Positions 1 through 55,521 of a DNA stretch of 55,521 nt are shown in pieces. A program made the translations under genes and the position numbers. A model generated the notes under the pieces. That model was given only the letters and a program-made list of their open reading frames with translations, had not been told where the DNA came from and ran no database searches. Source of the stretch: Chthoniobacteraceae bacterium (lineage in GTDB: Bacteria > Verrucomicrobiota > Verrucomicrobiia > Chthoniobacterales > Chthoniobacteraceae); NCBI GenBank assembly GCA_947476045.1, contig CANJNZ010000025.1:1-55521 (forward strand), read 5' to 3'. The stretch's first letter is position 1, and the number at the start of each line of letters is the position of its first letter.

Positions 1-1
1 A

Positions 2-130
2 CTCCGGCATCGAATGAGGGACACCCTGCAACGTTACTGGGAGGACGCCAAATCCGTCCTCCAACTCATCGGTCGCGACTGGCTGCTGGTTCAACTAAAC
101 GCTATGCGGAAAACTCGAATGTCTGTTTAA
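2..130 (+). CDS. C-terminal 42 residues of an unrecognised protein
   Basis: Frame 2 is open from the left edge to a TAA at 128-130. It reads as an amphipathic, charged segment containing RYWEDAKSVLQLIGRDW and ending in MRKTRMSV. The composition looks like genuine coding sequence. The family cannot be recognised from 42 residues. It lies where the neighbouring DUF2071 gene loses its normal C-terminus, so it may be the end of a transposase or other inserted gene. That is inference only; the sequence left of the window would decide. Confidence 0.35.
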   Translation, partial: LRHRMRDTLQRYWEDAKSVLQLIGRDWLLVQLNAMRKTRMSV

Positions 131-751
131 TTTGAGCAGATGGTATGATAGAGGGTAGGGTGGGTGGTGAACTTGACCTCGAAAGAGTTTTCCTGCGCGA
201 GCGCTGTAGAGAAAATAGCGTTCAATCAGCCAGAAATCCAAGGTGCCAGGTTCTGCGAGTCTGGTTTTTGCACCAATAGAGTAATCGCATCGCGCACGAT
301 AACCGGTTGATTTCCGAAGGCTGCTATATCGGATACCCAGTGCATCTCTCGTCGCGTGCATTTTGGCATGATGGTAGGGAAGTTTGTAGAAAGTCTTGGC
401 CACCCACACGGCGATAGGCTGGTTACATTCCAAGGAGTAAAACCAAACACCGGGAATTCCACGGGAGTCATGCACGTATGTGCGCACATTGAGTTCCAAA
501 AAATTTGACAGCCACGGCAGGCAGGGCAGGCCACGCGGGCGGATGGCATTCATGAAAAATGGAACAAAGCCGATGTATGCTCTGCCATCGAAGGTGTCCA
601 CGTGGAGGCCCTGTGGCAGACTTGCCTGCACAATGTCCGGCTCAACTTCCCAGTGTAGAAATGCCAGATCATTCCATCGCTGATACATTGCTACGTTGCG
701 TCTGGGTTTCTCGCGTGCGGCGAGACGTGCTTCCAGAGTCGGTGCAGTCAT
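95..751 (-). CDS. DUF2071 (YqjF-like) protein, C-terminally truncated
   Basis: The start is the ATG at 751, giving 218 residues; the reading frame stays open far upstream but only as a shadow of accA. The body (RWNDLAFLHWEVEPDIVQ, then LPCLPWLSNFLELNVRTYV and GIPGVWFYSLE) is typical of DUF2071, a family of unknown biochemical function. Normal members continue well past the GQVHHPPYPL segment. Here homology appears to stop there, and the last 17 residues (SYHLLKLNRHSSFPHSV) look unrelated, placing a junction near position 149. The gene lies 8 bp downstream of accA and probably shares its transcript. It is probably non-functional. Confidence 0.7.
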   Translation of the reverse strand: MTAPTLEARLAAREKPRRNVAMYQRWNDLAFLHWEVEPDIVQASLPQGLHVDTFDGRAYIGFVPFFMNAIRPRGLPCLPWLSNFLELNVRTYVHDSRGIPGVWFYSLECNQPIAVWVAKTFYKLPYHHAKMHATRDALGIRYSSLRKSTGYRARCDYSIGAKTRLAEPGTLDFWLIERYFLYSARAGKLFRGQVHHPPYPLSYHLLKLNRHSSFPHSV

Positions 752-759
752 GTATCGGC

Positions 760-1725
760 TTACTCGCCCGTGAAAAAGCCGACGCGGCGGTATTTTTCGT
801 AGCGCTCTTCGAGTAGTTTCTCCATCGGCACTTTCGCCAGCTCGTCGAACTGGCGGGCTACTGCTTTGCGGAGGTTGTTGATCGCGGCCTCGTGATCCTG
901 ATGTGCTCCGCCGAGTGGCTCGGGAATCACTTCGTCCACGAGTTTGAATTCCTTCAAGTCCGTTGCGGTCAGCTTGAGTGCCTCGGCGGCTTCGGGTGCG
1001 TGCTTGCGGTGCTTCCACAAAATCGCTGCGCAACCTTCGGGGCTGATTACGGAATAGTAGGCGTTTTCCAGTATGAGCACGCGGTCGCACACGCCGATGC
1101 CGAGTGCTCCGCCGCTGCCGCCTTCGCCGATGACGACAGCCACGGTGGGCGTGCGCAAAGTCATCATGTCGCGGATATTCACTGCGATGCTTTCGGCGAT
1201 GTGGCGTTCTTCCGCGCCGATGCCGGGGTAGGCTCCGGGAGTATCAATGAGCGCGACGAACGGGCGGCTGAATTTTTCCGCCATGCGCATGAGACGTAGA
1301 GCCTTTCGATAGCCTTCGGGATTTGCGCAGCCGAAATTGCGATGGATGTTTTCCTTTGTGTCGCGCCCTTTTTGGTGGCCGATGACGACGCATTTGTGTC
1401 CGCCAATGGTCGCGAAGCCGCCGGGCATGGACGGGTCTTCGGCGAAGCGGCGGTCGCCATGCAATTCGATGAAATCGCTGAAGGAAAGCTGGAGGTAGTC
1501 GAGCGTGTAAGGGCGCGCTGTATGCCGTGCGATTTGCACGCGCTGCCATGCAGTGAGATTGGAATAAACCGCCTTTTTGGTTTCCTCGATTTTCGCCTCC
1601 ATACGCAACACTTCGGGGTCGAGGTTCACGTTGTTGTCGCGACTGTGCTGGCGCAGGTCTTCGAGTTTGTCTTCGAGTTCCACGATTGGTTTCTCGAAAT
1701 CGAGTGGCTGGAGTTTCATGCTCAT
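760..1725 (-). CDS. accA: acetyl-CoA carboxylase carboxyltransferase subunit alpha
   Basis: This 321-residue protein has the full length of AccA, which with AccD transfers the carboxyl group from biocytin to acetyl-CoA in the first committed step of fatty acid synthesis in the cytoplasm. Family marks visible are the N-terminal LDFEKPIVELEDKLEDL helix, HGDRRFAEDPSMPGGFA, KGRDTKENIHRNFG, PFVALIDTPGAYPGIGAEERH, VIGEGGSGGALGIG and YSVISPEGCAAILWK. The start ATG overlaps the stop of the upstream LysM gene by 4 nt, indicating translational coupling. accD is not in the window. Confidence 0.97.
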   Translation of the reverse strand: MSMKLQPLDFEKPIVELEDKLEDLRQHSRDNNVNLDPEVLRMEAKIEETKKAVYSNLTAWQRVQIARHTARPYTLDYLQLSFSDFIELHGDRRFAEDPSMPGGFATIGGHKCVVIGHQKGRDTKENIHRNFGCANPEGYRKALRLMRMAEKFSRPFVALIDTPGAYPGIGAEERHIAESIAVNIRDMMTLRTPTVAVVIGEGGSGGALGIGVCDRVLILENAYYSVISPEGCAAILWKHRKHAPEAAEALKLTATDLKEFKLVDEVIPEPLGGAHQDHEAAINNLRKAVARQFDELAKVPMEKLLEERYEKYRRVGFFTGE

Positions 1726-2621
1726 TCCATCGTCACGGGAGCGCCCTTAGGAATCAAGACTGCGATTTCGCTCATCGCGGCTGCGGTAAGCGCGATACTC
1801 GCCCCGGCTGGCCGCTGCATTGTGGCTGATGGGTCATCCGAATGACTGTAAAGTGAGTGTCCGGAAATGTTGTGAATGAGCACGTGACGGGCGGAAAAAT
1901 AAGCGAATTCGGTGGGTCTTACGCCACCCTTGTCATTGGTCGCGATTTTATCAGTCACTTTGCCGCTTTGCTTAGGCAGAATGATCACCGGCTTCTTATT
2001 GGCACCCGGCCACGTGAGCGTGGGGTATTGCCGGAAAATTTTGTCGCCACGATAGATCACGATGCGTTTTGCACGTTGCTGGAGCACGAGGCGAAAGTCG
2101 CATGCCGGTGCAAGCAATCGCTGGCCGGGATGGACGGTTTCTTTTTTGAGCTGGTTCAGGTAAACGAGCAGTTCTGCCGGCACCTTCGTTCGAGAGGCGA
2201 TCCGGCCCAGTGAGTCTCCGGATTTTACAATGTAAGTGTTCGTCTCATCGGGCTTCATGGCGAAAAACACGGCGCTGTTAATTTCACCAATTGCATCGAG
2301 TGCCGCATCGCGTTTTTTGGATTCAGGAAATTCCTTCAGGAAGCGTTCCAGCGCGATGAGAGCTTCCGCAGGCTGCGCAGTGCGTCGTATCTCCTCGCAA
2401 CGTGCAAACTCACCGAGGCTGGGATCGGGTGGTGGTGTCGGGGGCGGGAGCTTCTTGTCCGCTACAAGCCGGCGCTCGGGTTCGATATACAGCCGTTTCA
2501 CCGCATAGTAGGCACCGCCAAAGACGCTGGCGGCGAGAAGCAGAATGATGAACAGGCGAAGTAGCACAGATGTGAAGGTTGCGGTGAATATAACGAGGCG
2601 GAAGCGAAAACCTTTCAGCAA
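1722..2621 (-). CDS. LysM protein with a catalytically dead L,D-transpeptidase-like domain
   Basis: About 299 residues: an N-terminal membrane anchor (LLRLFIILLLAASVFGG), a proline-rich linker, a short helical TPR-like segment, a LysM domain (TYIVKSGDSLGRIASRTKVP...GQRLL) for peptidoglycan binding, and a C-terminal YkuD-like domain. In active YkuD enzymes the last domain carries an SHGC-x-R motif. Here the aligned stretch reads RPAGASIAL, so the nucleophilic Cys is Ser and the Arg is Ala. An envelope scaffold or binding role is therefore more likely than cross-linking. No ATG is available near the start; the TTG at 2621 is the best guess and the frame stays open further upstream. Confidence 0.75.
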   Translation of the reverse strand: MLKGFRFRLVIFTATFTSVLLRLFIILLLAASVFGGAYYAVKRLYIEPERRLVADKKLPPPTPPPDPSLGEFARCEEIRRTAQPAEALIALERFLKEFPESKKRDAALDAIGEINSAVFFAMKPDETNTYIVKSGDSLGRIASRTKVPAELLVYLNQLKKETVHPGQRLLAPACDFRLVLQQRAKRIVIYRGDKIFRQYPTLTWPGANKKPVIILPKQSGKVTDKIATNDKGGVRPTEFAYFSARHVLIHNISGHSLYSHSDDPSATMQRPAGASIALTAAAMSEIAVLIPKGAPVTME

Positions 2622-2662
2622 AATTTCATAGGCTGCTTTGAGTGTGGCAATCGCGACGATTT

Positions 2663-3184
2663 TTAAATCAAACCTCTACGTTTCCATTCGTCCACATTGC
2701 CTGCGGCTGAACGCTGGATCATGTCGGTCGCGAATTTAAGCAGGCAGACCTCCCAACCTTCGTCTACGCCGCAAATCACCGTGCACATCGGGTCTTCATC
2801 GCGGTCCACGCGCTCGCGGAGCGAGGCGATGACGTCTTCGAGCGGGCGATGCACGATCTCCTCGCGCACGTCCGTTTTGCGAAACTGAAAACCGTATTTC
2901 AATACAGCCAGCTCGGCCGCATTTTCACGCAACCAGCCGACAAACGCCTCTGCTTTTTCGCCGAAGCCTTCGAGCATCTGGTGATAGTGCGCCGGGGTGA
3001 TGAGGCGCGGGCGCTCGGCGTGGAGCTTGCCATCGCGCACACGCACATGCCCCACGGTGTCCATCATCTCGGTCACCAGAAAAAAACGGAACACCGTGGA
3101 ACCGAACGTCTCGATACGGTTCTGCGGTGCCACGACCACCTGCGTGTTTTCTATCGCGTAATGAAAGCTGTCCTCGTTGAGCAT
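2663..3184 (-). CDS. conserved protein of unknown function
   Basis: The protein is 173 residues from the first ATG, soluble, without a signal peptide, and rich in charged residues (NRIETFGSTVFRFFLVTEMMD, RPRLITPAHYHQMLLEGF-like, DEDPMCTVICGVDEGWEVCLLKFA). No family with known activity is recognised. The same frame upstream of the ATG remains coding-like for about 26 codons (AELFIPAYEKRIAAQRDTAIFRPL) back to the stop of the preceding gene, but contains no ATG, GTG or TTG. The true start may be non-canonical. It lies in the minus-strand run leading to accA. Confidence 0.65.
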   Translation of the reverse strand: MLNEDSFHYAIENTQVVVAPQNRIETFGSTVFRFFLVTEMMDTVGHVRVRDGKLHAERPRLITPAHYHQMLEGFGEKAEAFVGWLRENAAELAVLKYGFQFRKTDVREEIVHRPLEDVIASLRERVDRDEDPMCTVICGVDEGWEVCLLKFATDMIQRSAAGNVDEWKRRGLI

Positions 3185-3268
3185 GAGCGGGCGGAAAATA
3201 GCGGTGTCGCGCTGTGCTGCAATGCGCTTTTCGTATGCGGGAATGAACAGTTCAGCGTGCTTGGTGGA

Positions 3269-5584
3269 TTATTTGGCAGCGCTGACACCTGCGGGAATAT
3301 TCACCGGCATCGCGAGCAGGCGCTTGCTTTCGCCGAGTAGCCATTTCACGTCGCGGAAAGGACGGTAGGAAATATCCTGCCAGCGAACGTATCCGGCGGC
3401 ATCAACGAGGAAGGTGCCGTGGAGTGGAGTGTTTTCAAAATCATCGAACGCACGATATGTGTGGAAAGCGGCGAGTGTGTGATCGGAGACGATGGGGAAG
3501 GGGAATCCCTCCGCGTCCTTGGCTTGCGCAAAGGTCTTTTGGAGGTCCTCCGCGCTGTCGGTGCTGACGGCGGTGATGGTTATGCCAGCGTCCGTATATT
3601 CCTTCGCGAGAGGCGCGAGGAGATTAAGTTGTTCGATGCAATGTGAGCAGCCGCTGCCTAGGTAAAATACGAGCAGATGCGGTTTGCCTTTGAGGTCGGA
3701 AAGGGAGTGCTGCTTGCCGTTGGCATCCATCGCGCTCCATGCGGGCGCGGGGTAGGGGTGCCAGCGGAATGGGCCGAGTGTTGAAATTTCCGGGCGCGCT
3801 CCGCTGTCAGCGGGCCATTCGAGTTTTGGGCGCCAATCTGCTGGCAGGTCGAGTGCACTAATGATAGGCGCGAGTCGCGTGAATACCCGCTCGCTGATGT
3901 CTGCCTGCGCGCAAAGTGGGCGTAGTTTCTCGAATGTTTTCTTCGCCTCGTCCTGCTTGCCCGTGACCCACTGGATGCTTGCCAGTGTGGCAAGGGGGAG
4001 CACTTGTTGCTCGCCGTCCTTCACGGCTTTTTCAGCAAGCTCCAGTGCCTTCTTGTCGTCCACGAGAGTGAGTTGGATGCGTGCGAGACGGAGCGGCGGG
4101 ATGTCCTTCACATCGGCAAGAATTGTCCGAATTTCCTCCGCGCTCTTTTCCTCTGCAATGGCCTTATACAATCGGATTTCATTGCGCAGACTTTCGAGCT
4201 TGGAAAGTTGGTCGCTGTTTTTTTTGAAAACTTCCGTCATCGCGTTGGCGACTTGGTCGGCGGGTTTGTTTTCCTTCTTCGCATCACTCTCGGCTTTCTC
4301 TGCGTCTGCGTAGCGAGTTTCGTGGAGTTTTTTAATGAGCGCATCCACGGCAGCGATTTTCTCTTCGCCCTTCGCCTTGTTGCCCGCCTGGAAAGCCGCC
4401 ACGCCGATGGCGCGGAGACGCCGCGCTTCCTCTACAGGGTCGCTGAATGCTTCGAGATACTGTGTGCCGTCGAGTGCGAGGAGTTCTTCCCATCTTTCCC
4501 ACGAAAGGAGCAAATCGAGCAGACGTTTGCGGCCCATCGCGTAGCCGGTGCGGGCGTCGGGGTAATCGTCTTTGCCGATGAGCACATGGCCAGGCGCGAG
4601 GCGTGGGAGTTCGATCATGTTCTTCGCGAGATCGAGCGCATCGTGCACGCGGCCAATGAAGCCGAGGTTCTCCACCAGCCAGTCATTGTTGTGGGCGTAG
4701 TTGTGAATTTGTTCCGGCATGATGCGCGAGGCGATCATGTGGGCGTGGTCGGTGCGGGCGCTGGCTTCCTGCTGCCATGCGGCGTCGGCCCAGCGATGGA
4801 GGCGCGTGAAAGTATGCCCCGGCATGTGCCACATGTGCGCGATGCCGGGCGCGCTCTGCCCGAGCGTGGATGCATCTGTCAGTGCGCGACGGTCGTCTTC
4901 GTAATTCCAAAGATGGATGAGATAGTGATGAATGCCGGGGTGCTGAGGATTCTTCACCTGAACCTGCTGCGCGAGCGCTGCGATGGCAGTGTGACTGGTG
5001 ACGGGGATGCCATGTTGCGAGTTGTCCCACAGATGAAAGACCAGAAGCGCCTTCGCTTCGATGTCATCGGGATACTCGAAGATCAATTTCTCCAGCGCCT
5101 TCACGAGCGCCTTGCGTTTACCTTCATCAGGCTTCTTCGCTTCGTTGAAAAACGCTGTGTAAACGCCAATCCACGCCTGCTCCCGCGCACCCGCCTTATC
5201 CTTTCGCTTCAAGGCTTCCTTGATGAAATCCGCGCTGCGCTTCTCGTTGTTGAGGTTTGCCATCGCCAGACCGCAGTAGGCCATCGCGCAGTCAGGATCC
5301 AATTTTGCCACCTGCCGGAACGACCGCTCCGCTTCGTAATACCAAAATCCGTGAAGCTGCCCGAGGCCCTGATCGAAAAACTTCTGCGCCTCCGCGTTCT
5401 TCGTCGTAATTTCAAAATGAACACTCCCCGTGCCCGGCAGCAGCACAGCAGCCTGACGTGGCCCTTCGTCGAAAACTTCACCATGTGAGCTGTGTCCGAA
5501 AAGCGGTTTGCCGTCGGGACCGAGCGCGACATCGTCGGCGTTCACCACAGAGATGCAGGCGAGAAAAAGGAGAAGACGCTTCAT
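3269..5584 (-). CDS. exported TPR protein with C-terminal thioredoxin-like (AhpC/TSA) domain
   Basis: The start is the ATG at 5584, which begins a clear signal peptide (MKRLLLFLACISVVNA); an earlier in-frame ATG would bury it. The mature protein of about 750 residues has tetratricopeptide-like helices (FWYYEAERSFRQVAKLDPDCAMAYCGLAMANL) and a long helical middle. The C-terminal redoxin domain starts near residue 620 with LKGKPHLLVFYLGSGCSHCIEQL, a CxxC redox site, and continues in peroxiredoxin-like order (AVSTDSAEDLQKTF, GTFLVDAAGYVRWQDI). A periplasmic thiol-redox or scaffold role is inferred. It is first in the minus-strand block. Confidence 0.85.
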   Translation of the reverse strand: MKRLLLFLACISVVNADDVALGPDGKPLFGHSSHGEVFDEGPRQAAVLLPGTGSVHFEITTKNAEAQKFFDQGLGQLHGFWYYEAERSFRQVAKLDPDCAMAYCGLAMANLNNEKRSADFIKEALKRKDKAGAREQAWIGVYTAFFNEAKKPDEGKRKALVKALEKLIFEYPDDIEAKALLVFHLWDNSQHGIPVTSHTAIAALAQQVQVKNPQHPGIHHYLIHLWNYEDDRRALTDASTLGQSAPGIAHMWHMPGHTFTRLHRWADAAWQQEASARTDHAHMIASRIMPEQIHNYAHNNDWLVENLGFIGRVHDALDLAKNMIELPRLAPGHVLIGKDDYPDARTGYAMGRKRLLDLLLSWERWEELLALDGTQYLEAFSDPVEEARRLRAIGVAAFQAGNKAKGEEKIAAVDALIKKLHETRYADAEKAESDAKKENKPADQVANAMTEVFKKNSDQLSKLESLRNEIRLYKAIAEEKSAEEIRTILADVKDIPPLRLARIQLTLVDDKKALELAEKAVKDGEQQVLPLATLASIQWVTGKQDEAKKTFEKLRPLCAQADISERVFTRLAPIISALDLPADWRPKLEWPADSGARPEISTLGPFRWHPYPAPAWSAMDANGKQHSLSDLKGKPHLLVFYLGSGCSHCIEQLNLLAPLAKEYTDAGITITAVSTDSAEDLQKTFAQAKDAEGFPFPIVSDHTLAAFHTYRAFDDFENTPLHGTFLVDAAGYVRWQDISYRPFRDVKWLLGESKRLLAMPVNIPAGVSAAK

Positions 5585-5640
5585 GGTTTCAGTCACAACA
5601 ACCATCGAAGTCGTTTTATTCAAGGGGCGAATGCTTTGAA

Positions 5641-5694
5641 TGGACTGCTTGGACATGGATGGACTGCCTAGACTGCTTGGACTGCATGGACACG
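5641..5694. repeat. short degenerate repeat of TGGACTGC/TGGACATGGA words
   Basis: The 179-bp gap between the divergent genes starting at 5584 and 5764 contains at least five closely spaced copies of TGGACTGC or close variants, interleaved with TGGACATGGA. It has the look of a slipped-strand tandem repeat. It sits where the promoters of both divergent genes must lie; no clear -35/-10 pair is visible. Confidence 0.55.
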
Positions 5695-5763
5695 GAGTTG
5701 AAGGTCGCACTTTCCAAAATCGCTTTGCGTGCTAACGTCCGCGCCCTTTTCCGAAAATACGCC

Positions 5764-6957
5764 ATGCCACTGCCTAGCATCATTGACCCGTCACGTTACG
5801 CGAAGACCGAGTTTAGTAACGACGAAATCGCCCGCTACTCTCGTCACTTGATCATGCCGGAGGTGACGCTGGAGGGGCAGAAGAAGCTCAAAGAAGCGAG
5901 CGTCCTGTGCATCGGTGCTGGTGGGTTGGGCTCGCCCATTTTGCTCTATCTCGCGGCGGCGGGCATCGGTCGCATCGGCATTGTGGACAGCGATGTGGTG
6001 GATTTTTCCAACCTCCAGCGACAGGTGCTGCACGGCACGAAAGACGTGGGGCGCAGCAAATGCAAATCGGCCCGCGAGCGCATCCGCGACATCAATCCCA
6101 ACGTGCAGGTGGACATTTTTGAAACCCTCTTCACGAGCGAGAACGCCCGCCAGATCGTCGCGCCCTATGACATCCTCATAGACGGCACCGACAATTTCCA
6201 GACGCGCTATCTCACGAACGACCTCTGCGTCTTCACGAAGAAAGTGAACATCTACGGCTCTATCTTCCGCTTCGATGGACAGGCCACCGTTTTCGCGCCG
6301 CACCTTGGCGGGCCCTGTTACCGCTGCATGTTCCCCGAGCCGCCGCCACCCGGTGAAGTGCCCACGTGCGCCGAGGGCGGAGTGCTCGGTGTGCTACCGG
6401 GAATCATCGGCGTTATTCAGGCAGTCGAGGCCGTCAAACTCATCTGCGGCATCGGCGAGCCACTACTCGGACGTCTTGTGAATTTCGATGCGCTCGCCAT
6501 GAAATTCCGCGAGTTCAAACTTCGCCGCGATCCGAAATGCCCAGTCTGCGGCCCGAACCCCACCATCACCGACCTCATAGATTACGATCAATTCTGCGGC
6601 ATCCCGCAGGCCCGTGCGAAACACGAAGAGGAAGCGAACGTCCCGCACATCACCGTGGAGGAACTCCAAGCCCGACTCGCTGGCGGCACACCATTCCGTT
6701 TTGTGGACGTGCGCGAGCCTTACGAGCGCGACATTTGCGGCCTCGAAAAAGCCACACTCATTCCCATCGCGCAACTCCCCGCCCGCATGAGCGAACTGGA
6801 CAGCGCCGAAGACACCATTCTCATCTGCAAAAACGGAGCCCGCTCCGCCCACGCCGTGAAAATGCTCCAGGAAGCCGGCTTCACCCGCGCATGGAACGTT
6901 GAGCGTGGCTACGAAGCATGGGCCGAGCGCATTGATACGAATTTCCCAAAATACTAG
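5764..6957 (+). CDS. moeB: MoeB/ThiF-type adenylyltransferase fused to rhodanese (MoeZ-like)
   Basis: The start ATG at 5764 gives 397 residues; the frame is open upstream but the family begins here (YSRHLIMPEV). The E1-like domain has the ATP-binding GAGGLGSP, the VDFSNLQRQ loop, the catalytic-Cys region PTCAEGGVLG and zinc ligands YRC and CPVC. A rhodanese domain follows from about residue 290 with active-site loop CKNGARS. Such fusions adenylate and then sulfurate ubiquitin-like sulfur carriers (MoaD, ThiS, CysO types) for molybdopterin, thiamine or cysteine synthesis. Which carrier is served here cannot be told, since none is encoded nearby. Confidence 0.92.
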   Translation: MPLPSIIDPSRYAKTEFSNDEIARYSRHLIMPEVTLEGQKKLKEASVLCIGAGGLGSPILLYLAAAGIGRIGIVDSDVVDFSNLQRQVLHGTKDVGRSKCKSARERIRDINPNVQVDIFETLFTSENARQIVAPYDILIDGTDNFQTRYLTNDLCVFTKKVNIYGSIFRFDGQATVFAPHLGGPCYRCMFPEPPPPGEVPTCAEGGVLGVLPGIIGVIQAVEAVKLICGIGEPLLGRLVNFDALAMKFREFKLRRDPKCPVCGPNPTITDLIDYDQFCGIPQARAKHEEEANVPHITVEELQARLAGGTPFRFVDVREPYERDICGLEKATLIPIAQLPARMSELDSAEDTILICKNGARSAHAVKMLQEAGFTRAWNVERGYEAWAERIDTNFPKY

Positions 6958-7058
6958 TTCATCTGCGCAGCTTGCGGTGGGGGGGCGCGGCGTGGTATTG
7001 GGGCGTCATGTCTGCTATGTGTCCGCGCTTTTCCATGAATGATGTTTCCGGCCTGCCA

Positions 7059-7766
7059 ATGCGCGCCTTATTTATGAGATGTTTCCTGCTCGTGTGCGCG
7101 TTTTTTTTTACAGGCTGCGACAAGCAGAACCCGCAGCGCGATGCTGTGACACAGGCTGATGAGCGGGTAAAGGTGGGTGCGTTTCGTGAGGCGATCCGGA
7201 CTTATGAAAGCGCCCTGGATGGCACGGCAAAGACGGCAGATATCCACTATAAGATCGCGATGCTTTACGATGACAAGCTGAAGGAGCCACTTGATGCGAT
7301 CCACCACTACGACCGCTATCTGGAACTGGCGCCGAAGGGCGGTCACGCGAAGGATGCGAATACGGCGAAGGCGGATTGTGAGAAGCGTCTGCAGCTTAAA
7401 TTGACAAAGGAGGGATTCATGAGCACGGGCGAGGGTGTGCGCTTGCGCAATGAAAATGAGACTTTGCGCAAGACCATCGCCGAACTGCGTAGCCCTAAAC
7501 CCGTATCCCCAACTGAAAAGCCCGACCCGAACAAGCCAGATGCGATGCCACCCGGCGCCAAGCGTTACTCGGTGGCGAGAGGCGATACTCTGGCTAAGAT
7601 CGCAACCAAGTTTTACAATAACAGGGCATATGCGGGGCACATTAAGGACGCGAACTTCAACCAACTGCGCGGCGGGGATGCTTTGCAGGTGGGGATGATT
7701 TTGATCATTCCCGAGTCTCCCGGGAAAAAGAAGACCGAAACGTCTGTGAAAAAAAAACACCGGTAG
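7059..7766 (+). CDS. lipoprotein with TPR-like region and C-terminal LysM domain
   Basis: The chosen start (ATG 7059) gives a short signal peptide ending in a lipobox (CAFFFTGC, then DKQ); ATGs at 7074 and further upstream are possible. The mature part has a tetratricopeptide-like segment (AFREAIRTYESALDGTAKTADIHYKIAMLYDD), a helical linker, and a LysM domain near the C-terminus (YSVARGDTLAKIATKFYNN...LQVGMILIIP) for binding peptidoglycan. It is a lipid-anchored envelope protein; no enzyme domain is seen. Tail: lysine-rich KKKTETSVKKKHR. Confidence 0.85.
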   Translation: MRALFMRCFLLVCAFFFTGCDKQNPQRDAVTQADERVKVGAFREAIRTYESALDGTAKTADIHYKIAMLYDDKLKEPLDAIHHYDRYLELAPKGGHAKDANTAKADCEKRLQLKLTKEGFMSTGEGVRLRNENETLRKTIAELRSPKPVSPTEKPDPNKPDAMPPGAKRYSVARGDTLAKIATKFYNNRAYAGHIKDANFNQLRGGDALQVGMILIIPESPGKKKTETSVKKKHR

Positions 7767-7900
7767 TTCCACCACTAAACCCAGGCGGAAGTGAATGATG
7801 GTGATGAAAAATCGAGTGGCGCGTCGCGCACCGTGAGCGAAGGGCGCTATAGGAACGCGGTTGCCACGGCGCGAGTCCTCTGGCATTGCGTGTCGCGCTC

Positions 7901-8794
7901 ATGATCCAATTCATCCGCGCCATCCACGAAGCCTGCCGAACTGCGAGCCGCCCTGCGGTGTCGTTTGAATTTTTCCCGCCCAAGACGGACGAGGGCGAAC
8001 GCAATTTGCTCGAGAAAACGATGCCCGCGCTGATGGCGCTGAAGCCCGATTATTGCTCCGTGACCTACGGAGCCGGCGGCGGCACGCGGGAGAAGACGAT
8101 TGGTATCGTGGACCGCATCCAGCGCGAGCATGCGCTCACGACGATGATGCATTTGACGTGCGTAAATTCGACACGTGAGCAACTCCACGATGTCGTTCTC
8201 GAAGCAAAGGCGCGCGGCATCAAAAACATCCTCGCGCTGCGTGGAGATCCGCCAGTCGGAGCGAGTGAATGGACGGCGACCGACGGGGGCTTCACGTATT
8301 CGAGTGAGTTGGTCGCTTTCTTGCGCGAACTCGGCGGCGTGAGCATCGGCACGGCGGGTTTTCCAGAAGGGCACATCGCGCAGAAGGCGGGGCGCGAAGT
8401 GGATTGGGGTCATCTGCGCGAGAAGATCTCGGCAGGCGCGGACTTCGTGATCACGCAGCTCTTTTTTAACAACGAAGATTTCTATCGTTTCGCTGAATAC
8501 ATGACGAAGCAACTTGGTGTAAACGTGCCGATCATCCCCGGCATCTTCCCAGTGCTCTCCGGCAAGCAGACGAAGAAATTTACCGAGATGTGCGGTGCGC
8601 AGTTGCCGGCGGAGTTTGTGAGCAATCTTGATTCGCTCTGCGATGACGATGCTGCCGTCGCCGAATACGGAATCGAATACGCCACGCGCCAGTGCGAGGA
8701 GTTGCTGGAATTCGGTGTGAACGGTCTTCATTTCTACACGCTGAACAAGGCCGCTTCGACCACGGCTATCGTAAAAAATCTCGGCCTCGCGTAG
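7901..8794 (+). CDS. metF: 5,10-methylenetetrahydrofolate reductase
   Basis: The 297-residue protein has normal MetF length. It reduces methylene-THF to methyl-THF with FAD, supplying the methyl group for methionine synthesis. Family marks: VSFEFFPPKTDEGERNL at the N-terminus, SVTYGAGGGTREKT, HLTCVNSTREQL, NILALRGDPP, TAGFPEGH, DFVITQLFFNNEDFYRF, IIPGIFPV and the C-terminal GVNGLHFYTLNKA. The start ATG at 7901 is preferred over one five codons upstream because the family begins at that point. No SAM or SAH riboswitch structure was recognised in the 130 bp upstream. Confidence 0.96.
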   Translation: MIQFIRAIHEACRTASRPAVSFEFFPPKTDEGERNLLEKTMPALMALKPDYCSVTYGAGGGTREKTIGIVDRIQREHALTTMMHLTCVNSTREQLHDVVLEAKARGIKNILALRGDPPVGASEWTATDGGFTYSSELVAFLRELGGVSIGTAGFPEGHIAQKAGREVDWGHLREKISAGADFVITQLFFNNEDFYRFAEYMTKQLGVNVPIIPGIFPVLSGKQTKKFTEMCGAQLPAEFVSNLDSLCDDDAAVAEYGIEYATRQCEELLEFGVNGLHFYTLNKAASTTAIVKNLGLA

Positions 8795-8848
8795 GGCGCG
8801 GCAAATGGCATTGCCATTCGTGCTGGGGAAAGTCAGCGTGCCTGCCGC

Positions 8849-9808
8849 ATGAAGATTCTACCTGCCATCCTGCTCGCCTCCATACTCACCACACTGCCTG
8901 CATTATTCGCAGAGGAAAAAGCTGCGGCATCTGCCGTGAAACCCTCAGATGCTGATACAGCGTGGGCTGAGATTGCCGATATGCTGGCGGGGCCCAAGGT
9001 GCGGCCAAAGTCGCAGGAGGAGGCGAAGAAGATTTTCAAGGAGCACATCATGGCGATGGATGAAAAAGGCGCTGCTTTCCTTAAGGCATTCCCAAACGAT
9101 CCACGGCGCTGGAGACTCGCAATCAGCGAGGCGGAGACGAATTCTGTGCGCGGAATGATCGGCCTGACTCCGAAGAGCGAGGACGACATCAAGAAGAAGC
9201 TGGCCGATGTTCTTGCAGCGCCTGATGCGGACAAGGAGACAAAGGCGACCGCCAGTTTCGGGCAGGTGATGATGGCTGCATCGAATGAAGCTGAGTATAA
9301 GAAACTCGCTGAAGCGCACATGGCAACCTACCCCGCTTTTCCGGGCAACGCGCAGATTAAAGAGCAATTGAAGGAGCAGGCCGCCGATGCAGAAATGAAG
9401 AGCAAGCCGCTAGAAATCAAATTCACCGCGACGAACGGCAACGAGGTGGAACTTTCCAAGATGCGAGGAAAAGTGGTTCTCGTGGACTTTTGGGCGACGT
9501 GGTGCGGACCCTGCATGGCCGAGGTGCCGAACGTGGTGAAGAGCTACCAGAAACTGCACGACAAGGGATTTGAGATTGTCGGTATTTCGTTCGATCAGGA
9601 CAAAACCAAACTGGAGAAAGTGACGAAGGACAAGGACATGACGTGGCCGCAGTATTTCGACGGCAAGGGCTGGAAGAATGATTTTGGCCAGAAGTTCGGA
9701 ATCAACTCCATCCCGCGCATGTGGCTCGTGAATAAAAAAGGAATGCTCGTGGATACGAACGCGCGCGAAGGACTCGAAGCGAAGGTGGAAAAACTTCTCG
9801 CCGAGTAG
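8849..9808 (+). CDS. exported TlpA-like thioredoxin protein (copy 1)
   Basis: This 319-residue protein has a signal peptide (MKILPAILLASILTTLPALFA). An N-terminal helical extension of about 165 residues follows, without recognised domain. The TlpA/ResA-type thioredoxin domain (ELSKMRGKVVLVDFWATWCGPCMAEVPNVV) has a CGPC active site and the conserved cis-Pro segment SIPRMWLVNKKG. Such proteins keep periplasmic thiols reduced, for example during cytochrome c maturation; the substrate here is unknown. It ends 3 bp before a paralogue with the same layout, so the pair is a tandem duplication and very likely one transcript. Confidence 0.9.
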   Translation: MKILPAILLASILTTLPALFAEEKAAASAVKPSDADTAWAEIADMLAGPKVRPKSQEEAKKIFKEHIMAMDEKGAAFLKAFPNDPRRWRLAISEAETNSVRGMIGLTPKSEDDIKKKLADVLAAPDADKETKATASFGQVMMAASNEAEYKKLAEAHMATYPAFPGNAQIKEQLKEQAADAEMKSKPLEIKFTATNGNEVELSKMRGKVVLVDFWATWCGPCMAEVPNVVKSYQKLHDKGFEIVGISFDQDKTKLEKVTKDKDMTWPQYFDGKGWKNDFGQKFGINSIPRMWLVNKKGMLVDTNAREGLEAKVEKLLAE

Positions 9809-9811
9809 CGC

Positions 9812-10900
9812 ATGAAGCCGCTCGCGCTTATTGTATCGCTCGCGCTCGCGTATTCTTTCACCGCTCGTGCGGCGGAAAAGAAGAGCGCCGAAACCGAGGT
9901 GTCTGCGGACAGCGCGGAGGACATGGCTGCGCGCATCGAACTGCTGCTGAACGACACGGAGTCTGACGATCCTGACGACAAGGCGGTGCTCGGTGGATGG
10001 AAAAAACGCCTAGCGAAAGCCGACGCGCTCATCGCGTCTTTTCACAAGCTGTATCCCAGCCACTCGATGCGCTGGAACGTGCTGATGCAGGAGGCGAGCA
10101 CTCAGGAAATCCGCAAGGAACTCGATCTGCCACTTCCGAAGGACGCTCGTCCGACGCTTGAAATTTACACAGAAATTCTTACCGCCACTGATGCGCCGGC
10201 GAGTGTGAAGGCGCAGGCCAGCACGGCACGACTCGTCGCGGAGGTGGATATGGTCGCCGACAAAAAGCTCCCACTCACCGATTGGGAAAAGCAATTCAGC
10301 GAGCACATGAAGGCGTTTTCCGACCATCAGGACAACGTGACGCTCGCGGAAATTCGCCTGCAACTCACGCAGGACTTCGCCGCCGAGCGTCTGCCCGCCG
10401 TGCTGGAGGAATTCGCTAAAAATCCCAACGCCGACATCGCGCTGATGGCGAAGGATTGGATCGCCAGCGCGAAGGCAATGACAGAACTCAAGAGCAAGCC
10501 GCTGGATTTGAAATTCAAGGCCGTGGATGGAAGCGAAGTGGACCTCGAAAAACTGCGCGGCAAAGTCGTGCTCATAGACTTCTGGGCGACGTGGTGCGGT
10601 CCGTGCATGGCTGAGGTTCCTAATTTGGTGAAGACTTACGAGCGCCTAAAAGAAAAGGGATTCGAGATCATCGGCATCTCGCTGGATCAGGAGGCGGGTG
10701 ATCTCAAGCGTGTGACAAAGGCGAAGAACATGACATGGCCGCAATATTTCGATGGCAAGGGCTGGCAGAATGACTACGCACAAAAATTCAGCATAGACGG
10801 CATCCCTGCGATGTGGCTCGTGAACAAAAAAGGCATCGTCGCCGACACCGACGCGCGCAAGGGCTTTGCGGAAAAGGTGGAGAAACTGCTCGCGGAGTAG
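9812..10900 (+). CDS. exported TlpA-like thioredoxin protein (copy 2)
   Basis: A 362-residue paralogue of the preceding gene: signal peptide (MKPLALIVSLALAYSFTARA), helical extension, then a thioredoxin domain (KLRGKVVLIDFWATWCGPCMAEVPNLV) with CGPC and the segment GIPAMWLVNKKG. The C-terminal 140 residues are nearly collinear with copy 1 (MTWPQYFDGKGW...), while the N-terminal extensions have diverged. This suggests a shared redox chemistry with different binding partners. The start ATG lies 3 bp after the upstream stop. Confidence 0.9.
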   Translation: MKPLALIVSLALAYSFTARAAEKKSAETEVSADSAEDMAARIELLLNDTESDDPDDKAVLGGWKKRLAKADALIASFHKLYPSHSMRWNVLMQEASTQEIRKELDLPLPKDARPTLEIYTEILTATDAPASVKAQASTARLVAEVDMVADKKLPLTDWEKQFSEHMKAFSDHQDNVTLAEIRLQLTQDFAAERLPAVLEEFAKNPNADIALMAKDWIASAKAMTELKSKPLDLKFKAVDGSEVDLEKLRGKVVLIDFWATWCGPCMAEVPNLVKTYERLKEKGFEIIGISLDQEAGDLKRVTKAKNMTWPQYFDGKGWQNDYAQKFSIDGIPAMWLVNKKGIVADTDARKGFAEKVEKLLAE

Positions 10901-10923
10901 GCGCGCCGGGGCGGACGCATTTG

Positions 10924-11424
10924 TTATTTCATCACGCTGCCTTCGGAGGCGAGGGCGGAGACGATGCCGAGGGAGTCCACGTAGCGGCGGTTGGCGGTGC
11001 GGAGGCGTTTGCCGACAAGTTCGAGGACTGCGAGGACAAGCTTGAATGCAGCGCGCGGAGATTCAGCGGCGATGATTCGTAGAAGGCTGTTGGTGATAAT
11101 GAGCACCATGCAGTCGGAAATGGCGACCACGTCGGCACTGCGTGGCTCGCTGTCCACTAGTGCGAGCTCGCCGAAAAAATCACCGGGATGAAAATGAGAC
11201 ACATCGAGCGCAGAACCTTCATCGTCGTGAAGAATGGCACGCGCGGAGCCATCGGCTAGGAGGAACATTGCTGAACCGCTGTCACCCTGCCTGACTATGT
11301 GCTGTCCAGAAGGGATGAGCGTTGGCTCGGTAAACTCGAGGATCTGCGCCAGTTCCGCGTCGTCGAACTCGCGGAAGAGTGGATGTGCTTTGAGCAAATT
11401 GTGAATGGGATGTCGCTTGGACAT
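10924..11424 (-). CDS. cyclic nucleotide-binding (CAP_ED) domain protein
   Basis: The 166-residue protein starts at the ATG at 11424 (MSKRHPIHNLLKAHPLFREF); a longer open frame upstream is a shadow of the divergent pseudouridine synthase gene. The core is a cNMP-binding beta-roll: LIPSGQHIVRQGDSGSAMFLLADGSA and the phosphate-binding cassette FHPGDFFGELALVDSEPRSADVVA. There is no DNA-binding HTH, so it is not a full CRP-type regulator. It may act as a small sensor subunit. It is convergent with the TlpA pair. Confidence 0.85.
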   Translation of the reverse strand: MSKRHPIHNLLKAHPLFREFDDAELAQILEFTEPTLIPSGQHIVRQGDSGSAMFLLADGSARAILHDDEGSALDVSHFHPGDFFGELALVDSEPRSADVVAISDCMVLIITNSLLRIIAAESPRAAFKLVLAVLELVGKRLRTANRRYVDSLGIVSALASEGSVMK

Positions 11425-11508
11425 GGGTGTGCCTTTAGCAAGTGGGATACCGTTTGCGCGGTGAGTTGGAGATTGTGAGCGGCGGGGCCTGCGGGCGAGA
11501 GTGGGACA

Positions 11509-12294
11509 GTGAGCGACTCCACACACGATTCCGAAATCCCGCCCCAGCAGCGCGCACGACTGATGCCGCCCTACGCGCCGCGCGTGGTTTTTGAAAACGA
11601 GGATGTGCTCGTGGTGGACAAGCCGCCTTTTCTCGAAGCGCACCCGAGCAAGCCGGGCGGCGTGGCGACGCTGTGGGATGAATTGCGCGGGCTGCTCGCC
11701 TACGAAATTGCGAACGGCGGGCAGGTGAGCATCATCAACCGCCTCGACCGCGAGACGAGCGGCCTCACGCTGGTGGCGAAGCGATACGAGGCCGCGCGCG
11801 ATTTTTCCCAGCTCATGGAAAGGCGCTGCATTTCCAAGGAATACCTCGCGCTCGTGCATGGCTGGCCGGAGCAGGACGAGTGGCGCGTGGACGGGCCGTT
11901 GTTGCGCGCGGGAGCGGTGGGCGCGGAGCGCGTTTGGGTGAAGCAATGCGTCCACGCCGATGGCGCGGCGGCGGCGAGTGTATTTCGCGTGGAGCGGCGG
12001 TGGGAGAAAGGCAGCGAGCGTTTTGCGAAGGTGCGGGCTTTTCCCGAGACGGGGCGGATGCACCAGCTCCGTGTGCATCTCGCACACAGCGGGCATCCCA
12101 TCGTCGGCGACAAGCTCTATGGTCGCGCAGGCGATGCGTGCTACTTGGAATTCATCGAGACGGGCTGGACGCCGTCGCTCGCCGCACGTCTGCTGCTCCC
12201 GCGACAGGCGCTACATTCGTGCGTGCTGAGGGCTGCCGAGTGGGAATGGACGAGCACGCTGCCGTGCGACCTCGCCGCATGGGCGGGGGAGTGA
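11509..12294 (+). CDS. RluA-family pseudouridine synthase
   Basis: 261 residues from a GTG start at 11509 (an ATG at codon 19 is the alternative). It has the RluA signature with catalytic aspartate (SIINRLDRETSGLTLVAK), the N-terminal ENEDVLVVDKPPFLEAHPS strand pair, and the C-terminal GRMHQLRVHLAHSGHPIVGDKLYG motif. It lacks an S4 domain. Members isomerise uridine to pseudouridine in rRNA or tRNA; the target site cannot be predicted. It is divergent from the cyclic nucleotide-binding gene with about 84 bp between. Confidence 0.93.
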   Translation: MSDSTHDSEIPPQQRARLMPPYAPRVVFENEDVLVVDKPPFLEAHPSKPGGVATLWDELRGLLAYEIANGGQVSIINRLDRETSGLTLVAKRYEAARDFSQLMERRCISKEYLALVHGWPEQDEWRVDGPLLRAGAVGAERVWVKQCVHADGAAAASVFRVERRWEKGSERFAKVRAFPETGRMHQLRVHLAHSGHPIVGDKLYGRAGDACYLEFIETGWTPSLAARLLLPRQALHSCVLRAAEWEWTSTLPCDLAAWAGE

Positions 12295-12354
12295 AGCTGC
12301 ATTTTGTTTCATCGGCTTGCGTCACGGCGGGTGCTTCGTCTATTTCCGCGCGCG

Positions 12355-12627
12355 ATGCGCTCCTCGATTTACAAATGCACGAATCACCTTAACTGCCTCA
12401 CCGGCTATCACGGCGACGACGTGGTGATCGAAGCGGATGCGGCGCTGGTGTGTCCCGAATGCGGCTCCCCGCTGCGCCCCGTGCGCAAAGGCGGACGCGG
12501 CATCCCGGCGTGGCTCGTCAATGGAATCACCATCGCAGTGTTCGCCTTCGCAATCTGGCTCGCATGGCCGGGGATTCAGCGCGCGTGGAAAAAATTTACC
12601 GCACCTGTCGGGAAGACGACGCGCTGA
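12355..12627 (+). CDS. small zinc-ribbon membrane protein
   Basis: 90 residues from the ATG at 12355. The N-terminal part has paired cysteines (YKCTNHLNC and VCPECGSPL) that would bind one zinc. One hydrophobic helix follows (GIPAWLVNGITIAVFAFAIWLAW), then a short basic tail. The zinc ribbon should face the cytoplasm. Function unknown. It lies 60 bp downstream of the pseudouridine synthase gene. Confidence 0.65.
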   Translation: MRSSIYKCTNHLNCLTGYHGDDVVIEADAALVCPECGSPLRPVRKGGRGIPAWLVNGITIAVFAFAIWLAWPGIQRAWKKFTAPVGKTTR

Positions 12628-12696
12628 TTCCGAAGCGTGGCTGGAGGGAGAAAGTGCCTAAGCGCGCGATGGAGGCGGTAAGCGCCAATCCTATCC

Positions 12697-13365
12697 CTAT
12701 TTCCTCCGGCGATTGCGAAGATGGTAGATGCCATATGCCAACGAGGTGATGGCTGTGAGAGCCGCCGGGATGAAAAGAGCAGAATAGATGAGGCGATGGA
12801 ACGCAACGGCACCCGCAATGCCGCCGCAGAGAAAGCCGGTGATGATAAGAAAACACAGCCGCAACCGTCGCATATCCACGGGCAGGCCTCGCAGCGAATG
12901 GCCGAGAAAGATGCCGAGGTCGGTGAACATGCCGGAAAGGTGGGTGGTGCGGATGACTGCACCGCTGTCAGTGCTCACCATCGCGTTCTGGAGGCCACAG
13001 GCGCACGATGCAAAGTAAATGCCGAAGATGTTATTGCACTTGAGGAGCGGGACGGCGACGCAAAGCAAAATGGACTCCAATAGCAGAGCCACACCATAGC
13101 GGCGTCCGAGTTGGAGAGTGCTATCCTGAATGAGAAAGCCACTCAACACAGTGCCCGCCACGAAAGAGCCAATGATGGCGGCAAAGTGAAGAGCCGCCGC
13201 GCCATCGAGTGACGCCAAAGCCGCTGCCAGCATGGACGTAGTGCCGGTAAGATGCGTGACCGCCTGATGCTCGAATCCCAGCAGCCCAACCACGTTGACA
13301 AAGCCGCCCACGAAAGCCAGCGCCCACGCACCCGCCCAGACCCATCGCGGCAGTTTGGAAATCAT
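12697..13365 (-). CDS. DUF1275 (YoaK-like) membrane protein
   Basis: 222 residues with six to seven hydrophobic segments. The family pattern is visible: N-terminal GGFVNVVGLLGF followed by the conserved THLTGTTS, and in the second half the ASCACGLQNAMVS...IRTTHLSGMFTDLG repeat of that motif. DUF1275 proteins are inner-membrane proteins of uncertain transport function. Convergent with the zinc-ribbon gene. Confidence 0.88.
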   Translation of the reverse strand: MISKLPRWVWAGAWALAFVGGFVNVVGLLGFEHQAVTHLTGTTSMLAAALASLDGAAALHFAAIIGSFVAGTVLSGFLIQDSTLQLGRRYGVALLLESILLCVAVPLLKCNNIFGIYFASCACGLQNAMVSTDSGAVIRTTHLSGMFTDLGIFLGHSLRGLPVDMRRLRLCFLIITGFLCGGIAGAVAFHRLIYSALFIPAALTAITSLAYGIYHLRNRRRK

Positions 13366-13561
13366 CGGCTACAAAGTGCGTCTAGAGACGCCAAACATAG
13401 TATTATGCCGCAGGCGAGTTAGCGGATGCGGATTGGTCTGCATGGCGGAGGGAGGGGAGCGGCTTTGGACTTCTTTGGCAAAGCGATTTTGCGTTGCGCG
13501 GGAGATGCGGTGCGGACTTTGAGGTGCGGCACTAACAGCGGACGCTGGTGGGTTAGTTTAT
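13366..13561. other. 196-bp intergenic region, possibly a decayed repeat
   Basis: No credible ORF. The segment 13455-13515 contains the words GGCTTTGGACTTCTTTGG and CAAAGCGATTTTGCG, with locally self-complementary CTTTG/CAAAG words. It looks like a degenerate dispersed intergenic repeat. Nothing else is seen. Confidence 0.3.
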
Positions 13562-13924
13562 CTATTCCTTCTGATTCTCAAGGTTACGCTCTTGGGCGTA
13601 ATCAATCGCCAAACCGAAGGCGATGAATTGGGCGATAAACAGAGAAATTGCGAGTAGCAACGTGATTAACAATTTAAACACTCCCCACCAGTCTAACTTC
13701 ACTGCGTCAATTACTCCCCCAATGCAGGCGATAATGACAAAAATGAAAATCAACACGCGCCCGATATGAAGCCAAATGAAAACGCTTCGACTGTAGCTTT
13801 TGCGCCGAGGACCAACCAGCATACGCCGCAGCGGAGGGAGGAATACCGGGCGCGGGGCACCACATTGCGGGCAGTGTGGCTCGGTGTTCTCGTATGCGTT
13901 TTGGCAGCGCGGACAGATTGGCAT
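13562..13924 (-). CDS. small zinc-ribbon protein with two membrane helices
   Basis: 120 residues starting MPICPRCQNAYENTEPHCPQCGAP: two CxxC pairs making a cytoplasmic zinc ribbon. A basic proline-rich linker follows, then two hydrophobic helices (VLIFIFVIIACIGGVID and LLITLLLAISLFIAQFIAFGL). The tail is charged. Function unknown. It lies 20 bp downstream of the isomerase-like gene on the same strand and may be co-transcribed with it. Confidence 0.75.
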   Translation of the reverse strand: MPICPRCQNAYENTEPHCPQCGAPRPVFLPPLRRMLVGPRRKSYSRSVFIWLHIGRVLIFIFVIIACIGGVIDAVKLDWWGVFKLLITLLLAISLFIAQFIAFGLAIDYAQERNLENQKE

Positions 13925-13944
13925 GGGGGACTGTCAGTTCGAGG

Positions 13945-14979
13945 TTACGCGCCCATGCCGTCTTCAAAGCTGCCGCCTGCTTGTGGGAAGCAGAGGTTTT
14001 TGGCGACGTATGCGATGCCGTCGGCGGAGCAGTAATCGAGTTCTTTGTGGGCGCTTTCGGCTTCGACGACGAGCGGGGCGCTCGCGCATTTGTGGAGCTT
14101 GGTGTAGCGGTCCTGGTAGCCGATGGCGAGGAGCAGCTCGGCGTAGCGGTGCATGTTGAGGTCGCCGCTGGCGAGGTCGGTGAACTGCATGGCGCGCTTG
14201 GGCCAGCTTGGTTCCATGGCGCGGAGGGGGAAGCCACGGCGGACGACGTAATTTTTCACATGAGCGGCATAGACGCGCTTGCCGACTTTGAGGAAGCGGG
14301 TCTCCCAGTCTTCGCCTTCCCAGCAGTGCGAGGGGTCGGCATTGACGCCGAGGCATTTGTCGCCGTCGCAGATGTCCACGAGCATATTGAAATCATCGGC
14401 GGTGGAGGCTCCGGTGCCGGGGTGGATTTCGTGGCAGAGGTAGATGCCGAGTTTGCGTGCGTGGTCGCGGAGTTTTTTGGTTTTCTTTACGAAGCGTTCC
14501 TTGCCCTCGGCGAGGAGGTCGTAGCCGGGGCCGGCCCAGAATCCCCACGGGTAGCCGGTGGCGAGTTCCCAACCGAATGCGACGCCCCAGAACATGGGGA
14601 CGGTTTTCACGCCGAGTTCCGCAGCGAGGTCGAGGAGCTTGAGGAGGTATTTTTCGTGCCACGCTTCGATTTTCTCGGGCGAGAGTTTTGCGACTTCGGG
14701 GGCGATGAAGGGATGGCCGCTCTTGGTGCCGGTCCAGATGGAGGTGTGGACCCAGAACGGGCAGTGCGCGCTGATGCCGTCGAGGCGCATTCCGCGATCT
14801 TCAAATGTGGTGCGGATTTCCTTGGCCTTTTTAAAGCCGCCTTTGCCGTCGCCGAGCATGTAGTTGCTGGGCTGTGCGCCCGCCGCGCCTGCGGCCTTGG
14901 CGTAGTCGAGGAATTGAGCGAGGGACTTGGCGCCGTGTTGTGCGCCTTCGATGGATGCGTGGTATGCGTTTTTGGCCAT
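13945..14979 (-). CDS. sugar phosphate isomerase/epimerase-like TIM-barrel protein
   Basis: 344 residues, no signal peptide, of the xylose isomerase-like TIM-barrel (AP endonuclease 2) superfamily. Candidate metal ligands are the Glu in IYLCHEIHPGTG, the Asp/His in LGVNADPSHCWEGED, the His in YAAHVKNYVV and the late Glu in APLVVEAESAHKE. Proteins of this kind are frequent in carbohydrate catabolism of this phylum and isomerise or epimerise sugars or their dehydrogenated forms; the substrate is unknown. It is divergent from the exported propeller protein (start 15155), with 175 bp between. Confidence 0.88.
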   Translation of the reverse strand: MAKNAYHASIEGAQHGAKSLAQFLDYAKAAGAAGAQPSNYMLGDGKGGFKKAKEIRTTFEDRGMRLDGISAHCPFWVHTSIWTGTKSGHPFIAPEVAKLSPEKIEAWHEKYLLKLLDLAAELGVKTVPMFWGVAFGWELATGYPWGFWAGPGYDLLAEGKERFVKKTKKLRDHARKLGIYLCHEIHPGTGASTADDFNMLVDICDGDKCLGVNADPSHCWEGEDWETRFLKVGKRVYAAHVKNYVVRRGFPLRAMEPSWPKRAMQFTDLASGDLNMHRYAELLLAIGYQDRYTKLHKCASAPLVVEAESAHKELDYCSADGIAYVAKNLCFPQAGGSFEDGMGA

Positions 14980-15154
14980 GTGTGTGTGGTAGGTTTGAAA
15001 GGGACTGGCCGATTAGCTTGCGGCGCGTGCGTTGGCAAATGGAAAGGTGCGTTTTTGAGGCCGGGACATTTTTCTCCAAAGACTCCGGCGGTGGTTCGAT
15101 TGGTTGACTCGCACGGTCGCGCCCGCTAATACGGCGCGCCCTTTTTTTACCAAT

Positions 15155-17476
15155 ATGATCAAGACCCGTCTCACACTCGCCGCCCTCGCAGGGCTTTCAC
15201 TCACCGCCATCGCCGGCTCTCCGCAAGGAGGACAGATGGATTACGGACGCTTCCTCAGCGCGTCGTGGGACAACGTGCAGGGCAAAAACACGCTGAATGG
15301 CCAGGGATGCACGGCGAACAAGGGCATCGCGATCAAACTCGGCAACAACGAAGGCGCGATGCTTTTTGATACCGACCTCTGCCGTTGGGCGGGCGGATGG
15401 ACGGGCGGATATGTGACTTACAAAGGCGTGGCTTTCACCGGCGCGCACGGGCCGAATCCAGGACCCGCTGGAGGCGCGAATTTGTTTTTTGAAACGAACC
15501 CGACGCCGACTTGGAGCAAGGGCGGTGCGTTTGCCGACCCGCGCAAATTGCCGAGCGGCCCCGGTGCTGCGAAGGTGCCTTTCGGTCCGCTGCCGAAGGA
15601 CTGGGCGAAATATCACGGGCTGTTCCTGAGCGGCGACAATGTGGTGATCGCCTACTCGGTCGGCACGGCGTCGTTGCTGGAGATGCCTGCGATGGAGAAA
15701 GTGAACGACGTGACTGTGCTCACGCGCACGACGAATGTGCTTACGGCTGGCGCTGCGAGCGGTGAGATTTTGTGGGCGGGCGATGGTCAGGTAGAGGAAA
15801 AGGACGGCGTGCTTGTGGTAACTCAGGGTGACAATCGCACGATCATCGCGGGAGTCGGTCTGCCAGCGGGTGCGAAGATTAAAGTCGCGGAGAAAACGGC
15901 GGTGCTCGAATTGCCGACATTCACGGCGGGGGCGGCGTTCAAGGTTGCTTACGCGAAAGGGGCGTCGGCGGATGAGGCGAAGCTGATCGCAGCTGCGAAG
16001 GGCGCGGCCAAGGCCGGCGACCTGCGCGCTTTCACCAAGGGCGGTGCCCCACACTGGCCCGAGGAAATGAAGTTGAACATGACTGCGGGCACGGCGGGAG
16101 AAAAAGATTCCTACGTCGTGGACACGGTCCCGGTGCCTTTTGAGAATCCCTACAAAGCATGGATGCGCACGGGTGGTTTCGACTTTTTCAAGGACGGCCG
16201 CATCGCAGTGAGCACATGGAGCGGCGATGTGTGGATCGTCAGTGGCGTGAACAAAGATTTCAGCGGACAGGTGACATGGAAGCGCTATGCGACCGGTCTC
16301 TTCCACGCGCTCGGTTTGCGCATCGTGAACGACGAAATTTACGTCCTCGGTCGCGACCAGATCACCAAGTTGCACGACTTGAACAAGGACGGCGAAGCGG
16401 ACCAATACGAGTGCTTCAACAACGACGTGCAGGTCACGCCCGGCTTCCACGAATTCACCTTCGATTTACAGACGGACAGCAAAGGCAATTTCTACTTCGC
16501 CAAGGGTGGCCCGGTGAATCCCGGCGGTCGTGGTTGGGGCCCGCTCAGCGACCACAACGGTTGCATTTTCAAAATCAGCCCCGATGGGCAGAAGTTCGAG
16601 ATTTTCGCCACAGGCGTGCGCGCTCCAAACGGCATGGGCGTCGGCCCTGGCGACATGGTGACCAATGGCGACAACGAAGGAACGTGGGTGCCGAAGTGCT
16701 ACGTCCACATCGTGAAGCCCAACGATTTCATCAGCGTCCCCGACCTCGCGCATCGCGAACAAATCCCGACCGACTACGGCAGGCACGTGTGCTTCATTCC
16801 GAAAGATTGGGACAACTCCGGCGGCGGCCAGACTTGGGTGCCGAATGACAACTGGGGGATGCCGAAGGGCACAATGCTTCACACCAGCTACGGCACGTGC
16901 GGCCTTTTCCGCGTCGTGTATGAAGACGTGGGCGGCACTCCGCAGGGCGGACTCGTTCGTTTTCCGCTGCGTTTTGACAGCGGCATCATGCGCCCGCGTT
17001 TCAGCCCGATTGATGGGCAGCTCTACGTCGTCGGCCTCAAAGGCTGGCAGACGAGCGCAGCCAAGGATGGCGCGCTCCAGCGCGTGCGCTACACCGGCAA
17101 GCCCAACAACCAGCCCGCCGAACTCCACGTCCGCGCCGACGGCATCGAACTCGCATTTCCCTACACGCTCGATTCCGCCAGCGCCAGCGACGCCGCTAAC
17201 TATGCGATCAAACAGTGGAACTATAAATGGACATCCGCCTACGGGAGCGACAACTACCGTGTTAAAGACGGTGGCAGGGGCGAGGACAGCGTCGCTATCA
17301 AGAGCGTGAAACTCAGCGCTGACAAAAAGCGCGTCTTCCTCGAAATCGAAGGTCTCGTTCCCGTCATGCAGATGGAGATCAAATTGAAGATCAACAGCGA
17401 GAACGGCGCACCAGTCACCGACCGCATTCTCAACACGATCAACGTCGTCCCGAGCGGCAAAACCGCATCCAACTAA
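15155..17476 (+). CDS. exported DUF6797-like beta-propeller protein
   Basis: 773 residues from the ATG at 15155, with a signal peptide (MIKTRLTLAALAGLSLTAIAG). The first 200 residues (MDYGRFLSASWDN, NKGIAIKLGNNEGAMLFDTDLCRWAGGW) match what is called DUF6797 in this phylum. The middle is a six-bladed-propeller-like region of the glucose-sorbosone dehydrogenase type (GGFDFFKDGRIAVSTWSGDVWIV, GLFHALGLRIVNDEIYVLGRDQI, HEFTFDLQTDSKGNFYFAKGG). No CxxCH haem motif is present, unlike many related proteins. A role in exported carbohydrate processing is inferred from family context only. Confidence 0.8.
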   Translation: MIKTRLTLAALAGLSLTAIAGSPQGGQMDYGRFLSASWDNVQGKNTLNGQGCTANKGIAIKLGNNEGAMLFDTDLCRWAGGWTGGYVTYKGVAFTGAHGPNPGPAGGANLFFETNPTPTWSKGGAFADPRKLPSGPGAAKVPFGPLPKDWAKYHGLFLSGDNVVIAYSVGTASLLEMPAMEKVNDVTVLTRTTNVLTAGAASGEILWAGDGQVEEKDGVLVVTQGDNRTIIAGVGLPAGAKIKVAEKTAVLELPTFTAGAAFKVAYAKGASADEAKLIAAAKGAAKAGDLRAFTKGGAPHWPEEMKLNMTAGTAGEKDSYVVDTVPVPFENPYKAWMRTGGFDFFKDGRIAVSTWSGDVWIVSGVNKDFSGQVTWKRYATGLFHALGLRIVNDEIYVLGRDQITKLHDLNKDGEADQYECFNNDVQVTPGFHEFTFDLQTDSKGNFYFAKGGPVNPGGRGWGPLSDHNGCIFKISPDGQKFEIFATGVRAPNGMGVGPGDMVTNGDNEGTWVPKCYVHIVKPNDFISVPDLAHREQIPTDYGRHVCFIPKDWDNSGGGQTWVPNDNWGMPKGTMLHTSYGTCGLFRVVYEDVGGTPQGGLVRFPLRFDSGIMRPRFSPIDGQLYVVGLKGWQTSAAKDGALQRVRYTGKPNNQPAELHVRADGIELAFPYTLDSASASDAANYAIKQWNYKWTSAYGSDNYRVKDGGRGEDSVAIKSVKLSADKKRVFLEIEGLVPVMQMEIKLKINSENGAPVTDRILNTINVVPSGKTASN

Positions 17477-17698
17477 GTGCGGCTCCAACAGGGCCAAATC
17501 TGGCAGCAGGGAGAAGTCTTCCTGCGCATCGTTCAACTCGAACGGCTCGAAGTGCAATACAAGGCCGTGACCAACATTCACACGAATGAAGGCACGCACC
17601 ACAAAGCCACGAAGAAAGAATTCTGCCGGTTGATCAAAGGGGCGAAGCTGTTGCCTGCGAACTCATTTTTCCAACGCGCAATGCAGCGCGAGGATTGA
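17477..17698 (+). CDS. small conserved protein of unknown function
   Basis: 73 residues from a GTG that immediately follows the TAA of the upstream gene, so it is likely translated by coupling. The sequence (QGQIWQQGEVFLRIVQLERLEVQYKAVTN...HHKATKKEFCRLIKGAKLL) has a strand-rich, SH3-like look and a conserved-looking KKEFCRLIKG block. Function unknown. Confidence 0.6.
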   Translation: MRLQQGQIWQQGEVFLRIVQLERLEVQYKAVTNIHTNEGTHHKATKKEFCRLIKGAKLLPANSFFQRAMQRED

Positions 17699-17721
17699 AA
17701 AAACTCCGCAGGTGGTGTCGT

Positions 17722-18441
17722 TCAGGGAAGTTTCAGCGCGGCTTTGCGCTGTGCATATTCGGCCGCGGGCATGAGGACGTAGCGAGGGTTGGCATCGGCG
17801 CGCAACCAGCGGATGAGTGTGAGTAGATCGGACTCCGCCATCGTGGTGCAGCCAGCACTCGGTTTTGCCGGGCCGCGTCGGATGTGAAAGAAAATGGCGC
17901 TGCCTTTTCCGGGGACTGGAGGCTCGGAGTTGTGGCGGATTTCGACGAGCCAGTGATATGCGAAATCGCCAAGCCTCATGCGCTGCTTGTCATACCACGG
18001 CGGGGGATTTTTGAGGTCTATTGTGACGTGGCGATTGTAGTCGGGATGCGTGACATCGTCTGACCATACGTCGGCGGCAGTGACGGTGTGGAATGGGTAA
18101 TCGGCGCCAACGGGAAGCGCGCTGTCGTAGGTGTAGATTTTTCCGATTTTAAAAACACCAGCAGGCGCACGCCCATCGCGTTCTTTTTTATGAAGACCAT
18201 CTTCATCTTGCCCATAGAGGCCGGAACCCCACGCGAGCCCGCTGCGACCATAAAGAACAGGCCATGGTTTTCCAACGGGCTGCCAAGCGCCGCCGCTTTT
18301 TTCGTAACGTTGAAGGGTGCCCTGAGTGGAATTCCAAGTGGGTGCGATGCTGACGATGAGTTGCTCCGCAGCGTTACCGGCGGAAGTAAGGAGGATGAGG
18401 ATGACAGTAACAGCATGGATGCAACGCATAGTTCGAAGCAT
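17722..18441 (-). CDS. YafK/YkuD-type L,D-transpeptidase, exported
   Basis: 239 residues from the ATG at 18441 (or 18429), with signal peptide CIHAVTVILILLTSAGNA. The catalytic domain reads DYNRHVTIDL, then WLVEIRHNSEPPVPGKGSAIFFHIRRG and the nucleophile segment KPSAGCTTMAESDL, with Cys preceded by Gly as in YkuD-fold enzymes of this branch. These enzymes make or edit 3-3 peptidoglycan cross-links or attach proteins to peptidoglycan. The active cysteine is intact here, unlike the pseudo-domain at 1722-2621. It is convergent with the 17477 gene and abuts the left end of the integrated element. Confidence 0.85.
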   Translation of the reverse strand: MLRTMRCIHAVTVILILLTSAGNAAEQLIVSIAPTWNSTQGTLQRYEKSGGAWQPVGKPWPVLYGRSGLAWGSGLYGQDEDGLHKKERDGRAPAGVFKIGKIYTYDSALPVGADYPFHTVTAADVWSDDVTHPDYNRHVTIDLKNPPPWYDKQRMRLGDFAYHWLVEIRHNSEPPVPGKGSAIFFHIRRGPAKPSAGCTTMAESDLLTLIRWLRADANPRYVLMPAAEYAQRKAALKLP

Positions 18442-18623
18442 GGGCGCAGAAGTATGCCGTCGTTTAATGTTAAAGGCGGACCTCATGGCTGTGATTTTTT
18501 CATGCGTGCCGGAGATGCGCAGCAAATCCGTTTTTAAACAAGCAACCGAATATGCATCTGTTCTTGTGCACTCGAGTTCGTATTTCATGCGAAATATTTC
18601 TTTGCACGTGTGTTCTGCCAGCA

Positions 18624-18681
18624 GCGAAAGGGAAGTGGGTCGGGCGAGACTCGAACTCGCAACCAACGCCTTAAAAGGGCG
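18624..18681. repeat. attL: 58-bp direct repeat carrying a tRNA-Lys 3' fragment
   Basis: Identical over 58 bp to 26079-26136. Positions 18636-18681 reproduce the last 46 nt of the tRNA-Lys gene (minus strand), up to and including the anticodon loop and part of the anticodon stem, after which similarity stops. It is not a functional tRNA gene. It is the original chromosomal 3' end displaced by insertion. Confidence 0.9.
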
Positions 18682-18719
18682 TGGTTATACACTGTTGGAC
18701 AAAAATACTTGGCGATTAC

Positions 18720-18748
18720 TTGACATATAGAGGGTTTTTTCGACTATA
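18720..18748 (+). promoter_or_regulatory. candidate integrase promoter overlapping a possible recombinase site
   Basis: TTGACA at 18720-18725 is followed after 17 bp by ACTATA (18743-18748), a plausible sigma-70-like pair just upstream of the integrase ATG at 18758; the leader would be very short. The overlapping word ACTTGACATATAG (18718-18730) resembles ACTTGTCAAATAG at the other end of the element, so the site may also bind recombinase. Confidence 0.35.
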
Positions 18749-18757
18749 TGCGCTCCT

Positions 18758-19891
18758 ATGCGCAAGACTTCGCTTTCTATTAAAAAAACACGGGTCAACG
18801 GGCTTCTCTTTTGGCAAGTCACCGCTCCTAAACTCGGCGGCGGACGGGAACGGCGGACGTTCAAAGATAGAGCGGAGGCTTCGGCGTTTTTTGAGACTGC
18901 CAAGATTCAACAGGAAAACTATGGCACGGCTGCGCTTTCAATCTCAGACGGGTTGAGGGTGCAGGCGGTGGAGTGTGAAACGCGGTTGGCGAAGTTTGGA
19001 AAGTCTCTGCGTGATGCGACGGATTTTTACTTGGCGCATTTGAAAACGATTGCGGGGAGTCGTAGCGTGCGGGAGGTCGTCGCGGAAATACTAGCGGCGC
19101 GGGAGACGGATGGGGCGAGCGTGCGCTATCTCGGCGATCTACGGGCACGGCTGGCACGTTTCGCCGCTGCATTTGGGGATGCCATGATCGCCAGCGTCAC
19201 GACGCGCCAAATTGGTGAGTGGTTGCGCGGGCTTGGGGTCGGCGGCGTGACACGAAACTCGTATCGTCGTCGGCTGGCTGCTCTTTTCAATTTTGCGCGG
19301 CGGCAAGGCTATCTCGTCCAGTCACCGATTGCGGATGTGGACAAGGCGAAAGAGCGAAGCGGAGAAATCAAAATCCTGACGTTGGATCAAACGTCGCGGC
19401 TGCTAGAGGCTGCGAGTGCGGAAACGCTGCCGTATTGGGCAATAGGAGCGTTTGCGGGCCTGCGCAGTGCGGAGATCGGGCGGTTGAATTGGGCGGACGT
19501 AGATTTCGAGGACGGGCTTATCGAGGTAAAGGGGAACCACAAAACCGCCAGCCGCCGCTTCGTGCCAATGTCTGACAGTCTCCGCGAATGGCTCGCGCCT
19601 TATCGCGCCAGCAAGGGCGATGTTTGTCCGATGGGCTTGCGTAAAAAGCTCGAAGCGGATCGTGAGCGTGCGGGATTGCGCGAAGATTGGCCGAGTAACG
19701 CGCTTCGCCACGGCTACGGGTCGTATCGGCTGCCCATGATTACAGATGTTGCGCGGCTCGCGCTGGAAATGGGGAACTCGCCCGCGATGGTTTTCAAACA
19801 CTACCGCGAGATTGTGAAGCCCGCGCTGGCGAAACGCTATTGGGAAATCAGTCCCACGAAGGCGAAGAACATTGTGCGGATGGTCGGTTAG
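18758..19891 (+). CDS. int: tyrosine recombinase (phage-type integrase)
   Basis: 377 residues. The C-terminal catalytic domain has the first Arg in FAGLRSAEIGRLNW, the beta-hairpin Lys in GNHKTASRRF, the second Arg box NALRHGYGSY (the usual first His is Asn, a variation tolerated in this branch) and the Tyr nucleophile in VFKHYREIV. The middle is a SAM-like core-binding domain (DFYLAHLKTIAG...YRRRLAALFNFARRQGYL), and an N-terminal arm-binding segment starts KTRVNGLLFWQVTAP. It would catalyse site-specific recombination between the tRNA-Lys attB and the element's attP. It sits next to attL, far from the intact tRNA. Confidence 0.95.
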   Translation: MRKTSLSIKKTRVNGLLFWQVTAPKLGGGRERRTFKDRAEASAFFETAKIQQENYGTAALSISDGLRVQAVECETRLAKFGKSLRDATDFYLAHLKTIAGSRSVREVVAEILAARETDGASVRYLGDLRARLARFAAAFGDAMIASVTTRQIGEWLRGLGVGGVTRNSYRRRLAALFNFARRQGYLVQSPIADVDKAKERSGEIKILTLDQTSRLLEAASAETLPYWAIGAFAGLRSAEIGRLNWADVDFEDGLIEVKGNHKTASRRFVPMSDSLREWLAPYRASKGDVCPMGLRKKLEADRERAGLREDWPSNALRHGYGSYRLPMITDVARLALEMGNSPAMVFKHYREIVKPALAKRYWEISPTKAKNIVRMVG

Positions 19892-20054
19892 TCGCTGTGT
19901 TGCGTCCTTCGCGCACTCATGCGAATATCTGCGCAATGAAGGCCAAGGGGACTAGACAATCCATTTTCAAGGGGAAGGAGGGGCACCCCACCCTCGGCAC
20001 CGGGGGAACTGCGCAACGGCGGGACTCCCTAGAGAGGCGTCAGCAGATTTCCCC

Positions 20055-21026
20055 ATGAAAACGAATCTTTCAAAGCTGCGTTTAGATTTCAGAGTCTTTG
20101 AGCCGCCGGATTGGAGAGAGTGGGATTTCAGCAAAAAGCAAGTGCCAGACAGCGTAGTTAAGGCGTGCTGTGCGTATGAATATGTGCGCGAAGCGTTGCG
20201 CCAGCCATACGTTTTTGAGCTTTTGAAGGGGCTGTCCAAGTCTGCGGAAAATCAGCAACGGCAGATTAGAAACGAGTTGCGGCGAGTGCTTCACAAAATG
20301 CCTTATAGTTATTTTGCCACCTTCAATGAGCCGATGAAACCTTGGATTGAGCTGCAACAGGAAATTGCCAGTGCGGGGAAGCGGGCGGACGGGACGAAAA
20401 TGCCTTTTGTTGAATTGAAGAAGGCGCTTCTTGATACTGTGTCGAAATCAATCGCACCGCCGAAATGGGATTCATTTCGAGCGCAACTCGCGCCCGCTGA
20501 TCGATACCAGCAATGGCTTGAAGGCTCGATTGAAGGCTCCTTTGAATTGTTCTCGGCCATTGATCAAAAAGATACGTGCGCCAAATGGACAAAAGGGGAA
20601 TGCGCCTACGGTTACTTCGCATTTGATCCGTATAGTGACAAGAAGGAGATCGTTACTGCTTTCACGAAATGGCTGGAAAAAAACGGCTTTCCAAAGAAAA
20701 AGCCCACACGGGGAGGTGCAAAGAAAGCGCGAAAACAGTTAAGGGAACTTGCCGCGCTCAGGCTGCGAAATCATCTCGGCAGAAAGACATGGGATAAACT
20801 CGACCCGCCTGATGGGCATGAGTTGCCATATCGGCACCAAGGCCACGCGGGGACGGCAGCGAAGGACGCGCAGAAAAGATTGGAGAGCCTGATCGGACGA
20901 GATGATCCGGCGGAACGGGAAGCGTGGGAACAAGAGCAGCGGGAACGGAGAGAAAGGATGAGTAAAACACTCCGCGAAATTGGATGGAAAATGCCGCCCG
21001 CCCGCCCGCGTAGAGTTACGCGGTAA
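20055..21026 (+). CDS. unknown protein of the integrative element
   Basis: 323 residues, soluble, lysine- and arginine-rich, with aromatic-rich helices (EPPDWREWDFSKKQVPDSV, MPYSYFATFNEPMKPWIELQQEIA, CAYGYFAFDPYSDKKEIV) and a strongly charged C-terminus (REAWEQEQRERRERMSKTLREIGWKMPP). No catalytic motif or known domain was recognised. It lies between integrase and the excisionase-like gene, a position often held by element-specific accessory or DNA-binding proteins. A 163-bp gap separates it from int; nothing is seen there. Confidence 0.7.
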   Translation: MKTNLSKLRLDFRVFEPPDWREWDFSKKQVPDSVVKACCAYEYVREALRQPYVFELLKGLSKSAENQQRQIRNELRRVLHKMPYSYFATFNEPMKPWIELQQEIASAGKRADGTKMPFVELKKALLDTVSKSIAPPKWDSFRAQLAPADRYQQWLEGSIEGSFELFSAIDQKDTCAKWTKGECAYGYFAFDPYSDKKEIVTAFTKWLEKNGFPKKKPTRGGAKKARKQLRELAALRLRNHLGRKTWDKLDPPDGHELPYRHQGHAGTAAKDAQKRLESLIGRDDPAEREAWEQEQRERRERMSKTLREIGWKMPPARPRRVTR

Positions 21027-21084
21027 GGAGAATATCTTACCGTGTTATACAAGACTCAGCGTGTGACCGAAGGGTTGCGCACAC

Positions 21085-21312
21085 ATGAGCAACAAATCAA
21101 ATCCAACAGATCCCTCAACAGAACCCTCGCGCAACATCCTAAACAAGCCCGAAGCCGCCCGCTACCTCCACCTATGTCAGCGAAGCGTGGAAATGGCTGT
21201 CCGCGCAAAAAAGCTGGCAGCAATCCGCTACGGCCCACGGGCGATCCGATTCACTAAAACAGACCTCGACGCATTCATTGCACGGCACCGGCTACGCGCT
21301 GCTGGCGAGTAA
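21085..21312 (+). CDS. excisionase-like helix-turn-helix protein
   Basis: 75 residues with the MerR/excisionase-type winged helix: NILNKPEAARYLHLCQRSVEMAVRAKKLAAIRYGPRAIRFTKTDLDAFI. The order helix-turn-helix, then a basic wing and the TKTDLDAFI strand-helix is typical of small Xis/AlpA-like proteins that direct excision or regulate element genes. It lies directly upstream of the replication gene. Confidence 0.85.
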   Translation: MSNKSNPTDPSTEPSRNILNKPEAARYLHLCQRSVEMAVRAKKLAAIRYGPRAIRFTKTDLDAFIARHRLRAAGE

Positions 21313-21328
21313 TCCAAACACGCGAAAA

Positions 21329-21360
21329 GCCGCACCCTGCCGGGAAGCTGTAAGTGCGGC
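21329..21360 (+). terminator. hairpin between the excisionase and primase genes
   Basis: GCCGCAC (21329-21335) and GTGCGGC (21354-21360) form a 7-bp perfect stem with an 18-nt loop, followed by CTTTGCGATTT. The T-run is weak, so it may be a poor terminator or an attenuator ahead of the primase ATG at 21379. Confidence 0.35.
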
Positions 21361-21378
21361 CTTTGCGATTTCACTACA

Positions 21379-22680
21379 ATGAAAACCTTACACGATTCTA
21401 CAGGTGGAGGCAAGGATGCAGACGACAATGTTCCTCAGAAAATTGAGGTATTGAAGGCGCTTTTAGGCAACGCCGTATTTGTTCAGTGCAACAATGGAAA
21501 AGGCGGCAAAGGGCCGATCATCAAAGGCTGGCAAACGCTCACGCTAAAGCAAATGACCGAAGCCCACCTTCGGCAGTGTGAGTGTCCAGACTATCGCATC
21601 GGCGTCGTATTCGGGATCAACAGCGGCGGACTCGTTGGGCTGGACTGTGATGACGATATATTTGCCGATGAAATGTTTCGGCTCAACCCGTGGCTGTTAG
21701 GCACCCTCACGACGACTTGCAACCGTGGCAGGACGTTCTGGCTTCGCATCACTGACCGCTGGCCGAGAAACGCTTTTCTTTACTTGAACGGAATTAAAGT
21801 GGGCGAGTGGCGGGCTGACGGAAACCAGAGCGTCCTTGCTGGACAAGATACGGAGACGAAGAATTGGCGGCGGTTCGTTTGCCGCGCCCCGGCTATGGCG
21901 ATCCCCTTCTCGGTGCTGGTCTGGCCGAAAAGACTCGAATGCGGCGGGGAGAATATACGGCATCCGTGGCCGCCTGTGCCACTGCCAGAGGCTATGTTGC
22001 CGGATGTTTCTGCTGTTCCTCTTACTGTCAGCACATCCAAGGATGTAGAACAAGGATGTAGAACGAAGCTTCGTTCTACATCTTCCTGTTCTACATCTAC
22101 GCGTTCTACATCGGAGGGAGAGAGGGAGCAGAAACAGAAGCGGCTTTACCGCAGCCTCGTCGGGCACTTGCCCGCCACGGAGGGAACCCGAAACGCAATG
22201 CTCAACCAGAGCGTGAACTATCTCATCCACGCGATCTCCGAACCATTGGTCATCAAGTTCCTGCTTCGCCACTTTGACGAGAAAGGAAAACCTGGAGGAT
22301 GGAGTGACACCCGCGATGAGCACGAAAAATCCGTCCGCAATCTTGTCGCGGGCTGCGTGCGTGACTACCCCGAAAAGTTATCGGAAGAACAGCGCACAAT
22401 ATACCTCAGCTTGCGCGATGAAACGGAGCGCACAACCTTTCGGATATGCCGCGACCTCGCCAAACGGGACGATCCCGAACGAGGATGCCCGCAGGGGCTC
22501 TTTTTACTCGCCTATGGGGAACTTGCCGCCCGACTCGATGTTGGCACTGGTTTGGCCGAGAAAGTCTTGAAACACCGCTTCAGGGACGAGTTGAAGATCG
22601 TTGCCGTGGTGACACCGGGGACGCGACGAAGCAAAGACACTCCGGGGCTGGCGACCCGTTGGCGGTGGCTGCTCACATGA
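21379..22680 (+). CDS. primase-polymerase-like replication protein
   Basis: 433 residues. The N-terminal half resembles bifunctional primase-polymerase (prim-pol) domains: PIIKGWQTLTLKQMTEAHLRQC, then GVVFGINSGGLVGLDCDDDIFAD, whose LDCDD supplies metal-binding acidic residues, followed by TTTCNRGRTFWLRI and EWRADGNQSVLAGQ. A Ser/Thr-rich linker follows (about residues 215-250), then a helical C-terminal half with a winged-helix-like end (LFLLAYGELAARLDVG). No helicase Walker motif is seen. It probably initiates replication of the excised circle. The linker is encoded by an iteron/palindrome cluster (22042-22112). Confidence 0.78.
   Translation: MKTLHDSTGGGKDADDNVPQKIEVLKALLGNAVFVQCNNGKGGKGPIIKGWQTLTLKQMTEAHLRQCECPDYRIGVVFGINSGGLVGLDCDDDIFADEMFRLNPWLLGTLTTTCNRGRTFWLRITDRWPRNAFLYLNGIKVGEWRADGNQSVLAGQDTETKNWRRFVCRAPAMAIPFSVLVWPKRLECGGENIRHPWPPVPLPEAMLPDVSAVPLTVSTSKDVEQGCRTKLRSTSSCSTSTRSTSEGEREQKQKRLYRSLVGHLPATEGTRNAMLNQSVNYLIHAISEPLVIKFLLRHFDEKGKPGGWSDTRDEHEKSVRNLVAGCVRDYPEKLSEEQRTIYLSLRDETERTTFRICRDLAKRDDPERGCPQGLFLLAYGELAARLDVGTGLAEKVLKHRFRDELKIVAVVTPGTRRSKDTPGLATRWRWLLT
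22042..22112. repeat. iteron-like cluster of GATGTAGAAC with a 28-bp palindrome
   Basis: Five copies of the 10-mer GATGTAGAAC: direct at 22042 and 22055, inverted at 22073, 22088 and 22103. The second and third form a perfect 28-bp palindrome (22055-22082) centred on AAGCTT. Direct copies are 13 bp apart and the inverted copies 15 bp apart. The cluster lies inside the primase gene, in the stretch encoding its low-complexity linker. This layout is what one expects of a replication-origin binding array. Confidence 0.75.
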
Positions 22681-22785
22681 TAGGCCGCGCTCGCGTGCAT
22701 CACATACAATCGGGCGCACTGAGCGGGGCATCCATGTTGAAATTGTGTGATTGTTATTCGCACAAAGGCGGGTTGAATCGTCGGC

Positions 22786-23169
22786 ATGAATGAGGACTAC
22801 ACGTTTGAAGCGTTGAAGCGGAAGCTCAAGGCCGCGAAGGGCGGCGACATATCGGAAGAAGAGGAAGCGGGGTTGCGGGATATTGCAGCAATACACAAAG
22901 AGGCATCCGAACAGGAACAGAAAGCGACTGCTGCCCTTGAAGAACTTTCGCGGATAAAAGCGGAGAACGAAGAACTCAAAAGGCTGTTGGAGGATGAGCG
23001 GACATTCACCAAGGGGATACGCGAGAAGTTCAAGGCCTCAATTCAGCAAAAATCAGTAAGCAGAAAGGTGAGGGGGTTGAACGCGCTGCATCTCCTGTTG
23101 GCGAAAAAGGGGATTCCGTTTTCGATTGAAGGCGAAGGCGGCGACAAAGACCAAAACAGACAAGTCTGA
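22786..23169 (+). CDS. small coiled-coil protein of the integrative element
   Basis: 127 residues, mostly heptad-patterned helix (AAIHKEASEQEQKATAALEELSRIKAENEELKRLLEDERTF), with a basic C-terminal part (QQKSVSRKVRGLNALHLLLAKKGIPF). It probably oligomerises; function unknown. It follows the primase gene after about 105 bp on the same strand. Confidence 0.65.
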   Translation: MNEDYTFEALKRKLKAAKGGDISEEEEAGLRDIAAIHKEASEQEQKATAALEELSRIKAENEELKRLLEDERTFTKGIREKFKASIQQKSVSRKVRGLNALHLLLAKKGIPFSIEGEGGDKDQNRQV

Positions 23170-23226
23170 GCTTGCCTCGCTTTGGTGGTCACTTTTGCAA
23201 ACTCACATTAACCCTCGCCCGCTTTC

Positions 23227-23616
23227 TTACGTGCCCTTCACGGGGCGCACCGTCGAAAGTTTCACGCGCTCGTAGCCCCGGCTCTTTGCGGAGTCGGGAT
23301 GCGGCTCCAGTCCGATCACCGTGATAACCCCGCGCACCGGCCCATAAACCCAAAACAAACGACCCGCCGCTGGCTTGCGGTTTTCGAGATACGACTGCCA
23401 AACCTTGATCCCGTATCGCTTGGAGAGATCGGAAATCTCGTGAGACGCCAGCCCCGGATGTGCGGGACTCGCCGCCAGAAAGCCCGCCGTCTTTACCAGC
23501 TTTTTGAAAAGCTTCAGCTCGTCCCCGTCCAACGTGCCCGCATCCGCCTTGCCCGTTAAATCCTTCCACAGCTTCTCCATTTCAGGAACGCCCCATTCAA
23601 TCGAGAATTTTGCCAT
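23227..23616 (-). CDS. probable RelE/ParE-like toxin
   Basis: 129 residues. The C-terminal half has the RelE/ParE-type strand pattern: ISDLSKRYGIKVWQSYLENRKPAAGRLFWVYGPVRGVITVIGLEPHPDSAKSRGYERVKLS. It is second in a two-gene minus-strand operon with a 22-bp gap, preceded by a 101-residue basic protein and a palindromic operator. A toxin role fits the fold and arrangement; ribosome-dependent RNase or gyrase activity cannot be told apart from sequence alone. Confidence 0.6.
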   Translation of the reverse strand: MAKFSIEWGVPEMEKLWKDLTGKADAGTLDGDELKLFKKLVKTAGFLAASPAHPGLASHEISDLSKRYGIKVWQSYLENRKPAAGRLFWVYGPVRGVITVIGLEPHPDSAKSRGYERVKLSTVRPVKGT

Positions 23617-23638
23617 TGTGCCGCCTTTCGCTCAGACT

Positions 23639-23944
23639 CTACTTCGCAAACTGGGCGTATTTCTTCAAATCCGCTGGCTTGGAACGCTTCCCAGCGCGGA
23701 GGTTTCGGATCGCCTTGTCCATGCCTTGCAGCGTCCGTGCTGAAACCGCCCCGGCCTTCGCATTGCCCGGCTTTGTCGGAATGCGGGCTGGCTTCCCTTT
23801 TCCCAATTCAAGCAGCTTCAAAACAATCGAGCCGTTCTTGCAATGCCGCACCCGAAAAACACCCCTCTCTGCAACGTGAATCACTACGCATTTATTGGCG
23901 TCAACGCGGGCGTCGTATTCCTTCACAGCGGCGAGAGTCTGCAT
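23639..23944 (-). CDS. probable partner (antitoxin) of the downstream toxin
   Basis: 101 residues, first in the two-gene operon. The N-terminal half looks strand-rich (CVVIHVAERGVFRVRHCKNGSIVLKLLELG) and the C-terminal half is basic and helical (ARTLQGMDKAIRNLRAGKRSKPADLKKYAQFAK), compatible with DNA binding or toxin wrapping. No named antitoxin family is recognised, so the assignment rests on position and on the inverted repeat 12 bp upstream. Confidence 0.5.
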   Translation of the reverse strand: MQTLAAVKEYDARVDANKCVVIHVAERGVFRVRHCKNGSIVLKLLELGKGKPARIPTKPGNAKAGAVSARTLQGMDKAIRNLRAGKRSKPADLKKYAQFAK

Positions 23945-23955
23945 GAATGAGATGT

Positions 23956-23973
23956 TTCACGTTATTGCGTGAA
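23956..23973 (-). promoter_or_regulatory. palindromic operator candidate of the toxin-antitoxin pair
   Basis: TTCACG-TTATTG-CGTGAA is a perfect inverted repeat with a 6-bp spacer. It lies 12 bp upstream of the ATG at 23944, where an autorepressing antitoxin would bind. Confidence 0.5.
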
Positions 23974-24077
23974 TTGCAATATCGTTGCGTAGTTTTTTCG
24001 CAAAGTTCGCTGCTCTGGAAGCGACAGCGAAACGCGGGGCTTGGCTGCTTGCGAAGTGAGGCCAACGCTGACGCACT

Positions 24078-24347
24078 CTATCCGCGCAAGCGTGCCAGTG
24101 ATGTTTTCACCGCCTGCGAACGAGAAGGAAGGAGCGCATCCAATGCGACGTTTAGAACTGCGGCCAGAATCACCAACTCCATATCCGAAACCCATCGCTC
24201 GCCGGATTCGATGCGATTCACAATGTCGCGGCTCACATCCCATCCGAAACGCTGACATTTGGTAGCAAACGCCGCTTGCGACAGGGATCGCTCCGCACGG
24301 ATGCGGCGGAGTTGCGGGGCTACGATATTGCGCGGGTGATCGGGCAC
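24078..24347 (-). CDS. XRE-family transcriptional regulator
   Basis: 89 residues from a GTG at 24347. It is a Cro/C1-type helix-turn-helix: LRRIRAERSLSQAAFATKCQRFGWDVSRDIVNRIESGERWVSDMELVILAAVLNV. Single-domain regulators of this kind commonly repress element genes. It is divergent from the RCC1 cargo gene (82 bp) and upstream of the toxin-antitoxin operon on the same strand. Confidence 0.85.
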   Translation of the reverse strand: MPDHPRNIVAPQLRRIRAERSLSQAAFATKCQRFGWDVSRDIVNRIESGERWVSDMELVILAAVLNVALDALLPSRSQAVKTSLARLRG

Positions 24348-24429
24348 GGAATTGGCCCGCGATAGTGCTAAGAATTAGAACTTCCATTGCGCGGAATCCC
24401 GCTCAATCTTTGCGGGTAATCCCAAACCC

Positions 24430-25728
24430 ATGGAAACACTCATCCTCTCACTCGCCGCGCTCCTGCTCAATCGAATCTTCCGCGCTCTTCCATCGCTTTT
24501 ATTTATCACCGCCTCTCTTTGGATGGCAAATGCAGTGGCTATTGCTACGCCGATCACACTGGTGACATGGGGAGGCAACGGCATTGGCCAAACGACTATT
24601 CCTGCTGGATTAAGCGAAGTGACAGCCATTGCGGCAGGTGGTTCTCACACAGTGGCATTGAAGAGCGATGGAACGGTTCTGGTGTTGGGAGACAACAGCT
24701 ATGGCCAAACGACTATTCCTGCCGGATTGAGTGGAGTTACGGCCATTGCGGCAGGTGATGCGCACACTGTGGCTTTGAAGAGCAATGGCACGGTGGTGGC
24801 ATGGGGACTAAACGGCATTGGCCAAACGACTATTCCTGCTGGATTGAGTGGAGTGACGGCTGTTGCGGCAGGTGGTTTTCACACCGTAGCATTAAAGAGC
24901 GATGGAACGGTGACGGCATGGGGAGACAACAGCGGCGGCCAAACGACTATTCCTGCTGGATTGAGCGAGGTTACGGCCATTGCGGCAGGTGATGAGCATA
25001 CCGTGGCTTTGAAGAGCAATGGCACGGTGGTGGCATGGGGATCGAACCGCGGAGGTGAAACGACCATTCCTGCTGGGTTAAGCGGGGTGAAAGCGATTGC
25101 TGCACGCCAATATGAAACCGCTGCCTTGACGAGTAACAGCATTGCGATACCCCCTCCTGATTATCCTCAAGTAATTTATAAATCCGTAGGAAACCAAACG
25201 ATCTTTGGAAACGGAAAGGTTGCACATATCACCGCCAAAGGGTTTTTAGTGCTCTCTAGCGGCGTGACGTTTGGCTACCCCGTAAAAGCAACTGCCATTG
25301 CGGGCTTTACCCTCAACGGACTTAAACTTTTCAGCGTTGTGCCATTGGAAAACTACCGATGGGATACTTATTCAGGGGCGAACGGAGCCACGTATTCGAC
25401 TATGGCGAAGGCCGAGAGTCCCGGCACTCAGTTTGATGGTGTGCTGCTGGAAGCAGTGTATCTGAGAGGGAAAAATACAACGTTGAATCTCGGCCCGACT
25501 GCCTCTGCATTCATGCCGCGAACCTTCTTCTCGTCGGCCAGATCGATAGGACTCAATTCACAAACAGGCATCAAAACAGTCGGCGAAGTTACAGGCTCTT
25601 ACGTTTTCGATCAAAAAGCGACCGCTGCGAGCAATCAACTGGAGACATACGATGAAGCAGTGACAAGGCTTTCCAACGGCTTTGCAGGGCGCGGCTACAC
25701 GCAGTTCTTCCCGCCGCCCGCGCAGTAG
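24430..25728 (+). CDS. exported RCC1-repeat protein, cargo of the integrative element
   Basis: 432 residues. After a hydrophobic N-terminus (LPSLLFITASLWMANAVAIA) come five near-identical repeats of about 38 residues (GQTTIPAGLSGVTAIAAGDAHTVALKSNGTVVAWG), a short RCC1/ATS1-like unit encoded by 114-bp tandem DNA repeats. The last 200 residues are a non-repetitive domain (KSVGNQTIFGNGKVAHITAKGFLVLSSGV..., then ...RGYTQFFPPPAQ) that I do not recognise. It is probably secreted or surface-exposed. It is the last gene before attR and the only obvious cargo. Host RCC1 proteins (46183-55419) use longer units, so it is not a simple copy of them. Confidence 0.8.
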   Translation: METLILSLAALLLNRIFRALPSLLFITASLWMANAVAIATPITLVTWGGNGIGQTTIPAGLSEVTAIAAGGSHTVALKSDGTVLVLGDNSYGQTTIPAGLSGVTAIAAGDAHTVALKSNGTVVAWGLNGIGQTTIPAGLSGVTAVAAGGFHTVALKSDGTVTAWGDNSGGQTTIPAGLSEVTAIAAGDEHTVALKSNGTVVAWGSNRGGETTIPAGLSGVKAIAARQYETAALTSNSIAIPPPDYPQVIYKSVGNQTIFGNGKVAHITAKGFLVLSSGVTFGYPVKATAIAGFTLNGLKLFSVVPLENYRWDTYSGANGATYSTMAKAESPGTQFDGVLLEAVYLRGKNTTLNLGPTASAFMPRTFFSSARSIGLNSQTGIKTVGEVTGSYVFDQKATAASNQLETYDEAVTRLSNGFAGRGYTQFFPPPAQ

Positions 25729-26078
25729 TGAGTAGGGGGTTAAGGGGCTTTCTTTCCTCGACGGAATCTGCCGCACTCCCGCCCATGTGCCGCTTCTAAA
25801 GTTACACCGCAGTTTGATCCAGTTCAGCAGCGCAGGGTTAAATACGCGGCAGGTTTAACGGTTGAGGTTTTAACGGGGGTTAAGTTTTGCGGGCTTCGTC
25901 TGATTGCGTTTTTGAGGGGTTAGATCGAGAAAGGGGTAAAGGCATAGCGCGAATGGAAGGAAGCTTGTCAAATACTTGTCAAATAGACTGCGCTTTTGTT
26001 CGTATCCTAGCGGACATATGCGGAACGCTCCAAAGTCGTCTATCGCCCTGAAGCCCTGTATTCATGCGGTTTTCCTAC
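25729..26078. other. non-coding right end of the element, with 11-bp tandem repeat
   Basis: 350 bp without a credible gene. GGTTAA words recur between 25738 and 25920. CTTGTCAAATA occurs twice in tandem (25964-25974, 25975-25985). With one flanking base each side the second copy resembles ACTTGACATATAG near the other end (18718-18730), as arm-type integrase sites would. Confidence 0.45.
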
Positions 26079-26136
26079 GCGAAAGGGAAGTGGGTCGGGC
26101 GAGACTCGAACTCGCAACCAACGCCTTAAAAGGGCG
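26079..26136. repeat. attR: 58-bp direct repeat overlapping tRNA-Lys
   Basis: Perfect copy of 18624-18681. It restores the 3' end of the tRNA, so the host keeps a functional gene after integration. Confidence 0.9.
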
Positions 26137-26162
26137 CTGCTCTACCATTGAGCTACCGACCC
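26091..26162 (-). tRNA. tRNA-Lys (UUU)
   Basis: 72 nt folding as a full cloverleaf: acceptor GGGTCGG/CCGACCC with discriminator A, D-arm GCTC/GAGC, anticodon arm GCGCC-CTTTTAA-GGCGT (anticodon TTT, with one G-T pair), T-arm GCGAG-TTCGAGT-CTCGC. CCA is not encoded. The 3' 46 nt belong to the integrated element's attR. Confidence 0.97.
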
Positions 26163-26258
26163 TTCCGCAGAAAGGGACGCGCGAAGTAACTTGGAGTGCG
26201 CCGCGTAGCAAGTGCGAATTGCATGAAGTTGCGCGGGTGTTTACTGCTAACTGGTCTC

Positions 26259-27401
26259 ATGTCGCTCCGCATCTCACAAAAAAACCGCCACAATTGCATG
26301 CGCCTCGCGCTTGCAGTCGTGTTGATCACGGCTGTGTCGTTTGTGTGGAGACCTGTAAAGCGCTGGCTTTTCCCGATGAGTCCGCTGGTGTCCACACCAC
26401 AGATTGCGTTGGAAAAACTGGAGGCGCGATCACTTTACTATAATAGCGAGGCGAGGCCGTGGATGCTGCAGCGACGTGCGGATCTGCTGACGGCAGAGGA
26501 TAGGGACGAAAAGAGCGCGCGGGTGGTTTCGTTTGCGCAGGCGCCGCAGAATCCGCGTCTGTTCCGGCAATTGGACCGGCAGTATCGTTTCGACACGATT
26601 TTGCTGCTGGATGATCCGAGCAGGTATCAGCGGCTGCTGGACCATTTGCTGGAGCCCGAGCCGGACAAGCGGGACTTCAAACTCGTGTATCTCGATCACT
26701 GGGCGCTGGTTTTTAAGCGCGGTGCAGCACGTGAATGGGAGCCGGGTGATTCGGATCCGGTGAAGCAACGGATGGCGGGACTCAACGCGGAGGATCGAGC
26801 GACTTTTCTCTCGATGGCTGCGATGAAGATGCTGGCAGTCCGGCAGTCGGAAGTGGCAAAACACTGGCTGGATGAGGCAGTGAGCGCGGATGGCAGTTCA
26901 GTGGATGCGCTGACGGGGCTTGCGCAGTATTACGTGTGGCTCGGCAAGTGGAAGGAGGCTGAGGCGTATGCGGACAGGGCGCTTGCCAAAAATGAGAATT
27001 GCGTGGGGGCCGTTGCGGTCAAAGTGCTCACGATGCGGGCGACAAAGCACATGCTGGATGCGTTCAAACTTTCCGAAAAACTGAACACGCTCATCCCAGA
27101 GGATCCCGTGCGGCTGTGGCAGCACGCACAACTCGCGCATGAGTCGCAGCAATTCGCGGCGGAGATTGTGGCGCTCACGCGCCTGATCCAGATGGCGCTG
27201 GACGAAGAAAGGCCGGTGGCAGAATACGAGTTTCATCTCGGCGAGGCCCACGCATTTTCCGCGATGAAGGATGGCGCTCATGCACCCATGGCTGTGGAGC
27301 ATTTAAAAAAGGCGCTCGCTGATCCTTCGCTGCCGGCGGATAAACGGAAATTCGCCGAGGAGCGACTCGCGACTATCCGCGAGAGAACGGGATTGCACTA
27401 G
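26259..27401 (+). CDS. membrane-anchored TPR protein
   Basis: 380 residues from the ATG at 26259 (the ATG at 26298 is possible). One N-terminal membrane helix (LALAVVLITAVSFVW) is followed by a domain of about 130 residues (RFDTILLLDDPSRYQRLLDHLL...FKLVYLDHWALVFKR), similar in look to the soluble end of some glycosyltransferase-like membrane proteins. Then come TPR repeats (DALTGLAQYYVWLGKWKEAEAYADRALAKNENCVGAV). Function unknown; probably a periplasmic scaffold. It lies 96 bp from the tRNA, divergently. Confidence 0.8.
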   Translation: MSLRISQKNRHNCMRLALAVVLITAVSFVWRPVKRWLFPMSPLVSTPQIALEKLEARSLYYNSEARPWMLQRRADLLTAEDRDEKSARVVSFAQAPQNPRLFRQLDRQYRFDTILLLDDPSRYQRLLDHLLEPEPDKRDFKLVYLDHWALVFKRGAAREWEPGDSDPVKQRMAGLNAEDRATFLSMAAMKMLAVRQSEVAKHWLDEAVSADGSSVDALTGLAQYYVWLGKWKEAEAYADRALAKNENCVGAVAVKVLTMRATKHMLDAFKLSEKLNTLIPEDPVRLWQHAQLAHESQQFAAEIVALTRLIQMALDEERPVAEYEFHLGEAHAFSAMKDGAHAPMAVEHLKKALADPSLPADKRKFAEERLATIRERTGLH

Positions 27402-27443
27402 CCGCCTGCTGGACGCCGTGCAATTTCCCGCTATAGCCGGAGC

Positions 27444-28295
27444 ATGAAATTATTTTCCTCCATCACGGTTCTGTGCGCGTTCACGATTGGCTTCTGCCAT
27501 GCGCAAGATACGATTTCCGTGCGCGGATCGTCAGTCGTGGCGGTTCCGCTCACACTGATGGCTGACGCGATCAAGGAGCAGCTTGGCATCGAATTCAAGG
27601 TGGTCACCGATGGAGGGAGTTCAGACGCGATTTTCCGAATGGCCGGCGGCTATATTGATATTGCACTCTCGACGCGCTACATGACTGCGGGTGAAAAAGC
27701 CGAGCATCCGGAAAAAACTTTTAAAGAAACGCTCATAGGCAGGCAGGCGCTTGGAGTTGTCGTGAGTGACACGGTGTGGCGAAGTGGTGTCCGCTCTTTG
27801 ACGAAGGAGCAGTTGCGCGGCATTTACGAACAACAAATCACCAACTGGAAGCAAGCGGGAGGAGAGGAACGTTACCTTACTTATTTTAATCGAGAGGTGG
27901 GACGCGGGACATGGGATTTATTTATGATTTTTCTATACGGAGATGCGCGAAAGGCACCGCTATCGAAGGCCGAGGTGCTACGCGATTCCGGGGATGTGCT
28001 CACAACCATTGAATTCAACAATGGCGCGATTTCGATTATCGATCTCCCGAATGTTAAAGGCGATGGCATCCATGCGTTGGGTATCAAGCAGGCGGATGGC
28101 ACGGTCATCGAGCCTACGTTTGAGAATATCGCGAGCGGGCGCTATGAATTGAGTCGTCCGTTGCTCGCCATCACGGGGAAGCAGACGACGGGGCAACTAG
28201 GAAAGTTCTTCAAATTTCTCCTCGGTGAAAAGGGTCAGGCTGCGGTCAGAAAAGCGGGGTGCGTGACGAACGCGGAATTGAACCCGGCAAAGTAA
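27444..28295 (+). CDS. PstS-like phosphate-binding protein
   Basis: 283 residues with signal peptide (FSSITVLCAFTIGFCHA). PBP-like fold of the PstS type: ISVRGSSVVAVPLTLMADAI, then DGGSSDAIFRMAGGYIDIALSTRYM, IGRQALGVVVSDTV, LTKEQLRGIYEQQITNW and FNREVGRGTWDLFMIFLYG, with the Ser/Gly/Arg residues that usually grip phosphate. No pst permease genes are nearby, so it may be a stand-alone phosphate or related oxyanion binder. Its TAA directly abuts the stop of the convergent Gate-domain gene. Confidence 0.85.
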   Translation: MKLFSSITVLCAFTIGFCHAQDTISVRGSSVVAVPLTLMADAIKEQLGIEFKVVTDGGSSDAIFRMAGGYIDIALSTRYMTAGEKAEHPEKTFKETLIGRQALGVVVSDTVWRSGVRSLTKEQLRGIYEQQITNWKQAGGEERYLTYFNREVGRGTWDLFMIFLYGDARKAPLSKAEVLRDSGDVLTTIEFNNGAISIIDLPNVKGDGIHALGIKQADGTVIEPTFENIASGRYELSRPLLAITGKQTTGQLGKFFKFLLGEKGQAAVRKAGCVTNAELNPAK

Positions 28296-29729
28296 TCACG
28301 CGAACATCACTCGGCAGATCGTGATTGCGACAGCGAGTGCTACAATGTCCGCAGTGAGGCCCACCGCTACGGCGTGTCGCATCTTGCGCAGGCCCACGCT
28401 GCCAAAATAAACGGCGAGCACGTAGAAGGTCGTCTCGGTGCTGCCGTAGATCGTGGCGGCCATTTTAGCGATAAGTGAGTCGGCTCCGTGCGTCTTTACG
28501 AGGTCCACAAAAATTCCCTGCGATGCGCTGCCGCTGAGCGGACGCATGATGGCGAGCGGCAGCAGGTCTGCGGGAAAATGGAGAAAACTCAGCACGGGAT
28601 GGAGTATGTCAGTGAGCATTTGCATGACTCCGGAGTCGCGCAGCAGGCGGATCGCGATCAGCATTGCTACGAGAAAAGGAATGATCCGTTGCGCTGTCGC
28701 GAATGCCTCCTTTGCCCCTTCGCAGAATTGTTCATAGACTTTCACGCGCCGCAGCGCTGCGTAGAGAGGCAGGAATGTGAGGAGGAATGGAACGGCCAAT
28801 GTTCCCGCCGCTTGTAGCATTGCCAGCACAGGCGAGGGAGCGCTGGCTTTTGCATAGAGCACCGCAAACACCGGCAGCAAGGCGCTCTGCGTGGCGAGTG
28901 TAGGGGCGGCAGCCGCAGGTAATGCCCGCTCGTAAGCGGCATTTTGCTGCACGTCGGAAGTTTTCCATCCCGGGAATTGATCGGGAAACGCGAGCAACGC
29001 CCACATTCCAGCGAATGCCGCAAAGAGTAACGCCAGTATCGCACGTCCACGCATTGTCAAAGCGGGCGCGTTCACTGTCTCCGTCCCGGCATCTTCCGTT
29101 TTTACTTCCACGACAGCCGCCGCCTCGTCGTCATCCGGCGGTGCCTGAAACATCCGCAGACGACCGAGCACTTTCGCCGTCGCCACGCCGCAGCACATCG
29201 CAATCGCTGTCGCGATGAACGCTGGCACCACGATGGAGGATGGCGAGCGAGCCCCTTGCACCGCGAGGATGCTGATCGCCGTTGTCGGCACCAATTGCAG
29301 ACTGGCCGTGTTCACTGCGAGAAAAGTCACCATCGAATTGCTCGCCACCGTCGGACGCGGATTGAGCTTTTGCAAAAGGGCCATCGCGCGCAGGCCGAGC
29401 GGCGTCGCAGCATTGCTCAGACCGAGCATGTTTGCCGACATATTCAGCACCATCGCACCCATTGCCGGATGTTCGGGCGGCACGTCGGGAAATAAGCGAC
29501 GCATCACCGGCTTCAGCGCTCGTGCGAGCACCTGCACGAGCCCAGCGCGCTCCGCGAGACGCATCATCCCCATCCAAATCGCCATCAGCCCGACAAGCGG
29601 TAGCGCGATTTTCATCACCGCATCCTCCGCCTGCGTGAAAGCCCCCTTCGTCATCACATCCAGACGCCCCGTGAAACCTCCCACGATCACGGACACCAGA
29701 AGCATTGCGAGCCAGATGAAATTGAGCAC
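28296..29729 (-). CDS. fused SpmA/SpmB-type nucleoside-recognition (Gate) membrane protein
   Basis: About 477 residues from a GTG at 29729 (VLNFIWLAMLLVSVIVG, the usual SpmA start); a GTG at 29777 is possible. Two Gate domains: MKIALPLVGLMAIWMGMMRLAERAG...NMSANMLGLSNAATPLGLRAM in the N-terminal SpmA-like half, and GAKEAFATAQRIIPFLVAMLIAIRLLRDSG...AIMRPLSGSASQGIFVDL...GSTETTFYVLAVYFG in the C-terminal SpmB-like half. Separate genes in Bacillus, they are often fused in Gram-negatives. Transport role unproven. Confidence 0.88.
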   Translation of the reverse strand: MLNFIWLAMLLVSVIVGGFTGRLDVMTKGAFTQAEDAVMKIALPLVGLMAIWMGMMRLAERAGLVQVLARALKPVMRRLFPDVPPEHPAMGAMVLNMSANMLGLSNAATPLGLRAMALLQKLNPRPTVASNSMVTFLAVNTASLQLVPTTAISILAVQGARSPSSIVVPAFIATAIAMCCGVATAKVLGRLRMFQAPPDDDEAAAVVEVKTEDAGTETVNAPALTMRGRAILALLFAAFAGMWALLAFPDQFPGWKTSDVQQNAAYERALPAAAAPTLATQSALLPVFAVLYAKASAPSPVLAMLQAAGTLAVPFLLTFLPLYAALRRVKVYEQFCEGAKEAFATAQRIIPFLVAMLIAIRLLRDSGVMQMLTDILHPVLSFLHFPADLLPLAIMRPLSGSASQGIFVDLVKTHGADSLIAKMAATIYGSTETTFYVLAVYFGSVGLRKMRHAVAVGLTADIVALAVAITICRVMFA

Positions 29730-29805
29730 GTGTGAGGAATGGAAAGTTTTGTATCTAGCGCGAGGAAAAAATTCCACAAAACCGTTTGGTATATTTCCGG
29801 CAAGC

Positions 29806-29828
29806 GTTGACCATATGTCTGGGTCAAC
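29806..29828. promoter_or_regulatory. inverted repeat upstream of the DUF6807 gene
   Basis: GTTGACC-N9-GGTCAAC is perfect in both 7-bp arms and ends 12 bp before the GTG at 29841, in the gap between two divergent genes. It could be an operator for a dimeric regulator. Confidence 0.4.
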
Positions 29829-29840
29829 TAGCCTCGTGCT

Positions 29841-30803
29841 GTGAGAACACTTCTCTTCGCCCTCATCTCCATCTGCGCGTCATCGTTTGCCGATGTTACA
29901 TTCACCGAGCAACCGGGGCGCGTCCGTGTGGAAATTGGAGGGCAACTTTTCACGGAGTATCACTATGACGATGCGCCGCGTGTTTATTATTGGCCGTTGA
30001 TGGGGCCCGGCGGTGTGAAGATGACGCGGAGCTATCCGATGGAAAATGCGGAGAATGAAGAGCACGACCATTTGCATCACCGCTCGCTTTGGTTTTCGCA
30101 CGGCAGCGTCAACGGAATGGATTTCTGGACCGAGGATCCGGAGCATAAGCGCACGGGGAAAAACGCACCGGGGACCATCAAGCATGTCAAAATTCTGGCA
30201 AAGGAGAACGGTGCGAAATTTGGAGTGCTGCAAACGGAGCAAAAGTGGATGGCACCGGACGGAACGGTGCCGCTGCGCTCCGTGCAAACCTTACGTGTTT
30301 ACGATGGGCCAAGCACAGAGCGTGTGTTTGATTTTGAAATCGCGCTCATTGCAGGGGATAAAGACGTGGTTTTCGGCGACACCAAGGAGGGCACTTTTGC
30401 CATGCGAATCGCGGAGAGTATGCGGCTGGTTCAGCCAAAGGGAAAGGGCGAGGGCAGGGGAAGCATCGTGAACAGCGAGGGGGCGAAGGACGCAAAAGCG
30501 TGGGGACAGCGCGCAAACTGGGTGGCCATGAGCGGGCCGATTGGTGAAAAGAATTACACGATTACGTTTCTCTCTCATCCGTCGAACCTCCGTGCCCCGC
30601 AGCGCTGGCATGCACGCGACTACGGGCTTTTCGCCGTGAATCCATTTTGCGAACACGACATGAACAAGTCGCAGCCCAAGGACACCGGCAACTACACGCT
30701 CAAGACCGGCGAAACGCTCACGTTGAAATACCGCATCGCCATCACCGAAGGGGATGCCGCCGCCGCGAAGTGCGCCGAGCGCTTTGCGGAATACGCGAAG
30801 TGA
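29841..30803 (+). CDS. exported DUF6807 (PmoA-like) family protein
   Basis: 320 residues from a GTG at 29841, with signal peptide RTLLFALISICASSFA. Family marks: PRVYYWPLMGPGGVKMTRSYPM, EEHDHLHHRSLWFSHGSVNGMDFW, then ISFLSHPSNLRAP-like ITFLSHPSNLRAPQRWHARDYGLFAVNPF. The His cluster HDHLHH is characteristic. Despite the PmoA-like label these are not methane monooxygenases; they accompany sugar-processing oxidoreductases, as here with the Gfo/Idh/MocA gene that follows. Confidence 0.85.
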   Translation: MRTLLFALISICASSFADVTFTEQPGRVRVEIGGQLFTEYHYDDAPRVYYWPLMGPGGVKMTRSYPMENAENEEHDHLHHRSLWFSHGSVNGMDFWTEDPEHKRTGKNAPGTIKHVKILAKENGAKFGVLQTEQKWMAPDGTVPLRSVQTLRVYDGPSTERVFDFEIALIAGDKDVVFGDTKEGTFAMRIAESMRLVQPKGKGEGRGSIVNSEGAKDAKAWGQRANWVAMSGPIGEKNYTITFLSHPSNLRAPQRWHARDYGLFAVNPFCEHDMNKSQPKDTGNYTLKTGETLTLKYRIAITEGDAAAAKCAERFAEYAK

Positions 30804-30878
30804 ACGTCCGCCCAGGGTGAGTCGCTGATAATTCAGGCTTCCCTCGACATGCTTCATTCGCCATCCGTCATTTCCATC

Positions 30879-31922
30879 ATGCCAAATCCCATTCGCTTCG
30901 CACTCATCGGCACCGGTGCCATCTCTGCGATCCACGCGCAGGTCATCGCGGAACTCCCCGGCGCAGAACTCACGGCTGCTTACTCGGTTGCCGGACTGGA
31001 GACATTCGCCGTAAAGTGGGGCTGCGCTGCCGCCGCTTCGCTCGATGAATTGCTCGCGCGAAAAGACGTGGATGCCGTCTGCATCACCACGCCCAGCGGT
31101 TCCCATGGCGAGCCTGCCATCGCGGCACTCCGCGCGGGCAAGCACGTCCTTTGCGAAAAGCCGCTGGAGATCACTCCGCAGCGGATTGATGCGATCCTCG
31201 CCGCTGCACGCGAGAGCGGCACGATTCTCGCCGCCGTTTTCCAAAGCCGCTTCGGACACGGCGCGCAGACCGTGAAGCGCGCGGTGGACGCTGGCCGTCT
31301 TGGACGCCTCACGCTCGCCAGCGCCTACGTGAAATGGTGGCGCACCCAGCAATACTACGACAGCGGAGCATGGCGCGGCACTTGGGAGATGGATGGCGGC
31401 GGCGCACTGATGAATCAGGGCGTTCACGCGATTGATTTGCTCACGTGGTTCGCCGGTGTCCCTGTGGAGGTGAAAGCGAACATCGCCACGCTCGCGCACG
31501 AACGCATCGCGGTGGAGGACACCGCTGTGGCCGCGCTGCGTTTTCCGAGTGGCGCGCTCGGCGTGATCGAGGGAGCCACGAGCGCCTACCCCGGCTGGAA
31601 CAAACGCATCGAACTCAGCGGAGACAAGGGATCCATCATCCTCGAGGACGACACGATCAAGTTCTGGCAGTTTGAAAACGAACTGCCCGGTGATGCGGAG
31701 ATTCGCGCAGGCGGCGGCGGCGATGGAGCCATCGGCGGTGGCGCGGCAAATCCCATGGCCATCAGCACCGAGGGACATCGCCGGCAAATCGCCGACCTCT
31801 GCGATGCCATCCGCGAAAAACGTCAGCCCGCAGTTCCCGGTTCCGACGCGCGCAACGCCGTCGCCGTGATCTGCGCCATCTACGAAAGTGCGAAGACCGG
31901 CCAGACAGTCGCCGTGCGCTAA
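30879..31922 (+). CDS. Gfo/Idh/MocA-family oxidoreductase
   Basis: 347 residues from the ATG at 30879 (an in-frame ATG at 30849 would add ten residues). Rossmann NAD(P) motif RFALIGTGAISAIHAQV, the family EKP site in GKHVLCEKPLEIT, and a C-terminal alpha/beta domain with GGGALMNQGVHAIDLLTWFAG, whose Asp/His are the usual catalytic pair. It likely oxidises a sugar or inositol derivative. It lies 75 bp after the DUF6807 gene and 9 bp before the DUF5009 gene, so the three are probably one operon. Confidence 0.92.
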   Translation: MPNPIRFALIGTGAISAIHAQVIAELPGAELTAAYSVAGLETFAVKWGCAAAASLDELLARKDVDAVCITTPSGSHGEPAIAALRAGKHVLCEKPLEITPQRIDAILAAARESGTILAAVFQSRFGHGAQTVKRAVDAGRLGRLTLASAYVKWWRTQQYYDSGAWRGTWEMDGGGALMNQGVHAIDLLTWFAGVPVEVKANIATLAHERIAVEDTAVAALRFPSGALGVIEGATSAYPGWNKRIELSGDKGSIILEDDTIKFWQFENELPGDAEIRAGGGGDGAIGGGAANPMAISTEGHRRQIADLCDAIREKRQPAVPGSDARNAVAVICAIYESAKTGQTVAVR

Positions 31923-31931
31923 ACCAACACC

Positions 31932-33152
31932 ATGCCCGAAGCCAACGAACCCACTGCGCCTGCGATTGAGAAAGTCGAGAAAGCGCCACAGCGCCTCACC
32001 TCGATGGACGCCTTTCGCGGCCTCGTCATGTTTCTGCTCCTTGCGGAAAGTTTTCATTTCGCTCAAGTCGCGAAGGCACTCGGCGACACGGGCGTGTGGG
32101 CATTTCTCGCACGGCAGCAGGATCACGTTGAATGGGTCGGCTGCGTGCTTCACGACATCATCCAGCCGGGTTTCAGCTTTTTGGTCGGCTGCGCGATTGC
32201 CTTTTCCGTAGTGAGCAGACGCGCGCGCGGGCAGACCATCGCCGCGATGGCAGGCCACGCCGTCATCCGCTCGCTGCTCCTCGTGTTGCTCGGAATTTTC
32301 CTGCGCAGCACCTACACCGCGCGGACGAATTTCACCTTCGACGACACGCTCACCCAAATCGGCCTCGGCTACGTGTTCCTCTTCGCACTCGCATTGCGCC
32401 CCGCGCGCGATCAGTGGATTGCCTTCGCCGTGATTCTCGTTGGCTATTGGGCACTCTTCGCGTTCTGGCCGCTGCCCGGCGATGACTTCAACTGGAAGCT
32501 CGCCGGCGTGAAAAAAGACTGGCCACACCACCTCACCGGCTTCGCCGCGCACTGGAACAAAAACACCAACCCCGCGTGGGCGTTCGATACGTGGTTCATG
32601 AATCTCTTCCCCCGCCAGAACCCCTTCAGAAATCACGACGGCGGCTATTGCACGCTGAATTTCATCCCCACACTCGCCACCATGCTGCTCGGTTTGCGTG
32701 CGGGCGATTTACTCCGCTCCGTGCGCGCGCCGCGCGAAAAAATCCGCTGGCTCTGCATCGCCGGCGTCGTCGGCCTCACATCCGGCTGGCTCCTCGGCGC
32801 TCTCGGCATTTGCCCCGTCGTGAAGCGCATCTGGACTCCGAGCTGGGTCCTCTTCAGCGGCGGCTGGTGCCTGCTCATCCTCGCATTTCTTTACACACTC
32901 ATAGATGTGCGCGGCTGGCGCGCATGGGCCTTCCCCCTCGTCGTCCTCGGCATGAACTCCATCGCCGCCTACATGATGGACTGGCTGTGGAAACCCTTCA
33001 TCGAAAAAAACCTCGTCACCCACATCGGCAGCGTCGCCTTCGAGTGCCTCGGCAAACCCTACGCCCCCTTCCTCAAAGGCTTCGGCGTCGTGCTCGTCCT
33101 CTGGCTCTTCCTCTATTGGATGTGGAAACGCAAAATCTTCCTCCGCATCTAG
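31932..33152 (+). CDS. DUF5009-like membrane acyltransferase
   Basis: 406 residues with about ten membrane helices. The N-terminal segment QRLTSMDAFRGLVMFLLL is the family entry motif, followed by HDIIQPGFSFLVGCAIAFSV. The protein ends LYWMWKRKIFLRI. It is related to heparan-alpha-glucosaminide N-acetyltransferase-like proteins, which acetylate sugars across a membrane; the substrate here is unknown. Upstream genes suggest carbohydrate catabolism. A fragment of a second copy's C-terminus lies at 46061-46129. Confidence 0.85.
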   Translation: MPEANEPTAPAIEKVEKAPQRLTSMDAFRGLVMFLLLAESFHFAQVAKALGDTGVWAFLARQQDHVEWVGCVLHDIIQPGFSFLVGCAIAFSVVSRRARGQTIAAMAGHAVIRSLLLVLLGIFLRSTYTARTNFTFDDTLTQIGLGYVFLFALALRPARDQWIAFAVILVGYWALFAFWPLPGDDFNWKLAGVKKDWPHHLTGFAAHWNKNTNPAWAFDTWFMNLFPRQNPFRNHDGGYCTLNFIPTLATMLLGLRAGDLLRSVRAPREKIRWLCIAGVVGLTSGWLLGALGICPVVKRIWTPSWVLFSGGWCLLILAFLYTLIDVRGWRAWAFPLVVLGMNSIAAYMMDWLWKPFIEKNLVTHIGSVAFECLGKPYAPFLKGFGVVLVLWLFLYWMWKRKIFLRI

Positions 33153-33417
33153 CTTCCCCGGCGTGAACGTGCCGTCACGGACGGACGCACCCCGACCGCC
33201 ACGCCCAGTCACCAGTCACCCGCCCCTCAATCCGCTATCCGCAATCCGAAATCCCAAATAGCGTTGCCCTCCCCGCGCTTTCGTGGTTTCTCGCTCGCGT
33301 TCAACGTCCGCTCTGCTCGTTCCTGCTCGCTCGATGAAACTTTCCTGCTTCTCCAATTCGACTTTCCCTCGCATTTGGTTCCTTTGGAAAAATGAACATG
33401 CTGGCAAATGTCGCGCC
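33153..33417. repeat. intergenic region with CCAGTCA and ATCCGCAATCC word repeats
   Basis: No gene is supported. It holds CCAGTCACCAGTCAC (near 33207) and a run of CAATCCGCTATCCGCAATCC-type words (33228-33257). The latter is the reverse complement of the GCGGATTG words found at 34666-34698 and 36022-36052. A dispersed family of simple word repeats is thus clustered in this 3-kb stretch. Confidence 0.5.
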
Positions 33418-33498
33418 GTGCTCGCCGCCTCCCGCGCCCCCGCCGCGAACCTCCTATCCGCCCTCGTCGCCGAACTCACCACCCAGAAGTATTCATGA
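33418..33498 (+). pseudogene. HsdS C-terminal remnant 1
   Basis: Reads VLAASRAPAANLLSALVAELTTQKYS then stop. This is the C-terminal coiled-coil end of type I restriction specificity subunits (ASR..A..LL.ALV.EL pattern). No upstream target-recognition domain remains. The stop overlaps the ATG of the HNH gene. Confidence 0.6.
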
Positions 33499-33977
33499 CT
33501 CCTTCACCAGATTCTGGTCCTGCCAAGTTTTTGCGCCTCACGAGCGAGGCGGGTCGAAAAGCCTTCTACAAAACGATGGGCGAACCCAAATGGTGGACGG
33601 GCGGAGGCAAGAAGGATTTTAGCCGGGGATGGGTTGAGATATTCAAACAAACGGATTGGAAGTGCATCTATTGCGACAGGGATCTAGCTACCAGCACGGA
33701 TGCCCTGGCCGAATCAACCGAAGAGCACTTGGTCCCGCGTTCATTGCTGGAGGTTAATGGCGTTCACGCAAGCACCGCAAATAACATGGCCGCCTGTTGT
33801 GCCGGCTGTAACGGCTTGAAAAATGAATCCGTGCCCCCGGCATCGCATCCCTGCTGGAAAACTCGCAAGGCTTACGTGAAGGAGTGCCGCCGTTTTGTTG
33901 CAGAGCAGCGTTTCAAAAACTTCCAGAAGTATCGCGAGCACGTTGAAACCGTTTTGAAAGATAGGGCGGGCCAATGA
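33495..33977 (+). CDS. HNH endonuclease domain protein
   Basis: 160 residues from the ATG at 33495. It has an HNH/McrA-type zinc-bound nuclease core: WKCIYCDRDLAT, then EEHLVPRSLLEV with the catalytic His, NNMAACCAGCNGLKN, and a C-terminal helix. Substrate unknown; such proteins occur as restriction-like or homing enzymes. It is wedged between two HsdS C-terminal remnants and its start overlaps the stop of the first (ATGA), so it appears to have been placed inside a former type I restriction locus. Confidence 0.85.
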   Translation: MTPSPDSGPAKFLRLTSEAGRKAFYKTMGEPKWWTGGGKKDFSRGWVEIFKQTDWKCIYCDRDLATSTDALAESTEEHLVPRSLLEVNGVHASTANNMAACCAGCNGLKNESVPPASHPCWKTRKAYVKECRRFVAEQRFKNFQKYREHVETVLKDRAGQ

Positions 33978-34002
33978 AGCCATGGATTAATCCAAACTGA
34001 CC

Positions 34003-34137
34003 GTGGCCAAAGTGGATCAACTGATGGCGTTGGTGGACGCGTTGGAAACGCAGCTCGCCACCTCCCGCGCCACCGCCGCGTTCCTCCTTTCCGCCCTCGT
34101 CACCGAACTCACCATACAGGGCTGGCTCTGCGAGTAA
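34003..34137 (+). pseudogene. HsdS C-terminal remnant 2
   Basis: Reads VAKVDQLMALVDALETQLATSR, then ATAAFLLSALVTELT and ends LCE before a TAA. This is the typical C-terminal coiled coil of HsdS. The stretch 34054-34122 aligns without gaps to 33421-33489 of remnant 1. No start codon or target-recognition domain is present. Confidence 0.65.
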
Positions 34138-34224
34138 GTCCTGCCAGCCCCGCCCGATGACGTTGCCGTTACGCGCTGAGATTTTTCTTTTCCTGCGCGT
34201 GGGATTTTTGGGAAATTTCGGGGT

Positions 34225-34515
34225 ATGCAGAAGCGGCGTTCTCCCAACGATGATGCAATGGTGGCTCGGGCGGCGTATTGTTATGCGATGAAGTTTTGCG
34301 GGCGGCTGCCCAGGCGTGTGAGGAAGGTGCGCGAGGCGCGGGGGCTCAGCCGGTATGCGCTGGCGCTGGCTTCGGGGGTGTCGCGGGAGATGATCCGGCG
34401 GATCGAGACGGGGGATTCTTTTCCTTCGCTGTTTGTGGTGACGCGGATGGCTTGGGCGATGGGGCTGTCGTTCGCGGAGTTTGCGATGAGGTTGGACGGG
34501 CTGCGCCGTAGGTAA
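34225..34515 (+). CDS. XRE-family transcriptional regulator
   Basis: 96 residues with a Cro/C1-type helix-turn-helix: VRKVREARGLSRYALALASGVSREMIRRIETGDSFPSLFVVTRMAWAMGLSFAEFA. The 30-residue N-terminal extension is basic. It lies beside HsdS remnants and an HNH gene, so it could be a former restriction-system controller. A perfect 16-bp palindrome follows its stop. Confidence 0.85.
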   Translation: MQKRRSPNDDAMVARAAYCYAMKFCGRLPRRVRKVREARGLSRYALALASGVSREMIRRIETGDSFPSLFVVTRMAWAMGLSFAEFAMRLDGLRRR

Positions 34516-34519
34516 AAGC

Positions 34520-34535
34520 GCCCAATATATTGGGC
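34520..34535. promoter_or_regulatory. perfect 16-bp palindrome after the XRE gene
   Basis: GCCCAATATATTGGGC begins 4 bp after the stop of the XRE gene. It has no T-run and an AT-rich core, more like a binding site for a dimeric regulator than a terminator. The XRE protein upstream is an obvious candidate ligand, but this is unproven. Confidence 0.4.
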
Positions 34536-34784
34536 TAACGCGTTTCGCGGGGGCCGTGCTGGAATGTGCGGCGATGTCACTGCGCTTTTCCATATTCGAA
34601 TCGGCTGCCGGAACCACGGGGCACTGGGGGAACCACGAAGTCACGAAGCACACGAAGGGGCGGTTCGATTGCGGATTGGGGATTGCGGATTTCGGATTGA
34701 TGGGGTGCTGGTGTTTGCGAGGGGTTTTCTCGGGGAAAGGGGCGCTCTTCTCTGTTGGAGTGGCGTTTCGCTGGCCGGAGGCCA

Positions 34785-35130
34785 TACCTTCCCTCAAGGT
34801 AACGCTACCTTTGCCGGGGCTGGCCCTACCTTTTCAAAAGGTAACGCTACCTTTTGCACGGCTGGCCTTACCTTCCCGCAAGGTAACGCTACCTTTTACG
34901 CGGCTGGCCTTACCTTTTCAAAAGGTAACGCTACCTTTGTCGCGGCTGGCCCTACCTTTTCGCAAGGTAACGTTACCTTTGGCGCGGATAGCCCTACCTT
35001 TCCGCGAGGGAACGCTACCTTTGGCGCGGATAGCCCTACCTTTCCGCGAGGTAACGCTACCTTTTGCGGGGGCAGCGCTACCTTTCCGCAAAGAAACGCT
35101 ACCTTTTGCGACGCTAGCCTTACCTTTGGT
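34785..35130. repeat. 42-bp tandem repeat array with nested hairpins
   Basis: Eight units start at 34798, 34840, 34882, 34924, 34966, 35008, 35050 and 35092, each with GGTAACGCTACCTTT and a second CTACCTTT half. Within units AAGGTA...TACCTT and ACCTTTT-C-AAAAGGT are self-complementary, so both strands can form stem-loops at nearly every repeat. The unit is free of stops in several frames on both strands (14-codon repeats such as GNATF..AG.TFS), so the long ORFs here (for example 34556-35323) are probably by-products. The flanking 34536-34784 has GCGGATT and CACGAAG words and no supported gene. Confidence 0.85.
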
Positions 35131-35319
35131 GGCGGGTGGGCTGCCGGGTGTCCGGGTTGCGTTACCGTTTGGGGCGGTTGGGCGGAGGTGCGGCGTGGTG
35201 GGGTTCCCTTTTTCCAGACGGGTGCTGGTTTTTGTCCCGCCGCTGCTGCCGCTGCCGACTCTGCCTTTCCCTCCTGAACATCCACAACAAAACACAACAC
35301 ACAAAACACACACACGATT

Positions 35320-36018
35320 ATGAGAAGACAAATCTATTTCCCCGGTCGCATCGGGGAACAACCGAACTGGCTCTTAAATCTGGCCAACAAACTGACCATT
35401 TACGGGCCAAACCTGAGCATCCCGACCGGCGACATCGGGGCGTGCATGGATGATGCGAAATGGTGCGCTTATCTGCTGGGGCTGTGGCTCGAGGCGGTGC
35501 GCGCTTTTTCGCCAGCTACGACGGACAAGGTGGATGACGCGCTCATGGGCACGGGCAACACGGTCATCACGCTGCCCACGTTCACCGCACCGGCGCTGCC
35601 GGGCGGCGTGACTCCGCAAAAGCCGGGTGCGCTGGCGCGCATCTTTGCGATGGTGGCCAGAATCAAGAAGGACCCGGCCTACGACGAGGCGATGGGCACG
35701 GACCTGGGCATCGTCGGCGCGGAGGAAACGAGCCATGCAGTGCCGAAATTCACCACCTCGGTGCTGCGCATCGGCGCAATGGAGGTGGTGCGCCTCGGGT
35801 TCTACAAATACGCGCACGACGGCGTGTATATGGAAAGCCGTCGCAACGGCGGCGCGTGGGAGATGCTCGGCATCGACACCGAAAGCCCCTACACAGACGA
35901 GCGCCCCCTGCTCAACCCCGCCGCGCCCGAAGTGCGCGAATACCGCATGTGCTTCTGGGACAAAGGCACGCCCAACGGCGATTGGACCGATGTGGCCAAG
36001 GTGACGGTGAGCCCGTGA
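35320..36018 (+). CDS. protein of unknown function
   Basis: 232 residues: MRRQIYFPGRIGEQPNWLLNLANKL, a helical segment (DDAKWCAYLLGLWLEAVRAFSPATTDKV), a proline-rich linker, then a strand-rich C-terminus resembling a fibronectin-like fold (GFYKYAHDGVYMESRRNGGAWEMLGIDTESPYTDERPL...YRMCFWDKGTPNGDWTDVAKVTV). The middle helices and C-terminal sandwich resemble proteins found beside repeat arrays in this phylum, but I cannot name a function. It starts after an A/C-only leader (ACAAAACACACACAC). Confidence 0.65.
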   Translation: MRRQIYFPGRIGEQPNWLLNLANKLTIYGPNLSIPTGDIGACMDDAKWCAYLLGLWLEAVRAFSPATTDKVDDALMGTGNTVITLPTFTAPALPGGVTPQKPGALARIFAMVARIKKDPAYDEAMGTDLGIVGAEETSHAVPKFTTSVLRIGAMEVVRLGFYKYAHDGVYMESRRNGGAWEMLGIDTESPYTDERPLLNPAAPEVREYRMCFWDKGTPNGDWTDVAKVTVSP

Positions 36019-36259
36019 TTTGATTGCGGATTGCAGATTGCGGATTGCGGATTTTTTCCGCGCATCGGGGCGCGCTCTTTCACGGGGCGCGCTCTGTTTG
36101 CTTGCAGGGGGGCGCATATTCACCAGTCACGAGTTACCAGTCACCAGTCACAGCCGCATAAACATACCCAGCGCCCACCCGTCGGGACGACCCGCCACTC
36201 GCACGGGGCTCACTTATGCGCTGGTCGCTGGCACGTGTCTTTCTTAGAAGGCTCGCGTC
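36019..36259. repeat. intergenic word repeats (GCGGATT and CCAGTCA types)
   Basis: 241 bp without a gene. 36022-36052 repeats GATTGCGGATT; 36119-36152 repeats CACCAGTCAC and GAGTTACCAGTCACC. The same two word families occur together at 33207-33257. No promoter was recognised. Confidence 0.5.
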
Positions 36260-39200
36260 TTGGCCCAACCGAATCAGCCCAATTCCGGCCATCCGCTCAG
36301 CGGATGGCGTTCGCACGCCGTCGCTGGCGTCCTATTTGCACTGATCTTTGTGCTGCTCACAAATGTGCGGCCTTTCTCGCGCTGGAATGATCCAGGAACG
36401 AAATACTTTTTCGCGGCGGCGATTTCCTCGCCGTCGGATGGTTTGGCGCAGGTGAGCTGCCGTTTCTTCGGCGGTGTGCGGCCATCACCATCAGGGCGCG
36501 CGAGAATTGTGAAATCAGAAACACCGCGCATGGTTTTAATGGAGGTGCCGAGCGAGGAATTGCGTGCGGTGCTCTTTGAGCCGTTTGTGCAGGGGGATGA
36601 GTTGCTTTTGCGCGATGCGCAAATCGTGGATGTGTATCATCAAGTGATTCACCGCTTCAGCGTCGCCGATGCAAAGCCAACGGTGCCGGACACAATGCAG
36701 GTGGCGTCAGACGGGACGCTCAAGCTCAAGCTGGTGCGCGGGGCCTCGATCACATTCATGCCTCCATCGCCTGTCACTCTCGCGGATAGTTTGTGGCCGG
36801 GGTGGGGAGTGGTGATGGCGGAGTTTATGGTATCGGGAATTTTGTTCACGGTGCTGTGCACGTTGCTGGCGCAGCGATTTCCCGGTGTCTGGTCACGCAT
36901 GACATCTGCGCTGGTAGCGTGGGCGACATCGCGTCCGAAGACAGCGGTGTTTCTCGCGGCGCTCGTGGCGGTGCTGGTGAGTTGTCATCCGATTATTTTT
37001 CTCGGGCGCAGTTTTGTTTCGCCAAACAACGGAGCGCAGGCGCTCTACGATGATTTTCCAAGTCTGCCCGGCTCTACCGATGTGGAGGTGGAGGACAGTG
37101 CGGGCTCTGATCTCGGCGCAATGATGTGGGCTTTCATCCCATACTCGGTGATGCAGCACGAGGCGCTCGCGCATGGCGAATGGCCACTGCGGAACCGCTA
37201 CGCGTATAATGGACTCGGTTTGCAGGGGCAGGGGATTTCGATGTTTGGCGACCCGCTGCATTTGATTCCAGTCGCGGCGAATGGCGCGGCGTGGGCGTGG
37301 GATGTGAAGTTCCTTTGTGCGAAGCTGCTCTTCGCATTTGGCGCGGGCCTGCTGGTGCTCGGTGCGGTGCAGCGCGTGGGCATTGCGACGTTGCTTGCTG
37401 CGTCCGCGCCGTTCATTGGGTTCTTCGCGTTTCGCTTTAACCACGCGGCATTTTTCAGCCTGTGCTATGCGCCGTGGATTCTGCTGCCGTGGCTGCGTGT
37501 GGCTGGATGTGATTCGCTGCGCGCGGCGTGGAAATGGATGCTGTTGCTCGTGGTCGCGAGCGTGGCGGAATTGAACAGCGGCGCGATCAAAGAGGCGGTG
37601 CTGTTGCTGGGCGCGCTCAATTTCGCCGGGATGCTCGCGGTGCTGCTGCATGCCGCGCCGATGCGGGCACGCATGAAAACGGCGACGCTGATGATTTGGG
37701 CGAATGTGCTATTCGTCCTCGTGTCCGCGCCGTTCTGGATGACGTTCCTCGATCTGCTTGGTCGCGCCTACACGGTTTACGATCAGGTGAAGGTTTTTCA
37801 AATCCAGCCGGGGCTGCTTGCAGGATTGTTCGACGATTTATTCTACCGCCAGCTTCAGCCGCGCGAGCAGCACTTCAATCCCTCCGCAAATTTTCTACTT
37901 CTCCTCGGCGTGCTCTGGTCGCTGGTCCGCTGGCGTTCGCTAGCGAAGGAGCCGGTGTGGCTCGCGTGTGTGTTCGCCGCTTTGCCTGCGCTCGCAATTG
38001 CGTTTGGCGTGGTGCCGCCGACGTGGGTGGCTGCAATGCCGTTCATCGGGAAAATCTGGCACGTGGATAATTGCTTCACGCTCCCCGTGATCGTGTTGTC
38101 ATTTGTCATCGCAGCCTTCGGGTTGCGTGAATGTCTGGATCGTCGTCGCGATTCCGAGTGGCGCTTCGATTGGATCGCATTTGCTGTGATGCTCGGCGGG
38201 CTTTACGCGCTCTATTTTGGATTCAGCCATGCGGCACACCGTAGCGGACAGTCGTTTTTGGCGGTGGGCGACACAGTGCCGAAGAGCCCATTTTTTCTCG
38301 CTTACGCTGCGGGACTCGCCAGCTCGGTGCTGCTGCTGCCGTGGCTGTGGCGACGGCTCGCATATGCGCGGCTCGGTGTAGCTGGCTGGCTTGTCATGCT
38401 TTTGGCGGTAGGTGCGTTGCACTTTCGGCACTCGATGTTCGCTGGAACAAAGTTCGATGCTTACGTGATGAATCCGCAGCCTCGTCCGGATTTTCACGCG
38501 CTGTCGCCAGCGGTGGAGGCGATTCGCCGTCGAATCGAAGCCAGCCATGAGCCAGCCCGTGCGCTCGGTTTAAATGGCAATCTCGCTCCAGACTTCAACG
38601 CGGTGTATGGCCTCGAAACGCCGTTCGGCTGCGACGCAGTGCTCAATCGCTGGCAGTGGGAACTCGCGGATGCCGCTGGTTTCATGCGGCTCTGGGGCTG
38701 GCGGATTGTTTTGGTGAAGCAGCATTTCCCCGCGCTGCTGCCGATGCTCGATTTCCTGAACGTGCGCTACTATGTGACGATGCCAACCGAGGACAAGCGA
38801 CCGCTCCCCGGCCTGACACTGCTCGGCGAACGCGACATGGTGGTTTACGAAAGCCGCACGACATGGCCGCGTGCCTTTTTCACCGACCGCATCGCACGCT
38901 ACACGCACGCCACGGACTTGGTGAAGCTCGTGAACACATCCGAGGCGAAGCCGCTCGCAGCATTGGAAAGCGCGGAGCCGACGCCGCCCTCGCTTGCCGA
39001 CATCGGCGAAGACATCTCCTCGCGCAACGTGGTCGCCGCGACGCAATACGTGCTTACGCCGAACACCACGGCGTTTCACGTCAAGGCAACGGATCGCGGC
39101 GTCGTTGTGCTGGGTGAGGCTTTTGAAACGGGAAACTATCGCGTGACCGTGAACGGTGCCGCTGCCGAGGCAGTGCGAATGAATCACGGTTTCCTCGGCG

Positions 39201-39349
39201 TCGCCGTGCCTGCTGCCGGCGAATACGATGTGCGCTTCACCTATCGCCCGCGTGTATGGTCGCTCGCTCTTGGTGTTGCCAGCGCGGGCATCTTCCTACT
39301 ACTCCTCACCGGCGTCGTTGCCCGCAAGCAACGGCAACAGCCCGCATGA
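36260..39349 (+). CDS. large polytopic membrane protein (YfhO-like)
   Basis: 1029 residues from a TTG at 36260. One N-terminal membrane helix and a soluble domain of about 150 residues come first, then about ten hydrophobic segments (residues 190-720), with an extracellular loop GQGISMFGDPLHLIPVAANG typical of YfhO-like and other GT-C-fold proteins. The C-terminal 300 residues form a soluble beta-domain (YVLTPNTTAFHVKATDRGVVVLGEAFETGNYRVTVNGAAAEAVRMNHGFLGVAVPAAGEYDVRF), also YfhO-like, ending in a last helix. It probably transfers sugars or supports glycan assembly outside the membrane. It overlaps the epimerase gene by 4 nt. Confidence 0.8.
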   Translation: MAQPNQPNSGHPLSGWRSHAVAGVLFALIFVLLTNVRPFSRWNDPGTKYFFAAAISSPSDGLAQVSCRFFGGVRPSPSGRARIVKSETPRMVLMEVPSEELRAVLFEPFVQGDELLLRDAQIVDVYHQVIHRFSVADAKPTVPDTMQVASDGTLKLKLVRGASITFMPPSPVTLADSLWPGWGVVMAEFMVSGILFTVLCTLLAQRFPGVWSRMTSALVAWATSRPKTAVFLAALVAVLVSCHPIIFLGRSFVSPNNGAQALYDDFPSLPGSTDVEVEDSAGSDLGAMMWAFIPYSVMQHEALAHGEWPLRNRYAYNGLGLQGQGISMFGDPLHLIPVAANGAAWAWDVKFLCAKLLFAFGAGLLVLGAVQRVGIATLLAASAPFIGFFAFRFNHAAFFSLCYAPWILLPWLRVAGCDSLRAAWKWMLLLVVASVAELNSGAIKEAVLLLGALNFAGMLAVLLHAAPMRARMKTATLMIWANVLFVLVSAPFWMTFLDLLGRAYTVYDQVKVFQIQPGLLAGLFDDLFYRQLQPREQHFNPSANFLLLLGVLWSLVRWRSLAKEPVWLACVFAALPALAIAFGVVPPTWVAAMPFIGKIWHVDNCFTLPVIVLSFVIAAFGLRECLDRRRDSEWRFDWIAFAVMLGGLYALYFGFSHAAHRSGQSFLAVGDTVPKSPFFLAYAAGLASSVLLLPWLWRRLAYARLGVAGWLVMLLAVGALHFRHSMFAGTKFDAYVMNPQPRPDFHALSPAVEAIRRRIEASHEPARALGLNGNLAPDFNAVYGLETPFGCDAVLNRWQWELADAAGFMRLWGWRIVLVKQHFPALLPMLDFLNVRYYVTMPTEDKRPLPGLTLLGERDMVVYESRTTWPRAFFTDRIARYTHATDLVKLVNTSEAKPLAALESAEPTPPSLADIGEDISSRNVVAATQYVLTPNTTAFHVKATDRGVVVLGEAFETGNYRVTVNGAAAEAVRMNHGFLGVAVPAAGEYDVRFTYRPRVWSLALGVASAGIFLLLLTGVVARKQRQQPA

Positions 39350-40317
39350 CCAACCCAAGCTACGAATCCGTTTTCATTTCCGGCGGTGCCGGATTTATCG
39401 GCAGCCACCTCGCCCGCCGCCTGCTCGCACGTGCCGATGTAAAGCGCGTCGTGATCTACGACAACTTTTCCAGCGGGCTGGATGCGTATCTTTCCGATCT
39501 GAAAAGCGATGCCCGCTTGGAAATTGTGCGCGCCGATTTGAAAGACAAGGATGCCGTGATTGCAGCGATGCGCGGTTGCGAAGTTGTCTTTCACCTCGCG
39601 GCAAATCCCGACATCGCGAAGGCGGTGACACAGCCGGACATTGATTTTTGGGAGGGCACCTACCTCGCGCAGAACGTCCTCGAGGCCATCCGCGTGAACG
39701 GCGTGAAGCGTCTTCTCTACACGAGCGGCAGCGGCGTTTATGGGGAAAATGCGAGCGTCGCCTTCGCTGAGACCTACGGCCCGTGCGTGCCCATTTCCAC
39801 CTACGGCGCGAGCAAGCTTGCGTGCGAGGCACTCATCGCTGCGTATTGCCACATGTTCGGACTCACCGCGCGCGCGTTTCGTTTCGCCAATGTCGTCGGC
39901 CCGCGCCAGACGCACGGCGTCGGCTACGACTTCGTGCGGCGGCTCAAAGCGGACCCCACGCAACTCCGCATCCTCGGCGACGGCTCGCAGAGTAAGAGCT
40001 ACATCCATGTCGAGGACATCCTTGATGCCGTATTCCTCGCCCACGAACGCTGCTCTTTGAAATACGATGTCTTCAACGTTGCCACCGGCGACTACATCAC
40101 CGTGAAGGAAATCGCCGACCTCGCGCGCGGAATCTGCACCACGCCGGATGCACGCTATGATTTCACCGGCGGTGATCGTGGATGGAAAGGCGATGTGCCC
40201 GTCGTGCGTTTCGATTGCGAAAAAATCCAGTCACTAGGCTGGCGCTGCCGCCGCAACAGCGCGCAGGCAGTGGGCGATGCGATGACTGCAATGTGGGAGG
40301 AAATTCACCGTGGCTGA
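39346..40317 (+). CDS. NAD-dependent sugar epimerase/dehydratase (extended SDR)
   Basis: 323 residues from the ATG at 39346 that overlaps the previous stop (ATGA). NAD-binding motif SVFISGGAGFIGSHLARRLL, catalytic Thr/Ser segment LLYTSGSGVYGENA, the YxxxK pair in STYGASKLACEAL, and RFANVVGPRQTHGVGYDFVRRL for substrate binding. GalE-like. The product is uncertain: UDP-glucose-type epimerase, or an epimerase acting on the heptose nucleotide made downstream. Confidence 0.93.
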   Translation: MTNPSYESVFISGGAGFIGSHLARRLLARADVKRVVIYDNFSSGLDAYLSDLKSDARLEIVRADLKDKDAVIAAMRGCEVVFHLAANPDIAKAVTQPDIDFWEGTYLAQNVLEAIRVNGVKRLLYTSGSGVYGENASVAFAETYGPCVPISTYGASKLACEALIAAYCHMFGLTARAFRFANVVGPRQTHGVGYDFVRRLKADPTQLRILGDGSQSKSYIHVEDILDAVFLAHERCSLKYDVFNVATGDYITVKEIADLARGICTTPDARYDFTGGDRGWKGDVPVVRFDCEKIQSLGWRCRRNSAQAVGDAMTAMWEEIHRG

Positions 40318-41515
40318 GACACCGACTACTATCGAGCACCTGCTCCCGGCGGGCGTGGAGAAAACTTCCTTGGAGCTGAGCATCGTCGTCCCCGCGTTGA
40401 ACGAGCGCATCACCGTCACCGAGTTTGTCGAGTGGTGTAAAGCGGGCATCGCGCAGGCTGGCGTGAGTGCGCAAATCCTCATCGTGGACAGTTCCGCCGA
40501 TGAAACGCCGCAGCTTGCACTCGCTGCCGGAGCCGAGGTGCTGCGCGTGCCGAAACGCGGACTAGGCCGTGCTTACATTGATGCGATCCCTTTCATCCGC
40601 GGCCAATGGATCGTGATGGGTGACGCCGACCTTACCTACGATTTCCGTGAACTTGCGCCCTTCGTCGCCGAGTTTAAAAAAGGAGCGGAGTATGTGATGG
40701 GCAGCCGTTTCAGCGGCAGTATTGAGGACGGCGCGATGCCCGGCCTGCACCGCTACTTCGGCACCCCGCTCACAACGTGGATTTTGAACCGCATCTATCA
40801 CAGCCGATACAGCGACATCCATTGCGGGATGCGCGGACTCACGCGCGAGGCACTGGCGAAAATCGATCTCAAATCACAGTCGTGGGAATACGCCAGCGAG
40901 ATGGTGCTCAAGGCCGCACGTCTCGGACTCCGCATCGCCGAGGTGCCCGTGAAATTTTATAAGGACCGCGAAGGTCGCCTCAGCCATCACCGCCGCATGG
41001 GCTGGCTCTCGCCGTGGATCGCGGGGTGGATCAATCTCAAGGTGATGCTCGTCTATACCCCCGACTCTTTTTTGCTCAGGCCGGGTTTTGTGCTCGCGCT
41101 TTTCGGTCTGGTTCTTTCGTTCGCGCTGAGTGCCGGGCCGCTCACGATTTTTGGCATCGGCTTTAATCTTTACTGGATGCTGCTCGGCGTGACGTGCGCG
41201 ACGCTCGGTTATAGCTGCATTCAGATCGGCATCGCCGCACGAATCATGCACCGGCTACGGCCCGGCATCGCCGAGCGCGTGCAAAACTTTCTCACCTACG
41301 ATCGCGGTATGTTGATTTCCGGCGCGTCGTTTGCCATAGGCCTCGTTCTCGTCGGCTCGCTGGTGTGGCGCTATGTGTCCGGAGGTCTGCGCCTCGAAAG
41401 TCTGTCGCATCCAGCCATCCTCGGCCTGCTGCTGATCATCCTCGGCTTTCAGACATTCTGTTTCACTCTGCTGCTGGAAATGGCCCAGCGCGTCGCCAGA
41501 AAAAACGAAGTATGA
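40310..41515 (+). CDS. GT2 glycosyltransferase with C-terminal membrane helices
   Basis: 401 residues from a GTG at 40310, preceded by a good GGAGG ribosome site at 40296-40300 and overlapping the previous gene by 8 nt. GT-A domain: LSIVVPALNERITVTEFV, VDSSADETPQLA, KRGLGRAYIDAIPFIRGQWIVMGDADLTYDF (the metal-binding DAD), then IHCGMRGLTREALAKIDL. Four C-terminal membrane helices follow (FALSAGPLTIFGIGFNLYWMLLG and others). Similar to polyprenyl-phosphate glycosyltransferases that load a sugar on a lipid carrier. Confidence 0.93.
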   Translation: MAETPTTIEHLLPAGVEKTSLELSIVVPALNERITVTEFVEWCKAGIAQAGVSAQILIVDSSADETPQLALAAGAEVLRVPKRGLGRAYIDAIPFIRGQWIVMGDADLTYDFRELAPFVAEFKKGAEYVMGSRFSGSIEDGAMPGLHRYFGTPLTTWILNRIYHSRYSDIHCGMRGLTREALAKIDLKSQSWEYASEMVLKAARLGLRIAEVPVKFYKDREGRLSHHRRMGWLSPWIAGWINLKVMLVYTPDSFLLRPGFVLALFGLVLSFALSAGPLTIFGIGFNLYWMLLGVTCATLGYSCIQIGIAARIMHRLRPGIAERVQNFLTYDRGMLISGASFAIGLVLVGSLVWRYVSGGLRLESLSHPAILGLLLIILGFQTFCFTLLLEMAQRVARKNEV

Positions 41516-42129
41516 GCGCGGAACGTTCGCACGAAAGCTACGGGCAGCATGGTGTGACGTGGGTGGATCGCTTCGGTGTCTGGCTCTCTCAGCGTGCCAT
41601 CCGGAAATATCTCCCGCAGCGCGATGACCTCGTCGCCGTGGAACTCGGCTGCGGCTATCGCGCTACGCAACTCGTCACACTCGGCGACCGGCTGAAACGC
41701 GGAGTAGGTGTGGATTTCTCCATTGCGCCGGAGTTGAAACAGCTCGCAAAGTTCGAGTTTCATGAGGGCCCCATTGAAGACACACTGCCTAAACTCGAAC
41801 GCGGCACCTTCGACGCCGTGCTGCTCATCTCCGTGCTGGAGCATTTGCGCGAGCCGCTCGCTGCCATCGAGTCCGCGCACGCACTGCTGCGGCCCGGCGG
41901 AGTCCTGCTTATCAATGTCCCTACGTGGCGCGGTAAGTTCTTCCTCGAACTGTCCGCCTTCCGCCTCGGCCTCAGCCCGAAGACCGAAATGGACGACCAC
42001 AAAATGTATTACGACAAACGCGACCTATGGCCGCTGCTCGTCCGCGCCGGTTTCAAGCCCAGCGCCATCCGTCTCCGCTATCACAAATTCGGCCTGAATC
42101 TCTTTGCAGCTGCGCAGAGGAGTGTTTGA
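41512..42129 (+). CDS. SAM-dependent methyltransferase
   Basis: 205 residues from the ATG at 41512 that overlaps the glycosyltransferase stop (ATGA). SAM-binding motif I DLVAVELGCGYRATQLV, VGVDFSIAPELKQL, then FDAVLLISVLEHLREPLAAIESAHALLRPGGVLLINVPTW. It probably methylates a glycan or lipid-linked intermediate in this locus. About 150 bp without a gene follow. Confidence 0.88.
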   Translation: MSAERSHESYGQHGVTWVDRFGVWLSQRAIRKYLPQRDDLVAVELGCGYRATQLVTLGDRLKRGVGVDFSIAPELKQLAKFEFHEGPIEDTLPKLERGTFDAVLLISVLEHLREPLAAIESAHALLRPGGVLLINVPTWRGKFFLELSAFRLGLSPKTEMDDHKMYYDKRDLWPLLVRAGFKPSAIRLRYHKFGLNLFAAAQRSV

Positions 42130-42280
42130 TTGGAATGAAAGGTGAACCTTCCACGAATGCGGTTTCCTATTGTTTCGGGCGTGGTGCTTGCGAATTCGGT
42201 GCCAGCCCTCGTAAAAGCGCGGCGATGAAACCTCACGAGCCCGCCCAGTGCAGCAACAGCGAACGCGCATTTAGACAGCT

Positions 42281-43048
42281 ATGACTCCAGAATCACACCA
42301 CGACGATTGGGACGCGCACTGGGACCGCTATGCGGGCTCTGCCAGCCAGAACCCTGCGCAGCGGATGAGGCATGAACTGGTCGCGCGGATTTTGCGAAAT
42401 GGGGCGCAGCCGACGATGCGGCTTTTTGACATCGGCAGCGGGCAGGGGGACATGCTGGCGAAATTGCGTCCGCTTTTTGCGAAGGCGGAGTTTTTCGGTG
42501 CGGAGCTGAGCGCGAGCGGTGTTGCGATCAGCAAAAAGAAAGTGCCGGATGCGACATTCCTCGTGGAGGATTTATTTTCGCCGACTGGCGAGCTGGCGAA
42601 ATTTCACGGGTGGGCGACGGATGCCGTGTGCTCCGAGGTGCTGGAGCATGTGGACGATCCGACTGCGTTCCTGCGCGCGGCGAGTCCGTATCTCGCGGAG
42701 AATGCGCGACTGGTGGTCACCGTGCCGGGCGGGCCGATGTCGGCGTTTGACAAACATATCGGCCACCGCCAGCACTTCACCAAGGCGAGCATCTCGCGCA
42801 TTTTCGTGGAGAGCGGCTTCACCGTGGAGCGCGTGTATCGGACAGGCTTTCCGTTTTTCAACCTCTACCGCAGTGTGGTGATCGCGCGGGGTGAAAAACT
42901 CGCGCAGGATGTAGAGGGTTCGGGCGGCGCTTCGTCCGCAGCGGCCTCGCTGGCGATGGCCGTGTTCCGCTTCCTGTTTCATTTCAATCTCACCGACTCG
43001 CCCTTTGGCTGGCAGGTGGTCGCAGTCGGGAGGAAGAACAAGGCATGA
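42281..43048 (+). CDS. SAM-dependent methyltransferase
   Basis: 255 residues. Motif I MRLFDIGSGQGDMLAKL, acidic loop FFGAELSASGVAISKKK, then TDAVCSEVLEHVDDPTAFLRAASPYLAENARLVVTVPGG and the late HRQHFTKASISRIF. Class I Rossmann methyltransferase of the UbiE/Coq5-like type; substrate unknown. The last codons overlap the kinase gene (ATGA at 43045). Confidence 0.9.
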   Translation: MTPESHHDDWDAHWDRYAGSASQNPAQRMRHELVARILRNGAQPTMRLFDIGSGQGDMLAKLRPLFAKAEFFGAELSASGVAISKKKVPDATFLVEDLFSPTGELAKFHGWATDAVCSEVLEHVDDPTAFLRAASPYLAENARLVVTVPGGPMSAFDKHIGHRQHFTKASISRIFVESGFTVERVYRTGFPFFNLYRSVVIARGEKLAQDVEGSGGASSAAASLAMAVFRFLFHFNLTDSPFGWQVVAVGRKNKA

Positions 43049-44028
43049 TCATCACACGCTCACCACTTCGTATTTCGCTCGGCGGCGGAGGCACTGACTT
43101 GCCGAGTTACTATCGCGAACACGGTGGTTTTCTCATCGCTGCGGCGATAGACAAATACGTTTACATCAACGTCCATGACCGCTTCGTGGAGGGTTTTCTT
43201 TTAAAATACAGCCATCTCGAGGAGGCGGCTCACGTTGAGGACATCAAGCATCCCATTATCCGTGAGGCGTTGCGGCTAGTTGGTGTGAAGGCGACGAATC
43301 TCGAAATCTCCAGCATGGCGGATATTCCGGCTGGCACGGGCTTGGGATCGTCGGGCAGCTTTACCACGGCATTGCTGAGATCGCTGCACGCGCACGAGCG
43401 CATCTGGGTGCAGCCTTCGGAACTTGCCGAGCAGGCGTGTCTCATCGAGATGGACATTCTGGGCGAACCCATTGGAAAACAGGATCAATACATCGCCGCC
43501 GTGGGTGGCATCACCGCGTTTGAGTTTCACAAAGACGGGCGCGTGGAATCGCAGCCAGTGCAGATGAGCGAGGACACGCGGGTGGGCCTTGAGGAAAATC
43601 TGCTGCTTTTTTTCACCGGCTACAGCCGGAGCGCATCGGCGATTTTGAAGGATCAAAAAACGCGCAGCGAGACTCACGACGCGGCGATGCTGGAAAATCT
43701 TCACTTCACAAAAGAACTCGGACGCCAGAGCCACACGGCGCTGGAGACGGGAGACTTGGAGGAGTTTGCGCGGCTTATGGATGTCCACTGGCAGCGCAAA
43801 AAGAAACGCACGCAGGGGATGAGCAACGACCAGATCAATGCGTGGTATGACGATGCGATGCAAAACGGCGCGCTCGGCGGGAAACTTATCGGCGCAGGTG
43901 GCGGCGGCTTTTTGATGTTTTACACAAACGACCGTGCGAAGCTCCGCAAGGTGATGCGTGAACGCGGACTGCGCGAGGTGCGTTTTCGCTTCGATTACGA
44001 AGGCACAAAAATCGTCGCGCAGGACTAG
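43045..44028 (+). CDS. hddA: GHMP kinase, D-glycero-alpha-D-manno-heptose 7-phosphate kinase-like
   Basis: 327 residues, full GHMP length. Motif 1 RSPLRISLGGGGTDLPSYY, the ATP loop SMADIPAGTGLGSSGSFTTALL, and motif 3 GALGGKLIGAGGGGFLMFY. The RISLGGGGTD entry and overall length match HddA, which phosphorylates D-glycero-D-manno-heptose 7-phosphate at C1. Adjacent hddC-, gmhA- and gmhB-like genes make this assignment likely over fucokinase or mevalonate kinase. Confidence 0.9.
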   Translation: MIITRSPLRISLGGGGTDLPSYYREHGGFLIAAAIDKYVYINVHDRFVEGFLLKYSHLEEAAHVEDIKHPIIREALRLVGVKATNLEISSMADIPAGTGLGSSGSFTTALLRSLHAHERIWVQPSELAEQACLIEMDILGEPIGKQDQYIAAVGGITAFEFHKDGRVESQPVQMSEDTRVGLEENLLLFFTGYSRSASAILKDQKTRSETHDAAMLENLHFTKELGRQSHTALETGDLEEFARLMDVHWQRKKKRTQGMSNDQINAWYDDAMQNGALGGKLIGAGGGGFLMFYTNDRAKLRKVMRERGLREVRFRFDYEGTKIVAQD

Positions 44029-44032
44029 GGTA

Positions 44033-44113
44033 ATGACGAATGACGAACGCCGAATGACGAATGAGCTGTCTGGCGACGAAATTCGTCATCCGTCATCCGT
44101 CATCCGTCATTCC
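44033..44113. repeat. GACGAATGA/TCATCCGTC repeat with hairpin potential
   Basis: ATGACGAATGACGAA words (44033-44060) are followed by ATTCGTCATCCGTCATCC words (44082-44113). The two halves are partly reverse-complementary. Related words recur at 45405-45450. The repeat covers the 5' end of the hddC-like gene. Confidence 0.6.
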
Positions 44114-44815
44114 GCCCTGCCAATCGCCATCCTCGCTGGCGGGCTGGCCACGCGGCTGAGGCCAATCACCGAGCGTATCCCGAAGGGGCTGGTGTCCGTG
44201 GCGGGCGAGCCGTTTCTCGCACATCAACTTCGACTTCTGCACTCGCGTGGAATCAAGCGCGCGGTGCTGTGCGTGGGGTATCTTGGCGAAATGATTGAGC
44301 GCGAGTTCGGCGCGTCGGCGCATGGTGTGGAGCTGGCGTATTCATTCGACGGCCCGAAGCTGCTCGGCACCGGTGGCGCGCTGCGGCAGGCGCTGCCGAT
44401 GCTCGGCGAGGCGTTTTATGTTTTGTATGGCGACTCGTATCTGCCGATTGACTACGCAGCAGTTGCGGAAGCGTGGAAAAAGAGCGGACAGCCTGCGCTG
44501 ATGACGGTCTTCAAAAACGAAGGCGCGTGGGACACGAGCAATGTGGAGTTCTGCGATGGCAAAATCGTGCGCTACGACAAGCGCGACCGCACACCGGCGA
44601 TGCGGCACATTGACTACGGACTCTCCATTTTCACGCGCGAAGTTTTTGCGCAGCGTCCCGAGGGCGAGGCATTCGATCTCGCCGATGTGCAGCGCGAACT
44701 CGTGCAGCGCGGCGCGATGGCTGGACTCGAAGTCACGCAGCGATTCTACGAAAACGGATCGCACGCAGGGCTGGCGGAATTGGAAAAACTCCTGCAAACA
44801 CAAAAATCACTATGA
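44033..44815 (+). CDS. hddC: D-glycero-alpha-D-manno-heptose 1-phosphate guanylyltransferase-like protein
   Basis: Up to 260 residues. Nucleotidyltransferase signature IAILAGGLATRLRPITERIPKGLVSVAG, then LLGTGGALRQALPML, FYVLYGDSYLPIDY and GLSIFTREVF. It would join heptose 1-phosphate to GTP to make GDP-heptose. The usual protein starts a few residues before IAILAGG. No start codon lies there; the first ATGs (44033, 44054) fall in the GACGAATGA repeat, so the extra 20 to 30 N-terminal residues come from it. Confidence 0.88.
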   Translation: MTNDERRMTNELSGDEIRHPSSVIRHSALPIAILAGGLATRLRPITERIPKGLVSVAGEPFLAHQLRLLHSRGIKRAVLCVGYLGEMIEREFGASAHGVELAYSFDGPKLLGTGGALRQALPMLGEAFYVLYGDSYLPIDYAAVAEAWKKSGQPALMTVFKNEGAWDTSNVEFCDGKIVRYDKRDRTPAMRHIDYGLSIFTREVFAQRPEGEAFDLADVQRELVQRGAMAGLEVTQRFYENGSHAGLAELEKLLQTQKSL

Positions 44816-45408
44816 GCTACGCCAAACAACACCTCGCCGAAGCCGCCGCCATCCTCTCGCAACTCGACCCCGACAAACTGGAGCGCATGGTGGATTTACT
44901 CGCCGCAGCCCGCGAACGCGGAGGCAGACTCTTCATCCTCGGCATCGGTGGCAGCGCGGCGAATGCCTCGCACGCGGTGAATGACTTTCGCAAAATCTGC
45001 GGCTTCGAGGCTTATTCGCCAACCGACAACGTCTCGGAACTGACCGCCCGCACAAACGACGAGGGCTGGCCGACTGTGATTGCGGAGTGGCTGCGTGGTT
45101 CTCGGCTGCGTGCCGAGGATGCGCTGCTCGTGCTCAGCGTCGGTGGTGGCAACCTCGAAAAAAACGTGAGCCCGAATCTCGTCGAGGCGATCAAACTCGC
45201 GAAGGAACGCGGCGCTACAATTCTCGGCATCGTGGGAAAAGATGGTGGCTACACCGCGCAGGCGGCGGATGCGTGCTGCATCATCCCGACAGTGAATCCG
45301 GTGAACATCACGCCGCACCAAGAGGCGTTTCAGGCTGTCGTGTGGCATCTCTTCGTCTCGCATCCGAAGCTCAAGGTGAACGCGACGAAGTGGGAGAGCG
45401 TGAAATGA
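44812..45408 (+). CDS. gmhA: SIS-domain isomerase, sedoheptulose 7-phosphate isomerase-like
   Basis: 198 residues overlapping the previous gene by 4 nt. SIS fold with the phosphosugar-binding LFILGIGGSAANASHAVNDFRKICGF, EDALLVLSVGGGNLEKNVSPNLV and ATILGIVGKDGG. GmhA isomerises sedoheptulose 7-phosphate to D-glycero-D-manno-heptose 7-phosphate, the first step of the pathway in this cluster. The C-terminal HQEAFQAVVWHLFVSHP carries the His often seen in GmhA. Confidence 0.88.
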   Translation: MSYAKQHLAEAAAILSQLDPDKLERMVDLLAAARERGGRLFILGIGGSAANASHAVNDFRKICGFEAYSPTDNVSELTARTNDEGWPTVIAEWLRGSRLRAEDALLVLSVGGGNLEKNVSPNLVEAIKLAKERGATILGIVGKDGGYTAQAADACCIIPTVNPVNITPHQEAFQAVVWHLFVSHPKLKVNATKWESVK

Positions 45409-45450
45409 CGAATGTCGGATGATGCATGACGAAGGAATGACGGAGGACGA

Positions 45451-45990
45451 ATGAAGCGCGCTGTGTTTCTTGACCGGGATGGGGTCATCAACTGCTCCAT
45501 TGTGCGCGACGGAAAGCCGTATCCGCCGATGCGGGTCGAGGATTTCGAGCTGATGCCCGGCGTCGTCGAGGCGTGCACTAAATTGAAAGCGGCGGGTTTT
45601 CTCCTCGTCGTCGCGACGAATCAGCCCGACGTGGGACGCGGCACGCTTGCGCGCGAAGTTGTCGAGGCCATGCACGCAAAAATGTGTGCGGTGCTGCCAC
45701 TGGATCGTATCGAGGTCTGCTATGATGCAGGCGCCGCTCACGGACAGCCAAGCGAGTTTCGCAAGCCCGCACCGGGGATGCTTCTGCGCGCAGCGCGTGA
45801 AATGAACATCGCGCTCGCGGAATCGTGGATGGTCGGCGACCGCTGGCGCGACATTGACTGTGGCGTGGCGGCTGGATGCCGCACCGTGTTCATTGACCAC
45901 GGCTACGACGAGCCTCTCAAAGCACAGCCGGATTTCCGCGTGCGCAGTTTATCGGAAGCAGCGGATGCAATCCTCGCTGCCGGGCGTTGA
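45451..45990 (+). CDS. gmhB: HAD phosphatase, heptose 1,7-bisphosphate phosphatase-like
   Basis: 179 residues, with a GGAGG ribosome site 5-9 nt before the ATG. Catalytic DxDG reads AVFLDRDGVINCSIV; motif II VVATNQPDVGRG; motif III FRKPAPGMLLRA; motif IV MVGDRWRDIDCG. GmhB removes the C7 phosphate before guanylylation. The zinc loop of classical GmhB (CPH and CDC) is replaced by CYDAGAAHGQPSEF, so only one Cys remains. Confidence 0.88.
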   Translation: MKRAVFLDRDGVINCSIVRDGKPYPPMRVEDFELMPGVVEACTKLKAAGFLLVVATNQPDVGRGTLAREVVEAMHAKMCAVLPLDRIEVCYDAGAAHGQPSEFRKPAPGMLLRAAREMNIALAESWMVGDRWRDIDCGVAAGCRTVFIDHGYDEPLKAQPDFRVRSLSEAADAILAAGR

Positions 45991-46060
45991 TTACGCCCGC
46001 TAACCTCCCACTATTACGACTGATCACCATTCCCCGTTCACAGGGCAGCAACCCCACCTT

Positions 46061-46129
46061 GCCATCCCTGCGCTTTCGTGGCTCATCCTCTACTGGATGT
46101 GGAAAAGAAAAATCTTCCTCCGGATTTGA
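46061..46129 (+). pseudogene. remnant of a DUF5009 gene C-terminus
   Basis: In one frame the stretch reads ALSWLILYWMWKRKIFLRI then stop, matching the end of the DUF5009 protein encoded at 31932-33152 (FLYWMWKRKIFLRI). No upstream part of the gene is left. Confidence 0.6.
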
Positions 46130-46182
46130 TACCTGAATGATTTCGCCTGTGCTCGTTCGGTGTGAGCGATAGTCGCGCCGCG

Positions 46183-49100
46183 CTACTGCGTAGTGACGGT
46201 GAGGCGGAGGGTGTTTTGTAAGCGGCCTGTGGTGGGGAGGGTGAAGATGTGCTGGTTGCCGGTGCCGGTATCGGGGATGGGGGTCCAACTGCCGGGCTGG
46301 AGGGTGGTGCTCCATTCGGCGCCGTAGGTGATGCCGCTGATGCCGGGCGGCTCGGTGAAGTTGTAGCCGATGTTGCTGCCGTTGATTTGTGGTTGCGGGA
46401 GTTGGTTGCGGTCGGGCTGGTTGGGGTTCAGGCCGAAGGCGTATTCGAGGAGGTTGCAGTTGCCGTCTTTGTCGAGGTCGAAGGTGTTTGCGGCGTTGCC
46501 TGCGTTGGCGGGGTTGCCGAAGTGGGTCTGCCGCCAGTTTTCCAAGGTGATGAGTTGCGCGACGATGAGGGTGAAGTTTGCGGTGCGGGTGTTGTTGGCG
46601 GCGTCCTTGGCGGTGAGGGTGACTGGAATCTGATTACCGACGACGTAGGCGGTGCCTGCCGTGGGTGTTTGTGTGAAGGTGGTGATGCCGACGGCGTCGG
46701 TGGCGGCGACGGTGGTGGTGAAATCGGGCAGTGTGTAGTTTCCTGCGGCGTCGGAGTTGACGTTGCGGCTGACGGGCGGCGGGGTGAAGACGGGCGCTGT
46801 GGTGTCCTGCACGCGGATGGTGAAGCCGCTATTTGTTGTTTCCGCAGCGCTGTCGGTGGCGGAGGCGTTGACGATGGTGTCGCCAATGGCGAAGGTGCTG
46901 CCGCTCGCTCTGGAAAGGTTTGGCGTGAGTGCGCCATCTTCGCTGTCGGTGGCGGTGGCGTTGAAATTGACGAGGGCACCGCTGGCGGAGGTGGCTTCGA
47001 CGAGGAGAGGGGAGCCGGGCAGATTGAGGATGGGGAGGTGGTTGGTGGTGAAAGTCTGATCCGCCCCGTAGGTGGTGATGCCGTTGGCGGTGACGGTGGC
47101 GCGATAGTGATAGGTGGTGCCGACGGCGAGGCCGGTGATCGCGGCGCTGACGTTTTGGTTCACGCTGCCGTTGGCGGGGCTGAGTGTGATGGCGGCGGTG
47201 CTACCGTAGTTCGTGTCGGCCCCGTATTGAAATTGCGCAGTGCTGGTGTAGCCGCTCGGGTTGATGTCGGTTCTGAGGGTTGCGCCGGTGCTCATGATGT
47301 TCGTCGCTCCAAGCGTGCTGACCGATGGTGCGGGCAGGCCGTAGATGGCGGTGGAGTGGCTTGCAGTGGAGCCGGGGCTTCCGATCCCGCTCGCGATGCG
47401 GGTGGCAAGGACGCTGGTGCCGGCGGTGGTGTTCACGGGGACGGGGGCGTTGCGCTGGGTGGTGGTGTTGTCGCCGAGCTGGCCGCTGGTGTTGAGGCCC
47501 CATGCGACGAGGGTGCCGTCGGCACACAGTGCTGTGCTGTGGGCGCTGGCTGCAGCGATGGCGGAGATTGTTTTTCCAAAGAGTGCGCTGGTGCCGCTGG
47601 CGGTGTTCACCACGATGGGTGAATTACGCTGGGCGGTGGTGTTGTCGCCGAGCTGGCCGTTGGTGTTCAGTCCCCATGCTGCGAGGGTGCCGTCGGTGCA
47701 GAGTGCGAGGTTGTGGGTGCTGCCGGAGGCGATGGCGGCCACCGTTTTTCCGTAGAGGGCGCTGCTTCCGTTCGCGGTGTTGACGAAAACGGGAAGGGCG
47801 CTTGCGCTCGTGGTGCCGTCGCCGAGCTGACCGCTGGCATTGTCACCCCAGGTGAGCAGGGTGCCGTCGCTGCAAAGGGCTAGATTGTGGATGCTGCCTG
47901 CGGTGATGGTTGTGATTGCTTTGCCATAGAGTGGGCTGGTGCCTTTGAGTGCGTTGACGGCGACGGGGACCAGACGGTTGGTTGTGGTGTTGTCGCCGAG
48001 CTGGCCGCTGGCGTTGAGGCCCCACGCCGCCACGGTGCCGTCGGAGCAAAGTGCGAGGCTGTGGCTGCCGCCTGCGGCGATGCAGGTCACCGTTTTTCCG
48101 GAAATGATGCTGAGGCCAGTGGATGTGTTCACTTTCACCGGCGATGGGCGCTGTGTCGTGGTGTTGTCACCGAGTTGCCCGCTGGTATTGAGGCCCCATG
48201 CGGCGAGGGTGCCGTCGGAACACAGCGCGAGACTGTGGCTGTCTCCTGCAGCGATGAAGATGACTTTCTTTCCAAGGAGCGCACTGCCCGCACTCACGGT
48301 CACGGGGGAGGTGCGTAGTGTCGTAGAGCCGTTGCCGAGCTGGCCGTTGGTGTTCAAGCCCCATGAAAAAACTTTTCCATCGCTGGTGAGCGCGAGGGTA
48401 TGGCTGGCTCCACGCGCTATTTGCACGATTGTTTTTCCGGCAAGCACTCCGGTCTGGATGACCGAGGCAGGGGCGTTGCGCTGAGTCGTCGTGCTGTCGC
48501 CCAGTTGGCCGCTGGCATTGAGGCCCCATGCGGCCAGGCCGGTGTAAGGCCAGAGGAGCACGAGGTCGTTGCCATCGCCGCCGAAATACGATGCGACGAA
48601 GGTATAATTGGTTCCGTTGTAGGGGAGGCTCACGGTTGCGCCGTTGGCAATGTTGCTAAATTGCCCGGTGATGAATCGCGCTCCTGTGTTGCGGACGACT
48701 GTCAGATTCGTTCCGGGTGCTGGCGCAAAATTGAGGGTCAAATTGAGCGTTGTATTGGTGGCAGTCAGCGCGGTGGTGCTGATTGGGACATCGCTGGCGG
48801 AGTTGAAGGTTGAGTTCAGTGCCGCAGGCGTTTTGATTCCAGTCAGCGCGATTTGGAAGGAATTTTCGTCATAGTCACTGCTCGCGATTTGGATCGCTGC
48901 ATTTTTTACCCCCTCGCTGCCCGGGGCGAAGGTGATTTGAAATGTCGCACTGGCTCCGGCGGGGATGACGGCGGGCGGCTGGCTCACGATGGTGAAGTCC
49001 GGGGCGTTGGTGCCGGACAATGTTGCCGCGAGTCCCGTCAACGGCCAGCCTCCCAGGTTGTTCACGCGAATGGTCCGTGTCTCGGTCGGGACAATCCCGA

Positions 49101-52100
49101 AATCCACTGTGCTCTGGTTGTTCGTGGGTGTGACGAGGGATGGCTCCAGCACTTCAACATCTATTTCCGGTGCCGTGGTGTAGAAAAGGGCGAGTGAGAG
49201 GTTGGACAGTGAACTGGCGGCACCCAATTCTTTGATGAGCGTGTCCGCGAGTGCGCTGCCGGTTGCGGTGCTCACGGCGACTGGTGCATTGCGCTGGGTC
49301 GTGCTGTTGTCGCCGAGCTGGCCGTAGCTGTTGAGCCCCCACGCGGCGATGGTGCCGTCGGAGCAAAGTGCGATGCTGTGTGCGCTGCCTGCGGAGATTG
49401 CGGTGACGGTCTTTCCAAAAAGAAAACTGACTCCGCTGGTCGTGTTCACTTTCACCGGCGATTTACGCTGGGATGTGGTGTTGTCGCCAACTTGACCGCT
49501 GGTATTCAGGCCCCACGCGACCAGCGTTCCATCGTTGCAAAGGGCGAGGGTGTGCGTGGCTCCGGCGGCGATGGAGGTCACCACTTTTCCAAAGAGCGCG
49601 CTGGTCGCGCTCGCGGTGTCCACAGCCACGGGCACTGAGCGGTTGCTGGTGGAGTTGTCGCCGAGCTGGCCGTTGCCATTGAGCCCCCACGCCAGCACTG
49701 TTCCGTCGGAGCAAAGGGCAAGGCTGCGTCTGTCGCTTGCGACGATGGATGTGATCGTTTTTCCAAAGAGCGCGCTGACTCCATCGGCGGAGTTCACGAC
49801 CACCGGGGCGTTGCGCTGTGTCGTGGAGTTATCGCCGAGCTGCCCGCTCGCATTGAGGCCCCACGCGACGAGCGTGTTGTCCGAGCACAGCGCAAGGCCG
49901 TGCGCATTGCCCGCTGAGATCGCCGTCACGGTTTTTCCAAAGAGCGCGCTGGTTCCGTTTGCAGCGTTCACAATCACCGGCGCATTGCGCTGCGTCGTGG
50001 AGTTGTCGCCGAGCTGTCCGTTCGTATTGAGTCCCCACGCGACGACGGTGTTGTCCGAGCACAGCGCGAGGCTGAAGGAATCCCCGGCAGCAATGGCGAT
50101 CACCGTTTTCCCGAAAAGCGCGCTGGTGCCGCTGGCCGTGTTCACAGCCACGGGCGCATTGCGCTGTATCGTGGAGTTGTCGCCAAGCTGCCCGCTCGCA
50201 TTGGCGCCCCACGCATAAACTTTCCCCTCGGTGCTCAGCGCAAGCGTGTGGTCTTTGCCTCGTGCAATCTGCACCAGAGTTTTGCCCGCAAGCACGTCGG
50301 ACTGGAGCACTGCCGTCGGCACGCTGCGTTGCAGTCCCGTGTTGTCGCCCAGTTGCCCGGTGTCGCCCTGCCCCCACGCCGCGACATTCACATACGGCCA
50401 CAGCAGCACGAGATCGTTTCCATCCCCGCCGTAATACCACGCCACGAAAGAATACGTCGTCCCATTGTAAGACAGATTGACCGTCCCGCCATTGGGCACA
50501 TTGCTGAACTGCCCCGCGATGAACCCCGTCCCCACATTGCGTATCACCGTCAAATTCGTTCCAAACGGCGGCGCAAAGTTCAGCGTCACGTTCAACTGCT
50601 CCCCGGAAACATTTGGCGCATTCAGGGCAAAGGCAATGTCGTCCGCCGCGTTAAACGTCACATGATACCCCGTGAACGTCGGCTTGGTGCCCGTCAGCGC
50701 GATGACGAATGGAGGCAAACCGGGCGTCGTGTTCGCAATCTGAAGCGTCGTGTTCTTCACACCCGCACTTCCCGGCGCGAAGATCACTTGGAATATCGAG
50801 GACCCGCCGCCTGAAACGACTGACGTTGGCTGGTTGACGATGACAAAATCCGCCGAGTCAGCTCCAGCGACAGATACCGCCAACCCGGTCAGAGGCAAAT
50901 CCCCCGAATTTTTGATACGGAAAGTGCGCATTCCATACTGCGTGCTGCCATAGTCCACCGTGCTAACATTATTGGTCAATGAGGTGAGCGCAGGCTCCAG
51001 CACTTCCAATTCGATGTTTGGCGATAGGACTCCATAGAGCGCGAGAGAGTGGTTCGCTGCCAATCCTGATAAACCCATTCCACGGACGATACGCCCACTT
51101 AGCGCACTGGTTCCACTGGCTGTATTCACAGCCACAGCAGCATTGCGCTGGGTAGTAGAATTGTCGCCAAGCTGGCCGCTGTCGTTCAGCCCCCAAGCCA
51201 CCATTGTGCCGTCAGAGCAGAGAGCGAGACTATGGTTTTGGCTCGCTGAGATCGCGGTTACTGTTTTTCCAAAGAGGGCGCTGGTTCCGTTAACTGAGTT
51301 CACGAGCACGGGTGCATAGCGAGTGTTTATCGTATTGTCGCCGAGCTGGCCGTTAGTGTTGATACCCCAAGATGCTATCGTGCCATCAGAGCACAAAGCG
51401 AGGTTGTGATATTCTCCTGCCGAGATGGACGTGACGGTTTTCCCAAAGAGGGCGCTAATCCCGCTGGCTGTGTTCACCGCCGTAGGCACATAGCGTGACG
51501 AAGAACTGTTATTACCGATTTGACCGGACGAGCTGTAACCCCACGCTGCAACGGTTCCGTCGGAGCAAAGAGCGATACTGTGGTATTTTCCCATCGCCAC
51601 GGATGTTACAGTTTTTCCAAAAAGAGCACTGACTCCACTCGCAGCATTTACTGCCACAGGTGTGTGACGCTCGGTGGACGTGTTGTCGCCGAGTTCACCG
51701 TAGCCATTGTATCCCCAAGCTGCCAGAGTGCCATCGGAGCAGAGGGCAAAGCTGTGGAAGGTGCCCGCCGCGATGGCTGTCACTGTTTTTCCGAAGAGCG
51801 CACTGGTTCCGTTGTCTGTATTCACTACGACCGGGGCGTGACGGTAAACTGTTGTATTATCACCGACCTGGCCGGAAAAGTTGTATCCCCAAGACACAAG
51901 AGTGCCATCCGAGCACAGGGCCAAATTGTGATCCCTGCCCGCTGATATCGCGACGACCGTTTTTCCAAAGAGAGCACTGGTTCCATTATCGGTGTTCACC
52001 TCAACCGGGACGTTTCTCTGCGTGGTCGAGTTGTCACCAAGCTGACCTGCGTAGTTGTCGCCCCACGCATAGACTTTTCCTTCGCTGGTTAGCGCAAGAG

Positions 52101-55100
52101 TGTGAAACCCGCCTCGCGTAATCTGCACGATGGTCTTCCCTGCGAGCGCACCGGCTTGCTCCACGGGAGTAGGGGCAAGGCGGTTGATAGTCGAATTGTC
52201 CCCAATCTGCCCATCGCTATTACTACCCCAAGTCGCCACACCAATGGAGGGCCAGAGGAGGACGAGGTCATTGCCATCCCCGCCATAATACCACGCGATG
52301 AACGGATAGGTCGTCCCATTATAGCTCAGGTTCACCGTGGCTCCGTTGGCAGCGTTGTTGAACTGTCCGAGGATATAGTTTTTTCCCGTGTTACGGATGA
52401 CGGTCAGATTTGTTCCGGGAGTCGGAGCAAAATTCAGTGTCAGATTGAGTGTCGTGTTTGCTGCGTTGAACAGATTTGTCGTGAGTGCCACGTCGCTTGG
52501 ACTGTTATATGTCCCTGTCAACGTTGCGTTCGTTGGCCCTGTTCCAGATAGGGCGATGCGAAAAGGATTTTCGTCGGGATCGTTGCTGGCAATCTGGAGT
52601 GTCGCACTTTTGGCTCCAGCAGAACGGGGCGCGAAGGTCACTTGGAGTGTCGTTGAGTCGTTTGATGCTACTATCGATGCCGGTTGGCTGATGATGAAGT
52701 CGGACGCATTCGCGCCGGATACACTAGCAGATATGTCAGCTAGGGGCAGACCGCCACTGTTGCGGATACGGAGGGTTCGAGTGAGAAGTGTTGTAGCACC
52801 GTAGTTCACGGTGCTGTTATTGTTTGTCAATGCCGTGACGGTAGGCTCCAGCACCTCGACATCGATCTCCGGCAGTGTGGCACCGTAGATAGCGAACGAT
52901 TGGTAGCCGGATGCACCAATGCTTTTTGAAGTGTTCCCTGCAAGTGTGCTGACGCCGTTTGTTGTATTGACCAGCACCGGCACAGAGCGGTCTGTGGTCG
53001 AATTGTCGCCGAGCTGACCGTAATAATTGCCGCCCCAAGCTGCGATGGTGCCGTCTGAGCACAGGGCCATACTATGATCGGAAGCTGCTGCTATTGCAGT
53101 CACTGTTTTACCAAAGAGCGCGCTGGTTCCATTAATTGTATTTACAGCTACTGGAAAGTTACGCGGAAATGTGTTCGAGGTGTCTCCTAATTGTCCGTTA
53201 TAATTATATCCCCAGGCGGATATTGTTCCATCGGAACACAAGGCTAGGTTGAAGTCATCTCCCGATGCAATCGCTGTGACTGTTTTTCCAAAAAGCGCAC
53301 TGGTTCCGCTGGCCGTGCTCACGGGAGTTGGTGTATTTTTTTGGGTTGGATAGACATAGCTGATTCCAAGTTGGCCATAGACGCTGTTTCCCCAAGCTGC
53401 GATCGTTCCGTCTGAGCATAGCGCCATACAGTGCGATCTTCCCGCCGTAACGGCCATCACAGTCTTTCCAAAGAGCGCACTATATAGCTCGGATGAATTG
53501 ACTGTCACCGGAGCATTACGCTGGGTCGTTGTATTGTCGCCGAGCTGACCGTAGTAATTGTAGCCCCAAGAGGCCACCGTGCCGTCGTAGCAAAGAGCGA
53601 CAGCGTGGATGGAACCGGCCGCGATGGCTGTCACCGTTTTACCAAAGAGTGCGCTGGTTCCGCTGGTTGTGTTCACTGCTACTGGCGCAGTGCGTTGGGT
53701 CGTTGTGTTATCGCCTAGCTGGCCGTAGGTGTTATCACCCCAAGCAGTCACGGTGCCGTCGGAGCACAGGGCGAGGCTGTAATGATTGCCAGATGCTACA
53801 GCTATGACCGTTTTTCCAAAGAGCGCACTGATTCCGTTCGTCGTGTTCACTGCCACTGGTGAATGGCGATCTATTGTGGTGTTATCACCGATCTCTCCGT
53901 TCGTATTCAGGCCCCATGCATAAATCTTTCCTTCGCTGCTCAGTGCCAGTGTGTGGGTGGGACCTGCGGCCACTTGGATGATGGTCTTGCCTGCAAGCGC
54001 TGCAGATTGCTTTACAAAGGACGGTGCCAAATGGTTGGCCGTCGTGTCATCGCCAAGCTGCCCATAGCCATTATAACCCCAAGCTGCGATACCCGTGTAG
54101 GGCCAGAGCAGAACGAGGTCATTTCCATCGCCTCCGTAATACCACGCGACGAAGGGATATGTTATGCCGTTGTAGGTGAGGTTCACCGTTGCACCGTTGG
54201 CAATATTGCTGAAGCGCCCGTTGATGAAACCTCTCCCTGTATTACTGACTACTGTGAGATTTGTTCCTGGAGATGGTGCGAAATTCAGCGCAAAATTTAC
54301 CGATAATCCTGTGGCGTCGAATCCATAACTTGTAAGTGGAACATCATAGCCCGTGTTATATGTTGCAGTCAGGGTCGTGCTGGCAGGGGGCGTTCCTGTT
54401 AATGCAATGCGAAACGGATTTTTGTCTATGTCGTTACTTGTTATCCGAAGTGCCGCGCTTTTTGCCCCTACACTCGTTGGAGCAAAGCTGACTTGCATGA
54501 GCGTCGAGGAGCCTCCTGCAATAGTCGCGGCGGGCTGGGCGGTAATGATGAACTCCGTTGGGTTTACGCCGGTAAGAGAGGCGGACACACCGATGAGTGG
54601 TAGGTCGCCAGTATTCCTGATGCGGATGGTTCTCACTGCACCCAACGCAGAACTGTAGTCTAGCGTATTTACATTCTCCACCAAAGGTGTGACGTAAGGC
54701 TCCAGCAATTCGACTTCAATCTTTGGCGCACGGAGTCCGTAGATCGCCATGGAATGTGAGGCGCGTGGGCTTAATGAGTTTATGGCTGTGGCTACACGGC
54801 CAGCCAATACGCTGCTTCCGTTGGCTGTGTTCACCGCTACAGGAGCACTGCGAGAGATGACTGTTGTATTGTCACCAAGCTGGCCCCAAAAATCATTACT
54901 GCCCCATGCGGCTATTGTTCCGTCTGAGCATAGGGCTAGGCTGTGCTCAGAGGCTGCGGTAATAGCTGTTACTGTTTTTCCAAATAATGCGCTGGTTCCA
55001 TTGGCGGCGTTCACTGCCACCGGGGCAATCCGCCAGATCGTGGTATTATCGCCGAGTTGGCCGTAGTAATTATTACCCCAGACAGCCACAGTGTGGTCAG

Positions 55101-55419
55101 AGCAGAGCGCCATAGAGTGATTGGAACCCGCCACAATGGCTGTCACGTTTTTTCCAAAAAGCGCACTGGTTCCGCTGGTCGTATTGACTGCTGTAGGGGT
55201 ATTGCGTTGCTGGTTGGAGTTATCGATAACATTAATTCCAAGCTGGCCGCTGTCGTTGTTACCCCAAGCTGCGACAGTGCCGTCGGAGCAGAGGGCAAGG
55301 CTATGACCATTGCCTGCCGATATAGCAGTCACCGCCTTGCCAAATAGAGCACTCATATTACTGGACGTGTTAAGGAAACGCTGATTTAATCGCGTAGTGC
55401 CGCAGAAAAAGCGAGTCAC
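46183..55419 (-). CDS. giant exported RCC1/ASH repeat protein, 5' end cut by IS5
   Basis: 3078 codons remain. From the N-terminus: three RCC1 repeats (the cut first propeller), then four modules. Each module is an ASH-like domain (LEVLEP..., IRN.GDLPL.G, TSND.DENPFRIALTG) near residues 240, 860, 1475 and 2090, a linker ending in GGDGNDLVLLWPY, and a seven-repeat RCC1 block (AWG.N..GQLGDN, about 56 residues each). Then come a fibronectin-like domain (about 2690-2780), HYR-like domains and a C-terminal LENWRQTHFG...DLDKDGNCNLLEYAFGLNP segment. RCC1 total: 31 repeats. The first 15 or so residues (TRFFCGTTRLNQRFL) come from the IS element, so the native start and signal peptide lie beyond the window. 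Confidence 0.85.
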   Translation of the reverse strand: MTRFFCGTTRLNQRFLNTSSNMSALFGKAVTAISAGNGHSLALCSDGTVAAWGNNDSGQLGINVIDNSNQQRNTPTAVNTTSGTSALFGKNVTAIVAGSNHSMALCSDHTVAVWGNNYYGQLGDNTTIWRIAPVAVNAANGTSALFGKTVTAITAASEHSLALCSDGTIAAWGSNDFWGQLGDNTTVISRSAPVAVNTANGSSVLAGRVATAINSLSPRASHSMAIYGLRAPKIEVELLEPYVTPLVENVNTLDYSSALGAVRTIRIRNTGDLPLIGVSASLTGVNPTEFIITAQPAATIAGGSSTLMQVSFAPTSVGAKSAALRITSNDIDKNPFRIALTGTPPASTTLTATYNTGYDVPLTSYGFDATGLSVNFALNFAPSPGTNLTVVSNTGRGFINGRFSNIANGATVNLTYNGITYPFVAWYYGGDGNDLVLLWPYTGIAAWGYNGYGQLGDDTTANHLAPSFVKQSAALAGKTIIQVAAGPTHTLALSSEGKIYAWGLNTNGEIGDNTTIDRHSPVAVNTTNGISALFGKTVIAVASGNHYSLALCSDGTVTAWGDNTYGQLGDNTTTQRTAPVAVNTTSGTSALFGKTVTAIAAGSIHAVALCYDGTVASWGYNYYGQLGDNTTTQRNAPVTVNSSELYSALFGKTVMAVTAGRSHCMALCSDGTIAAWGNSVYGQLGISYVYPTQKNTPTPVSTASGTSALFGKTVTAIASGDDFNLALCSDGTISAWGYNYNGQLGDTSNTFPRNFPVAVNTINGTSALFGKTVTAIAAASDHSMALCSDGTIAAWGGNYYGQLGDNSTTDRSVPVLVNTTNGVSTLAGNTSKSIGASGYQSFAIYGATLPEIDVEVLEPTVTALTNNNSTVNYGATTLLTRTLRIRNSGGLPLADISASVSGANASDFIISQPASIVASNDSTTLQVTFAPRSAGAKSATLQIASNDPDENPFRIALSGTGPTNATLTGTYNSPSDVALTTNLFNAANTTLNLTLNFAPTPGTNLTVIRNTGKNYILGQFNNAANGATVNLSYNGTTYPFIAWYYGGDGNDLVLLWPSIGVATWGSNSDGQIGDNSTINRLAPTPVEQAGALAGKTIVQITRGGFHTLALTSEGKVYAWGDNYAGQLGDNSTTQRNVPVEVNTDNGTSALFGKTVVAISAGRDHNLALCSDGTLVSWGYNFSGQVGDNTTVYRHAPVVVNTDNGTSALFGKTVTAIAAGTFHSFALCSDGTLAAWGYNGYGELGDNTSTERHTPVAVNAASGVSALFGKTVTSVAMGKYHSIALCSDGTVAAWGYSSSGQIGNNSSSSRYVPTAVNTASGISALFGKTVTSISAGEYHNLALCSDGTIASWGINTNGQLGDNTINTRYAPVLVNSVNGTSALFGKTVTAISASQNHSLALCSDGTMVAWGLNDSGQLGDNSTTQRNAAVAVNTASGTSALSGRIVRGMGLSGLAANHSLALYGVLSPNIELEVLEPALTSLTNNVSTVDYGSTQYGMRTFRIKNSGDLPLTGLAVSVAGADSADFVIVNQPTSVVSGGGSSIFQVIFAPGSAGVKNTTLQIANTTPGLPPFVIALTGTKPTFTGYHVTFNAADDIAFALNAPNVSGEQLNVTLNFAPPFGTNLTVIRNVGTGFIAGQFSNVPNGGTVNLSYNGTTYSFVAWYYGGDGNDLVLLWPYVNVAAWGQGDTGQLGDNTGLQRSVPTAVLQSDVLAGKTLVQIARGKDHTLALSTEGKVYAWGANASGQLGDNSTIQRNAPVAVNTASGTSALFGKTVIAIAAGDSFSLALCSDNTVVAWGLNTNGQLGDNSTTQRNAPVIVNAANGTSALFGKTVTAISAGNAHGLALCSDNTLVAWGLNASGQLGDNSTTQRNAPVVVNSADGVSALFGKTITSIVASDRRSLALCSDGTVLAWGLNGNGQLGDNSTSNRSVPVAVDTASATSALFGKVVTSIAAGATHTLALCNDGTLVAWGLNTSGQVGDNTTSQRKSPVKVNTTSGVSFLFGKTVTAISAGSAHSIALCSDGTIAAWGLNSYGQLGDNSTTQRNAPVAVSTATGSALADTLIKELGAASSLSNLSLALFYTTAPEIDVEVLEPSLVTPTNNQSTVDFGIVPTETRTIRVNNLGGWPLTGLAATLSGTNAPDFTIVSQPPAVIPAGASATFQITFAPGSEGVKNAAIQIASSDYDENSFQIALTGIKTPAALNSTFNSASDVPISTTALTATNTTLNLTLNFAPAPGTNLTVVRNTGARFITGQFSNIANGATVSLPYNGTNYTFVASYFGGDGNDLVLLWPYTGLAAWGLNASGQLGDSTTTQRNAPASVIQTGVLAGKTIVQIARGASHTLALTSDGKVFSWGLNTNGQLGNGSTTLRTSPVTVSAGSALLGKKVIFIAAGDSHSLALCSDGTLAAWGLNTSGQLGDNTTTQRPSPVKVNTSTGLSIISGKTVTCIAAGGSHSLALCSDGTVAAWGLNASGQLGDNTTTNRLVPVAVNALKGTSPLYGKAITTITAGSIHNLALCSDGTLLTWGDNASGQLGDGTTSASALPVFVNTANGSSALYGKTVAAIASGSTHNLALCTDGTLAAWGLNTNGQLGDNTTAQRNSPIVVNTASGTSALFGKTISAIAAASAHSTALCADGTLVAWGLNTSGQLGDNTTTQRNAPVPVNTTAGTSVLATRIASGIGSPGSTASHSTAIYGLPAPSVSTLGATNIMSTGATLRTDINPSGYTSTAQFQYGADTNYGSTAAITLSPANGSVNQNVSAAITGLAVGTTYHYRATVTANGITTYGADQTFTTNHLPILNLPGSPLLVEATSASGALVNFNATATDSEDGALTPNLSRASGSTFAIGDTIVNASATDSAAETTNSGFTIRVQDTTAPVFTPPPVSRNVNSDAAGNYTLPDFTTTVAATDAVGITTFTQTPTAGTAYVVGNQIPVTLTAKDAANNTRTANFTLIVAQLITLENWRQTHFGNPANAGNAANTFDLDKDGNCNLLEYAFGLNPNQPDRNQLPQPQINGSNIGYNFTEPPGISGITYGAEWSTTLQPGSWTPIPDTGTGNQHIFTLPTTGRLQNTLRLTVTTQ

Positions 55420-55521
55420 GGGAGGGCGAGTTTGGTAGAGAGGGAAGCATGAAATACCAAATGAGTTTCGCGCAGGAGGAGTATGCTGGGAAAAAGAAGG
55501 TGACGAGGCGGGAGAGGTTTC
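55374..55521. mobile_element. IS5-family insertion sequence, left part
   Basis: The end GGAAACGCTGATTTAATC begins right after TTAA (55370-55373), which fits the YTAR target site of IS5-family elements. It carries the start of a transposase gene and runs off the window. It sits in the RCC1 giant gene; the other end and the second TTAA copy are not visible. Confidence 0.7.
55449..55521 (+). CDS. IS5-family transposase, N-terminal fragment
   Basis: 24 codons up to the window edge: MKYQMSFAQEEYAGKKKVTRR and onward. The MSFAQEEYAGKKKVTRRE block is the usual N-terminus of IS5-group DDE transposases. The catalytic part is outside the window. Confidence 0.75.
   Translation, partial: MKYQMSFAQEEYAGKKKVTRRERF

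Follow-up and report, generated by a model that had tools for sequence, protein, structure and literature searches.

The alpha protein of phage P4, a primase, also has a helicase domain and binds the origin through its C-terminal domain; its decamer sites in ori1 and crr, which occur in both orientations, lie outside its gene. In phage lambda, by comparison, the origin lies within gene O, so that the word array is carried by the initiator coding sequence itself, between functional parts of the protein (PMC6022878); lambda O has no primase domain, and in its origin four iterons of 18 bp stand next to an AT-rich region. In PICI/SaPI elements, integrase, AlpA, primase/initiator and iterons occur together, and the origin, which follows directly on the 3' side of the initiator gene, has an AT-rich region between two sets of iterons (PMC6092414). 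The PICMI satellites are small, and carry in order an integrase, an extra ORF, AlpA/HTH_17 and a primase, with no capsid genes seen; they sit at fis in Vibrionaceae, their primases match DUF3987/DUF5906 (PMC10803314), and a helper phage induces and packages them. Among the AEP families, an AEP primase bearing a C-terminal winged helix that is proposed to recognise the origin has been described (PolpTN2), in an account whose available part does not mention an embedded site array (PMC5862659). The locus considered here has, like lambda, a word array within the coding sequence of a putative initiator, but the words are of 10 bp, an AT-rich region was not found, and the candidate initiator is a Prim-Pol protein. 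It shares with the AEP example the joining of an AEP primase to a C-terminal winged helix, although the C-terminal domain is a different one.

The window, a stretch of 55,521 nucleotides from the draft genome (123 contigs) of a Chthoniobacteraceae bacterium (GCA_947476045.1, contig CANJNZ010000025.1), contains a small integrative element of about 7.5 kb in a tRNA-Lys gene (18624-26145), bounded by direct repeats of 67 nt that are 94% identical. The left-hand, attL-like copy (18624-18690) is a partial copy of tRNA-Lys; the right-hand, attR-like copy (26079-26145) is placed in the intact tRNA-Lys gene, which it overlaps (26090-26162, minus strand). The gene order recalls that of PICMI: a tyrosine integrase (18758-19891, plus strand; PF00589, E 6e-9; PHROG 1 integrase, E 4e-32) is followed by a 323-aa ORF in the PICMI iolg/icg position (20055-21026, plus strand), by an HTH_17 (AlpA/Xis-like) regulator or excisionase (21085-21312, plus strand; PF12728, E 6e-9; PHROG 66 excisionase, E 9e-5) and by the Prim-Pol primase, after which come several small ORFs and an RCC1-repeat protein. 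The 323-aa ORF has no match in Pfam, PHROGs, NCBIfam or PADLOC, and PADLOC found no defence gene. There is no helicase gene in the element and no recognised capsid or terminase gene, and because of the latter the element is plausibly a phage satellite, a candidate on its gene content. It differs from PICMI in sitting at tRNA-Lys and in that its primase matches PF09250 only; it differs from PICI in that the array is inside the gene, with no word cluster 3' of the primase gene. No close relative of the element was found. The RCC1-repeat gene (24430-25728), an unusual cargo, contains 117-bp DNA repeats, and elsewhere in the window a 3078-aa ORF occupies 46183-55419 on the minus strand.

The proposed initiator is a 433-aa protein (21379-22680, plus strand), in which the match to Prim-Pol (PF09250) at residues 41-169 scores 29 bits, above the curated cut-off of 22.8. 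AEP enzymes bear motifs I (hhhDhD/E), II (sxH) and III (hD/E), as defined in the account of the AEP families (PMC5862659). The motif I residues D89 and D91 and an invariant E143 are kept in the aligned Prim-Pol subgroup, which is also marked by RGxxxW and GEWR motifs, but on inspection of the alignment by eye, and with motif II so defined, this subgroup seems to lack the motif II histidine. Catalysis by the element's primase is therefore uncertain. In the full-length AlphaFold model, residues 196-243, which include the codons of the array, form a linker with pLDDT below 50. The C-terminal domain (22114-22680, plus strand), recognised in relatives by profile searches and modelled from an alignment of ten of them, is predicted with pLDDT 91 to consist of a helical part and then a winged helix. 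Foldseek against the PDB found no confident match to the whole domain; model residues 102-188 matched solved winged helices, several of them with DNA, at Z 7-9, among them RbkR, solved with operator DNA (Z 9.2), and the initiator entries 4pql/4pt7 (Z 7.5-7.8), values which are common for such a small fold and indicate fold, not function. The model thus gives this domain a winged-helix fold. The protein is not O-like, having no replication-O match in PHROGs, and no relative of the whole protein was found in phage and plasmid collections or in viral contigs.

In the low-confidence linker, just ahead of the confidently modelled winged-helix domain, are five exact copies of the 10-letter word GATGTAGAAC (22042-22112), two direct (starting at 22042 and 22055) and three inverted (22073, 22088 and 22103), all in frame within the 433-aa ORF. 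The second and third copies form a perfect 28-bp palindrome centred on AAGCTT (22055-22082). The direct copies differ from each other in reading frame, giving the peptides DVEQ and GCRT, and the three inverted copies in one common frame (R/C-STS), so the array is not explained by peptide repetition. In 3000 codon-preserving shuffles, no 10-mer was present in more than two copies within 90 bp, against the five observed, and a broader repeat score was 42 for the array and at most 8 in any of 200 shuffles; in the whole 7.5-kb element the array is the only cluster with at least three copies of an 8-mer. The preliminary description had reported the five copies and the palindrome, had placed them in linker codons between the two halves of the protein, and had argued that chance was unlikely and that the DNA pattern rather than the peptide was selected; the positions proved exact, and the models and shuffles bear out the rest. 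The array is real, and the constraint is on DNA, not on peptide.

The 4.37-Mb genome holds 12 exact copies of GATGTAGAAC, of which 5 are those of the array and the remaining 7 are no more than chance would give, and the notion of a host regulon was dropped on this ground; nor was a second inverted pair of the word present among 213 genomes of the same order. A genome-wide scan for GATGTAGAACN{0,30}GTTCTACATC gave 13 matches, all of them two-copy hairpins and near chance, and a search for direct word pairs in viral contigs gave 116, mostly repeated codons in unrelated genes with periods of 21 or 24 bp; both sets were rejected. As a separate observation, a coding region at 35013-35105 of the window contains four copies of AAAGGTAGCG spaced 21-42 bp apart.

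Profile searching with the C-terminal domain found 12 relatives, in which it is joined to several primase types: to Prim-Pol in L209 and L217 as in the window, to a BT4734-like part in L212, L213 and L222, and to other AEP-like N-terminal parts in L215, L216 and L224. In each gene, the 255 nt ahead of the domain received a score for 7-mers that recur there, whatever their orientation, and this was set against 1000 codon-preserving shuffles of the gene. Repeats were significant at p 0.001 each in the window, L212, L213 and L224, and also in L216 (p 0.004) and L209 (p 0.006), the linker windows being fixed by the profile match and L216 and L224 being mutually close (46% identity). Scores were weak for L210 (p 0.044), L225 (p 0.068), L219 (p 0.096) and L204 (p 0.097), and by the same test an array was absent from L217 (p 0.32), L222 (p 0.77) and L215 (p 0.81). 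Combined by Fisher's method over the 12 relatives, without the window, the enrichment has p 4.6e-9, compared with p 0.39 for 38 controls of 255 nt each from elsewhere in these genes, not one of them below 0.05. As a positive control, the test scores in lambda O at the annotated iterons (PMC6022878). Arrays are not universal in the family, or are sometimes too degenerate for the test, above all in L215. Prim-Pol relatives from the window's order that have a different C-terminal part show no linker array, except for an unrelated hairpin in L189. In a genome of the window's family, inverted AAATCTACCG-type words are arrayed in the linker of an O-like replication gene (L188:3318-3456), which is another candidate for an origin within a gene.

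The linker peptides are unrelated among the relatives with significant arrays, and the copy number, spacing and orientation of the words vary, the words themselves being common only in part. CTACAT, the core of GATGTAGAAC, occurs five times in the linker of L213, which is nearest to the window's protein in its C-terminal domain (32% identity, E 5e-24), and nowhere else in that gene; its copies are 7-8 bp apart and so fall in different frames. In the window's gene too CTACAT occurs five times and is confined to the linker, and such a result was obtained in none of 1000 shuffles for either gene. The linker of L212 has an inverted TGTGATG array and one CTACATCACA, and the linkers of the AEP-like primases L216/L235:7361-8758 and L224/L234:7500-8912 (46% identical) have CACTTCCC/GGGGAAG in common, in both orientations. 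These comparisons were made post hoc, so that the CTACAT and CACTTCCC cores weigh less than the linker enrichment test, and the common cores appear supportive rather than decisive.

The surroundings of the relatives are similar to those of the window's primase. An integrase gene with the orientation of the primase gene is located 1-4 kb upstream of it in L182, L184, L234, L235, L236, L237 and L238, and weakly in L183; an HTH_17-like gene precedes the primase in L183, L184, L235 and L236, and weakly in L182; and in L235 and L237 the integrase gene has a tRNA gene next to it. As most relatives are downstream of an integrase, several with HTH_17, the arrangement is that of a family of integrative elements.

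We consider it probable, at roughly 0.7, that the array consists of binding sites for the element's own initiator and marks an origin inside the initiator gene, in the manner of lambda O. The sequences show directly that the array exists and lies in the linker codons, that word arrays are enriched there across the family, and that the setting is an integrative element. By analogy, the locus may best be read as the lambda-O arrangement transferred to a Prim-Pol element. After excision of the element, the winged helix would bind the words as double-stranded DNA; the bound complex would open the DNA, recruit a host or helper-phage helicase and supply the primase, and origin and initiator would travel as one cassette. 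The main weakness of this reading is that no AT-rich unwinding region adjoins the array: no 50-mer tile of the gene exceeds 58% AT, and the lowest-GC windows (43%) coincide with the array itself. In addition, perfect conservation of the word is seen in one element only. The proposal of a single cassette of origin and initiator, made in the preliminary description, thus stands in part: the array and the linker enrichment favour it, against which are set the missing unwinding region, the restriction of perfect conservation to this element, and the fact that the origin is something we infer. Its expectation that homologous primases would combine repeated DNA with a variable linker peptide holds for several relatives, one of which (L213) shares CTACAT, but not for L215, L217 and L222, and it holds weakly for L204, L210, L219 and L225. 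The idea is also less unprecedented than that description implied, since it is the classical arrangement of lambda O, and the setting in a small tRNA-integrated element with integrase and HTH_17 genes, which it had not mentioned, now has to be added.

The words might instead be operators used by the primase or the HTH_17 protein to control transcription or copy number, by autoregulation or handcuffing, the origin being elsewhere. Inverted words of this kind are operator-like and are used by regulators too, and the lack of an AT-rich unwinding region next to the array would then present no difficulty; but the array is about 660 bp inside the gene, a search of 20900-23000 (for the sigma-70 consensus only) found no promoter-like site, and the element contains no other iteron candidate, so that this explanation seems unlikely. 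Still less probable, in our judgement, is that the array works single-stranded, either as a hairpin or template word at which primers are started on either strand (ssi-like), or as an mRNA hairpin affecting the primase transcript. The fold predicted for 22055-22082 is indeed very strong (DNA -21 kcal/mol, z -7.7; RNA -38 kcal/mol, z -7.5), but Rfam returned no match to it, a tRNA being the only hit, and L213, L209 and L210, in which the array copies are directly repeated, form no such hairpin, which is therefore not the common feature. That the array is merely a neutral local or inverted duplication or an assembly artefact is very improbable: linkers tolerate repeats, and the genome is a draft in which no close relative of the element offers confirmation, but the 10-mers are perfect although separated by spacers of unequal length (3, 8, 5 and 5 bp), the reading frame is uninterrupted, and the linkers of relatives are enriched likewise when other segments of their genes are not.

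Exact copies of GATGTAGAAC were also encountered in one uncultivated phage group (L020:4436-4475, L022:10197-10219 and L023:2059-2096), as three copies (++-) in L020 and L023 and as two, with degenerate ones, in L022, in each case including inverted pairs. These copies are intergenic, between the gene for a DnaC-like loader and the terminase-side genes, with an O-like gene farther on; relatives of the loader are present in the window's order and family. Repeats in the O-like gene of L020 were set aside as evidence, being partly a Gly-Ser peptide repeat. Comparably tight arrays occur about once per Mb of viral DNA, in a sample that had been fetched for other reasons, and the match in the phage collection is possibly due to chance. 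It is a speculative and rather doubtful suggestion that the element is a phage satellite and its initiator works on the phage sites as well, or that the phage carries decoy copies of the satellite's sites, the two sharing or contesting one origin word.

If the array does mark an origin within the initiator gene, then primases of several unrelated catalytic types, all from integrative elements, would form a family that carries its own binding sites in the gene beside a common winged-helix domain. The initiator would move and diverge together with its origin, and the origins of such elements could be found directly from sequence. The relatives of the domain, with their known words, would offer a testable case of co-evolution between protein and site, and the arrangement bears on how small satellites without a helicase of their own replicate.
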